Assembly: GCF_000002425.4 (NCBI RefSeq)
Contig: NC_037253.1
Span: forward strand, 4,370,576-4,434,575
Reading direction: 5' to 3'
DNA from: Physcomitrium patens
Lineage: Eukaryota > Streptophyta > Bryopsida > Funariales > Funariaceae
DNA: 64,000 bases
The position numbers and the translations under genes are program-made. Positions 1 to 64,000 of the stretch are shown piece by piece. The first letter of the stretch is position 1; every line of letters starts with the position of its first letter. Under the pieces are notes generated by a model. It had not been told where the DNA came from, did no database searches, and saw only the letters and a list, made by a program, of their open reading frames with translations.

Positions 1-99
1 TTGTAAAGTCATTACACAATTAATTTTCTCAAAATTAATGTTCAAAGAAACCCTATTAAGTCTGCTCTCAAATCCTACTCTTTGATTTGCCAAAAAACC

Positions 100-340
100 T
101 CCAATTTGTTGTTTGTGCCTCATTTTGTGTCTTAAAGTCTTATTTCGACCTAGGTTGATAATTGGTCCTCTTTGGATATCAAATTTTATCCTTTTTAGTT
201 AATTTTTATTTTAATTAACTCGTAACTTCTTCTTTGATATGTTCATATTCTTTATTTTTTTAATCTACCTTGTTTGGCCTTATTTATGGCCTTACAAAAT
301 AAATAGAAGCCTACTTTGTAAAAAGGTAGCATTTAAATAT
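100..340. repeat. Dispersed repeat, copy 1 (pair with 27.2-27.44 kb)
   Basis: This segment resembles 27200-27440: both contain CAATTGGTCCTCT-like (here AATTGGTCCTCT), TAACTTCTTCTT, a CTACCTT stretch, TTATGG and AAATAGAA blocks in the same order and spacing. The second copy lies inside the leader of the copia element at 25.9-37.5 kb, so this may be a piece of a related element or an independent repeat. No coding potential is seen. Confidence 0.5.
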
Positions 341-469
341 TCAGTTCTACTTTCTTTTGGATTATTTTCTATTTTCTAAGATAATATGCTATAATATTTG
401 AAGTAAGATCTTTTAAAATATAATAGATTCTTCACTTAGTTCACCTATTAGTCGTGTTACATCACAACA

Positions 470-622
470 CTACTCTTTTTAAGAAAAAAATCAATATTAA
501 AAAACTAAATAGTTTGTTTAAAGGTGAATAATTTGTAACCTTCAAAATACAACAATAGAAGTAGAATAATTCATTCACTTCTAAAACAAGACAATAAAAA
601 TGAATTAGGACTCTTGTTAAAC
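470..622 (-). mobile_element. Gypsy element E, untranslated leader fragment
   Basis: Read on the minus strand from 622 downward, this matches the leader that follows the 5' LTR in elements B and C, including the priming-site-like block at 608-622 and the ATTTTGAAGGTT block, down to about position 470. Beyond that the sequence is unrelated, so the element is broken there and no gag or pol follows. Confidence 0.6.
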
Positions 623-1157
623 TATCAAGGACATAAACCTCAAAGCACTAAATTTCTAATATACTCTTATATCACTCGAAAAGACTCAAAAATCACTCAA
701 AAATGATATAATATTAAACTAAAATGGCTACTAGTAAAGACAAGAAGATTAGAAAGTCTTAAAATAAGAAAAAAGACTAAAAAAGCATTAATAAGAATAA
801 AAAAGGCTTCACTCTTGCCTCCATATATATTCTTAAACAAGAGTAATATAGTGATGTCTTAAAGGAACTCCAAATTATATTGACTTTATTAAAAATAGAC
901 ATATATTTTAACTTGCAAAGTAAGTTTTTTATATGTATGCCACATAGTTAGCTTATTTTGTAAGCTATCAATACGTGGTTAACTTGTTGACTAAATCTCT
1001 AATCTATCAATCAACTACAAACATATATAAAGTCAAAGAAACGTCTATGAAGCTTCTAGAAAGCTTTTCTATAAAATATTATAAAATAATTCTATTTTTA
1101 TATACTTCTATTTAATTATATAAGTAAATATTAAAATAAATATGTTTATCCATGATA
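623..1157 (-). mobile_element. Gypsy element E, LTR (minus strand)
   Basis: On the minus strand this is an LTR of the family seen in elements A, B and C. It begins TATCATGGATAAAC, carries the paired GCTTTCTAGAAGCTTC block, the TTGGCC/TAAGCTAACTATGTGG-like region, a TATATATGGAGGCAAGAGTGAAG promoter-palindrome region and ends CCTTGATA. It is about 535 bp against 550-560 bp in the better copies. It is old (many transitions and small indels), and only this LTR and about 150 bp of leader remain in the window. Confidence 0.75.
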
Positions 1158-1189
1158 TATATTTCATAGCTTATACTTTACACTCTTGT

Positions 1190-1400
1190 TTAGTCTTTGA
1201 ATATTTCTTTGTAGATTCTTTATTATATTAATTTTATTTTTTGGCCCTTGATTGTATGGCTTATCTATAATTTGGTTCTTCTATATTTTAAATATCAATT
1301 TTTGAACTACTAGAAATTTACCTAATATAATATTCTTTAGGTGGCAACTTATTCTATTTCTATTTTTGTTTATTCACTTTAATACTCTCACTTTGTTAAT
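1190..1400. repeat. Dispersed repeat, copy 1 (pair with 19.92-20.11 kb)
   Basis: The blocks TAGTCTTTGAATATT, TTGGCCCTTGA, GGCTTAT, ACTACTAGAAATTTA and a final GATAACTT/GGCAACTT recur in order at about 19915-20110. Neither copy has coding potential. The repeat abuts gypsy element E here and lies downstream of truncated gypsy element C at the other site, so it may be part of a larger repeat that these elements entered. Confidence 0.5.
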
Positions 1401-2520
1401 GATCAAAAGCTTTTAAAATCTAATGAATTTATTATATTAATATATTAATTTGTTTTTTTATTAATATATTTTATGCATATCTTTCACTAATATATTAATA
1501 AAAAAATAAATAAGAATATCTTTTGTTGTACAATACTTCATGTCAATCACTTCTATTTTACTCTTTCATCTTATGAAGTAATTATAAATGTTAATATACT
1601 TAATTCTTGAATAATACTTTATATTCTTTGCAAGAGCAAGGAATTTTTGATTATTAAACTTCATTGAGGTTGCTTCCAATTGCACAAATCCAATGTCTTT
1701 TAAAACTTATCTTAAACCAATTTTTTTCTATAGCACCATGATTTGGTATCATATACTTTGTCTTTATTATGGACCTTAAAATTTTTGGTTGTTTCTTATA
1801 ATTTTGTGAGTCTTGTCAATGTAATTTTATTATAAGATTGGTTAAAAATATATTTTTGGATCATTTCATTGTAAAAATATTAAGATTAGAAATTTCTTTT
1901 GATTATTTAAGTATTTATAAGAATTTTAAAGTATTTATAAATTATAAAAATCTTATTAAAAGAAAAGTTATAAAAATAGAATCTTAATAAGTCTTAAGAA
2001 TAATTATCTTAATTGGTTTAGTATTTTTACTTATTATTAATTATTAAATATTAATTATTGAGACTAATGACTTTATTGACTTCTTATTTATATGTATCAC
2101 TTGTAAAAATCCTATCAATGATTAGTTAGTAATAAGAAGAAGTATGAAAAAGAACTTCATGTCTTTTTAGTTGATTATATAAAAAATAAGATTTTTAATA
2201 AATTCAAATTGATTTTATTACTATAAAAAATTATTAAAGTAAGAACGTATAGCTTTAAATAGATATTAGTATTATAAAAATATTTTAGAATTTTTTAGAA
2301 TTTATTTAGAATTTATTTAGAATTTTTAGGAATTTTTATAGAAGATTTCAAGACCTTAGTAAAATTGAGTTTGATTACCTTAAGAGCTAGTATGAAGAAA
2401 TAGAACAAGATTCAAAGGAAATACGAGATATCTAGGCTAATTGGGTGTTTTTAAATACCATAGTAAAGTCAAAAATATAAAAATATTAGTTTTATTAATA
2501 AGAAGTAGGAACACCAACAG
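1400..2520. other. AT-rich stretch, no gene seen
   Basis: No open frame, RNA gene or recognisable element is visible. A short run of about five degenerate TTTAGAATTT units lies at 2281-2335. The rest is simple AT-rich sequence that may be decayed repeat DNA. Confidence 0.6.
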
Positions 2521-2524
2521 CTAG

Positions 2525-2710
2525 TCAAGTCTTTGTAGAAAGAGAGGTGCACAAGTCCCACATGGATTGTAAGACCTTAGATATATGTAGGAAAATAAGA
2601 CTAAGGCCTTGCGGTTTTTTTAAGAATCCATATGCACTACTTATGAGCCTTAATGATGCTCGAACTCTTAATCTCTTAAGCAAGTTATCCTTGAGGTAAA
2701 CATTATTCAT
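2525..2710 (-). other. Short minus-strand open frame, unrecognised
   Basis: A 61-codon open frame that is slightly richer in G and C than its surroundings. The peptide is basic and leucine-rich with no motif I recognise. It lies where the 3' end of the minus-strand copia element (3.1-14.2 kb) would be expected, so it may be part of that element's tail and not a gene. A 23-nt poly-T run follows at 2930-2952. Confidence 0.25.
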
Positions 2711-3089
2711 TTAATTTTTTTATTATTTATATTCTATCTTTAACCTATTATAACTTATTCATAATAACTTCAATTTATATGTTTTTATATCATTGAAAAA
2801 ATAAAAAATCATCTATCTAAAAATATTTTTTATTTTTTACTTTTACTTTTATTTTTTATTAGGTAAAAACTAGTAAACAAACTATGACTAGTTTTGTAGT
2901 GTATAATTACTTCATTGCACTTATTTCAATTTTTTTTTTTTTTTTTTTTTTTGTTCTTATTCTTGCTACTTCCACTTCATACCAATAATTATAAGAAACT
3001 CTTAATTTAGGCCATTTTGTAATTTAGATTGAAGGATGAATATTATCCTCATAAATTCTATCAAATTACTCCTATTTTAATAAAAAAAT

Positions 3090-3390
3090 ATATTTCATTT
3101 TTTATCTTCTATTATTTACATCTCTAATCTATTTTTTATCATAATAATTATATAAAGCAATGTTATCTCCTTCAAAGTATAATTTGAAGTGTAATTTACA
3201 TATTAAGTACTTCATCATCTTTTTGATGGTTGTCTAATGTATTGATCTAGTCTTTGGCATATGTTGATTCACATCACTCATTGCATATGTAAAATCCATT
3301 AATGTATCAACTATTATATATATAAATAAACCTACTATTTCTTTATATAAGACATCTTGTATTTGACCTTCAACTTTAATAAAGTCTTCA
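3090..3390 (-). pseudogene. Copia element 1, end of reverse transcriptase (decayed)
   Basis: The minus strand encodes a degenerate match to the C-terminal part of Ty1/copia reverse transcriptase: YKEIVGLFIYI, then DFTYAMSDVNQHM, then MKYLICKL, corresponding to the family pattern of PYREAVGSLMYL, RPDIAYAVS and the ILRYLKGT block. It is in the same orientation as, and downstream of, the copia pieces at 4.9-5.6 kb and 12.0-14.2 kb. A foreign segment of about 1.5 kb separates it from the preceding reverse transcriptase part. Confidence 0.65.
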
Positions 3391-3399
3391 TCCATTATT

Positions 3400-4930
3400 G
3401 TGTTGTGGTTTGGCTACCATGTGAAAATAATGTGTTTATATATTTAATACACAATATACTAGAGAGTATGGTAAAAGCCGTGTTAGTAGATTTTTGTTGG
3501 TTTTTGGATGTGAATAGATTACTACATCAAAAAGAGGTTGTTTAAAAGGACTTCTTTTAGAATTTATATAACTTTATTTTCTTTTGATAGAGACTTTGAA
3601 TTTGATCTTATTAGTAATTTTTAAATATTAAGAATCACCTTTGTTAGATATTGGTGACCCTTAAAGTCTTATTTTGCTTCTTTTATATAATGTTTAGAAC
3701 ATATATTCTGTAAATCTTATAAAGAAAAGAATTAAAGAGGAATTTTGGTAGCAAAAATAGCAATTAGGGCACCCATATGAATGAATAGAGATGGATGATA
3801 TAAACCTCCATTTCTATTGGTCAAAAATCATGACCAATGGGCTTCAAGGAAGCTGCCCAAGGCCATATTAGGAATTAGGATTACACTTATAAGCTATTCG
3901 AGCATTTGAAGGCTAAGATTAGGAAGTTCAGATTTTTTACTATGATTTTGGTAAAATTTTTGAATCAATTGGAGTTTTTATGAAAGAGATATAGGCACTC
4001 AAAGTCGAGGTGTTAATTTTGTACCTTCTGCCACTCTTTTGGACATAATACACGCATACAAATAGTAACAAAGGATTGGTGATAAGAATTGAAGAGAACA
4101 CTTTTTTAACTATAATTTTGGCATACTATTTGATAGATTCTAAGTTGGAATGAAGGAGATAATGGAGGTTGAAATTAGTACTTGCAAATCTTAAGGTAGT
4201 AAGTGACCTAATTCACTAGTAGTTGTGTTTTGAGCTATATCTTGAGTAATTTGATAATATTTTGGCTCAAAATTTCCAAGAATGTGTGTAATTGTGTTAA
4301 TAAACTTTATGTATGAGTTTTATAGCATTTAGATTTTGGATTTATGAGATATTAAGAAAATAGTATTCAGGTGGTTATGAATTAGGGTTTGAAGTACCTG
4401 CTAAGATTTTAAAGATGCCAAACGATCGGTAGCAACTTTACAGTTGAATTTTTTTGTAGTAATGTTTAAAGATAAGTTCTATATTATCTATAAATTTGAC
4501 AAATACTGAATTTTTGGATCGAGAGATATGAATTTGTAAAATTTAGGAAAAACAAAACCTTTGCAAGAAAAATATATTTTGAAGGTATTTTATTATGATT
4601 TAAGCATTTTATACAAAGTAAAGGGATTTTTTGGAAGTCAAGACTTTATATATATATAAAAGATGGATATATGGAGCTATGGTTAAATTTTGATATAAAG
4701 ATGAGTTTTGAAGAGGAGGTTATTAATATTCTTTGGAATTATTGAAAATCTAACTTACTAACAAATGGTTAATTATGATTTGGTATAATCAAGAATGTTA
4801 GGAAATTCCTAGATATTTTAGAAAGTTTTATGTATAAACCTTCTTAAATATAAAAGATTTTTCTAATACAATATCTTTTTAATATTGTAGTATTTATTTG
4901 TCTTCTATTTTAAAGATTAAATAACTTATT
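3400..4930. other. Unidentified segment interrupting copia element 1
   Basis: The copia reverse transcriptase reads up to about 4950 (minus strand, the FNIKECKSIEIS region) and resumes at about 3390. In the family these two motifs lie only some tens of codons apart. The 1.5 kb between them is therefore probably another insertion. It has no long open frame and no terminal repeat that I can define. Confidence 0.45.
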
Positions 4931-4939
4931 GGAGCTTGG

Positions 4940-5614
4940 TCAATAAGTTAAAACTAAATTCTCTACAGCTAGGTACCTAATGTATTTCCAGATAAAAAAC
5001 CATGCAATATGACTCTGTAACCTTCAACAACTTTAAATTAGCTTTCATAGATATTTCAATAGACTTACATTCTTTGATATTGAAATATTGAAATATTTCT
5101 TTAATATACTTGGTTTGGCTCATTATAATAGTTTTTTAGGATAATTTCTTAGAAATTCTAATTTTAAATAATTGTAAAGTTTTTTCAAATCACTTACATT
5201 ATATTATTTTTTTAACTTTAGCTTCAATCATCTATCATCTTTAAAATATTGATTAAGGTGATTAAATTATCAATATAAGGCATGAAAATAAAAATAAAAT
5301 TATTTCATTGCATCACATATATGGAATAATTAGTCTTATTCTTTATAAATTTTTCACTTACAAAGAATATATCAATATATTGATATCATATCATTGGTTA
5401 TTATTTGAGCCTTTACAAAGATTTCTTTAACTTTCAAATAAGATTTTATTTATTTTATTCAAAAAATCTTTGAATTTAATCTATGTAGATTTTTTTTTTT
5501 TTAATTCTCTAGTTAAGAAAGTTATCTTCATATTTATTTAATGCATCACTAAATCCATTACTGCTTTTATTGCCACAATAATTTTGATGGTAGAGAATTT
5601 GGCTAAAAGAGCAT
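4940..5614 (-). pseudogene. Copia element 1, middle of reverse transcriptase (decayed)
   Basis: The minus strand from 5614 downward encodes LAKFSTIKIIVAIKAV and INMKITFLTREL, which match the copia blocks PVAKFTTIR...ALAA and QMDVKTAFLHGEL. Further down a degenerate YVDD region and a YIKEIFQYFNI-like block can be followed. Many stops and frameshifts are present. The reading joins directly to that at 12010 across gypsy element A, which entered this gene at the duplicated ATTAC. Confidence 0.7.
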
Positions 5615-5619
5615 ATTAC
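5615..5619. repeat. Target-site duplication ATTAC, left copy (element A)
   Basis: ATTAC directly precedes the 5' LTR of element A and is repeated exactly after its 3' LTR at 12005-12009. A 5-bp duplication is typical of Ty3/gypsy integrases. Confidence 0.9.
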
Positions 5620-6179
5620 TATCACGGACATACTCATGTAAGCTAGTAATTACATATATAAATATGTAGAAGTAAGTAAAAGTAGATAAAAGTAAGTTAA
5701 TTCTATAGTATTTGATATGAAAGCTTCCTAGAAGCTTCATAGACACTGCTTTGACTTCATAGGTGTCTTTAATTGACTTTTTGGATTAGAAACGTGGTCA
5801 ATAAGTTGGCCATGTACCATACATATTCTTAGCTTGAAGACCAAGCTAACTATAAGGCCCACACATAGAAAAAGTTGTCTTGTAAGTCAAGGCATGTATC
5901 CTACAAAGTCAACACATATTGGAGGTCCAATAAAATATTGCCACGTAGCCCCTAGTTAGACAGTATATATAGAGATAAGAGTGAAGCTTTCTTCACACTT
6001 CTCAACTCCTTTCTTGCTTCCAGTCTAGTTTCAAGAGTCTTCATATTTTTTAGTCTTTGACAATAGCCATTCTAGTTTTTCTTTCAATATACATACTTAT
6101 TTATTTATATTTTGTTACCTTTCTTTGAGTGAAGGCTCACTTGTCTGAATTGCTTTTCATTGAATTCTTATCCTTGACA
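5620..6179 (+). repeat. Element A 5' LTR
   Basis: The LTR begins TATCACGG (TGTCACGG in the better-preserved 3' LTR of element B) and ends CCTTGACA, so the canonical ends are TG...CA. A TATATATAG box lies at about 5964-5972, followed by a degenerated palindrome GATAAGAGTGAAG/CTTCACACTTCTC. The U3 part carries several TTGAC/GTCAA cores. The last 130 bp (U5) are clearly different from U5 of elements B and C. Confidence 0.93.
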
Positions 6180-6194
6180 GATTGACAAGAGTAC
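6180..6194 (+). promoter_or_regulatory. Element A putative primer-binding site (self-priming type)
   Basis: Directly after the LTR the sequence is GATTGACAAGAGTAC. It does not start with TGG, as a site for a tRNA 3' end would. Its core TTGACAAGAGT is the exact complement of ACTCTTGTCAA, found about 30 bp downstream of the TATA box in the related LTRs of element B. See the finding on self-priming. Confidence 0.5.
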
Positions 6195-6391
6195 ACTTAC
6201 AATATCAGAGCTTTGTCTTATCTTAATTAAGAGTGGATTACCCCTATTTTTTGATAAGACAAAAGCATATTAGAAGTTGCGGATTACCCTCTTCTAAACT
6301 GATATTGTCCTTAATATTTTCTTTGTTTTCAAGTCCTCTCTTCTATTTGACTTGAGTGATATTAGACATCTTCTTTTTTCTAAGTATTATC

Positions 6392-7395
6392 ATGGCAGAA
6401 CTTGTCAAAATGAAGAGTGCAATGGCATAAATATAAGAGCAATTGAAAGAATTAATGCTTGCAATTCATCAACTCAATTTACCACCACAAAGATCAACAA
6501 GATTGGCAGGAAGTGAAGATATAGAAATGATTGGAGCTGCTTCAACATCTGCACCAAATCATATTCCTTCTCCTATGGTGGAACATCCTTCCAGTGTTAG
6601 AAAATCAAGAAATGTGCTACCCGAGAAGTTTGATGGCACCAGATCTAAGTTTTGAGGATTTATCAATCAAGTGTAACTTGTGATTGAACTTCAACCCCAA
6701 AGCTATCTAACTCCAAGATCATAAGTTAGATTCATTGGTATGCTTCTTTCAAGTTCAGCACTATCGTGGTTTTCATCTTTTCTTGAACAACAAGATCCAA
6801 TATTCGATAATTTAGAGGCTTTTTTGATGGAGTTTCGATCCATGTATAGAGAACATGATGCAATTCGTATTGCAACCAATAAAATCTGTATTTTACAACA
6901 AGGCAATCAATCAGTAATGTTGTATGCTGCATAATTTTGACAACTTGCAACTGATATCAAGTGAGATGATGCTACACTTATTAGCCAATTTCTCTACGGA
7001 TTACAATATGAGATAAAAAAATTAATGCTCAACTTACCTGATCCTCAAAAATTGAGTCAAGCAATTGACTTTGCTGTGAAGTGCAACAATCACCTTTTGA
7101 ATTTCGATCTGAGAATCATACAAGTGGACCTCAATGTAACTATAATTCAATAGGAACACCAATATCTCTTCAACACATACATTCAAAAGTAGAGGATATA
7201 CAAATTGATACAGTACGTTTCAAACCTCTTATTGAACAAGAAAAGACTCATCGTCATCAAGAAGGATTATGTTTATATTGTGGAGAATTAAAATACACTG
7301 CTCAATAGTATCCAAAGAAATGTCGCAACCAAAAAATGAGGAACATGGCTGTCAAAGAAGACAATATGTCAAAAAATGAGTTTGTCTAGCTACAA
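6392..7395 (+). pseudogene. Element A gag pseudogene
   Basis: From the ATG at 6392 a frame broken by several stops encodes a gag-like protein. A segment near 6620-6960 contains PEKFDGTRSKF and SALSWFSSFLEQ, typical of the retrotransposon gag domain. A zinc-knuckle remnant CLYCGELKYTAQ appears near 7270, in which the expected His is Tyr. The N-terminal 80 codons are unlike those of element B. The capsid-like product would have packaged the element's RNA; this copy cannot make it. Confidence 0.8.
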
Positions 7396-10300
7396 TAGGG
7401 ACCGTGCGGCTGGAACCTTACACAACATCTAATAAAGGTCGTATTCTTTCTTTAGAATCCTCTCCTTATTTTATATTAAATATTATTTTAGGACCTAAAC
7501 ATTATAAAGCCTATGCCTTGTTAGATTCAAGAGCCTCACCATATTTCTTATATGAAGAATTTACTAAAAAACATAGCATATCTTTAGTAAAGAAAACTAA
7601 ATCTGTTCATGTAGAAGTCATAGATGGTCGTCCATTGTCTTCTGGGGATATTACTGATGAAATCCTTCCTATAGAAGTAATAAGCAATGGTCATAATAGC
7701 TTTGTAGTATTTAATATCATTAGATCTCCCGCTAATCCAGTTATTTTAGGTTTATCGTGGTTAAAAAAATACAATCTTCAAATAGATTGGATTTCCCGAA
7801 CTCTTACTTTCTCTAAAAGTATAACTAATAGTATAGTTAATCAAGTAGAGAGTCATAAGTCCAGTTCAATTAAATCCGTATTTATAAGTGTAAAAGCTTT
7901 CTTGCATGTTGTTATGAAAGAATCACCACATATTATTTATGCCACACCTGTTTCTACTAGTCGAAAGACTTCAAGTGGCATTCCAAGCCAATATCAAGAA
8001 TTTCAAGATGTATTTGAAAAAAAAAATGCGGATACACTCCCGGAACATCGTCCCTATGATTGCTCAATTGGCCTTCAAGAAAGAGCACAACCGCCATTCG
8101 GATCAATCTACAGTTTATCACAAAATGAGTTGACTCAACTCAAGAAGTATATTGAAGAAAATCTAGTCAAGAATTTCATACGCCATTCTTAATCTCTGGC
8201 AGGAGCTCCAATTCTATTTGTGAAGAAAAAAGATGGATCATTGTGGATGTGTGTTGATTATCGAGGATTCAACAAGATTACTATCAAAAATAGGTATCCA
8301 CTACCTTTAATATTTACACTTCTTGATCAGCTGAATCAAGCTAAGATCTATACAAAAATAGATCTCCGGGGAGCATACAATCTAGTATGCATCAAAGAAG
8401 GAGATGAATGGAAGACTGCGTTTTGAACTAGGTATGGACATTTTGAATACAACATCATACCTTTTGGACTTACAAATGCACTAGCAGCTTTTCAACATCT
8501 AATGAATGATGATTTTTGAGAGTTTTTGGATGATTTTGTGGTCTATTATCTAGACGACATCTTAATCTATTCTAAGAATCCAAAAGAACATGAACTTCAT
8601 ATTCGTCATGTATTATAAAAAATAAGAGATGCAGGATTCTATGCCAAAATAGAAAAGTATATATTCTACACTACTCAAGTCAATTTCTTAGGTTATATTA
8701 TTTCAAATGATGGACTTATGATGGATCCTAAGAAAGTTCAAACTATTATAGATTGTAAGATCCCAAAAACGGTAAGAGATGTCAAATGCTTTTTGGGATT
8801 TGCCAACTACTATTGGTTCTTCATCAAAGACTTCTCTCGAGTTGCAACTCCACTTACACGTTTGACTTGTAAAGACAAACTCTAATGGAATGAAGAAGCG
8901 AAAGATACTTTTGAATCTTTGAAGACATTTGTTTTTGCACCAAACTTGTATCATGTTGATTTTTCCAAAGCATTCTTTATGGAAACAAATACATCAGACT
9001 TTGCTTTGGATGCGATTTTGTCACAAATGGGAACAAATGACAAACTTCATCCAATAGCCTTTCATTCAAGAAAATTCTCAACAGCAAAAATCAATTATAA
9101 GATCCATGACAAAGACCTTTTTGTAATTGTGGATTCTTTTCAAGAATGGCGTCATTATCTAGAAGGCGCTTCCAGTCGAGTCACCATGTATACAAATCAC
9201 AAGAACCTCAAGTATTTTATGTCAACACGCATATTAAATCATCGTGAAGCTTATTGAAGGATGTCTTTATGAAGATTCAAATTCAACATCACTTATCGAT
9301 TAGAAAAATAATAAGGTTTGTTCGATGCCTTATCTAGATGTTCTTATCTTGCACCAAAAGAAGGAGATGTAGCTTTTGAGCAATAAAAAACAATTCTCTT
9401 GAAGCTGGAGAAATTTCATCTTTGAGCAATAAAATCAATATTGAGTGTTGATTTAACTTTTCTCAAGCAAGTCCAGTTAAGTATGTCTTCAGACCCTCTT
9501 ATTCACGATATCAAGAATAATTCTTCTAAATCTCATGATCCCTCTAAATTTGAGTTCAAGAACAACCAACTTTATTTCGAAGGATGCCTATATGTTCCAG
9601 AAGGAGAAGCACATTTACGTATTCTTCAAGCTCGTCACGACTTTTCAACAGCAGGATATTTTGGATACAATAAGTCTTTGAAGTTGATATCTAGGGATTT
9701 TTGGTGGTTTCAAATGTAGAAGGCAGTCAAAGATTTTGTACAATCATGTGATGTTTGTTCAAGATTAAAAACTCCTCATCATCGATCTTTTGGACTTCTT
9801 CAGCCATTATCCATTCCAGAACAATCATAGTCTTCTGTTTCTATGGACTTCATCATAGATCTTCCAATCTCAGGTTCTTGTGACTCTATATTTGTGATAG
9901 TAGATCATTTTACTAAGATAGCACATTTTGTACCATCTACAAAATCTATCATAGGTGAAGAACAGCTAAGTTTTTTTTGATAATATCTATCGCTATCATG
10001 GATTATTCAAGGATATTATATTAGATAGGAAAACTCAATTTGTATCAAGATTTTGGCAGACTCTTTTCAAGATTCTAAAAATGGATATAAAACTATCTTT
10101 GGTATTCCATCTTCAAACTGATGGATAAACGGAGCGTGTTAATCAAATTTTGGAGCAATATTTAAGATGTATCATTAACTACCAACAATATGATTGGACA
10201 ACTCTTTTGCCATTGGTATAATTTGCTTACAATGATACAGTACCTTCTTCTACAAAAAAAACACCTTTCTTTGTTAATTATGGTTATCATCCATGACTTG

Positions 10301-10887
10301 ATACTTTTGTCTTTTCAAAAGTTGATAATCTTGTTGCGAAAGATTTGGCGATTCATTTATCAGAGCTACATGCAACGATGAAGGCGCAGTTTAAAGAGGC
10401 TCAAGGATAATAAAAGGTTAATGCGGATGTCTATCAAAAGGAACAACCACCATTCCTCTTGGGTGATAAGATATGGCTACTTCGTCGCAATATCAAGACC
10501 ACTCGTCCTTGTGACAAGTTGGACTATTGAAGGCTTGGACCATTTTTTATTTTTACACAAATTAATCCACTTGCATATCCTTTATATCTATCGGAGTCAA
10601 TAAAAATTCATCTAGTATTCCATGTATCTCTTCTTGAACCATACAAGACAGTGGACATATCAAGAAGATGACAAGCTCCACCTCTTCGTATAGAAGTGGA
10701 CAATAATGAAGAGTTTGAAGTAGAAGAAGTCTTAGATTCAAAGCGGCATCGAAATAAATTAGAATATCTTATCCATTGGCACGGATATGATATTAGTGAA
10801 CACACATGGGAGCCAATAAAGAATCTTGCAAATACAACAAAGGCGATGGAGGCTTTTCATCGATGACATCCATCAAAATCAAGATGA
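7396..10887 (+). pseudogene. Element A pol pseudogene (PR-RT-RH-IN-chromodomain)
   Basis: The domains follow in order. Protease: LLDSRASPYF near 7521, with Arg in place of the Gly of the DSG motif. Reverse transcriptase about 8200-8900: [18 protein letters not shown] and YYLDDILIYSKN, with the YLDD catalytic pair intact. RNase H about 8919-9257. Integrase about 9441-10500: an HHCC-type zinc finger ending in SCDVCSR, then VSMDFIIDLP and VIVDHFTKIAHF. C-terminal chromodomain about 10690-10860: EEFEVEEVLDSKRHRNKLEY and HTWEPIKNL. A dozen or more stops (mostly TAG, TAA and TGA where TGG, CAA or CGA is expected) and a frameshift near 9968 break it. Confidence 0.9.
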
Positions 10888-10981
10888 AAACCTTCTTTAT
10901 AAAAGAAACAATATCTAGGCAAGATAACGTTCTACTTTCAATCCTTGTTTGTAGCTTCTTTGTAGTTGTGACGCTCAGGAG

Positions 10982-11403
10982 ATGGAGAATCAATAACCAG
11001 CAGATTCGACTCAAGAGCCTTCATTTGCTGACCTATCAAACGAGACATTACAATTGTCACAACCTTCAAGATGACGCAATCGAGATGAAGATCTTCAAGA
11101 ATGACATATTATTCGTCGAATAGATGGCGAGATACAACGCATTTGGTATCACGATTTGAGAAAGGACTCCTGATGTTTGGTGATTTGACTAGAAGTGGAA
11201 CAATTCCTGATGGTGTTTTAAATGTTCTATTCGAAGGAAGTTATGAAGGCCTCAACAATGATCAAATAATTGGATGGTCTTCCGGCCTTGATATGGGATA
11301 CTACCAATAGTTGAGAGGCCCTATCAATCATCTTCGAAGAGAACAAAGATCAGTGTATGTGGCGAATATAATTCATCGCATCATAGATTTCCTCAACATA
11401 TAA
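10982..11403 (+). pseudogene. Element A extra ORF after pol (unknown product)
   Basis: A frame starting MENQ with an internal stop at the fifth codon begins 95 nt after pol and runs to a stop just before the purine tract. It matches a 140-codon frame at the same place in element B. Recognisable blocks are PADSTQEPSFADL, RIWYHDL, SGTIPDGVLNVLF and RREQRSVYVANII. A single-base deletion near 11199 relative to B shifts the frame. I recognise no domain; it may be an accessory protein, or a former part of pol. It is not the usual architecture of plant chromoviruses. Confidence 0.6.
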
Positions 11404-11430
11404 TGACCGCTCCTTATGGAACTCGTCCCT

Positions 11431-11444
11431 AAAAGGCAGGGTAA
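11431..11444 (+). promoter_or_regulatory. Element A polypurine tract
   Basis: AAAAGGCAGGGTAA lies directly before the 3' LTR. Its position is that of the plus-strand DNA primer site; element B has AGAAGAGGAAGTAA at the equivalent place. Confidence 0.7.
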
Positions 11445-12004
11445 TATCATAGACATACTCATGTAAGCCAGTAATTATATATATAAATAGGTAGAAGTAA
11501 ATAAAAGTAGATAAAAGTAAGTTAATTCTATAGTATTTGATATGGAATCTTCCTAGAAGCTTTATAGACACTGCTTTGACTTCATAGGTGTCTTTAATTG
11601 ACTTTTTGGATTAAAAACGTGGTCAACAAGTTGGCCATGTGCCACACATGTTGTTAGCTTGGTCTTCAAGCTAACTATGTGGCCCACACGTAGAAAAACT
11701 TGCCTTATAAGTCAAGGCATGTGTCCTACAAAGTCAACACATATTGGAGGTCCTATAGAACGTCGCCATGTAGCCTCTAGTTAGATAGTATATATAGAGA
11801 CAAGAGTGAAGCCTTCTTCACTCTTGGCAACTCCTTTCTTGCTTCCAATCTAGTTTCAAGAGTCTTCATGTTTTCTAGTCTTTGGCAATAGCCATTCTAG
11901 TTTTTCTTTCAATATAGATACTTATTTATTTATATTTTGTTATCTTTCTTTGAGTGAAGGCTCACTTGTCTGAATTGCTTTTCATCGAGTTCTTGTCCTT
12001 GACA
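11445..12004 (+). repeat. Element A 3' LTR
   Basis: The 560-bp partner of the 5' LTR has the same length with no net indel. It preserves the palindrome better: GACAAGAGTGAA at 11799-11810 and TTCACTCTTGGC at 11817-11828. A 17-bp stretch at 11656-11672 is the exact reverse complement of the same stretch in the 5' LTR (5831-5847), a micro-inversion. Confidence 0.93.
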
Positions 12005-12009
12005 ATTAC
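12005..12009. repeat. Target-site duplication ATTAC, right copy (element A)
   Basis: Exact copy of 5615-5619 directly after the 3' LTR. Confidence 0.9.
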
Positions 12010-14200
12010 TCATTGAAATTAATACAAAAACTTATAAATAATCTTTAACAACCAATCTTATCTTGTATATTATAGTATTGTCCATTGTATCTCTCTTTGT
12101 TTTGTATACCTACTAATAATCAATTGAAGGTTTATTAAATATAAGATAAGTTAATTTTTATGTTTGATTATTGATGAATAATTTGTACTCTTATTCCATG
12201 GCCTTTTCTAACTTTATACCATCTATAGACTTCATTGTATGACACAAAGTTAATGGATTAGTAAAAAATGCAACATTAATATGTTTTTCACTTACTTAAG
12301 TAAAGTTTTTGTTTTTTTATCATTTATCTAGAGGTTTTTTCTTTTCTTTTCTTTTCTTTTATAGAATATCTTCTTACATATGAAAAAGACTATATATAAT
12401 GCATTCTATAATCTCTTCTAAGCTTCTTTATTTTTTAAACTTATCTCTTTTTACTCAAAGATTAATACTCTTCATCATCATTATCTTTAATATTTTTATT
12501 TCTTTCATTAATTGTCATAAAAAAATTTAGAAACTTTCTTCTCTATCTTTTTTGGCTCTTTATCTTAATTCACTTTTCTATCATCCTTATTAAATTTATT
12601 TTCTTCTTTAATTTTTGTAATTGAAGATGTGGCTACAAATACATCAGTACTCTTATATGGATATAGCTACAAGTATTTGTAAGCACTCTTATATTTCAAA
12701 AACTCAACATCACAACTTTTAATGATCTTCTTGGTATCTAAACATATTAGTTTATATGCCTTGATATCTTTACAATATCTAAAAAACATACATTTTGTAT
12801 CTTTTGTATGAAATTTGGACATCATTAAATCTAGTACTTTTATATAAGCAGTATTTCCAAAAGACTTCATGTATGAAATACAAGGTATCTTTCCATTCTA
12901 TGCTACTTGAAGAATCAATAATATGAATGTACTTATAAAACATTGCATTTAGCATGATTTCTACCTAAAGTTTATGCCCAAGATTTTAAACATGAAGCAT
13001 ATTTTTTGTCATTTTTATAATAGTTTGTTTTCTTTTATCAATTCTACTTTATTGTATAATATAAAGAATTGAGGTTTGTCTTGCAATAACTTGAATATTT
13101 AAGAACTTATTAAAATACTTTGATAAATACACATGTCTATTATCCATATACAATACCTTAATCTTACATTCACATTATTTCTCGATAAATATGTTAAACT
13201 CCTTTAATCTTAACAAACATTCAATCTTGGCTTTAAAGATGAAAATCTATACCTTCTTTAAGAAATCATCAATGAATGTGAAAAAAGTTCTTTTTTCCTC
13301 CCATTGATGGCATCTTTATAGATCTATAAACATCCAAATGTACAAATTCCAATAATTTATTTTTATGTATTATAATTTTACTTAAAAATGAAGTACTTTT
13401 TTTTTAAATTAAATACCACCTTCACAAGAAAGAATCATTATATTATTGTATGATTGACCAAAATCCAAACTATTTATTATAAATTGGAGCTCTTTCATGC
13501 TTTTGGCATCCAAATGACAAAGGTATTAATGCCAAATGCCAAACTTAACTTAATCTTGTGGAAATTTAATAAATGCCATTATTTTAATTCTATTGACGTT
13601 TTTATATTTGATTAGATAGATATTGTTATTTCTAAAGTCCTTGATAAAATTTTCTTTATCGAATGTCTTTACAAAATATCCATTCATATTAAATTGAATC
13701 TTATAACTATATAAAATAAATTTTATAATAAAAAAATAAGTTTTTTTTATCTCAAATACATTGAAGACTTCTTTCAATCTTATTCTCTTGATTTGATTCT
13801 TTACAACAATCTTTACCATAATATAACTAATTCCAATAGCTTGCACCATGTCATTATTTTTCAACTACATTCTTGTTGTTTAAATCTCTTTATGAGTGTC
13901 AATTGAATACTTTTATGAAATTATGTAATTGGTTGCATCAAAGTCAACAATCTACTTAGATATAGTAGTTGTAGAAGTGCCTTCATTTATCATGAATGCA
14001 TAATCATTTCATCCAAATTTATCATATGAATCTTTAGTATTTTTTATCTCATTTTTTTACTTTATAGTAATTTTATGTAAAATAATATTATTTTTTTGTA
14101 AATAAAGTAAGTTCTTATATAGCTTCTTATATTATTATATTGATTAGACTATTTTTTTCTTATCTTGAAAAAAGAGCCACATCTTTACTTTGATATTATT
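12010..14200 (-). pseudogene. Copia element 1, protease to reverse transcriptase start (decayed)
   Basis: On the minus strand the order of motifs is that of Ty1/copia. A protease/pre-integrase region lies at 13550-13864 (frame ending NNIYLIKYKNVNRIKIMAF). The integrase C-terminal block at 12667-12870 reads TKDTKCMFFRYCKDIKAYKL and SCDVEF, matching KLDPKxxxCIFLGY...KGYRL...SRDVVF. The start of reverse transcriptase lies at 12010-12120 (TIIYKIRLVVKDYL, equal to YKARLVAKGY). The reading continues at 5614 on the other side of element A. Many stops and indels are present; no LTR was found for this element. Confidence 0.75.
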
Positions 14201-14331
14201 ATTTTTTATTTTTAGTTGCTTCATGGATAAGTCTTGTCATAACATAGTCTAATATAATTTTTTTCATCTTGATAGACTCTAATATTATAATTAAGTAATT
14301 ATAAGACTTAAAAAGGTTCATGAATAATATC

Positions 14332-14881
14332 TATTATGAACATATACATTTATTTCAATAGTTACTTATATGATTAGGTAGAAGTAGGTAAATATAGATT
14401 AATTTCATAATTTTTTCTAGAGAAGCTTTCTAGAAGTTTCATGGATACAATTTTGATTTTAGATATGTTTTTACGTTAGAAACTTGGCCAACAAGTTAAC
14501 CACATGTTGATAGCTTGTGGAATAAATTAACTCTATCTAATAGCTTGTGAAACAAGCTTATTATGTAGCGCATACATAAATAACTTACCTAGCAAGTTAA
14601 GACATGTGGCTAGCAAAGCCATTACATATTGGAGGTCCTACAGAATATCGCTACATAGCATCTAGTTAGAAAGTATATATGGAGGCAAGAGTGAAGCCTT
14701 CTTCATTCCTGTCAATGTCTTTCTAGTCCTTAGTCTTGTTTCAAGACTTTCTAGTCTTTTTGTTTTTGGCAATAGCTATTCAAGTTTAATATTATATCAA
14801 CTTTGAGTGGCTTTCTAGTACTTTTCAGTGATATAAGAGTGTGTTGAGGATTTTCTTTCTTTGAGATTCATGTCCTTGATA
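14332..14881 (+). repeat. Element C 5' LTR
   Basis: The LTR begins TATTATGAACATATAC and ends CCTTGATA, 550 bp. It has the TATATATGG box and GGCAAGAGTGAAG/CTTCATTCCTGTC palindrome region near 14675-14715. U3 is clearly divergent from A and B; U5 resembles B. Confidence 0.85.
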
Positions 14882-14896
14882 GTTTAACAAGAGTCC
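14882..14896 (+). promoter_or_regulatory. Element C putative self-priming site
   Basis: GTTTAACAAGAGTCC lies directly after the LTR, identical to the 15 nt after the LTR of element E on the minus strand (608-622). The core complements ACTCTTGTCAA of the family's predicted transcript start with one mismatch. Confidence 0.5.
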
Positions 14897-15119
14897 TAAC
14901 ATATTATTTCTGTCTTATTTTAAAAGTGAGTGGATTACTCCACTTCTATTGTTATATTTTAAATATTGTGGACTACCTAACTTTAAATAAAAAAATCTTA
15001 TTTTTTAATACTGATCTTTTCCTTAAAAAGAGTAGATTATCCCTCTTTATAGAAGTTTTTATTAGAAGTTGTAGATTATTTTCTTCTAATTTACATTTTT
15101 AAATTTATTTGAATGGTCT

Positions 15120-15915
15120 ATGGAAGGAAAAATTATAGATGCTATCCTCAGCGAAAGTGAAAATAGATTTATATCTATTATAGATCTTTATGAGCTTGGT
15201 AATATTTTAAGAATAGAAATCTCACATATTTTCAACGTGAATCATGGAGGTACTATGCCTATACCTATGGAAGAAGTTCAAGGTCTGTAATAAGAAGTTG
15301 TGTAATTGAAAGAAGCAAATAGATGAACCTCGCAATCAAATCTAGGAAGTTTTGCTTCTATAAGTATGACAAGGACAAGGATTAGTATGCCTAAGAAGTT
15401 TGATGGAACAAGATCAAAATTTCAAAGATTTTTGCAATAAATCAAGCTCTATTTAAGGTTGCATCCTTTCCAATATTCCAATGGATTTACTCAAGTTGGA
15501 TTCATAGGTGCACTTCTATCAAAAAGTACTCTCTTTTGGTTTGCATCTTTAATAAAAAAAAAATTACAAATCTTCTATGATTTGAATTTATTCCTAGAAG
15601 TATTTATGGCCACATTTAAAAAAAGTGATCGAAAAATAGTAGCAAAGACCATGCACTTATCTTTATAATAAGGATCACGATCAACCACCATATATGTTGC
15701 TAAATTCCAAAATCTTACTTATAATGTGGGCTGGAATGAAAAAGCCCTTATCAATCAATTTTGATATGGGTTGAAGGATAATATCAAAGACTTATTATTG
15801 ACAATCCCAAAGACAAAATCTTTAGAACAATTTATTGCTCAAGCCATTGCATGTAACAATTAATTATTTAAAAAACGTCAAGAAAAAAGATATGGCTGAA
15901 GAAGAACAAATCAAA
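15120..15915 (+). pseudogene. Element C gag pseudogene
   Basis: A frame beginning at the ATG near 15121 encodes a gag closely similar to element B: PKKFDGTRSKFQ, YLRLHPFQYSNGFTQVGF and WNEKALINQF. Several stops interrupt it. The longest uninterrupted part is at 15459-15668. The zinc-knuckle region near 16037 is reduced to CLYC followed by stops. Confidence 0.75.
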
Positions 15916-16059
15916 TAATGACAATAGGTCTTAAGTTTTTAGAAACTTATTTATCAAAGCCGGAACCAATGCAAATTGATACTATATAATTTAAATCCTT
16001 AACAAAGTAAGAAAAGAGTCAATAATATCAAGAAGGCATATGCTTATATTGTTGATAAG

Positions 16060-18975
16060 CTAAAATCACAAAATCTTAACCTCGTTGGATTCACGAGCCT
16101 CAGCTTGTTTTATAGATGAAGAATTTGTCAAAAAACAAGATATATCCATAGTTAAAAAAATCAAACTTGTGCATGTAGATGTAATAGATGGATGTTCATT
16201 GACTTTTGTAAATATTTCATATAAAATATTCCTATAAAAGTAGCAATTAGTGATCATAATAGTTTAGTAATATTTAATGTGATTAAATCTCTTTCTAATC
16301 CAATCATTTTAGGATTATTGTAGCTAAAAAGATATAACCCTCACATAGACTGGATTTCTCTCAATCTTAATTTCTTCTATAGTTTAGTCCAAGGTCCTAT
16401 TAAGTAAGTAGAAATCCATAAGTCTAGTACATCCTAACCATTATTGATAGGTACAAAAGCTTTCATGCATGCCGCAAATAAAGGGCCATCTTTTGCTATA
16501 TATGCCATATCCATTGTTGATGGTGAGAAGATATCAAGTGATACTCCTATCCAATATGAAGATTTTTAAGACATTTTTGAAAAAAAATATATATATATAA
16601 ATATATAATATCATGTCTTTTGGACTTGAAGATTTTCAAACTAAGTATAGACATTTTGAATATAATGTCATACCTTTTGGACTCACAAATGCACCAAGTA
16701 CTTTCTAACATCTAATGAATGATGTCTTTTGTGAGTTTCTTGATGATTTTGTTATCTGTTATTTAGACGAAATTTTAATCTATTCTAAAAATATAAAAGA
16801 ATATGAAGTTCATGCTTGTCATGTATTAAAAAAACTAAGAGATGCAGGATTATATGCGAAGATGAAAAAGTATATATTCTATACTACTTACGTTAATTTT
16901 TTGAGATACACTATTTTCAATAAAGGCCTTATGATGGATCCAAAGAAGGTCCAAACTATCATAGATTAGAAGATTTCAAGAATAATAAGAGATGTGCAAT
17001 ATTTTTTAGGCTTTGCCAATCATTATTGAATCTTTATCAAGAATTTTTTTCAAATTGCAGCTCCATTTACACATTTGACTTATAAAGACAAATTTGAGTG
17101 GAATATAGAAGCTGAAGTATTATTTGTTGCTTTGAAGAAAGAATTTACTTTTGCATCAACTTTATATCACATCAACTTTTTTAAGGCATTCTTTATGGAA
17201 ACAAATAAATCAGACTTTGCCTTGAGTATAGTAATGTCATAAATAGAAACATATAAATCAGACTTTGTCTTAGGTACAGTAATGTCATAAATAGAAATAG
17301 ATAAATCAGACTTTACTTTGGATATAATAATATCATAAATAGAAAAAAATAACAAATTTCATCCAATAGCTTTTCATTCCAGGAAATTTTCAACAGCCAA
17401 GATTAACTATAAAATCCATGACAAAGAACTTCTTGTAATTTTGGATTTATTTCAAGAATGGTGTCATTAACTAGAAGGCACTTCAAGTCCAATCACAATA
17501 TATACAGATCAAAAGAACATTAAATATTTCATATCAACACGTGTTTAGAATCACTACTAAGCTTGTTGGACCATGTCATTATTAAGATTTGATTTTAAGA
17601 TTACATATTGACGTAGAAAACAACAAGGTTTATCAAATGTTCTTTCTAGACATTCTTATCTTATACCAAAAGAAGGAAACATATCTTTTGATCAATAAAG
17701 AACAATCCTCTTGAAGCTAGAGTATTTTCATTTTTGAGTAATAAAATCAACATTGACTATTGATTCAACCTTTATTAAACAAATTCAATCAAGTATGTCC
17801 TTTGATCTTCTTATTCACGATATCAAGAAACTTTCTTTTAAGTCTAAAGATGTTTCAAAGTTCAAGTTCAAGAACAACCTACTCTATTTTGAAAGACACC
17901 TATATGTTCCAAAAGGAGAAGGACGTTTATGTATACGTCAAGCATGTTATGACTTTCCAACAGCAAGACATTTTGGATACAACAAGACTTTAGAGCTTAT
18001 ATCCAGAGATTTTTGGTGGCCACAAATGTAGAAGGCAGTAAAAGACTTTGTTCAGTCATGTGACATTTGTTCAAGATCAAAAACTCCTCATCATCAATCC
18101 TATGGACTTTTTCAACCATTGTTTATACCCGAATAACTATCGACTTCTATTTCTATGGATTTTATTATAGATCTTCCAAGTTCAAGTTCATATGACTTTA
18201 TACTTGTAATCATAGATTGCTTCACTAAAATTGCACATTTTGTACTATGTACAAAATTTATTTCAAGTGAAGAGACAACTAAGTTTTTTATTAACAATAT
18301 CTATTATTATCATGGATTGCCAAAGGATATTATATTAGATAAAGAGACTCAATTTATATCAAGATTTTAAAGAATCCTATTTAAGATTTTAAAAATAGAT
18401 ATAAAGCTTTCTTTGGCTTTTTATCCTCAAATTGATAGGCAAATGGAATAGATGAATCAAGTTTTGCAGCAATATTTGAGGTGTACTATGAACTATCATC
18501 AAAATGATTGGACAACTCTTTTGCCATTGGTAGAGTTTACATACAATAATTTGGTACATTTTTCTATTCAAAAAACATCTTTCTTTGCCAATTATGGTTA
18601 TCATCCATGACTTGATACTTTTGACTTTTTAAAAGTTGATAATCTTAAGGCGAAAGATTTAGCAAATTTTTTGTTAGAGCTATATGCAACAATGAAGATA
18701 CAATTAAAGGAAACTCAAGAACGACAAAAGGCCTATACAGATGCCTATTAAAAGAGCATTTATAATTCAATGTGGGTGATAAGATATAGTTAATTTGTCG
18801 TAATATCAAGACTACTTGTCCTTGTGATAAGTTGGACTATTGTAGGCTAAAAACTTTTTTTTATGTGTAAATAAATCAATCCTATTGCTTATCGATTACA
18901 TCTACTAGAATATTTGAAGATTCACCTAATATTTCACGTATCACTTCTTGAGCCGTATCTAAAGTAACCAATAAA
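16060..18975 (+). pseudogene. Element C pol pseudogene
   Basis: The protease remnant reads LDSRASACF near 16079 (Gly lost from DSG). RT resumes near 16625 with [13 protein letters not shown] and has CYLDEILIYSKN near 16758, so the second catalytic Asp is Glu. RNase H contains three tandem 48-bp units at 17198-17341. Integrase runs from 17753: ACYDFPTARHFGYNKT, CDICSRSK, ISMDFIIDLPSSSSYDF, IIDCFTKIAHF. The frame is lost near 18370 and the element stops near the HVSLLEP motif before the chromodomain. Confidence 0.82.
17198..17341 (+). repeat. 48-bp in-frame tandem triplication in RNase H
   Basis: Three consecutive 48-bp units start at 17198, 17246 and 17294, each encoding a variant of ETNKSDFALSIVMS followed by a stop. 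Elements A and B have one copy (ETNTSDFAL and ETNASNFAL). The units differ at several sites, so the amplification is old. Confidence 0.85.
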
Positions 18976-20570
18976 AGCTTCATATTTTTCTTCCAATGGT
19001 AAAAATTGTCTCTTTTAAACTTCTTAATGACCTTTGAGCTCTCACTCTCATTTGAAAGCATATTTAAAAAATAGATATATCAAAAAATATCAAAAAAAAG
19101 AATAATAAAGATTTAAAAATCAACAAAAAAGTGTTGCTACCTTAGAATTCTAAAATACTCTCTTTATGTATAAATTAGTGATTTCACTTTGAAATCACAT
19201 TCAACTTCATTGTTTAGAATTATTACAAGTCTTATAAGCCATATAAATATCAATTATCAAATTTTTTATTCTTAAATCACTTCTATACTCACAAAATATA
19301 TCTTAGCACTATCAAAGCTCTTTTAAGCACCTTAAGCTTTTTTTTATATAAAAATATAAATTTAATCCACAAAAGATTTAACTAAATAAAAAAATATAAT
19401 ACTAGTATTTTAAAACATTAATTTAAGATATCAAATAAATTCTAAGATTAAAACATATTTAATAATAAAAAAATTAATATTTAGAACCAAATCTAAATAT
19501 AAAAGTTAAAAGATTTTAAATCCTTACATTTACAATAATAAAATAATATATTCTTGACAACAATAAAAACTTCATTAAACTTCAAAAGTCATAAGTAAAG
19601 ATGAATGGATCCATAATCTATTGAAAAAATATAAATTAGAAGTTCTAACACTTAATATTAGGAAGTTTGCACACAAAAAAGAAATATGGAGTAAGATGAC
19701 TCTCACTTCCAACATCCATGATTTATAAGTAGTAGTTGTTGCATTAATAGACAACTTCTATCTCTTAACTTTTATATTCATCAAAGAATATATTAAATAT
19801 ATTCTTTGGCATCTCACATACTTCAAAGATATATCTTAGTATATATTTTATGTTCATTGGATTCTTTGACATCTCACCTAATACAAAGATATTCTATAGT
19901 ATATACTTTGTATTCTTATCTAATCTTTGAATATTCTTTGGTACATCTTTTATTCTATTGACCTTATTTTTTAGCCCTTGACCTTAAGGCTTATTTATAA
20001 ATTGGTCTTTCTATATCCTAAAAGACAATCTTTTGACTACTAGAAATTTATCTAAGATAATATCTTTTAAATGATAACTTATTTAATTTTTATTTTTACT
20101 TTTTTAATTTAATAAAAGCAACCAAATAAATCTTTTTTGTTCTTGCCAATTTAAAGATGTCCAATTTATATCATCTCACCTTCTCTTTTAAGCACAATTT
20201 TTTTTGTAATCAACTATTAATATACATTATTAATGGAATATGCAAAAATTAGATTATAAATATATATTAGACTACATATCATCAATATATTCATTTTTGT
20301 TTCAAAGAAGTTTCTAATTCATTTTAAATTAATTTTGTTTTTACAATCTTTAATACTTTATCTTTTTATAAATTGAATTATTAAATTAAAAATATTATTA
20401 TGATATTATTATGTATTTTTTATGGCACTTTAAATTGATGATTTAATTAAATATATTAAAACAATTATTGAATCTAATTTTATCAATAAAGAATTTAATT
20501 TATCTTTTTTAATATTTTAATGTTTTTCAATATTTTTTAAAAATATCTACAGGCTCAAAATAAAAACGCT
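18976..20570. other. AT-rich stretch with one dispersed repeat
   Basis: No gene is visible. The segment 19915-20110 is the partner of 1190-1400. Around it several lines repeat a loose motif of the form TTCTTTGGCATCTCAC / TTCTTTGACATCTCAC (19802-19880). GC content rises abruptly after 20570. Confidence 0.5.
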
Positions 20571-23130
20571 TTCAATACCAGATGCACATGAAAATAAAAG
20601 GTGGTCCCGAAGTTACTTATGCGAGGCCCACCATCACTCCAATAAAGGCTCAAAAAAATCAAAGGATGTGAAGCTTAAGAAGAGCTAGAAAGAATGGAAA
20701 CTATCCATCCGCTCCGGAATTCGAACTCATCCATCCGAATCGAGGATGAAACCTTCCATCCAGAACTAGAAGGAAATACATCTAACACATACACAGGATG
20801 AAGATAAACATCCGTCCATCCATGTGGGGGTTGGGGGTGTGTGTAAGTGTGTGCTCTCGCAGTATCTCGGTCTTCTAAAGCTCGTCGCTTGCGCTGACGC
20901 GATGGCTGTCGCGCATCTGGACCTTCTACTTCTTCTTCACCTGGAGCAAGACAATCTCAACCGATTCGTGGATGAGCCTGCGCCATTTCATCACCACGTT
21001 CACCGTCATGGATTCAGTCACGTCCATATCTGTACAGCACCCAGTAGGAGCCCATCTCACTTCGGCGAAGAGACAATCCGCACACAGGCAGACAGCTCAA
21101 CTTACTCCGCGGTAACTCCGTCCCCAGCGTACGACTGATCATTGCAGCATGAAAGAAACCCCGCTGGCCCTACTTGAATCTCACGACGCTCCCTTCTTCT
21201 TTCACTCCTTGTCGACGTAGCCCCAGAAAACACGTTTTCAGCTGGAAGATGGCCAAAGCAACCTCTGCTTTAGTTGGCTCCTTTACTCGAGGATTTTCTT
21301 TAGGTCACTTGTGGACGTTCTTGTCTAGTTGGTCGTGGTGACGCCAGTACCGACCCAACTCACCTCAGTGCCAATTAGGAACGATTAGTCACCCGCTTCA
21401 AGCTGATGAATCCACGGGCAAAGAGGATGGGTGTTGACTGATCCAACCGCTCACCAGGCCTTGGGCCCCGCTTTTCGGTGTTGGTGTAGGGGTGCGCCTC
21501 ATCAAAACCCTGATTCGCATATATACATCTCACCAAGGTGCCACTGATTGCAAAGCGTACTCCTCCAGCTCCTTGACTCGGAGCCGGACCCTGTCCTACT
21601 TGTGTGACCAGTGGGAGAACCTCTACTTGGTACGGATGGTGGCGCAGCTGGTGTTATTGTTGGTGTGGGAGGAGAGGTTTTGAGCAATGCCATGCGTGGT
21701 GTGAGCTCGTGACCCTCTGAAGGGAACTTTGGCCTGAGAAGAGCGTGGGATTGTAGGAACATGAGTGGATCTACAGCATTTGAGATTATTCATTTGCATC
21801 CGCTACGATATGATGCAGATTCTTCACCTGTGTGATACTCTTGAGGTATAACAGACGAAGGTCTGCATCATAGCCAAGCGAACGTAAATCTGGTGCATTC
21901 AACACTAGATGCTTAATTGAGGTGCATTAATAACGTTGTTATGGTCCTGAACCCCACCTTTGATTTCCGCGGTGATTTTGGTCAGAAATGAAGAATCTAT
22001 TTTGGCTTCAATTCCTCTCTCAGCGTGTACCCGGAGAGCCATCATGCATTCAGCGTTCGCATGCATGGGTCACCTCGAGTAAAATTGTCGGTTGGATGTA
22101 ACATATCTGCTCACAACCTTCAATGAGGCAAAGTCCATCTTCACCAGTGTTTGTAGTCAATCTTTGTCTCTATACCACAATGGTCAATGTTAGAGAGTAC
22201 CCAGACGATGATGTTGAACGCTTAGCTTCCGCTAAGTTAGTTCGCTCATCACGTGCATCATTGCTGCGGAATATAGCCATGTTGAGAATATGAGAGCTGA
22301 ATTGTGATTTTCGTTGCAACCAACTCTTATCTCACTGTCAACTTTCACTTCTACACTGCAGCTTCCCACTGCTGCCAGGAATTGGAGTAAGACGAAAATT
22401 CCCACTCCGTTTCTTCTGTCTTCTGTTGTTGGTTTTAATTTAGTCGGTTATCCAGGGTAAGTAGCCCACATGATCAACTATGTAAACAACATGTAAGGAA
22501 AATGATTGCATGTCTGCAGAGTCATGACGTTGTAGGAGCCATGAGAGAATACCTGACGTTTGGTACCAGTTACCTCTCAACCTGTTTGCCGTGGGAAAGA
22601 ATCCATTGCACTAGAGGAGCAGTTGTAACTAGAGGCTGAGCCGATCAATCGGCATAGTACACTGTCTGTTGAGTTTCCTCCATTATGCGAAAGGGTCTGA
22701 AGGGCTTTGTGCCCAGCTTGTGTCCGTTGGCCGTGTGCTCAGCTGTTAATGCTAACCCCAAACGGCCGCCGTGTCCACTGCTGGTACAGTAGTGTGTATG
22801 TTGCCCTTGAATGTTTATTAGTTTTCACTTCAGCCAGATTCACGGAGGTACCTCTAAACCCACTATTTGGCAATGCCTTCTTCACTCCTATTTGCACCTT
22901 TGACATATTGTGCTCTTGACGAAGCAGGATTGTTTGCCTCTGAAGTCCTTGAAGCTCTCACTCGTAGGGAGCATTCAAGATGTACGCATCCTCAAATGTC
23001 TGTGCATTGCATTTATACCATGAATCTTGTGAACTGTTCACAGGATATCGCTGATTTAATTCTGAGTAGGGCTCATGGAATTGAGGTGCGCAACGTATTG
23101 GAGCGCATGGCACAAAAGAGAAATTTAGTT
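20571..23130 (+). other. Base-balanced island upstream of the E3 gene, no product recognised
   Basis: The composition changes sharply from AT-rich repeats to gene-like DNA. Several open frames of 60-110 codons exist on both strands (for example 20824-21138 and 22867-23205), but none has a recognisable domain and the frames overlap on opposite strands. The region may hold the promoter and non-coding leader exons of the AIP2-like gene, or a gene I cannot recognise. Confidence 0.4.
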
Positions 23131-23165
23131 GGCATAATTTGCACGTTCAAAACCTCAGCGTGGAG

Positions 23166-25595
23166 ATGCAGGAAGACAACGAAAGCATGGACAGAATTTT
23201 GCTGATTTCAAGGTGCCGCTTCACTGGAGAGCGTGTGGCTGGCATCAAGAAACGAGCAGTGGAGCACCAGCCCAGCTCGGCAATGACGGTGAGAAGAGGG
23301 AGGGAAGTCCATTCAATCCACGAATATGGGAGATGTCAGGAAATCTCAATCAAACGGCATTTGGCAAAGCTGCATGACAACATTAAATACAAGGAATCGT
23401 TCATGATTGGAGTGGTAATCTTAACGTCGCTGATGCGAAGTCGCTACAAGTCTGCCTCCCGCTCAGAGCAACGTCAGGTATGGATTGACCTTTCTCAAGT
23501 TTTTAGAGAGCTGGAGCACTCTATATACGAGTTGTAATGCTGACGCAAAGCGCTTTGCCATGTCTTCGGACTGCAGGGGATGGCATTGTCCCTCTGTGGG
23601 TGAGTTGATGTTTTGCTGTTCAAATCTCGTTTACAAGCACCACTGCATTCAATATGAAGGCATTATCACCATCCTAGGCCATGGCAGTGGTTAAATTAGC
23701 ATGCGTGTATATTCTAAATCTGGGAAGCGTATTGGATGGGTGGGGATAGTTGTTCTCGACAGTTTCCAAGGTGGCCACTCTCTTGACCACCCAATTCACG
23801 GGGACGGATTTCTGGAGGGTGGGGCTGGAGCTGTTCCAAGCTGCGAAAATGGTGATCACGCAACTCGACGAGCTCATGTACATACGCTTGTGTACAGATG
23901 TAGCTCAGGAGTTTTTGGATGATGATCAGCAACGGAAAGAGGTTACCGCGGCCGCTGCCACCACCTCCGACCCCAGCAATTCTGTCCGTCACATCCATTC
24001 GGTACATGACCCACTGCAACATTTGCGAAGCACACTTGCGGGTCGAGAGAAGCTGATATCAAGTTTGGACCGGGTAAAAATAGCTAAACCACGAAAAGAG
24101 GGAAGCGCTCCAAAGAAACTCAACTCAGTGCAGACTGCAGCTCAAGACTGCCAAGAAAAGCGAGGCTTTCTCACTAAACCCAGCTCTCACAAGAAGAAAA
24201 AGAAGAAGCATGCTGAAGAAGTCTGTGAAGAGTTAACCGCTCTTACGGAATCCTTGTCTGTAAGCTTAATCAAACTCCATGTTTGTTCAGACGAACCAAG
24301 AACCTTGACCAACCCTAACGATACAGAGATGGTGGAAGTTATAGCTACCCCTGAAGAGAAAAATATTGAACCAGAGCCTGTGCTTCTGGTGCCGGAGCCC
24401 GAAGAAGACACCTATGAAGAGCCAAATCTCAAACCAGACCCTGTGCCTCTAGTGCCGGAGCCAGAAGTAGCTACCCCTGAGGAGCCGAACTTTGAACCAG
24501 AGCCTGTGCTTCTAGTGCCGGAGCCAGAAGTACCAAACGTCCTCCTGATAGGTTCTTAGTTAACATCATGAACCTTGCATCCTTGTTGCCAATTGTTGCA
24601 TGTACAGTAGATTTTAGAACTTTAATAGCCACAGTTTTCTCACTCCCTGGGTCCGATGAGGAAAATTCGGCTTGTAGTTTTGTGTTTGATAGCTCAATGT
24701 GTATTTTCCAGACGATCCCACCGTGAGATTGTTAAGAGTATTGACGATGGAGGAGTTAGGCAGAGAGATTCAAGTTATATTGCAGCGTGTGAACTTGACG
24801 TTTGCAGTTAGGAATCGAGCAATAGAAGACGAGTTTGTAGGTCTTCAAGAAGCAATTCAAGCAACTCTTCAGGTACATTCAGGGTACTCAACAATCAAAC
24901 ATTGGTCAACGTGGACAGTAAAGGTGGAGTGCGGATGCTCACCATTTCGTCAATTTACTGCATGAATCAGCATCGGTTACTCATTAGATGCAGATACTTC
25001 CATGTCAAAATTTACAACAGCCTGACACTGATCTTTGCCATTCTTTTGTTCCTGAATACAAGTATGCATACTGTGTAAGCAGAGCCTTTGGTTTGACTCG
25101 GTTGTTCTTTCGGCAGGAGATCAGCAACGTCCGTCGAGGACCGCCACCTGCTGCCAAGGAAGAGGTAGAGAAGCTTTCCATTACAGTAGTGACCAGCTCA
25201 GTTTTGGCAAGGCTTGGAGAAGATACACACTGTGCCGTCTGTCGGGAACCTCTAGTTCTAGGCGACAATATGCAAGAGATGCCTTGCCAGCATCCCTATC
25301 ATCTGGAGTGCCTCAGACCTTGGCTGGTTAGATTCTGACCTCCCAGTTGTATACTTGTCACAAACCCCTTCATGTTTGCTAGCACAACGCGTTTGACCTT
25401 CGGAGCCGATTCCTCTGCTGAACTCGACACACACACTGTGCCGTCTGTGCTCTTTTGGGCTGATTACTTTTGCAGGAGAACCACAACTCTTGCCCAATAT
25501 GTCGCTATGAGCTACGAACCGATGACGAGGACTACGAGCATCAGAAACAACTAAGTTACAATGCTGAATTGCAGAGGAGGCTGAACTGCTCATGA
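23166..25595 (+). CDS. RING-H2 E3 ubiquitin ligase, AIP2-like
   Basis: The five-exon model is 23166-23477, 23750-24551, 24712-24872, 25117-25326 and 25476-25595, with GT-AG introns and matching phases; it gives 534 residues. Residues near 65-145 resemble the conserved N-terminus of Arabidopsis ABI3-interacting protein 2 (RYKSASRSEQRQ, VATLLTTQFTGTDFW, LELFQAA). A C-terminal RING-H2 begins near residue 464 with CAVC, PCQHPYHLECL and, after the last intron, NSCPIC; all eight zinc ligands are present. Such enzymes transfer ubiquitin from E2; AIP2 targets ABI3 in abscisic-acid signalling, but the target here is inferred only from similarity. The protein is longer than AIP2 because of a linker with a lysine-rich, nuclear-signal-like run (about residue 251) and three acidic/proline repeats. 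The start codon is the least certain part: an upstream exon is possible, since conserved sequence begins near ISIKRHLAKLHDN. Confidence 0.85.
24344..24529 (+). repeat. Three 63-bp coding tandem repeats (21-residue units)
   Basis: Units start at 24344, 24407 and 24470, each encoding a variant of EEPNxEPEPVLLVPEPE. They lie at the end of exon 2 of the AIP2-like gene, in the linker between the N-terminal domain and the RING, and end 22 bp before the splice donor. The period is 21 codons, so gain or loss of a unit keeps the frame. Confidence 0.9.
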
Positions 25596-25888
25596 TGCAG
25601 CACAGCACTAGCATCTGTCTCGATTCTTCTTATGTAAAGGAAGGATTACCTGGACTTCTCATTGGATTTTTGTAGCTTTATTTATCCATTTGCCGAAGTT
25701 GCTACCTGGAACCGTCGACATGCTTCAACAACAATTAAACCCATTCTCCAACTTAAACCGAAGATTGAATCCTCGCATGCTCAAGAACAAAACCCAACAC
25801 TCCCAATATCTTGGACCACGTAGTCTTTGAAGAGAAGAGCATAACTTCGAATTCTCTGATCTCTGAGACGAACGACATAACACAAGCC
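25596..25888 (+). other. 3' flank of the AIP2-like gene
   Basis: About 290 bp of base-balanced DNA follow the stop codon and presumably include the 3' untranslated region. It runs straight into the target duplication of the copia element at 25894. No canonical AATAAA is visible in it; the same island seems to resume at 37514. Confidence 0.5.
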
Positions 25889-25893
25889 CTACC
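25889..25893. repeat. Candidate target-site duplication CTACC (copia 2, left)
   Basis: CTACC precedes the 5' LTR and CCACC follows the 3' LTR at 37509-37513, four of five bases alike. The mismatch is a C-T transition. Confidence 0.55.
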
Positions 25894-26033
25894 TTTAGTA
25901 ACTAGTGATTTACTAGTTAAAAGTATAACTTCTCGTCGAGATTTCGATATAAATGTGAATTTTCAAAATAAAATGATTCATTGCACCCTGATAAATGTGT
26001 ATTGGGTGATGAGTTCTGTATATTGAAACAAAA
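25894..26033 (+). repeat. Copia 2 5' LTR (140 bp)
   Basis: The LTR starts TTTAGTAACTAG and ends TTGAAACAAAA; the same boundaries are found at 37375-37508. It includes the palindrome ACTAGTGATTTACTAGT. The ends are TT...AA and not the usual TG...CA, in both LTRs. Confidence 0.85.
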
Positions 26034-26050
26034 GGTTATGGGTTCTAGTC
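26034..26050 (+). promoter_or_regulatory. Copia 2 primer-binding site, tRNA-iMet anticodon-arm type
   Basis: GGTTATGGGTTCTAGTC begins at the base after the LTR. GGTTATGGG is the exact complement of the anticodon loop and 3' stem (CCCATAACC) of initiator tRNA-Met, as used in Drosophila copia and Ty5, and is not the usual plant site TGGTATCAGAGC. The next bases differ from GGTTATGGGCCC by two C-to-T changes. Confidence 0.7.
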
Positions 26051-26132
26051 TTCTAATCTGTGCACTAATAAATGTTTTGTTGATTGCATTGTTGCAATCT
26101 TTAATTAAATCAATCTTTAATTGAATCCAAAA

Positions 26133-26138
<6 letters not shown>

Positions 26139-26169
<31 letters not shown>
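26139..26169. repeat. Poly-A run (31 nt)
   Basis: Thirty-one consecutive A, followed by (TA)n at about 26208-26226. It lies in the copia 2 leader. Confidence 0.9.
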
Positions 26170-26170
<1 letters not shown>

Positions 26171-26279
26171 ATTAAAAACATTAAAAAATAATAAATTAAT
26201 TTTTAAATATATATATATATATATATTTCATTAAAATCTATAAAAAATATCAAAAATAAAAATCAGAATTAAATCATAA

Positions 26280-26530
26280 TCAAATATTAATATAATCTTC
26301 AATAAATCCTAATAAAATCCTAAGCAATCTTAAATCCTAATCCTAGGCCAAATTCTAATTATAAATCAAATCTCAATGAAATCTTAAATCCTAATTAAAT
26401 CCTATCAAATTCTATACAAATTCTAATCAAATCTTAAATAAATCTTAAATCCTAATCCTAAACCAAACCTTAATGAAATCCTAAACCTTAAATAATTCTA
26501 AAAAAATCCTAAGTAAATTTTAATCGATTA
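26280..26530. repeat. Degenerate AATCCTAA-type heptamer array
   Basis: AATCCTAA, AAATCCTA, TCCTAAACC and close variants recur more than a dozen times over 250 bp in one orientation. The motif resembles a decayed plant telomere repeat (CCCTAAA), but no run of exact units is present. Confidence 0.5.
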
Positions 26531-27199
26531 ATATAGCTATTTGAAACTTCAATAAATATTAATTGAATTATAGATCTTAACTAGTCTTTCATCCAAACTT
26601 CAATCAACAAGAAATTAACAAGCATGCAAAATTTGAGAAGAATTGGACTTATCAATTGCAAAAAAAGCTTCCAAAACCTCTCAATCATTGGTCGCCATCC
26701 TTCTCCAACTTAAATGTTAATCATTTAATACCAATTTCTCCTTGCTGAACTATTTAATTGCTTTAAAAATTAGATCTTATATAGATATTTAAGTCTTAAT
26801 TATTTTCACCAAATTTTGCTTCAATCCAACTAACAAATATTGCTACACCTTGAAATCACTCATTAGTCCTAAATCTCAAATTTTTGAGACTATAATCCAC
26901 AAAAATCCTCATATGCTTCAATCTAATTGCTTGATTGATTTTAAATTTTTTACACACATTTACAACAAGCACAACAACCAAATGACCAATTTTCACACAA
27001 AAATATACTACAAAACTTATAAAATCGTGAAATTTGTAAGCCTATTTTTTTTCTTCAAAATCTAAACCTACCAAGTACATCATTTACTTTGAAAATCTTT
27101 CAAAATCTCAATATTAATCCAAATGATATGAAATCAACACTCAAAAATCTTTTCTTAAGTTTTCTTTCAATATCCATTATTTAATTTATAAAAGAACCT

Positions 27200-27440
27200 T
27201 GAAGTCACCATAGGTACTTGGTTTTATACCTTAGAATTTGATTTTGATTCTTCTTGGCAATTGGTCCTCTCTAAGTATCAATTCTTCTCTTCTTAAAGTA
27301 ATTTTTGCTAAAATCAACTCTTAACTTCTTCTTATATATGCCTATATTATTTTTTTCTAAACTACCTTATTTTTTCTTACTTATGGTTCTTCAAAGTAAA
27401 TAGAATCCATTTTCATAAAAAGTAGTTCTAATACAAATAG
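27200..27440. repeat. Dispersed repeat, copy 2 (pair with 100-340)
   Basis: It shares ordered blocks with 100-340 (CAATTGGTCCTCT, TAACTTCTTCTT, TACCTTATTTTTTC/TACCTTGTTTGGCC, AAATAGAA). It lies within the copia 2 interior upstream of the integrase. Confidence 0.5.
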
Positions 27441-27879
27441 ATTTTACTACGTGCCTATCATTTATATATGTTTTTTTATTATATATTTTTAATTAGGATC
27501 TTCTATAATAATTTTTTTTTTTAAATTACAAGCCATTACTATTGGATGCAATATGGTTCATGAAAATTCTAGCAAGATATTATTATTATGTGACAAGTAT
27601 GGAAGATATTTAAATTCTTATATAACTATCTAATAGAATTGAAGTTCATTTACTTATATATGTTTTATACATTCTTAGATTTAAAAGAAATCTATTCATC
27701 CTCACCAAATTTGCTTGAAAACATAAAATATTTATACTTTATAAACACAACATTTGTAAGCTTCTTCAAGAAAACAATCTCACAATAATCAGAAGAATAC
27801 TTTACAATTCCTATCTTCTTGACTTCACCATCTTAATTCCTTCCACAATTGTTTTTTATATAGCATCTCATGGAAATTT

Positions 27880-29723
27880 GCATTCTTCCAAAGAACTTCA
27901 ATATATTCAAACTTGGCACCTTTGGCTAAGCTACCTACATCATGATATGATATGAAAAATGGCCATTAATGGCTCTCTAAATGGATTAAGACTAAAGACA
28001 ACAAAACTTCCTATCTTATGTTCTAGCTATGTATTTGGTTAATTATAGAGTATTTTTTCTAAAAATATCAACAAAATCAAAGCAACACATATTAGAATGT
28101 TGATTCACTATGATATGTATGGACCAATGAGCATCTCTTGCTATAGTAGATCACTCTATTATATATTTTTTCAAGATGATCACATACATCACAGATTTGT
28201 CTTTTATATTTTTAAGAAATCTAATACTCTAAAATATTTTCAACAAGTTTGCAAGAATACTCTTTGAAACACTAATTGTCAAGTATTTACTCTAAGAACT
28301 AACTACATTGGTGAGTTTTGAAATAGAAGCTTTACTAATTTTTTTTATTTATAGGAGATCAAGCATGAATTCACCATTTTTTACACTCCAAAATAAAATA
28401 GTTTCAAAAATAAAATAACATATCAATTATAGAGGCAATTTGGAGTATAATCTATTATATAAAAATTGACATTTCTTTTTAGGCACAAATAGTAGATAAC
28501 ATTATATATACACTGTATTGTACTTGTTTACAATTAAATCTACACATGATATCATTTGAGATTCATACAAAAATAAAGCCATTATTAGCTCATATGAGGC
28601 TATTTGGTTATAAAGTATATACTCATATTCTTCATTACTTATACAAGAAATTAGATCCTAAAAGTCATACTTGATTCTTTCTTAGCTATTTAGATACTTC
28701 TTAGAAATATTAGATTTGGAACTTATAAAGTCAATGAATTATTATAAATAATAATGTAATCTTTGATAAACATAATTATATAAAAGATACATCATTTTCA
28801 AAAAATGAATCTTCTAGTATTGCTACTATCAAGGTGCCCTTTCCATTTTTTTGATCGTTTATTTGATCATCATCATACAAACCATCCTGACCATCTTATG
28901 AATACTAATATTATTAGCTCAGTTTCTAATTCTCATACAATTGACTTATCAAATTCTATTTATATAAATTATTCTTTATCTAATATCATTGAAGATCAAC
29001 CAAGAAATTTTGAAAGATATAAGTAGTAGAAATACATCATCTTCTACTCATGATGCTATTCTATTTATTTATGATCTTACTTCAAATCTAACTTACAAAG
29101 AATAATCACCAATATCACCAACATCATCTTCACGTGTTCATTCAATTGAAAAACCTCATTTAATTTTATTTTTTTTTAATTCTCTTTCTATACAATGACA
29201 ATGGTGACTTCTTTTCTAATTTGGTTACTCAACTAGAAACTCACATTATATTTTTCCTAATTATGATAAGACTTTGTTGCATATACAAATTAATTTTAAA
29301 TACTTTGTCAATACTTCAAAAATTCCACAATCTTTTTATGAAGCTCTTTATTCACTACATTTGATACTTTGATTAAAAGCCATGTAAAATGAATTCAAGT
29401 CCTTACTAATAAAAAAAATGTGGAATTTCATTGACTTGCCATTTGGGCAAAAAATAGTGAATTGCAAGTATTTCTTTGCTCTTAAAACCAAGATTGATGG
29501 TGTCATCAATTGTTTCAAGGCCCACTCACTTGTTAAAGATTGTTCATATTAATATAGAATTGATTATATATAGACTTACTTTCAAATTATAAAATTTGAC
29601 TCAATCCAACTTATTCTTATTATAGTTTTTCAAAAAGACATACACATCAGGTAGTTCAAAATCAAAATTATATTTCTACATAGCCAACTTGATTAAGAAA
29701 TATTTATAAAATAAGTCCATAGG
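27880..29723 (+). pseudogene. Copia 2 integrase and start of RT (decayed)
   Basis: Frames with many stops encode, in order, a WHLWLSYLHH block (WHxRLGH zinc-finger region), IHYDMYGPMSISCYSRSLYY (HSDVxGPM...GxxYF core), a decayed GGEF region and the basic C-terminal KLDPKSHT / FFLSYLDTS block. Near 29425 the RT start reads WNFIDLPFGQKIVNCKYFFA followed by KTKIDGVINCFKAHSLVK, matching VDLPxGKKxIGxKWVFKxKxxxDGxIxRYKARLVAKG. The reading is then cut by gypsy B at 29723. Confidence 0.75.
29719..29723. repeat. Target-site duplication ATAGG, left copy (element B)
   Basis: ATAGG precedes the 5' LTR of B; ATAGA follows its 3' LTR at 36152-36156. One transition separates them. Confidence 0.75.
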
Positions 29724-30275
29724 TATCATGGACATACTCATGTAAGCTAATAATTACATATATAAATAAGTAGAAGTAAGTAAAAATAAATAAAAGTAAA
29801 TTAATTCTATAGTATTTGATACGAAATCTTCCTAGAAGCTTCATAGACGCTGCTTTGACTTCATAGGTGTCTTTAATTGACTTTTTGGATTAGAAACGTG
29901 GTCAACAAGTTGGCCATATGCCACACATGTTGTTAGCTTGAAGACTAAGCTAATTATGTGGCCCACATGTAGAAAAACTTGCCTTGTAAGTCAAGGCAAG
30001 TATCCTATAAAGTCAACACATATTGAAGGTCCTATAGAACATTACCACGTAGCCCCTAGTTAGACAGTATATATAGAGACAAGAGTGAAGCCTTCTTCAC
30101 TCTTGTCAACTCATTTCTTATTTCCAGTCTAGTTTCAAGAGTCGTCATATTTTCTAGTCTTTGGCAATAGTCATTCTAGTTCAATATATTATCACTTTTG
30201 AGTAATTTCTAAGTATTTTCGAGTGACACAAGAGTGTATTGAGATTATCTTTCTTTGGAGTTCATGTCCTTGATA
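29724..30275 (+). repeat. Element B 5' LTR with promoter palindrome
   Basis: Begins TATCATGG and ends CCTTGATA. TATA box TATATATA at 30068-30075. A perfect 12-bp palindrome follows: GACAAGAGTGAA 30078-30089, loop of six, TTCACTCTTGTC 30096-30107. The predicted transcript start, about 30 bp after the TATA box, falls in the right arm, at CACTCTTGTCAAC 30098-30110. Confidence 0.9.
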
Positions 30276-30290
30276 GTTTGAAAAGAGTGC
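30276..30290 (+). promoter_or_regulatory. Element B putative self-priming site
   Basis: GTTTGAAAAGAGTGC lies directly after the LTR. Its complement is GCACTCTTTTCAAAC, which matches CACTCTTGTCAAC in the element's own R region at 11 of the first 12 positions. No TGG or tRNA-type site is present. Confidence 0.55.
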
Positions 30291-30511
30291 TAACATATTG
30301 TTTCTGTCTTGTTCTAGAAGTGAGTGGATAATCCAACTTCTATTATTGTATTTTGAAGGTTGCAAACTATCCACCTTTAAACAAAAAATCTTGTTTTCTA
30401 ATATTGATCTTTTCTTTAAAGAGAGTGGATTACCCTTCTTTGTGGAATTTATTTTTAGAGGTTGCAGATTACCCTCCTCTTATTTAACTTTTGAATTTGT
30501 CTTAGTTGTCT

Positions 30512-31560
30512 ATGGAAGAAAAAATCATGGATATTATACTTGGTGGAAGTGAAAATAGATTTGCAACTATTGCAGATCTTCATGAGCTTGTCAACACTCT
30601 TAGGACCGAAATTTCAAGCATCACCAATACCAATCATGGAAGCACTATTCCTACCACTATGGAAGAAGTTCAGAGTCTATGCCAAGAAGTTCTGCAGTTG
30701 AAGGAAACAAGTTGATTAGCCTCATAACCAAATTTCGGGAGTTTTGTTTTTACAAGCTCGAAGGAGGCAAGGATTAATATGCCTAAAAAGTTTGACAGAA
30801 CAAGATCAAGATTTCGAGGGTTTTTGCAACAAGTCAAACTCTACTTAAGGTTGCATCCTTTCCAATATCCTGATGGATTTACTCAAGTTCGATTCATAGA
30901 AGCACTTCTATTTGGAAGTGCTCTCTCTTAGTTCACACCTTTGATGGAAAAAGATTCACGATTACTCTATGATTTGAACTCATTCTTGGAACTATTTATG
31001 GCTATATTTGGAGAAAGTGATCGAAAAAGGATAGCAGAGACCAAGCTTGTATCACTATGACAAGGATCATGTTCAGCCACCATATATATCGTTGAATTCC
31101 AAAGTCTTGCTTGTGATGTGGATTGGAATGATAAAGCCCTTATTAATCAATTTTGCTATGGATTAAAGGATAATATCAAAGTTTTATTATTGATAATGCC
31201 AAAAATAGATTCTTTAGAATAATTCATTGCTCAAGCTATTACATATAATAATCGTTTATTTGAAAGATGTCAAGAACAAAGATATGGTTGAAGAAGAATA
31301 AGTCAAGTCATGGCAACACCTTCTAAGTTTTTGGAAACCTTTCCATTAAGGCCAAAGCCAATACAAATTGATACGGTACGTTTTAAATTCCTCACGGAGC
31401 AGGAAAAGTCTTGACGATATCAAGAGGGCTTTTGTCTATATTGTGAAGAAGCTAAACACATTGCTCAACATTTTCTAAGGAAGCAATGCAATCTTAAAAT
31501 GAGGAGTACGATTGCAAAAGAAGACAATGTGTTGGAAAATGAGTTCCTCCAGCTACAATA
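30512..31560 (+). pseudogene. Element B gag pseudogene
   Basis: From the ATG at 30512 a frame runs 68 codons to a first stop, then continues with further stops. The N-terminus (MEEKIMDIILGGSENRFA) has no counterpart in A but a clear one in C. Gag-domain blocks: MPKKFDRTRSRFRGFLQQVK, YLRLHPFQYPDGFTQVRF, WNDKALINQFCYGLKDNIK. The zinc knuckle near 31434 reads CLYCEEAKHIAQHF, with the last Cys lost. Confidence 0.82.
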
Positions 31561-34500
31561 GGGATCGTGCGGTTAGAACCATGTGCAATACCTAGTCAAG
31601 GTCTTATTCTCTCCACAGATCCCTCACCTTGTTTTACAATAGATATGTGTATAGAATCCAAAAATCATAAAGTCTTTGCATTATTAGATTCAGGAGCCTC
31701 AACTTATTTCATAGACAAAAACTTTGTCAAAAAATAAGAAATATCGTTAGTCAAGAAAATCAAACTCCTACATGTGGAAGTCATAGATGGTCGTTCGTTG
31801 TCTTCTGGTGATGTTATCCATGAGACTGTTCCTTTAGATGTAATAATTAAAGATCATAATAGTATAGTAATATTTAATGTGATACAATCTCCTTTGAATC
31901 CAGTCATTTTAGGATTATCCTGGTTAGTAAAGTATAACCCTCAGATAGATTGGATTTCCCGTAACCTTAACTTTCCTAGTATTTTATTTCAAAATTCTAT
32001 TAATCAAGAGAAAATACATAAGTCTAGCACATCTAAGCCTTTATTAATAGGGACAAGAGCTTTCATGCATGCAGTCAAAAAGCGGTCATCTTTTTCTATA
32101 TATGCCACATCCATTTCAAATAGTAAAAAGACGTCAAGTGGTATTCCTAGTCAATATTAAGAATTCTAAGATGTTTTCGAAAAAAAGAATGCAGATATTC
32201 TTTTAGAACATTGACCTTATGATTTTTCAATCGATCTTCAAGAAAGAGCTCAACCGCCATTTAGACCAATCTATAGCTTATCACAAAATGAATTAGCTGC
32301 ACTAAAAGAGTATATTAATGAGAACTTCGCTAAAAACTTCATACGCCATTCAAAATCTCTAGTAGGAGCACCGATCTTATTTGTAAAGAAAAAAGATGGA
32401 TCTCTACGGATGTGCATAGACTATCGGAGCCTTAACAAGATCACCATCAAAAACAGGTATCCTTTACCTTTGATTTCAGGACTTCTTGATCAATTCAATT
32501 AAGCAAAGATCTACATAAAAATAGATCTACAAGGAGCATACAACTTAGTCTGCATCAAAGAAGGAGATGAATGGAAGACTACTTTTTTAACTAGGTATGG
32601 ACATTTTGAATATAATGTTATGCCTTTTGGACTCATAAACGCATCAACTACTTTTCAACTACTTTTCAACATCTTATGAATGATGTTTTTCGTGAGTTTT
32701 TAGATGATTTTATCGTTTGTTATTTAAACAACATTCTAATCTACTCTAAGAATATAGAAGAATATGAATTCTATATTCGTCGTGTATTACAAAAATTAAA
32801 AGATGCAGGATTATATGCCAAGTTGGAAAAGTGTATATTCCACACTATTCAAGTTGACTTTTTAGGATACATCATTTCCAACAAAGGCCTGATGATGGAT
32901 CCTAAGAAAATCCAGACTATCATAGATTGGAAGATTCCAAGAACAGTACGAGATGTGCAATGCTTTTTGGGCTTTGTAAATTACAATAGAATCTTTATCA
33001 AGAACTTTTCTCAAGTTGCAACTCCACTTACGCATTTGACATGTAAAGACAAATTTGAGTGGAGTAAAGAAGGTGAAGTAGCGTTTGATGCTTTAAAGAA
33101 GGAATTTACTTCTGTACCAATTTTATATCATGTTGACTTCTCCAAGGCATTTTTTATGGAAACAAATGCATCAAACTTTGCCTTGGGTGTCGTTTTGTCA
33201 TAAATGGGAGCAGATGATAAGCTCCATCCAGTAGCTTTCTATTCCAAGAAATTTTTAGTAACCGAGATTAACTATGAAATCCACGATAAAGATATTCTTG
33301 CAATTGTGGATTAATTTCAAGAATGACATCATTATCTAGAAGGCACCTCAAGTCCAATCACCGTATACACAGATCATAAGAACCTCGAGTATTTTATGTT
33401 AGCACCCATAATAAATTGTCGTCAAGCTTGTTGGAGCATGTCTTTATGAAGATTCGAGTTCAACATCACTTATCGACCAAAAAAATAACAAGGTTTGTTC
33501 GATGCTTTATCTAAACATTCTTATCTTGCACCAAAAGAAGGAGATGTAGCTTTTGAACAATAAAGAATGGTTCTCTTGAAGTTGGAGCAATTTCATCTTT
33601 GAGCAATAAAATCAACATTGACTGTTGATTTAACTTTTCTCAAGCAAGTCCAGTTAAGTATGTCTTCAGACCCTCTTGTTCACAATATCAAGAATAATTC
33701 TTCTAAATCTCATGATCCCTCTAAATTTGAGTTCAAGAACAACCAACTTTATTTCGAAGGATGTCTATATATTTCAGAAGGAGAAGCATGTTTACGTGTT
33801 CTTCAGACTCGTCACGACTTTTCAGTAGCAGGATATTTTAGATACAATAAGACTTTAGAGCTGATATCTAAGGATTTTTGATGGTCTCAAATATGGAAGG
33901 CAGTTAAAGATTTTGTAAAATCATATCATGTTTGCTCAAGATCAAAAACTCCTTGTCATCGATCTTTTGGACTTCTTCAGCCATTACCCATTCCAGAACA
34001 ACCATGGTCTTTTGTTTCTATTGACTTCATCACGGATCTTCTAATCTCAGGTTCTTATGACTCTATATTTGTGATAGTAGATCACTTCACCAAGATGGCA
34101 CATTTTGTACTATGTACAAAATCCATCACTTGTGAAGAAACAGCTAAGCTTTTTATTGACAATATCTATCGCTATCATGGGCTATCAAAGGATATTATAT
34201 TGGATAAGGGAACTCAATTTGTATCAAGTTTTTGGAGAACCCTTTTTAAGATTTTATGAGTGAAGATAATACTATCTTTGGCTTTTTATCCTCAAATTGA
34301 TGGATAGATAGAGCGCATAAATCAAGTCTTGGAGCAATACTTAAGATGTATTATCAACTATCAACAAGATGATTGGACAACTCTTCTGCCATTGGCACAG
34401 TTTGCTTATAATAATACGGTGCATTCTTCTATGTAACAAACACCTTTCTTTGTCAATTATGGTTATCATCCACAACTTGACATGTTTGATTTTTCAAAAG

Positions 34501-35066
34501 TTGATAATCCTGTGGCAGAAGATATGGCAAATTGATTGTCAAAGTTACATGCAACAATGAAGGCGTAATTAAAAGAAGCTCAAGAATGACAAAAGATAAA
34601 TGCAGATGTCTATCGAAAGGAACAACCACCATTCCACATGGGCGATAAGGTATGGTTACTTCATTGCAATATCAAGACCACTCGTATTTGTGATGAGTTG
34701 GACTATCGAAGGCTTGGACTATTTTCTATTTCTGCACAAATCAATCGAGTTGCATATCATTTACATCTATCGGAGTTAATGAAAATCCATCCAATATTCC
34801 ACGTGTCTCTTCTTGAATCATATAAAACAGTGGACATACCAAGAAGAAGACAAGCTCTATCTCCTCCTATAAAAGTAGATAATAATGAAGAGTTTGAAGT
34901 AGAAGAAGTCTTAGATTCAAGGCGGCGCCAAAATAAATTGGAATATCTTATCCATTGGCGTAGATATGATATTAGTGAATGCACATGAAAGCCAATAAAA
35001 AATCTTGTAAATGCAACAAAGGCGGTGGAAGCTTTTCATCGACAACATCCATCAAAATCAAGATAA
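31561..35066 (+). pseudogene. Element B pol pseudogene (PR-RT-RH-IN-chromodomain)
   Basis: Protease keeps the active-site motif LLDSGAST (about 31682). RT about 32380-33000 has [18 protein letters not shown], but the catalytic YLDD is CYLNNILIYSKN (about 32718) and an 11-bp duplication at 32646-32667 shifts the frame just before it. RNase H about 33090-33420. Integrase about 33618-34600 with VSIDFITDL and VIVDHFTKMAHF. An open stretch at 34638-34988 covers the integrase C-terminus (GDKVWLLHCNIKTT, HPIFHVSLLESYK) and chromodomain (EEFEVEEVLDSRRRQNKLEY). The TGG of the chromodomain WEP motif is TGA at 34986-34988. Confidence 0.9.
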
Positions 35067-35158
35067 AAATCTTCTTTAAAAGAAACAAGATCTAGATAAG
35101 ATAACATTCTACTTTCAATCCTTGTTTATAGCTTCTTTGTAGTTGTGATGTTAAGGAG

Positions 35159-35581
35159 ATGGAGAACCAACAACCAGCAGATTCGACTGAAGAGCCTTCA
35201 TTTGCTGACTTGTGGGACGAGACATTACGATTGTCACAACCTTCAAGATGACGCAATCGAGATGAAAATCTTTAAAAATGACATATTCTTCCTTGAATAA
35301 ATGGCAAGATACAACACATTTGGTATCACGACTTTGGAAGGGACTCCCGATGTTTGGTGATTTTATTAGAGGTAGGAACAATTCCTGATGGTATTCCAAA
35401 TATTTTATTCAAACAAAGTTATGAAGACTTCAAGAACGACTAAATAATTGGGTGGTCTTCTCATCTTGGTATGGAACACTATCGATGGTTGAAAGGCCCT
35501 ATCAATCATCTTCGAAGAGAACAAAGATCAGAGTATGTGGCGAATATAATTCGTCGCATCATAGATTTTCTCAACATATGA
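35159..35581 (+). pseudogene. Element B extra ORF after pol (unknown product)
   Basis: One frame of 140 codons runs from ATG 35159 to TGA 35579-35581, 92 nt after pol, interrupted by about five stops of the TGA/TAA type expected from C-to-T decay. It begins MENQQPADSTEEPSFADL and includes RDSRCLVILLEVGTIPDG, GWSSHLGMEHYRWLKGPINH and RREQRSEYVANIIRRIIDFL. The same frame is present in A with one base deleted. The C-terminal third is basic and possibly helical. No known domain is recognised. Confidence 0.65.
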
Positions 35582-35622
35582 TGATCGCTCCTTGTGGAAC
35601 TCGTCCCTAGAAGAGGAAGTAA

Positions 35623-36151
35623 TGTCACGGACATACTCATGTAAGCTAGTAATTACATATAAAAATAAGTAGAAATAAGTAAAAGTAGATAAAAGTAAGT
35701 TAATTCTATTGTATTTCATACAAAAGCTTCATAGATGTTGCTTTGACTTCATAGGTGTCTTTTATTGACTTTTTGGATTAGAAACGTGGTCAACAAGTTG
35801 GCCATGTGCTACACATATTGTTAGCTTGAAGACCAAGCTAACTATGTGGCCTATATGTAGAAAAACTTGTCTTGTAAGTTAAGACAAGTGTCCTACAAAG
35901 TCAATACATATTGAACGTCGCCACGTAGCTCCTAGTTAGATAGTATATATAGAGACAAGAGTGAAGCCTTCTTCACTCTTGTCAACTCATTTCTTATTTC
36001 TAGTCTAGTTTCAAGAGTCGTCATGTTTTCTAGTCTTTAGTAATAGTCATTCTAGTTCAATATATTGTCACCTTTGAGTGATTTCTAAGTATTTTTGAAT
36101 AACACAAGAGTGTATTGAGATTATCTTTCTTTGGAGTTTATGTCCTTGATA
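35623..36151 (+). repeat. Element B 3' LTR
   Basis: Begins with the canonical TGTCACGG and ends CCTTGATA. It is 23 bp shorter than the 5' LTR because of small deletions in U3 near 35720 and 35912. The palindrome GACAAGAGTGAA/TTCACTCTTGTC is intact at about 35954-35983. Confidence 0.9.
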
Positions 36152-36156
36152 ATAGA

Positions 36157-37300
36157 TTCAAAGATCATCACTTTCCAAACAAAGTATATCATTTGAAAAA
36201 AACTATATATGATTTATGCCAATCAAGGAAGGCATGACATCGTAGAATTAATAAGTTTTTGGTTATTTACAAACTCAAGCAAAAAAATTCTAATTCATAT
36301 GTATACCATTCTGAACTAAAAAACTAACTCATCATTCTGATTTTTGCTGATGATGGCTTATGTTGCTATCATTATAGAAGACATATCAATGATATTCTAT
36401 ATACTATGAATGATATCTTTGAAACTTAGATTAACAATTCACATATCTATGTTAGCTTACAAATTGAAAATAATCATAAATCATAACTCATTTTTCTTCA
36501 TCAATGAGTATATCTAGAAAGCATCCTCCATAAATATGGCTTTGAATACTCCTCTTCTATCTCAACTCTAGCAGATTTTAACTCAACATTTTGTTTTGTT
36601 GATTCTTCAAACACAAATAATGATGATGTTTTTCTATTTGTTAATGTAATTGACATCTTCCAATTTTCTTCTATTGGAACTCCCCTAATATCTCTTTCTT
36701 ACTTGTAATGTTGCCTATTTCAAGTCCAAGTTTACGCATATTCATTGCAATGTTGTTCAAAGAATTTTTTGATATTTATACACTACTCTAGATTTTAAGC
36801 TGATTTATGATGGTACTACCTTTCCAATCCTACTTACCGCATATGTAGATGTTGATTATGTAGCAAATATTGATGATAGAAAGTCTTGCACTAGATACAT
36901 TCTTTTCTTGATTGGAGGTCCAATCATCTAAGGGTTAAAAAAGCAAGCTTGTTTTTTTGATAGTATGATCTATTTTAAGTATGTTGCTTATAATATGGCT
37001 ACAAAAGAAATCATATGGTATCAAAGGCTCCTTACTTATCTAAGATTTTCTCAAGACAAAACTGCAATCTTATATTTTGACTCTCAAAGTGCTATCAGGC
37101 TTGTACTTAACCTTGAATTCCATTCACAAACTAAGCATGTGGATAGAAAATATCATATGATTAGAAAACAAATTCCGAATGGACTTCTACAAATCAACTA
37201 CATTTCTACTAATAACAATGTTGCCAATATATTCACAAAACCAGTAACTCTAGAAAATTTCAAGAAAAAGCATGCTCTTCTCACCATACATCTAAGATGA
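36157..37300 (+). pseudogene. Copia 2 RT end and RNase H (decayed)
   Basis: After gypsy B the copia reading resumes with VYHLKKTIYDLCQS (VxxLxKxLYGLKQS). The catalytic YVDD is FADDGLCCYH. Further on come YVDVDYVANIDDRKSCTRYI (DADxAGDxxDRKSTSGY) and the RNase H tail from 36965, open for 111 codons: YVAYNMATKEIIWYQRLL, QSAIRLVLNLEFHSQTKHVD, NNNVANIFTKPV. The order and motifs are typical of Ty1/copia. Confidence 0.85.
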
Positions 37301-37305
37301 TATTC

Positions 37306-37358
37306 AACTTCTCTATCAAAGCGGGATAATTACGTCATTTAATCTCGATAGAGAAGTT
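37306..37358 (+). other. Inverted repeat before copia 2 purine tract
   Basis: AACTTCTCTATC at 37306-37317 and GATAGAGAAGTT at 37347-37358 are perfect 12-bp inverted repeats around a 29-nt loop. They lie between the RNase H stop and the purine tract, so the RNA could form a hairpin there. Survival without a mismatch in a decayed element is notable. Confidence 0.75.
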
Positions 37359-37366
37359 ATCCTTTT

Positions 37367-37374
37367 AGTGGGAG
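37367..37374 (+). promoter_or_regulatory. Copia 2 polypurine tract
   Basis: AGTGGGAG directly before the 3' LTR, like the GTGGGAG tract of many plant copia elements. Confidence 0.75.
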
Positions 37375-37508
37375 TTTAGTAACTAGTGATTTACTAGTTA
37401 AAAGTATAACTTCCCTATGAGAAATACATGTGAATTTTCAAAACAAAATGATTCATTACACTCTGATATGTGTGTATTGAGTGATGAGTTCTGCTTATTG
37501 AAACAAAA
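37375..37508 (+). repeat. Copia 2 3' LTR (134 bp)
   Basis: Matches 25894-26033 from TTTAGTAACTAG to TGAAACAAAA, with a few substitutions and a small deletion near 37419. It is followed by CCACC, the candidate target duplication. Confidence 0.85.
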
Positions 37509-37513
37509 CCACC

Positions 37514-38000
37514 TGGATTTAGTGCAGCCTGATCAGCAGCCGAAATGAACTATTCATCAGGATTACTACAGCTTCATTTTGATGCTTGAAATCTAGTTTA
37601 TCGTTGAGCCCCCTCGATCTGACAGGTAAAGATCTTGTCATCCATCCTAAGCTGAAACACAGACAATATTGGACTAAATAAGCAACTGCGTTAATGCAGT
37701 TGTGTGCGAGTTGTTACTGGTTTTGCTGATTTACTTTGGACTCATGTCAGGAGGAGTGCCGAAGTTCATGCTGGAGACAGAATTCATCACTGCTTCGGTA
37801 CCTTCCAATGCAACTGTTTTTTGCAGCTATGTAAGCTTCATGTTCTTTCAGCATAGTTTCTGGGATGTGGAGTTGTAAAACCAGGGAAATAGACTTCACC
37901 GCAAAGCATACATCAATCGGCATTTGCTTCTCAAGTGGCACTGTTTTGATTCAGGCAATGAAAATTTCAATTTTTTTTGTAAAATACTTTTATTTATTTG
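37514..38000. other. Base-balanced DNA resuming after the TE insertion
   Basis: Right after the copia insertion the sequence is again gene-like in composition for about 450 bp. It was probably contiguous with 25893 before the insertion and belongs to the 3' side of the AIP2-like gene. A 64-codon minus-strand frame at 37747-37941 has no recognisable motif. Confidence 0.5.
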
Positions 38001-38198
38001 CAAATTAATCAAGAATATGAAAAACTTCTTAAGATTGTAACGTTTGTCATACTCTAAAATCTTAATTGTACCTATTACTAGAAATGAGAATTTTATTGAA
38101 CTATAATAATTACAAATTTATTTAATTTTTTGAAAAGAAGTGATTGTTTGAATTGATTTTTTTTTAAATATTCACATCTCACAGCACTTTAATAATTA

Positions 38199-38237
<39 letters not shown>

Positions 38238-38333
38238 TAAAAATATGAAAAATCTTATGTCTACAAAGATTACATAAAGTATGTAAAGCAATGAAACATA
38301 TTTTGATTTAAATAAATTCATATTTAGATCACT

Positions 38334-38370
<37 letters not shown>

Positions 38371-39842
38371 TGGAATGACTTTAAACATGTACAGATTATT
38401 TATATAAAAATTACTCAAAAGATTAAAATGTGTATATTGCTAATTGGAACTATATATTTGTAATTTTATGTATAAAGTACAAATATTATTTGATTCAATT
38501 TTTTTCTATGGTAAACTGCATACACTAAAAACCAGAGAAGAGATATTTGTCGTCTAATATAATTTAAATATGGACCATCTCTATTTTTATACAAATTTAC
38601 ATTACCAAATGCATCTGATAAATTAGATTTTTTGTAAAACATATATTCACACGTGTAACTATCATTATGTGCTGACATGTATGGATAGTTGACACTACAT
38701 TATTGATCGAAAATTTATTGTTACAAAATATTGGTCGTAAAATTGTGTGGCTATTGAAACTTCTTTAACTATAATGTGGTCTAAAAAAACAAGTATCCAG
38801 ATCTCAACAGAATTAAAATACTCATTTTAATATTATTTCGAATTCTATACAATTGAAAATCATTTTGATTGCTCAATTCTAATGATTTCATATCTCTAAT
38901 TACATAATTAAAATTTCATCTTTTACCTAAATATTTTATAGCTTCTAACATGACATTAAAGCTTTGCACCTTTGAATTTTCCATTTAAGTTCAAATTGAT
39001 TAAAATTATTTTTTTGTAATATTTAATACATTAACTAATTTTGATGCAATTTAGTTTTGAAAACTCAAATCACAACAACACTTGCAAAATCATTAAAAAC
39101 TTTTAGGATTCAATGAAATGTTTTCATCAAAGAAAGAAATAAAGAATTTGAAAGATTTTAGTGATATTGTATTTGAAGTTTTTGCAATTGTCTTAACAGT
39201 TGCTTGTAGTCATAAAGTAGCTTAATTAGACCTCTTGGATAAAAATAAGATTCAATATATACAGCAATATATTGGATTAAAATCTCTAATATGAAAGCTG
39301 AAGTAAAAAACGTAACGACAATCCACAATAATATAATAAAAGTGTTAAAAATAATTGTTACAACTCCAAGGAACTAACCTTATTTGATGTTCATAATAAA
39401 CAAGCTTATTCTAAATGCACTGATAGTAAATAAATAAATAAATATATGTAGTTAAATTTAATAAAAATATTATTGACATACATTACACATATTTTAATAT
39501 TTTTTATATTTAAAAATAAAATAATTTATATTAATAAATAAAATAGAAGTATCAATTCTTAGCTAAGTTTTTCTTTTTTTTTCTTTTTTTCTTTGATATT
39601 TTCTTGTAATATTTTTATTAATTTTTAATTTTTTATAAAATATTAATAATATATATGCACATACATAGAGAATTGTTAAATTGATCCAAGTATTTATTAA
39701 ATTAACATATCCATTTTAACCACTATCAAAAACTTCTCCACTAGATTTGTATTGATTGAAAACTAATAAAAAAATGATTGGATCTACAACCAATGATGGT
39801 AGATGAATTGATTTAGTAAGTGCATGGATCTATTTAACAATT

Positions 39843-39879
<37 letters not shown>

Positions 39880-40045
39880 CATTTATTGAAATATTGGAAA
39901 CATTAAAATTTAAAATGTTTTTTTTTTGTAAGATGATTTTAATTTTGTAATTAAAATGATTTAAATTTAAATTTTTGTATTAATTAAAATTTCAATAAAA
40001 TATATAAATTTATTAATTTTAATTTAAATTATTTTAATATATATC

Positions 40046-40096
<51 letters not shown>

Positions 40097-43000
40097 ATAA
40101 AATTATCATTTTATATTTTATTTGTACATGAAGATGTCTTTATTTACGTCTTGGTAGTTACAAGTTGGTCCTTGGTTGTAAATCCTTGGCTTTCATCTCA
40201 CAATACTGATGCTTGTGTTTGTATGTATATGTGTATGAGAGAGAGTAAGAATTAGCAATGTCTTTGTTTCATGTTGTGTCATTTAACTTGTTACAAGATA
40301 ATAATCATAGATTGTAATATTATGTGTTTAGTAGTATGATGTGATACATTGATTGTTTGTGGAGAAGGTAGATATTAGTATATGATTGATACATTACTAG
40401 TCTTGTCTATACTAAATTCTTGAAGCACTTCTTTAGCAATGCCAACAACTACTTCTTCAATGGCCAAAGATTCTTGCACGTTGTCCATTTTTCCTTGTTG
40501 GTAATTCCACTTATGAGATCATCTTACACATTGCATTCCTCTCTAAATCAAACTTGTACTAAAAAAATTCTATTAAGATTAGATATTTTTTTTTCAAAAG
40601 TTATGAATCACTATCTTAAGCTAAGGTCTGTTTTTATAGCAATGTAATACATTGAGATGAAATATATACTTAATAATGTGGACAAATACTTTCAAAAGAA
40701 TTGAATTACATCTTAATTGCACCATACTTAACCTCCTGTGGTGTATTACTCTCATAAGTTGATGAGATTTTTTTCCACATATAATATACCTATGTGTCTA
40801 AGCACATACTTGCCACTAAAAGAAGATATTTGCATTGAAAGGTAATCATGTATTTTTTAATGATCCTAATTTATGAAACCTAAGCATAAACTTAGTAGCA
40901 AAATAAGTTAAAAGAATATTTGTAGAAAATCAACAAACACATTTGTAATCATGAAAATGGATACATAATGCAAGCATTATATTACAGTAAATATATTGAC
41001 ATATTTCAAGGTACAATTCTTCAATTGATATGTTTAATAAAATTATCTTTATTATCTTTTAATTTTTATATGTTAAACAAATCTTTCTCAAATCCACCAT
41101 ATTTTCAATTCTTTAGCCATATTATAGAAGCTATTAATTAACAATCTTTATAAACACATCCATACTTCACCATAAAGTGTGCTACTACATATCAACAATA
41201 GTAAAGGTATTAGCAATGAGATACCAATATACTATTCTACAAGAAGGCTTTATCATAAAAAGTACAGTCTATAACCATCATTTTATTTTTTGTTGTAGTA
41301 AAAAAGTACTTTGAATAGTACATTAAATGTCGATAATTTCAAAGCCCTGCTTAACAACTCTTAATAAGCATGTGTTTTTCCTATAGTATGGAATATTGTA
41401 CTTCATGTGGATCTTTGTTCAACAATATTTTTTTATGCTCATTTTTCCTCTTCTCTAGCTGCAATTGCAATGTCTTCAATATTGCTTTGTACCTCTTAAT
41501 ATTAAATTGCAATATCTTTATCTCATAACAATGATCAAACATTGCATTTGATTCTAGTTCTAGAAACCTATGAAATAAGAAACTTAACAATGTCACATAT
41601 CCATTATTTACATTTAGAGATAAGTTATTAAAGTCAATAGAAATAGAATATGCATTGATAATAATATATAAAAAATTACAACTAAATTCTTATTGTGATT
41701 CCATCATCACAAAATTGCTTAATTTAGAGACTTTTTACCAAATACCTTCAATCTTAGAAAGCATTACAATTTTGTTTAGCTTTATGGTTTGAACAAAATC
41801 CAATATCAATCTTTAAACACAATACTTATTTACCAATATTACCTTTTTTTAATATATCTTTTAATAAAATAATTTATTAGATGACTACTCCAAAGATGAC
41901 ACTTGAAGCATTTACAACTTTTCTATATCCAATTTTGTGTTCTACTTTGAAAATCAACATTCATGCATCATTTCTAATTCATTTTTTAACCTACATTGAT
42001 TTTTTGTTTATAATGACGTGCCTTTCTTTACATGTCTCTTTCTATCAAGCTTTAAATTCACTCATTCAAGCTCAAGCACTAAGAGAACACCAGGCCATCC
42101 TTGCTTCAAAAATGTGTCATGTTAATTGATCCATTTGATCATATTTGTTGTGTATCTAGTTTGCTAAGTGATGTTATTTTAGGTGGCATAACTAGCCAAA
42201 GCTATCTCTTTCTCCTTCTTTATCTTATAAATTATTTCCTTACAAAATTAATTTACAAGATATTATTCAAAAATTTGTCTTAAGAATAACAAAGCAGCTA
42301 CATCCAAAGAACAAAATCTAACATTGTCTCATCTATGATCTTATTCAAACTAAACTCCATTGATTGTGTCTTGCCAAACCACTTCAAAAGTTCTATTGTA
42401 TTAACTTCAAATCATTTTTTTATCAAATGTGGATTCATATAGCCTCTGTGAAGCCTAAAATCTCTCTCAAAAGACTTTCTATCTCTTAGTAGAGGTGGTA
42501 ATAGCTGCATCTTTAATTTCAATGGTATTTTTTTGAGCATAACTATCTTCTCTATCAACTTTCATTTTTTGGCTATAGATGTGTCTTCCATCCTATTAGC
42601 TATAGTCTTTTCTTTGATTAATTTATATATTTGAATTGTCATTGCCATTTGTCAAATCCAACACATATACAACAATCACTATATTGACTTATACAAATCT
42701 AAGATTTACAAAACTACCATATACCATACATAAACTTTGAATTTGTGCAATAGAGCTTACCATTGCTAAAAGAAAAAGATAATACTAGTGATGCCAATGA
42801 TGCCAATGTCTTTAATCTACTTATTTATTCATTATCAAAACTTAGTTCCTAACTTGACAATTGGCATATCTCTTTACTCACTTATTATGTTTAATTGATT
42901 TAGAATAAGGTAGTAAAAAAAATTGGCAGTAATAAAAGTGATAGTATAACTTGGATATAGAATAAGTAGTCTAAAAGTCTATAATTTTTACAAAAGAGTG

Positions 43001-43150
43001 CACATCAAAGTGGCCACCAATACTTCCAAACTATCTAGTTAACTATTGAAACATCCATCAAGAAGATGTGTAGATTTCAAAAGTTGACACGCACTAAAGA
43101 AATTAACAACGTTCTAATAAATAAAATTTCACATGGTGAATTATTACCAA
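38000..43150. other. AT-rich stretch with microsatellites
   Basis: (TA)n runs lie at about 38205-38236, 38337-38368 and 39846-39876, and a compound (TA)n(GA)n run at about 40046-40094. Short open frames (40420-40647, 41381-41596, 41881-42129) have no recognised domain. The most gene-like decayed frame is listed separately at 42298-42648. Confidence 0.6.
42298..42648 (-). pseudogene. Decayed minus-strand frame, unrecognised
   Basis: One frame of about 116 codons has only two internal TGA stops between ATG 42648 and the TAG at 42298-42300. It includes MQLLPPLLRDRKSFERDFRL, HRGYMNPHLI and ELLKWFGKTQSMEFSLNKII. The peptide looks protein-like (mixed charged and hydrophobic residues, Trp, His), unlike chance AT-rich frames. 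It may be the relic of a DNA transposon or captured gene, but I cannot name a family. Confidence 0.35.
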
Positions 43151-43154
43151 GCAT

Positions 43155-43625
43155 ATAATCAATACTTGTAATTATCTAAATAAAAAAAATATTTATAATT
43201 AAATAAAAGTACATAAATTTGATAATATCTTATAGAAAAGCTTTTTAGAAGCTTAGTAGATGCAAATTTGACTTTATATATATTTGTAGTTAATTATTAG
43301 GTTGAAAACTTGGCCAACCAATTGATCACTTGTGGTACAAGTTGGCCATGTGGTGCACATATAGGAAACTTAACTTATAAGTTAGACATGTGTTGGAGGT
43401 CTTATAGAATGTTGTCATGTAGCTCCTAATTAGATAGTATATATAGAAATCAAACTGAGGCCTTTCTTACTCTTGTCAATATCTTTTTTGTATTTAGTCT
43501 TATTTCAAGAGTCTGTAGTCTTCTTATCTTTACCAATAGCCATTCTAATTTTAATATTATACTATCTTTAAATAAATATCTATTCTTTTTTAATGACATA
43601 AGAATATATAGATTCTTTGATTGTT
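43155..43625 (+). mobile_element. Degraded solo gypsy LTR (D)
   Basis: The order of LTR landmarks matches A-C: AAAGCTTTTTAGAAGCTTAGTAG, AACTTGGCCAACC, TTGGAGGTCTTATAGAA, TAGTATATATAGAAATCA, then TTTCAAGAGTCTGTAG and CAATAGCCATTCTA. U5 is of the B/C type. No leader, gag or second LTR is adjacent, so it is a solo LTR or a fragment. It is the most decayed copy in the window and its borders are approximate. Confidence 0.7.
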
Positions 43626-44229
43626 AACGAAACAATGAAAAAGATGTTAATCTTCTCTTTTTATTACACTATAATATAGCTATGTACTTTTTAAAATAAG
43701 AATCTTAATTTTTATCATAAATAAATATAAATAAAAAATATTAAAATTTTGAATACATATTAAATTCTTGTCTGAATAACTTCAAAAAATATTCTAAAAA
43801 ATATCAAAATTTCTATTACAAATCATTAAAAATACTAAATAAGTTTTAAAAGAAGGAAATAAAAATAAAATTACATTAGTACTTTAATTTTGTATAGATT
43901 TAAATCATAATTAAAGTTAAATATTCGAAATATAAATTATTTTTAAAAAATTAAAAATTAAAAAATTAAACTTAATTTAACATTGTAATATTTTATATAT
44001 TAAAAATTATTGTAGAGATAATTTGTAGCATGAAAAACCACAATATATAGATCAATGTTAAATTTAAGCAAATTCATTATCTTAAAAAAAGAAATAATAA
44101 AAATCAACTTATTATCAAATCTACATAATCACAAATTAATCAAATGAGAAGTTTTAAAGAAATGAATCAATACTTTGAAGAAGACAAATCAAAAGATTTT
44201 AAGAAGATGATTGGTGTAGAGAGAATTAA

Positions 44230-44268
<39 letters not shown>

Positions 44269-45786
44269 AAACCATGATCAAAGATTTATTATGGATACTG
44301 AATATTAGCTTAATTACTTTTTAAAGAATATAATTGATATATTTTAAAGAAGAGTCTCTTTGATATAAAAGTAATAGAGAATTCTATTAATAATAAATAA
44401 GTACCAAATAAAGCACTTACACTAAGAAATTATAATTATTTTGCAAAGTTTTGTCATAGTTTGGAAATGAGACTCTTGAATCTAAATCTCATTCAAATTT
44501 AAAACAAATTAAGAAATAACAATTCAAGTAGAGGTATTAGATGAACTCTTACAAATATGATAGAAAGATATTTTTTCTTGAGGCTAAGTAAAAAAAAGAT
44601 ACAAAATATTACAAATAAAAGATGCAATTATTATGGACAAAAACATAGTAGAAACAACCTCTTAATGTCTCCCTATAGTTGCAAGCAGATTAATGTTTTT
44701 AAATTAGTGAATTAAAAATAAATATGCAATAGAAATTTATTTATTTTTTAAATATCTTTCAATTTTTAACTTATTTATTTAAAATATTTGTTAAAAAAAA
44801 GAATTATATCTATACTTATAAATTACCACAACAACTAAAAGACTTAATAAATATAAAGGCATGTATGCACAATGATTCTAATGTCTAATAAGATACAAAT
44901 TATGCTCCATCAAAGATACAAGGTTACAATAATAAATACATCTTTGAAATTTGAAAACTAGATTGCAATAAAAACTAAAAAGAAGCCAAGGCACTAAGAT
45001 ATGTTTTGCTATACTTAGAAAAAAATGACAATGTTATATAATTTTTATATTACAAGAAAAAAATATTATAATTATAAGAGATTAAGCATAGTCAAAAACT
45101 AGCTCCAAGAAATTTTTGTTTCTTATTACAATCTAAGTTATAATCAATTGAAATATCAATATATGCCACCAATTTTATTTTAGAAAATATTATAAACAAA
45201 ATCTTAGAAACAATAAATTAAAATCTTATCAAGTCTATTTTTACAAAAATAATTCAACAATGCAATTAAGGAATTGGATTTAGAAAAGGAATTAAATTCC
45301 ATTGCATGAAGAATAGAGATTTTTAAAAATTTAATGTTATTATTAATAATAATTTTAAAATTTCTTAATAATAATCTTAAATTTTCGTTTTTTAACTATA
45401 TAAGGATAGGTTTTACCTTGGATTTGAAAAGAAAGTAATCATAATGTTTGTAGGAGTTTAAACAATAATATACGTTAGTTGTGAGTGAAAATAAAATCTT
45501 CTCTTAGAAAATAATATCATAGAGTTTCTTGTTCATTTAATACTTATTGTTTCTAATAGATAAAGCCCTATATATTACTCTTTAAGAAGAATCAACAAGC
45601 ACAAGTGTTGATAAAATTAAACTATTTAATAAATTTGCACAATACCCCACTAATTAATATGTCAATAGTTTAATTCTTAAAATTTCAAGTAAAGAAGAAT
45701 TTATCTTTGACATAGTCAATATTCTTCACAAATTTATCTTGGCCTTAGGATTAAGAATTACTCTAATTAAATCAATTATCCATTAG

Positions 45787-45835
<49 letters not shown>

Positions 45836-46204
45836 TGAAATCCTCAAATTTCTACTAGATAAAGAGATTTAATCGAAGTTAGACAAAAGAGATTAGATTA
45901 AGTAAAATTTTAAACACTCTATTTAAAATATTATTGCTAATCAAGGATGTAGACTACTTCTAAATATATTTATTTGAAAATAAACTTTATGATTAGTATT
46001 CTATTTTTTTAATTGCAACAAAAACAAAAAACAAAACAAAACATTATAAAGAGTGTGCTACTTCATTCTTTATACTTAACTTATATTTGGACTAGATCAT
46101 AAAAGAAATTAGAAAGTTTAAAATTATGATATACAAATTCTAATAGCAAGAAATTTGTATGATATTAAGAATTAAGGTAGTTTGGAACCTATATTGTTAT
46201 GAAG

Positions 46205-46246
<42 letters not shown>

Positions 46247-47400
46247 ACAAAAAAAACCTAAGGATTATTGATCTAAAAAAAGCTATAATCACATGAATAA
46301 TTAAATTAATTAAAAGTGCTCTACTATTACCAAGCTTTAACATGCTAAACCTTTTAAATATTAGATTCATACTAACAAAATGAAATGAAGAAAAAAAAAT
46401 GGCAATCAAATTTAGCACATGCTCTAATATCACACAACAAATTGTATCTTTATTCTTAAAATGGAAATTGAATAGATTGAATCTTGACTGAACTCATAGA
46501 CTTTCTACAACTTAAGATTCTATATCTTTTTATATCACATAAAACCTATCAATATGGTGGTATTTAGAATATTATGTATTTTCTACTTATATTTTGGCTA
46601 ATAAGAATGCACTATTAAATAAAAATGTATTCCAAAGGAGCAAAGATATTTACAATATAAAACAAAAAAAGATCAAAAATAAAAAATAAAAAACAATTTA
46701 TGGCAACAAAACATATCATTTTGAACTTAAGTAGTTTTATTAGAGATTGAGATTTTAGGAAATATTTATCATCTTTCCATGTAAATAGTTGAATAAATAA
46801 TGTCAATATGATGGCCATGTTCTTTTAAGACAAAAAAATAGATTGAATTATATATATTAACAAAAGTCCCTTTGTTATATATAGAATTTTAATTTATTAA
46901 TATTTTGTAAAAAATAAGATGTTTTGTATGAATGAATAATGTGATGTAGAAATCTATTGAATCAAGATTCAATTTCATATTATCTACTATTTAATTAGAT
47001 ATAAAAATATATTAAAAATATCATAATTTGAACAAACATTGACGAAGAACACCTAGTTTTTAATTATTAAATGTTTTGCACAAATAGATGTTTAAACATA
47101 CTTTATCAATCCTTGCAGAAATTATTCTGGTTATTCAAGTAGGTGAAATCAATTGATATGTCACTTTGTAAATTAGCACTTTGCACTATTATGCTCTTTG
47201 TGTTATGCCTTGATGCTTAACTGAATTTGAAAATGGAAGAGGGACTACATACATTAAAGCTTTCATAGTTGAGCTTGCTTATTTGTGTCATTTTTGCTGT
47301 CATTTTAAAACCGTCATTCTAAAAGTCATCAAAACGCGTCAATGCATGTTTGCCTAATAATGAGTCAATGTAGAGGAAGAAATGTCAACAAAGAAAGTGC
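43626..47400. other. AT-rich stretch, no gene seen
   Basis: The stretch has microsatellites (TA)n at about 44231-44262 and 45789-45833 and a 40-nt poly-A run at 46205-46244. Open frames are short and of low complexity (for example 46245-46433, 46615-46818). No transposon motif is visible. Confidence 0.6.
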
Positions 47401-47610
47401 TTTAAGATTCTAACTAGCGCAGAAAGGTCGATTCCAGAACTCATCATCAAGATCCATGATCTGATAACATGAACAATTCAATTGAGATCATCATCGAGGT
47501 TTGCCGAGCAATACGTGCTTAATGATAGCTTGGCTGCATTTATCTATGAGATGTATTCACTGTATCCTTAGCTGTACAGTTGCAATGAATCAGGCCAAAA
47601 AGAGTTTCTG

Positions 47611-47633
47611 CATTCAAACTATGCAATGTTATT
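47611..47633. repeat. 23-bp exact direct repeat, copy 1
   Basis: Begins CATTCAAACTATGCAATG. The identical 23 bp recurs at 52100-52122, on the other side of the coiled-coil gene, in the same orientation. Confidence 0.9.
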
Positions 47634-47711
47634 GGTAGCAGCAAGATCATTTACAGATGTTTACAAATTCAAAACCTTGCTCCAGTGCGACTATGACGTG
47701 GTTTTGCCAGA

Positions 47712-50700
47712 TTACTTGTTGCGAAGTAGTCTGTTGGCCTGTTCAAGGTCGTCTCTTTCAGCCACGACATTCAAAAACTTATCGCTGATGTCTCTGACTT
47801 GATCTTTCATCTCTTTGATCTCCATCTCCTTCTTCAGAAGTTCTTCACCCAATTGGGCTGCCTTTACACCTGCGTTCTTTTTGTCATTTAACAACTCTTT
47901 AAACTGCTGCTCCAAGTCACTCCGATTATCTTCCATGTCATACATCTTGACATTCGCATCGTGCAGTTCTTTGTTGAGAACCTCAATTTGTGAATTGAGA
48001 GCTTGAATTTCAACTTCAAAATTTTCAATCTTTGCCGCACCCTTGGCCAGATCAAACTTAAGCCCCTTGATCTCCCGTTCCATTCTCCTTTTAGCGATTG
48101 CCTCACTCTCAGCCTTCGCGAGATCTTCTTTCATGCCGTCAATTTCGTTGTATAACCGTTCATTTTCATTTTCTAAAGCCTCAACTTTCTCCTGCAGCTC
48201 TGCAATCTCGTCGTTCATCAGCACATTATCTTTTTCAAGTTCCGCAAATTTAGCCATCAGCATAGCCTTTTCTTCATCTAAATCTTCACCTCCTCTGGCT
48301 GTTGTGCCAGCTTCACGCTTTTGTGAGATATCTTCTTTCAATAACCTCAACATATCTTCTGTAGCATGTAAGAGTTTTTCTGTATCGTTTTTGTCGCGAG
48401 TCAGGATCGAAACTTCCTTTTCAAGCTTCTCAATTTTCAACCTATACAGTCCAAGTGAACATGTTACACACGGTGCTAGGAAACTTGCTGCGCAACACAA
48501 ACCACATTGTGCAGAAGAAAGAAAAAATTAAAAAGAAAAAGAAAAAAAAACAAATACAAAAACAAAAGAAAACGCAATCAGTCACAACTACATTCTGGTC
48601 TGATCTCCTGACAGGAAAGGTTCGGGGTTTAGGATTTAGGTTCATGTACGGTTCTTGCTCTAAGATACAAGTGGAAAACGATGAGAAACCACAGAGAAGA
48701 AGGCTACGCAAGCGTAGAAACCTACTTGACATCTTTTTCAACAGTTTCATGCTCTTGGGCCTCTCTATCCATAGTCTCTTCCATAATTGCAAGTTCCTCA
48801 TCTAGTTCGTCCTTCCTTGCTGTGACAGCCTTGAGTGACTCTTCTAGATCAGAGATACGATCCAGGGCTTTCTTCTTTTCGCCTTCCACCTCGGCAAGTT
48901 TCTGTTCTAAACTCCGCTTCTCTGATTCAAGTTTCTCATTATCTGATGTGTCTGATACGTGGCTATCCAGCTGAAACCTTAATTTCTGGATCTCCTCTAT
49001 AGCGGACCTGTGCTCTCCAGCTAACCGAAGGCTGGTTTCCATCTCCCGCTGCTCAGCGTCACCGAGCTTCCGTTCCGCAATTTCACGAGCGTTTACAGCA
49101 TCTTCAAGCTCATTCTCCAATTGTGTGATCTTATTCTCGTATTGTGCGATCTTATCCTCTGCTTCTTCATGCAATGTATTCAACAACTCTATTTGAGAAT
49201 TCAGAGTTGGCAGCTGTTCACTTTCCAACGTTTCAATTTGCATCCTACACTCCTCGAGCGCCGTTTCTAAAGCTGTGTTACTTCTTAACAGGTCCTTTTT
49301 TTCGTCAGCAGTGGCGTTGCTTTTGGCCTGAATTCAACAATGTCGAAGTAAGGTTGGATGAACTCTAGAAAATTCAAAAGAATACAAATCACTGGATATG
49401 CAAATGGATACTAAAGAGCTGTGGCCTATTCAATTCAATGCACTCACCATTAACTCATCGAAGCTCTGCTTCAACTGGGTGAGCTGTTCTTCAAGGTCAC
49501 TTTTCTCCCCTTCAAGTTTCGTGATGGAGAGTGAGATAGCTTCTTTCTCATCAACCATCTGGGTGATTTCATCGTAAAGCTTATTTGTCTCATCCCTCAA
49601 TTTCATCAACTCCTGCTCCCGCTTCTCTATCTCCTCTTTCTGTCTCATGAGCTCTTCCTCACGATGCTTCGCAACTTCTCTCAGTTTGATCAACTCTGCC
49701 TCTTGAGCAGCATTGGTTTCTAGTAACAATACACGCCTACTGTCCGTATCTGATTCCAGCTTAGCAATTTTGATACGTAAAGCAGAAATTTCTTGATCCG
49801 AATTTGAAAGTTTTACTGCCCAGTCACGTTCACGCTGAGCAAGAAGCTCTCGGTTCTCCTGCTCCTTCAACGACTGTCTCTGCGTCCACTCTCTTTCAGA
49901 AGCTGCAATCGCTTCCAGAGGACCAACAGGGACGTGGCTAGAGATTTTCCTTTTAGCAGCATCAAGCTCTCTTTGTAACTCTTGAATCTTAGCATCTTTC
50001 TCACTAGCTACCTTGTTGATTGCATCCCTTGAGTTTGACAACTGCAATTTGAGATCGTGATTTGTCTCCTTCAAATTCCTGATTATCGCCTGGGCTTCGT
50101 TCACAGAGAAACTGTCGAAAAATGAAAAAATAAATAAATAAAATTAAAATTAAAATTAAACGATGACCAAAACGTCAACATAAATCAACAATTAAACCCC
50201 AGATTCCACTTGAATACAAAACGAATCATTCACGCATCGGAGAAAACCTGGAAGAAGAACGTTACCTGATATTTTCCTTCTTATCATCTGGTTTAGGCAC
50301 AGAATGACATCCATGTGGCTCATCATGCTTGACTGATTCCGGCTTGGAAAGAAGACTCGCGAAATTAGATGTCCATGACGTACTCTCACCAGGAGTGGTA
50401 GTGTATGGTCCACTAGAGACACCAGGGTAAAAACTCGAGTCGGGAGGCGCTGCAGGTGGATACTGACTAGCAGCAGAATGAGAAAGAGATGAAGTAGGCT
50501 GCTGCTCTGAGTGAGGATAATTGTAAGAGCTAGAATGTTGGAGAGAGGAAGAGTGTGCGTAAGGCGCTGAGTAGTCCTCTGGAGTGGCAGGGGAATTGGA
50601 GGGATAATAATTTTGTTGAAACGAATTGAGCTGAGACCCATAAGACTGTGAGTCATAACCAGGATAGGGAGCATACTGGTCTGAATAGGAGTAAGCTGGA

Positions 50701-50807
50701 TCCGTCAATGTAGAAGGACGAGACGGTTGGGGCAAACCCGGAGGAGCATAATGCTCTGGCTGTGGGTTATTGTAAGCCTGGTACCCGTATGGATCGTACT
50801 GATACAT
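47712..50807 (-). CDS. Long coiled-coil protein with Tyr/Pro/Ser-rich N-terminus
   Basis: The minus-strand model has four exons: 50266-50807, 49448-50111, 48726-49327 and 47712-48441. The GT-AG introns (154, 120 and 284 bp) join in phases 2, 0 and 2, giving 845 residues. Residues 1-180 form a low-complexity region (MYQYDPYGYQAYNN, many Y, P, S and Q), likely disordered. From about 185 to the end the protein is almost continuous heptad coiled coil rich in E, K, L and Q, for example ELMRQKEEIEKREQELMKLR and KMYDMEDNRSDLEQQFKEL. No transmembrane segment, motor or enzyme domain is seen. It ends RDDLEQANRLLRNK. A role as scaffold, tether or cytoskeleton-associated protein is inferred from architecture only; I cannot name an orthologue. 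ATG 50807 is the first Met of the open frame. Confidence 0.85.
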
Positions 50808-52099
50808 TGCGCCAGTACAATTCCAAAGATGAAATAATTCTGCCGGCTACGATTTCACAACAATCTGTAATGCTGTGAGAGGGATGATCTGCACAGACCC
50901 GCAGATATTAGTGTAGAACGGAAACCAGCACGTACATCTGCAAAGCTAACAAGACGCAAAACCAAGTTCCATATAAACGACAAACTAACTCAGGGCTTTC
51001 TGCCAACATAATTCAATGTTTTTCAGAATAATTTTCAAAACAGGTGACACACAATTGCAAGATTCAAAGTCAAAAACGATTTTGGAAAAAGATAAGAAGC
51101 ATAACACAACGAGAGGTCCCCATCGAAGTGCTTAAGTTTCACGTGTGCAAGTTACCCCTTGTTGGGACAAATTACTTCACCAAAATGTCCTCTTTCACTA
51201 CAAGCGTACACCAACTCAAACTGTACTAAGAATAACCCTCAGAGATTCAGTTTACTGCACTCTCTTCACCGCTACCAGGGTTTTACGTACCACAAAACAA
51301 AGTAGAATCCAACAGATACAAATCCACAGAGATCGACAATTGCACCTCTTCATCCCCACCGCTCTAACCTTAAAAGTCTCTTGACGATGGCGAACTCTAC
51401 GTCTGCAACGCACTCCAGTATCTATACTCATCCAGGCTCCCAACGCCCTCACGATTTCCACATTGGACAAACATCAAGTCAAAGCAAACTTACAAAAAAA
51501 ATCTCTAAAACGTCAAACGCTCGCCACGCTGTCTGCAGTCCTCACAAGTGTTGCCGTGTCCTCTTTGCTTCCCGAAACGCAAGCAAGCCAGAGACTATCT
51601 CTTTCTCTCTCTCTCTCTCGCTCTCTCCCTCTGCGCATCCAGAAACCTCAAAAACTTTCCCTCTCGTCCCCAAATCCCAAAAACCACTAACAATCCTCTT
51701 CAGATACCTGCAATAGAAGTACTCTTCACGACAACCCGACACCATGCGATCGGACCCAACAGATAGAAGAAACGAAAAAACCCAATTCCTCCAACTGACC
51801 TCCAAAGTGCCAACACGCTTGTCCTCCACCAAAATCGACAGGGAAGGTTCCCGAAACTAGCCTAGAAACTCGCAGGCGCGTCTCGCACACCACGCCACCA
51901 TCTCGGAGGGACCCAAAAGTTTTACTGGGATTTCTCTGGAACCTTTCACTTTGCTACTAAGCTCCGAAGTCTGATGCAACTACGTCTTCAACTCCTCACC
52001 AACACTGCCTTCTAAACTGCCCTCAATTCCCTCACGAAGATATGACAAAAAACACACACAGATCGCCCCCTGATTCGGCTCTGATTCATACCCTTCCTC
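50808..52099 (-). promoter_or_regulatory. Upstream and 5' leader region of the coiled-coil gene
   Basis: Base-balanced DNA precedes the ATG on the minus strand. It contains a (CT)n-type run on the plus strand at about 51598-51628, which reads as (GA)n in the gene's direction, a common plant core-promoter or leader feature. Open frames here overlap on both strands and show no domain, so I treat them as chance. Confidence 0.45.
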
Positions 52100-52122
52100 C
52101 ATTCAAACTATGCAATGTTATT
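52100..52122. repeat. 23-bp exact direct repeat, copy 2
   Basis: Identical to 47611-47633. Directly after it the sequence changes (TTTTTTCGATGGGG), while the first copy continues GGTAGCAG. Confidence 0.9.
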
Positions 52123-52746
52123 TTTTCGATGGGGTTTGACTGTCGGTAAGGCGGCCGCTTGCTTGCGTGCTGGGATCGAGGAAAAGGGGTGTGGCTAGTC
52201 TTTGAGCGACTCCCAGTTTACTTATACTAAAAGCTTTTAGTAGGGGCGGTAATAATACACGATACGACTCTCCTTGCCTCGGGCTCTCTGTTAATTTTAC
52301 GGTTTACACACATGCAGAAGCCTTGGATCTGGAAAAAGGGATTTTAGAACCCAGTTTTTCTTTTTCTTTTTATTTTCTTTTCGTCTCTTCTTTGAATACT
52401 TTCAGTAAATACAAGGAGGAATCGGTAAACACACACATTCAAGGCATCTTCCCAACCCCTATAAAAAATTGAAAGTTTGGGTAGGACCCCACTACCATTA
52501 CTCTTCCTTTGTCCTAAACAAAATTGGTGATTTTATGGTCCCACTTATGTTTTTGCATTTGTTAGAGGTTGGGAGCCCACAACCTCAAAGTGTGTCAATG
52601 AGGATCATACATGTGTAGTAGACGTTCATCCAAATCAAAACTTTACACAGGTATAATTTTTTTGAAAAGAAAATGGAACAAAACAGTGAAACATGTGTAA
52701 AATTTTCTAAAAAACATATATATGGGAACATTTATTTATGGAAAGA

Positions 52747-53500
52747 TTATCTTCGCACATGATGCCCTAGAGCTCTAGAAGAGCACGCAAGGGCAAAACC
52801 AGCTCTCCATTCGTGATGAAATGGATGAAAAATACGCCAACAGGAACCATCCACGAGTTTGAGAATGGGACAGTTGTGGTGAAGCGGCAGTGGATCTAGG
52901 GTTTCGGATTTCACATCCCTCCTAACAGGTAACAAGGCAAATTCAAGCTGGCTAATTTTCTTCCTCGAAAGCACCACAAAAAGCAGACGACGCAGTGAAA
53001 TCAGAGGCTGCGGGTATGGCGACTCCGCACCACTTGCCATCGCGGATCAGACTGGCACAATGCCCCAAAATAGAGTGAGAGAGAGAAAGAGAGTGCTGCT
53101 GCGGAGGAATAGCAGAAGGAGGAGGAGGAATGTGCGGTTGGTTGGTTGCTTGTTCAACTGCTGCACCTCCGATTTGCGCGCCTTGATGATTCTCCGAAGG
53201 CGTCAAGGTCTCACACCCACCCATTGACTTTGGGAGTGCTCCCGCACCGCTCGCTTTTCCTGAAGGGATCCAGTGCTGTGTGAGAAGAACGGATCGAGAC
53301 GCTGAACTGGGTCAGAAACGGAGATTTCGTGCGGAAGAAGGCCCGAATACAGCGAGACATGGCTCTCTGACTGCACTGAGAGCGAGAGCTTCACGAGAAT
53401 CCAAAGACATAGCCACGACGGGGCCCGACGGGGTCCACGTCGAGAACATCCAATATGGATGGATGAACTTGCATCATCTGTCCATCTCATTTAGGGTTTC
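52747..53500 (-). other. Gene-like island, possible minus-strand first exon
   Basis: Reading from 53500 on the minus strand: GAAACCCTAAATG (a telo-box) at about 53487-53499, a CT-rich leader near 53080, then ATG 53040 opening a 97-codon frame, MASGAESPYPQPLISLRRLL, to 52747. A longer upstream frame (53203-53490) and one at 52952-53224 also exist. The composition and promoter-like signals suggest a real transcription unit or a truncated 5' exon; no protein family is recognised and no downstream exons are visible before AT-rich DNA begins. Confidence 0.35.
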
Positions 53501-55260
53501 ATCCGAATAGTGACACTTACTGACGTGGCTCAAGGATCATGACTAGGCGTAGTTGTTGTTTGGAGGATTATTTGATTCTTCGAATTATAATATAACCACT
53601 TTGTGACACTACCGTTTTTCACAATTTAAGCTTACAACTGAAAAACCATGTGGATTGCTTGTGATCTCAAATTCCAAGTCTTTGAGAACTTCATTCTAAG
53701 TCGCATGTGGTCCCTTGGCCATTAAAAATACTTGTATATACTAGATATATCTGCACACAAAAATATTTTTACACAAAAACACAGTTGTGAAAGTGATTAT
53801 GTAAATTTAGCTTACAAAAATAGTATCTATAATTTCAAAACATTTTTATTATTTTTTGAAATCTAATTATAACTTGAAATGTTAGAAAAATATACATTTA
53901 GCTTAAAAATAGAAAATTGGTATGAATAGTTGTTTTATTAATATTAATTGTTTTAAAATTATATATATTATTTACTCTAAATTAATTATTTTTTATATTT
54001 TTAATAAATCTCTAAAAAAATGTATTGTGCTTTAGATTTATTAGGTATTATTAACCTCAATTCATTTTGAATGCAACATTTAAAAAATTATATCGTAAAC
54101 ACTCTTCATTTGACATACACTGTAAAATAAATCTTTTGGCAACAAAAGAAAAGTGTGCTCCATCCACAAAAAAATAATGTTAAGAAATGAAGAATCAAAG
54201 TAGACAAAATGTTTTAGGTTGATGCTAAGACTGATGCTTGGTAACTTTGCTTCCCAATGGAATCATAACTACATGTCTTATTTTGAAACACCAATTTGTT
54301 AACTAATTATTTTCAACGACAAACTTGAAAGAAAGATGATCTAAAAATAAGTCATCTGTTATAAGTATTAAACATCTTAATATATTTTGTTGGATTTTGG
54401 GCATTATACACAGCTTGAAATATTGTATCGGCATATAGATTTACACAAAAGGTATTGACTTTTACTATAAACAAATTGTTTATTATTAATATTGTGCAGT
54501 TAATACAGAGAAATAATATGTGTTGATGTTAGATTTTGGTCATCATACTCAACTTATTTTAAACACAAATTCTTAGATCATTTTTTTAATTTTTTTAATT
54601 TTAATTTTTAAATACGTTGTGCATGCAAAAAGTACAAATTTCCTGACAATGCACTTCTAATGTCTTTCATTACTACATGAGATTTCAACACGTATTCAGT
54701 ACCACACAAAGAACTTTCAAGCATTGTGTTAGAATGTTGAAATATTATATTTTTAAGATTATATGTAGTGTGTAGAAAAATTTGTTGCAAAAAACCCACA
54801 TTCATGCATTTGATTAGGTATATATATATATATATATATAAATATTTCTTTTTTTACAATATATTATTACATGACTTTTATAGATGAAAGGGCACATATT
54901 AAAGACAATGAAAACATAGGCAACAACATGTCAATTTTGTTAAACAAAGAAGAAAAATATTGAAAAAAAAATTGAAAAATTGAAAAAAAAAAAACAGACT
55001 AAGGTTCTTTAATATCATATGTGAATATTGTAATCATACTATTTAAATAATTAGAATTTTATATGATATTTAAATTAATAAAAATCTAAACTATAGATGT
55101 CAAAAGATAATTTTTCAAATAATTTTAGATATTTCTTGAAAAGTATTCTACAAATATTGAATATTAAATGATAATTTATGTCCAACATTAGAAGAGAGAG
55201 CATTACACATCACACATGATTTTGCTTCTATTTTATACATGATATTAATATTTACATAGA
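53501..55260. other. AT-rich stretch, no gene seen
   Basis: No convincing open frame or element is visible. A (TA)n run lies at about 54820-54841. The 65-codon minus-strand frame at 54608-54805 has no recognisable motif. Confidence 0.6.
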
Positions 55261-55274
55261 TCACAAATCCATTT

Positions 55275-55441
55275 AGCAATAACAAGTGATACTACTTGTA
55301 AATACTTCCAACTTTATTCAACATAGCATTGTATTAATATTTCTTGATACAATGCTATGTTGAATAAAGTTGGAATATTTCTTAATACAATGCTATGTTG
55401 AATAAAGTTAGAAGCAATAACAAAAGATACTACTTGTAAAT
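55275..55441. repeat. Nested hairpin, tandem and direct repeats
   Basis: A perfect 27-bp inverted repeat lies at 55308-55334 and 55347-55373 around a 12-nt loop. The right arm is then repeated in direct orientation at about 55385-55410, with loop-like sequence between. The whole is bracketed by 29-bp direct repeats at 55275-55303 and 55413-55441 that differ at only two or three bases. The structure looks like the product of template switching or a small foldback insertion. Confidence 0.85.
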
Positions 55442-55721
55442 TTTTCTTCTTTGTCCTTCTATTTTTTGTTTTATTGTCTTCTTATTGTAACTAAGTTTTT
55501 TTTATCTTAGTATATTCTATAAGCATAATTAAAAATATTAAAATAAATAAATAAATAAATAAAAGTGTTTTGGCAGATAATAAAAATTACATATTAAGAA
55601 TTCTTTGGATTTAGAAGAAAAAGCAATAGATCACAACTTTCTAAACTTGTGATTGGTTGAAATAAATTAAAATAAAATAATATTTGGATTTATGTTAAGA
55701 AAAATCAGCCAAGATGGTTTA

Positions 55722-55757
<36 letters not shown>

Positions 55758-55758
55758 A

Positions 55759-56827
55759 GGAGATTGTTAAAGCCACACCTCAATGTTATTAGAGCCACAT
55801 TCTCCTTGCCATCTCATAATTGATTTTGTCCATTCTCCGTCTCAGTCCCTTTACAATTCCATGTTCCCATTTTCTTTCTTTGTTTCTTGTCCATACTTCT
55901 TCATTCTTAGTCCCATATCCATGTTCCTTTCTCTTGTTCTATATTCCCTATCCTAAATTCTCCCTTGTCATTGTTCTTGTCTCTCATTCCTTATCTCCTA
56001 ATATTTCTTGTAGGCAATTAACATAAATTATCACACTTTGTTTCCAATTCTTCTAAGTTCTCTACATTATAATTAATTGACTAGTTTCATTTTTACATTG
56101 AAACCTAGGATATTATGACTCCTCAGCCCACACTGCAAATGCATCCCACAACCTTTCTAAGTGTATTAGAAATTTTATCCAAGCTTGCAATAGAGATTAA
56201 GTGTAGTGGTGGTCATAGTAGTGGTCAATCAGATTGAGCTTAAACAACTTCGGCAAATACTTCTCTTCACCTCATATTCCAAAAAGTGAAAGAATGGCTT
56301 GACAATATTGAGGCTATTATCCCTCTGCAAAAATATTTATTAACTCTTGGAACTTGCTAAAATGTTATGCATATTGGTATTAGACCAACTTTCTTTTCTA
56401 GTTGCTTGCCACCAACTCACTATATAATACTTGATGATCTTCCACATAACCTCCTCAAAGGATTGTATTTCTAGGAAATTAATCCCTACTTTTCACTAAT
56501 CCAAGTAACACACACTAAAAGTATCTAAATAATATTAATAGTATCTATGCATCTCCCATGCAAATGTTGGTAATAGGCTCAAAAAAGGCAATACACATTT
56601 GACACAAAAAATGAGGGATAAAAACATGGATAAGGGATAAGAAATGAAGGAAGAGAATGGAGATTTGGAGGGAGGGAGTTTTGGAACAAAGGACAAGGGA
56701 CAATGGATGAGAATGGAGACATGGAATTGGGAATAAGGGATAGAAATAGGAGATAGATGGAATCAATCATGAAATTGCAAGAAGGGATGTAATTTTAATA
56801 ACAACAAGGTGTAGCTTTAACAACTCC
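55759..56827. mobile_element. Long-inverted-repeat DNA transposon, PIF/Harbinger-like (non-autonomous)
   Basis: The left end reads GGAGATTGTTAAAGCCACAC and the right end, read inward on the minus strand, GGAGTTGTTAAAGCTACAC. The similarity continues for more than 70 bp at high identity and weaker for about 200 bp, to about 56000 and 56590. A 3-bp TTA flanks both ends (55756-55758 and 56828-56830). TTA duplications and GG-starting ends fit the PIF/Harbinger or Tourist group. The 1069-bp interior has no transposase frame, so it is probably a non-autonomous copy. Confidence 0.75.
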
Positions 56828-56830
56828 TTA

Positions 56831-57600
56831 TATTTATTAGTAAATGACATAAATAACATTGTTCTATAGAATTTTTATTAGATTCATCTTAGAGAATTAT
56901 TTTTGACCAAAAATTGAGAACATGTGTCAAAAATGCTAAAATTATTTATTAAGATTATTTACTATTTATTTATTTTATTTTTTAAATAATTTTTACAATA
57001 AAAATGTTAGATGGTGTATTTCATAATTATAATAAAATAAAGAAATTATTAAATTGATTCACCATTTTATTAAATTGACCATCTCGTGACAATTTAAGAA
57101 TATCTCTTTCTCAAAGCCTTTTCACAACTCCTTTGTGACTATGAGATTTACTTCAAAAGAATCCCCTACTACACTTGGTCCTTTTATACTCTTAGTAAGA
57201 CTACAAACCCAAATTTATTTCTAATCTAGATGATTGTAAATTAAATTTAGCAAAAGAATAGGTCCAATAATTATCTAATAATTTCTTAAATAATGATATG
57301 GTCTATGTGATGACATTTTCTCATTATGTATATTATTTTCAAATGCTAAGATTTCTATGAATACAACATTTGTCAGCAAGCAAGAAACCTTTGTAAGATT
57401 TTTAAACCACGTCCTTTCAAAGTGGACTTCTAAGTGTAAAGAATCCTGATTACACAAACAAGTTGGTAAAAAAATCACAATCAAATCACCTCATCTGCAT
57501 ATAACACACACGACATGCAGACTTTGAGGCAACGTGAAATGAATGACCTGAAAAGCACTGTGTTGGGGGTCTTCGAAGTAAGAATATATGCATCTGTATG
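56831..57600. other. AT-rich stretch, no gene seen
   Basis: No gene or element is recognised. The 69-codon minus-strand frame at 57275-57484 has no known motif. Composition becomes gene-like after about 57480. Confidence 0.5.
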
Positions 57601-57646
57601 GATGGATGTGGGAATTTATCACTATTCAATGTACAGAGCTCTGCCG

Positions 57647-57667
57647 AAACCCTAAGCCCTAAACCCT
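57647..57667 (+). promoter_or_regulatory. Telo-box cluster upstream of the tRNA-binding protein gene
   Basis: AAACCCTAA at 57647-57655 is directly followed by GCCCTAAACCCT. In plants, telo-boxes near the start of transcription mark many translation-related genes. The ATG is 376 bp downstream. Confidence 0.7.
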
Positions 57668-58022
57668 GTGGTTCCGAAGCTTAATGTCCAGTGTCGTCAA
57701 CAACCCAGAGCGTGCGTGGACTGATTTCTAGCACGAAACCTGCAATTGGGTTGTTGTTATTGTTGTAGAAAGTTATCCTCTGTACGATCCTGAGAGTGAG
57801 ATATTTGCTGGGTTGGTGGTTTACCCGAGAACTGAGAGAATTCTGTCGAGGAATTAGCACTATCTTTACCCGCTTCGATTGTGGTGATTTTTATTTATTT
57901 ATTTATTTTTTGTATTTGTGTGGGTTTGGTGATCGTAGGGTAGTTTTATTTATTTGTTGTGGAATCGAAATAGTTGCGTTGAAGAATTGTTTTTTTGGGT
58001 GGCATTCTGAGCTGGTGGAGAG

Positions 58023-60635
58023 ATGGCACAGACAGTGAGCGCTATTGATGGCGCTATTGCTCACTTGGATTCTATTATTGTTGGTCTCACTAGTTCTGAT
58101 CCTGCTCCTGCCCCTGCGGCCACTGCTGCCGTAAAGCACACCAAACCTGCAGTGCTCTTCGGTGAACCGATTCGAAAACCGGTATGAGGTGCTAGCATTT
58201 TTTATTTTATTTTACAGTTTAATGAGTTCTCTTTGAATTGGTGAAGTTTGTTTGGGGTCGTCATGCTCACCCAGAAAGAAAGTATTGGAATGCGGAAAAT
58301 TAATGTGCTCTGATTGCACCTACAATTCTTTGATTTTCTGCATTCTCCCGAGAGTTGGTTGTAATTTTACATTGAGGAGTCATTTACCCCCTCCCCCCTC
58401 TTTACGAAAACCTTCCACCATGATGGATTTCCTACGTTTTCAAAAGGTTTGATTGAAGCAAGTTTTGATGTAATTTCTTTTGTAAGTAGGAAGAAGTTGT
58501 GGACGTTAAGCCCAAGGTCAGCAAGAAAAACGAGGACAAGCCCATCCCGGACATTCTTAAAGGGCGCAACCGTGAGTGACTGTCTCTATGGGGATTGGTA
58601 GTTTTTTGACTGCATTAGTTGTCTTCTTTCATCTGCTGTTTTTTGAATAGTAGGTTGATGTCAATCCAAGGTCACGACCTTCTCTGTACAAAATCATTTG
58701 TCATCGGCACTTCATATCTTGAGTTGTGCACATTTGTCTGCCAGTGAAGCTTCCTGGAGCAGCTGCTGCAAACAGCAATGCAGTCACAAGCGGAAATGAA
58801 CAGAATGACAACTTTGACAAGGCACTTATGCAGGTATGGTTGAAAGCTCTGGTCCTGCTTTTTGATGGCTTCTTCATAGCAAGTTTCTTATTTTTGATAC
58901 ATAACGTTATGTGATGATTTCAGCTGCATCTTTGAATTCTAACTTACAGTACTACCATATCACATTTTTTTGTATATGCACAACTTTGAATTACTGTGCC
59001 ATGTAATTAATGGAGCTCAGGTATCATTGGTGCAATCTGTCGAAAACCATCCAAATTCAGAGAAGTTGTATGTCTGTAAAGTGGATGTGGGCTGCGGCAA
59101 TATAAAACAGGTGTAGTAATCTTGTCCTAACCATGATCATGTTTCCCGTGTCGGCGTCACTTATCATAGTATATTGATGCTTTTCACAATACCCACTCTG
59201 AAAGGGTAGATCTACGTATACATTAATTACTAAAAAATAAGACTATAAATCAGGAACTTCCACTGTTGCTGGTTTACATTTGTGCAGTGGCGTGTAGGTT
59301 TTTTCGATGATATGATATCACACCCTCTTGTCTTCCTAGTTGATACTAGATTTGATACCTATAGATTTTTTCTTCATTAGGACAGAATTCTTTTGATAAC
59401 CTGGCCAGTTGCTGCTATTGAGTGACATGACAAAATTTGGAGTTGATTGATTTTTTGCGCATTTTTGGAGTATGGAAGTCTCCCAACAAAAATTCCTGGG
59501 TTTTCTATATCTTTTTCGTGGCAAATAGACTCCAGTTCTTGTTCGCAACAAGAGCCACTGTGCTTTAGTATTCTTACAGACCTAGGTAACGCAGGTTGTG
59601 GCAGGCTTAAAGAAATTTGTGACTAAGGAGGAACTTGAAGGCAAAAAGGTCTGTACGATTCTGAATTTGAAGACTGCCAAGCTTGCGGGACAAGTTAGTG
59701 AAGCAATGATTTTGGCAGGTTCAGTGGCTACTGAGGATGGAAGTGAGATTGTCAAGGTAAATTCTCGCTCTTTTACTCTCATGCTTTCACCCTCATCGAC
59801 CTGAGATCTATCAGCTTATATGCTAATTTAGTTCATCGTAATTCGCGTTTTTTTATATTTTATGTGAGGTCTTTTAATCAGTAATTATGTTTTGACCTTT
59901 TGTGTAGGTACTTGAACCTCCATCAGAAGCTGCTCCAGGGGACCGCATCTTTCAAGAGGTGAGTACTTCATCAAATTTTGTAAATCTCCGATCCACTGCG
60001 AAGGTTCAACTGAATAATACGTAGAACCCTCCCATCACGATGCCGCTTTTATGGTGGTATTTGTTTTGGTTTGCAGGGCGGAGTTCCAAGTGCCAACCCT
60101 GCCAAGCAACTGAGCTCAAAAATATGGGAAAAAGTAGTTCCTCTTCTTCAAGTGAAAGGTATGCTACGATTTCTTTCCTCAAAGCCAACTTCTGTCAGCA
60201 GTGGTCGTTTTCCTTAGTGTGGTATGTGAACATTGCTGATTGATCACTTCAATGTATGGCTTCGATTATGGACCTTGATCTAGACATCGTTGCCAACGTT
60301 ACTGTCTGTTCCCCTTAGATCCAAAATTAGCATGATTATATTTACGCGTTATACCTTTATCTTCTTTGTCAAATCTTCCTTCGTCTTATGATCCATAGAA
60401 TGAAAATCATTCTGAATTTGCTAGCACTTTTTACTTGTTTGAGTTGCCTTTATCAAGCATAGTCAGTATCGATATCCGAATCCAGCTGATTACATCGATC
60501 ACAATTAGGACCAGCTTAACACTATGGTGGCCTCTTTTTCCAGGTGGATTAGCAGTGTTCGACAGTAAGTCATTGGTGACATCCTCGGGTCCAATTAAAG
60601 TTCCCGGACTGCCCGATGGAGCTGGAATTCATTGA
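58023..60635 (+). CDS. tRNA-binding EMAPII/Arc1p/AIMP1-type protein
   Basis: Eight exons: 58023-58181, 58490-58571, 58745-58833, 59021-59110, 59595-59756, 59908-59958, 60077-60158, 60544-60635. All introns are GT-AG, phases agree, and the product is 268 residues. Residues 1-110 are a short N-terminal part with an Ala/Pro-rich stretch and a KPKVSKKNEDKP basic segment. Residues 111-268 form the OB-fold tRNA-binding domain: VENHPNSEKLYVCKVDVG, VVAGLKKFVTKEELEGKKV, LNLKTAKLAGQVSEAMILA, then the EMAPII-type tail (VLEPPSEAAPGDRIF, KIWEKVVPLL, VPGLPDGAGIH). Proteins of this group bind tRNA and deliver it to aminoacyl-tRNA synthetases in the cytosol; Arabidopsis has a similar stand-alone protein. The acceptor of exon 5 could also be nine bases upstream. 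Confidence 0.92.
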
Positions 60636-61000
60636 TTGCTATGTTTGAGGTGTTGGCTTGTTCTGGCATATTGGCCTATGGGTGGAGTATTTGGCACATT
60701 ATTTTCGCAGAAAACGGTTTAGGGAATTTTTCTTGACATATGTAACTCGTCATTGCTGAGTTTTAATTCCTTCCATCTAGAAGGTGAATTACCTAGTCTG
60801 GCTGATTATCGAACAGCTGATATACGCTATTGATCTGTTGTAAAGTTTTGTGCGATGTTCATCGGTCACGTCCGCTGTAACGGCAAAACTCTCGACTGGG
60901 GTATCAATCAAGTTTAGTAAAACAATGGATGTTGATGTGAAACATGGAAATAATGTTTTAAGATTTCCGTAAGTACAATAGTATCCTTTAAATTGGTACT
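60636..61000 (+). other. 3' flank of the tRNA-binding protein gene
   Basis: Base-balanced DNA follows the stop codon for about 300 bp and probably contains the 3' untranslated region. AT-rich DNA follows after about 61000. No clear AATAAA was singled out. Confidence 0.4.
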
Positions 61001-62690
61001 TTCACCTGCAAATCAAGATTGGGTGATTGATAGAGTGTAGAAATTTTTATGGATTGTAATGCATCTTAGTGTGCGGGATTCAATTGTCATTGATGGCAAA
61101 CTTGATACCAAATTTGTACACAATTGTGACAATTGTGAATGGAACATATTGAGATTGGCCATTGAATATATTGATACTGGTGGTAGTGGTGTATTGGAGA
61201 AAATTAGTAGAAAACAAATATGAGAGAATGATAAGGGGTTTCTCCATCTAAATATTCAAACTCTAGTTGAGATTCACAAAGTCGACTAATGAAAAAAGTT
61301 AAATGGATGACAAACCACTAAATCATACTTAATTACATTCATTTGATGAGATTTGGCTCCCATTGTTACATCACATAATAATGCAAAAAATAAATATTTT
61401 AAGTAGATATTTAACAATATTTGTTTGTTTTCTTTTAAAATGAATAAAATTGGATACAAATTGTGATAAAGATATGTTATAACAAACTTTGCAATTATTT
61501 GAGATATATAATGATATAAAATACTGAAGATTCTTACTATCAAGATTAGTTTTGATTGGATTAGCTTTTTGAATAATAAAGCCATTTTTCAAAAAGATCT
61601 ATAATTGCAAGATTTTTTTATTAATATCATAATTAATCTTAGTTAATGAAAACATTAAATATAAAAAATAGTCTAATATTATCTATAGCTATTTGTAATA
61701 AATTACATGTAATACAAAATATGATGCATCTATTTTTATATATATATATATATATATATAGATATATAGAAAAAGAGAGAGAGAGAAAGAAAAAAAAAAA
61801 TATTAATACTACATCTCCAATTGATATCACTACATCCTACATGACCTCTTTGTAAACTAATACCTAATGATATGTCTTTTTCTTTTTTGGGCATTTTTTT
61901 TCCCTCCAAACATAATGATGGTTGAGAAAGAGACAATGAATATTTTATGAAAAAATAGATTACAAGCTGTTTTTATAAACAAAACAATAGCCTCAAAATA
62001 TGTTTAATAAGAAATCATTGATTTATTTATTTGACTGCCATTTTTTTTTAATTCATTTTATTTTTGGCCCAATATTAAGATTAATTATTGGATTTCCAAA
62101 TGCATCCTAATCATAGAAGCACGCTTTTTAGTCAATTTAAATCATATGAAGATCATCTGAAGTGTAACAATATCAATAGTATATATATATATATATATAT
62201 ATTATATAGTCATTATAATAGCAATTATATTATAATTATATATATATCTCTCTCTATATATAGATATTTAGTTTTTTTAATCAATTATTAATATAAAATT
62301 TAAGCATTTTTACAATCAAGAGACACAATGTTATAATAAAAATGCCCGTACCTAGTTTGGAGTAAAGTTTTTTCTTTCTTTCAATCTGCACGAAATGAAT
62401 TTTTCTTCAAAAATATATCTTAGTATACATCTTAACTTTATTTAATTATACATATACTGAGAAATGTTGTGTAAAAGTCTCACTCTGCACAATTGTTTCA
62501 AACAAACTCATACCTCAACAAAATAATGCGGATACACAACTTGAATACACCATTGTTGTGTGCTAAAGTCATACAGTCAAGTATGGTTACTTACAAGATA
62601 AATATCTTCTCCAAGCGACTACAAATGAGTTATTCTTCATATACATTTGGTCGAATTACTAGCATGGATTGGGAACCAAATACGGCACGG
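61001..62690. other. AT-rich stretch with microsatellites
   Basis: (TA)n runs lie at about 61737-61762 (followed by a GA-rich run) and 62179-62203. Open frames here are low-complexity and overlap these repeats. No gene is recognised. Confidence 0.6.
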
Positions 62691-63300
62691 TATTCGCGGT
62701 GCTTAGAAATCATCCATGCGTACCTGAACATCGGCAGCAAATTGTGACAACTGGATGAGGAAGAAATTGCAAACTTATGACACTGTCGCCCACTGAAACA
62801 GCCTACATACTCCGGGGTCTAGGTCTCCACACCTGATAAAGACCACCTCCCATCCGTATGCAGCGCCGTCCACTAATCTCATCCTGACTGCACTGCGCAT
62901 GACATAGACAATCAGCAGCTTCACAGACTACGCCATGACTTGTGCTCATGTGTTGCAGTGCGGGAAAACTAGCTCTCCCCACAAGCAGCAATACCCAATG
63001 GGTGAAATCGTCGACTGAAATGCCAGAGACCAGTGAACCATGCAGCAGGTGCTGTGGTAGTGTGGTGATGGAGTGGAGTTAGTGGATCCTCCACCACCCA
63101 AGAGTAATACGACGATGCGGCGGCGCCACCTCTGGTTGTGGGACGCGGTTCTGCTGTCATTCGGACATCCTACAAGCTCCGGTGGTGGCGGCGGTGGGTG
63201 TTGTCACTGGGGTGAAGTCTCACAGCCATGTCTTGAGTTGTCCCATGAGATTTTAGTTGGATTTTATCTATTTATTCACTATCAAACCATAATGGTGTAG
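62690..63300. other. Small base-balanced island, product unknown
   Basis: GC content rises for 600 bp. Frames exist on both strands: plus 63073-63300 (with a GGGGGG run) and minus 62803-62991 and 62969-63160. None has a recognisable motif. It may be a first exon, a regulatory CpG-rich segment or a gene fragment. Confidence 0.3.
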
Positions 63301-64000
63301 ACTTCTTTGTCAATTAGTTACATAGAATAAGTCTTGGTTAAGTTCATGGTGGTCTATTCTAATTTTTGGTGGGAAGTGTAATTCCATGTGACAAAGGGAC
63401 CTACATTCATGATTGCTAGTTTTTCTTCTTTGATCCAGGTCAGTACAGTGGTCATTGAGAGGTTTTTTATTTTATTTTATTTTATTTTGTAATTAATGAA
63501 TTTAAATATATTATTATATTTTTTTCCTTGCTTAAGTTTCTTATCTAAATATTATGTCATTTTATTTTAATAAATAATTTAAAAGCAAGCATTTCCAGAA
63601 TGAAGCCATCTTCATATTTTTGAAATAAGTAAGTGAATCATCACATATTTTCTATTAGATGTTAAAAAGAGGTGAAGGAGGATGCCTTAGGCCTTTGTTA
63701 CTAAGGTTATGAATGATAATTATATCTTAATCCTATATACATTGGACTGTCTTACATATTTTAAATCTATAAATGATAATCTTTAATGCTATAGGTTGTG
63801 GACAAAAGAGTAACTAGGCTCTTATCATTGTTAGCTAGAAAAGATTGTAAGAGAAAGAAGTGGTTTTAAATTTTGGTAAAAAATGGTACCAGATTGCTTT
63901 AATTTTGAAAGTAGAATGTTTTGTCAAAAGCTATAGAATCTTGTAGACTTCATCTAATGATTATTTAGATCAAGAAAAGTTCTAATATAAAATTGAAAGG
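63301..64000. other. AT-rich end of window, no gene seen
   Basis: A short (TTTTA)n run lies at about 63466-63489. No coding or repeat motif is recognised. Confidence 0.5.

Follow-up and report, generated by a model that had tools for sequence, protein, structure and literature searches.

Tf1 is the studied case of self-priming, and its site past the 5' LTR is complementary to the first 11 nucleotides of its RNA; self-priming has also been proposed for Cryptococcus Tcn1 (PMC7175516), and in Tj1 a site past the 5' LTR is complementary to the start of the RNA (PMC4600332). In the Tf1 pretzel RNA, two further duplexes flank the primer-site duplex (PMC10085805). Among plant elements, Neumann et al. 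2019 predicted that most Tcn1-clade elements from moss and club-moss, as well as the TAR copia elements, are self-primed, using the criterion of at least 10 complementary bases located 0-5 nt past the LTR, and described the aromatic cage chromodomain as limited to non-seed plants (PMC6317226). Novikova et al. 2010 placed P. patens elements with Tcn1 and, in the available sections of that paper, gave evidence for neither tRNA priming nor self-priming in Selaginella SM-Tcn1 (PMC2864245). According to the sections of these sources at hand, self-priming of plant chromoviruses has so far rested on automated complementarity searches.

Here we analyzed a 64,000-nt stretch of P. patens DNA (the window), in which one gypsy-type family is present in several decayed copies. 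Like the plant Tcn1 clade of moss and club-moss, this family has the gypsy order with a chromodomain, an aromatic cage (group I) and no tRNA-type site, and its predicted self-primer site lies within the 0-5 nt past the LTR given for that clade (PMC6317226); with Tf1 and the sushi group, Tj1 and Cryptococcus Tcn1 it shares a site past the 5' LTR that can pair with the predicted RNA start. It differs from Tf1 in that 12 nt rather than 11 are involved and in that a 2-nt spacer is present. The TAR copia elements Houba and Osr-1 are, like the window family, plant elements with predicted self-priming (PMC6317226), whereas they belong to the copia superfamily and the window family consists of chromodomain-bearing gypsy elements. 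In contrast to the tRNA-primed plant chromoviruses (Tekay, Reina, CRM, Galadriel), no TGG-starting site was found near the LTR. The family thus adds a well-supported case to a kind that had been predicted for its lineage before, where the idea of self-priming is not new. What is new is the covariation of primer and site, together with a U3/R hairpin which changes along with the primer; among the titles listed in literature searches, none dealt with primer/site covariation in plant elements. The P. patens family RLG1 (chromodomain gypsy), which is transcribed, occupies nearly half of the class I element space (PMC7466625); if the window family is RLG1, the 5' ends of this transcribed family would test plant self-priming directly.

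Post-LTR sites and predicted RNA start in the window

Protease, reverse transcriptase, RNase H, integrase, a Tf2-type SH3 and a chromodomain follow each other in gypsy order, in separate pieces within the broken frames of elements A and B. The main parts of the window elements are as follows.

29724-30275, plus strand: 5' LTR of element B, set by the repeat and its boundaries
35623-36151, plus strand: 3' LTR of element B (43 mismatches to the 5' LTR over 529 aligned positions, 39 of them transitions)
31738-34985, plus strand: broken pol pieces of element B (RT, RNase H, integrase, SH3, chromodomain) in separate open pieces
5620-6179, plus strand: 5' LTR of element A, with target duplication ATTAC
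11445-12004, plus strand: 3' LTR of element A
10672-10863, plus strand: chromodomain piece of element A with aromatic cage residues
43386-43514, plus strand: LTR piece F, with ACTCTTGTCAA at 43469-43479

The two LTRs of A differ at 49 of 560 positions (36 transitions), and this divergence, together with that of the B pair (43/529), indicates that these copies are old. The differences between the B LTRs are mostly transitions (39 of 43), as decay of methylated C predicts; B is flanked by ATAGG and ATAGA. In the A chromodomain, F15, W36 and Y39 align with solved chromodomains and, on our own reading of the numbering in the available part of PMC3350952, are the three aromatic cage positions.

The preliminary description of this DNA had reported one site directly past the LTR end in four copies, and both the positions and the letters were confirmed. 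Against the 15-mer quoted there, GTTTGACAAGAGTGC, element A reads GATTGACAAGAGTAC at 6180 (2 mismatches), element B reads GTTTGAAAAGAGTGC at 30276 (1 mismatch), and elements C at 14882 and E at 622 on the minus strand read GTTTAACAAGAGTCC (2 mismatches each); the 5' LTRs end immediately before, at 6179 (A), 30275 (B), 14881 (C) and 623 on the minus strand (E). Six matches to the 15-mer with at most 3 mismatches occur in the window, compared with a mean of 1.52 in shuffled sequence, where 1 of 100 shuffles reached six. The features of the predicted primer system are listed below.

30068-30075, plus strand: TATA box of the B 5' LTR, TATATATA
30098-30109, plus strand: predicted RNA 5' end and self-primer of B, CACTCTTGTCAA, 30 nt after the TATA box and complementary to the post-LTR site
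35974-35985, plus strand: 3' copy of the primer sequence CACTCTTGTCAA, in the B 3' LTR
30276-30277, plus strand: 2-nt spacer between LTR and site in B (also 2 nt in A, C, E, L001 and L002)
30278-30289, plus strand: predicted primer-binding site of B (11/12 pairs, one mismatch to its own R)
6182-6193, plus strand: predicted primer-binding site of A (10/12 pairs with the 3' LTR R, 9/12 with the 5' LTR R)
14884-14895, plus strand: predicted primer-binding site of C, decayed (8/12 pairs and one G-U)
609-620, minus strand: predicted primer-binding site of E, decayed (9/12 pairs and one G-U)

The spacing of about 30 bp between TATA box and R described for B is exact when counted from the first T of TATATATA, since CACTCTTGTCAA begins 30 nt after it. 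Likewise, the match of B to its own R stood at 11/12, and the A site pairs with the R of B at 11 of 12 positions, which is the 11/11 claimed earlier over the core. None of the four window copies (A, B, C, E) pairs perfectly with its own R. The longest perfect helix was reached in 5000 shuffles by 866 for B, 127 for A with the 3' LTR R, 4550 for A with the 5' LTR R, 4596 for C and 4894 for E, and taken one by one the pairing of the window copies is mostly within chance. In terms of duplex energy, R binds its own site poorly in A (5' LTR, -4.5), C (-3.7) and E (-5.0 kcal/mol), and in the swap matrix the A site is bound best by the R of B (-17.0) and of F (-18.5 kcal/mol). Among 63,976 plus-strand 24-mers the best partner of the A site is the R of F; the best 24-mer partner of the B site in the window is a stretch at 10049, which is no R.

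Genomic copies and matched changes between families

We searched 470,438,890 bases in 101 contigs, in which the window occupies C1:4370576-4434575, and found 403 exact copies of GTTTGACAAGAGTGC (192 and 211) and none of the reversed control, so that a motif inferred from four decayed copies exists in hundreds. In 48 of the 403 exact-site loci taken as a sample, R was located in 46 (not in L022 and L040). Over 12 nt, R and site paired at 12 positions in 22 copies, at 11 in 10, at 10 in 10, at 9 in 2 and at 8 in 2 (n = 46), and at all 12 in 28 of 46 when G-U was counted, figures which are favoured by the picking of copies through their exact site and by the inclusion of the primer in the probe used to find R. 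TATATA lay 30 nt upstream of R in 36 of 46 copies, at 37, 29 and 32 nt in one copy each, and was not found in 7. The distance from R to the site was 170-191 nt (median 177), and conservation dropped directly after the primer, from 1.00 at nt 12 to 0.65 and 0.52 at the two following positions.

A profile search with the RT region returned 11 loci, on apparently eukaryotic contigs inside prokaryote assemblies, and two of these, L001 and L002, had TATA box, R and site in register; inspection of L003, L004, L005, L007 and L010 at their ends revealed no usable 5' LTR with leader. L001, L002 and L003 are gypsy retrotransposon contigs in assemblies filed as cyanobacteria, presumably contamination from a eukaryote. 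In L001, R is CAGTCTCGACAA, 31 nt past the TATA box, and the site is TTGTCGAGACTG; in L002, R is ACTCTTGATCAA, 33 nt past the TATA box, and the site is TTGATCAAGAGT, each site being 2 nt past the LTR end. Both show a perfect 12-nt match of R and site, which 0 of 5000 shuffles reached in either case. Compared with the window family, L001 differs at 3 of 11 core positions, and all three are changed on both sides (compensatory). In the swap matrix, the R of L001 binds its own site at -20.7 and the other sites at -3.4 to -7.2 kcal/mol, and the R of L002 its own site at -16.9 and the others at -9.9 to -11.9 kcal/mol. Duplex energy was rejected as the sole test, because 11 of 5206 other 24-mers of L002 equal or beat its R in binding the site.

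Sampling of the moss genome at round-number places (twenty 10-kb stretches) yielded six elements with TATA box, R and site in register, all pairing at 11/11; the window type accounts for four (L062, L069, L072, L075) and the L001 type for two (L067, L079). These are the 6 rows in register with a TATA box out of 18 rows in the search for known site types; the remaining 12 are the same sites on the opposite strand (6) and partial matches without a TATA box (6). A filtered scan of the twenty stretches and the window found 4 perfect matches among 10 hits, compared with 3 hits and none perfect in the reversed control; its filter missed L075, L079 (whose LTR end is mutated) and B (whose site is too low in G+C). 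The RT matches of L063 and L079 are 92% and 91% identical to the RT of L001, which makes L001 close kin of this second family, whose predicted RNA start is (C)AGTCTCGACAA. In a small RT tree of 27 rows that includes no named reference, two database proteins join the window copies in one group (97/98), L001 falls in a wider set holding the window copies (85/88, an open fork), and L002 pairs with L003. Two scans of IMG/VR gave no confirmed relative, and plasmid records gave 3 records below 60% identity. By sequence, therefore, two families in one genome and the more distant element L002 keep the predicted pairing with different letters, and matched changes of this kind are the usual evidence of selection on the pairing itself. 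The check over genomic copies proposed in the preliminary description, for complementarity and compensatory changes, was made over part of the genome and had the outcome that self-priming predicts.

Folding from the assumed start gave the full stem in the RNAs of L001 (z -2.32) and L002 (z -2.82). A primer-site stem of at least 9 pairs was present in the minimum-energy structure of 30 of 30 RNAs, all of which were picked for matching (the 22 perfect copies, L001, L002 and the six random-sample elements), and the mean primer-site pair probability was 0.96 in the 22 perfect copies and 0.90-0.99 in the other eight. The predicted fold of the B RNA pairs the 5' end with a U5 stretch instead of the site (z -1.17). 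The stretch in question (30228-30240) contains ACACAAGAGTG, a second potential partner of the RNA 5' end, which is preferred over the site in this fold. Of ten tests on five elements for duplexes like those flanking the primer-site duplex in the Tf1 pretzel, nine did not exceed chance; the exception is the upstream duplex of L002, matched by 17 of 500 shuffles.

Probable self-priming and the alternative readings

The family very probably starts minus-strand DNA synthesis by self-priming, and the proposal to this effect in the preliminary description was supported by the perfect pairing in 22 of 46 sampled copies, by the different matched pairs in the second family and in L002, and by the lack of a nearby TGG. 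The sequence shows complementary sites in a fixed geometry, covariation between families and a predicted fold, and from these we infer transcript start, cut, extension and trimming as follows. Transcription would start about 30 nt past the TATA box, giving an RNA that begins with (C)ACTCTTGTCAA; the 5' end of this RNA would fold back over about 180 nt and pair with TTGACAAGAGT(G), 2 nt past the 5' LTR; and the cut in the RNA would follow at about nt 12, compared with nt 11 in Tf1. As the primer 3' end would pair beside the 2-nt spacer, extension of the freed 3' end would copy the spacer first and then U5. The spacer would leave two bases past the LTR end, to be trimmed by integrase, and the letters of the LTR junction (CA or TA followed by GT, GA or GC) would fit an integrase that trims two bases.

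The alternative that survives best is that self-priming is real and the transcript starts elsewhere, for example in the U3 arm described below, with the primer cut from a hairpin. We consider this highly unlikely: a 13-bp hairpin does span the predicted start in B and L001, whereas L002 is without it, the U3 arm starts only 10 nt past the first T of the TATA box, and the primer begins at 30 nt past TATATA in 36 of 46 copies, at 31 nt in L001 and at 33 nt in L002. Transcription usually starts about 30 nt past a TATA box.

Priming by a tRNA, either by a half-tRNA at the same site or by initiator tRNA-Met at a displaced site, would be an extremely improbable explanation. In A, TATCAGAGC occurs at +24 (6203-6211), and L069 and L079 have similar letters past the site; we take the plant initiator-Met site to read TGGTATCAGAGC, the middle of which TATCAGAGC would resemble. 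However, a match to TATCAGAGC is missing within 60 nt of the LTR end in B, C, E, L001 and L002. The observation in the preliminary description that the site does not begin with TGG extends to the first 34 nt past the LTR end in six of six elements (A, B, C, E, L001, L002), the first TGG being found at +55 in A, +50 in B and C and +35 in L001, and none within 60 nt in E and L002. The displaced initiator-Met site was rejected on these two grounds, and without TGG the TATCAGAGC of A is possibly a relic of an initiator-Met site. Furthermore, site and R vary together from family to family, and tRNA priming would not explain this. The last alternative appears next to negligible. It holds that priming takes place at an unseen site and that the complementarity has another function, in the U3/R hairpin, in RNA dimer formation or packaging, or in transcription. 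In its favour, the U3 arm and, in B, the U5 stretch are further partners of this segment. Against it, the site occupies the place required of a primer-binding site, 2 nt past the LTR, both in the window copies and in L001, L002 and the random-sample elements, and no second primer site is seen at that place.

U3/R hairpin, leader stem-loops and neighbouring features

The primer segment also has a partner upstream of the predicted start.

30078-30090, plus strand: U3 arm of the U3/R hairpin of B, complementary to 30095-30107 (13 bp, 4-nt loop)

With 13 bp and a 4-nt loop, the hairpin reaches -20.3 kcal/mol in B and -23.0 kcal/mol in L001; A, C and E have weaker versions (-8.5 to -15.8 kcal/mol), F has lost the hairpin (-1.7 kcal/mol) and L002 does not have it. 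Among seven aligned sequences (6 distinct, with E and L002 left out), four U3/R pairs are changed on both sides, against a shuffle mean of 1.0 and with 4 of 500 shuffles reaching four, a result favoured by the drawing of the structure from the same sequences. No counterpart of such a hairpin across the start was found in the available literature on Tf1 and the sushi group, from which the family differs in this feature. The U3 arm, which has changed together with the primer between two families, lies outside the RNA 5' end and inside the 3' LTR, and the RNA has two copies of the primer sequence, one at its 5' end and one in the 3' LTR. The arm might conceivably be a built-in guard, in which the 13-bp hairpin would lock the 3' copy of the primer and only the 5' copy would reach the site, a role that we hold to be rather doubtful; as L002 is without the arm, a guard would not be a general need. 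A role of the hairpin in transcription is equally conceivable.

Stem-loops with a loop like TTGCGGATTACCC are located between LTR and gag, and are duplicated in B.

30353-30387 and 30455-30489: leader stem-loops of B
6274-6308: leader stem-loop of A
14959-14993 and 15058-15092: leader stem-loops of C
511-545, minus strand: leader stem-loop of E
374-408: leader stem-loop of L001

Pairing holds in 93.3% of the 45 cells of these stem-loops, and both sides have changed in 5 cells, a number that 0 of 500 shuffles reached; counted as pairs, only 2 show a change on both sides (140 of 500 shuffles). They are possibly a packaging or dimer signal.

Two further features of the window were observed. The open frame 36932-37300 resembles, as judged by eye, the RNase H end of a plant copia element. 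A host gene at 47712-50846 on the minus strand has several exons, a Tyr/Pro-rich start followed by long coiled coils, and one unnamed database relative.
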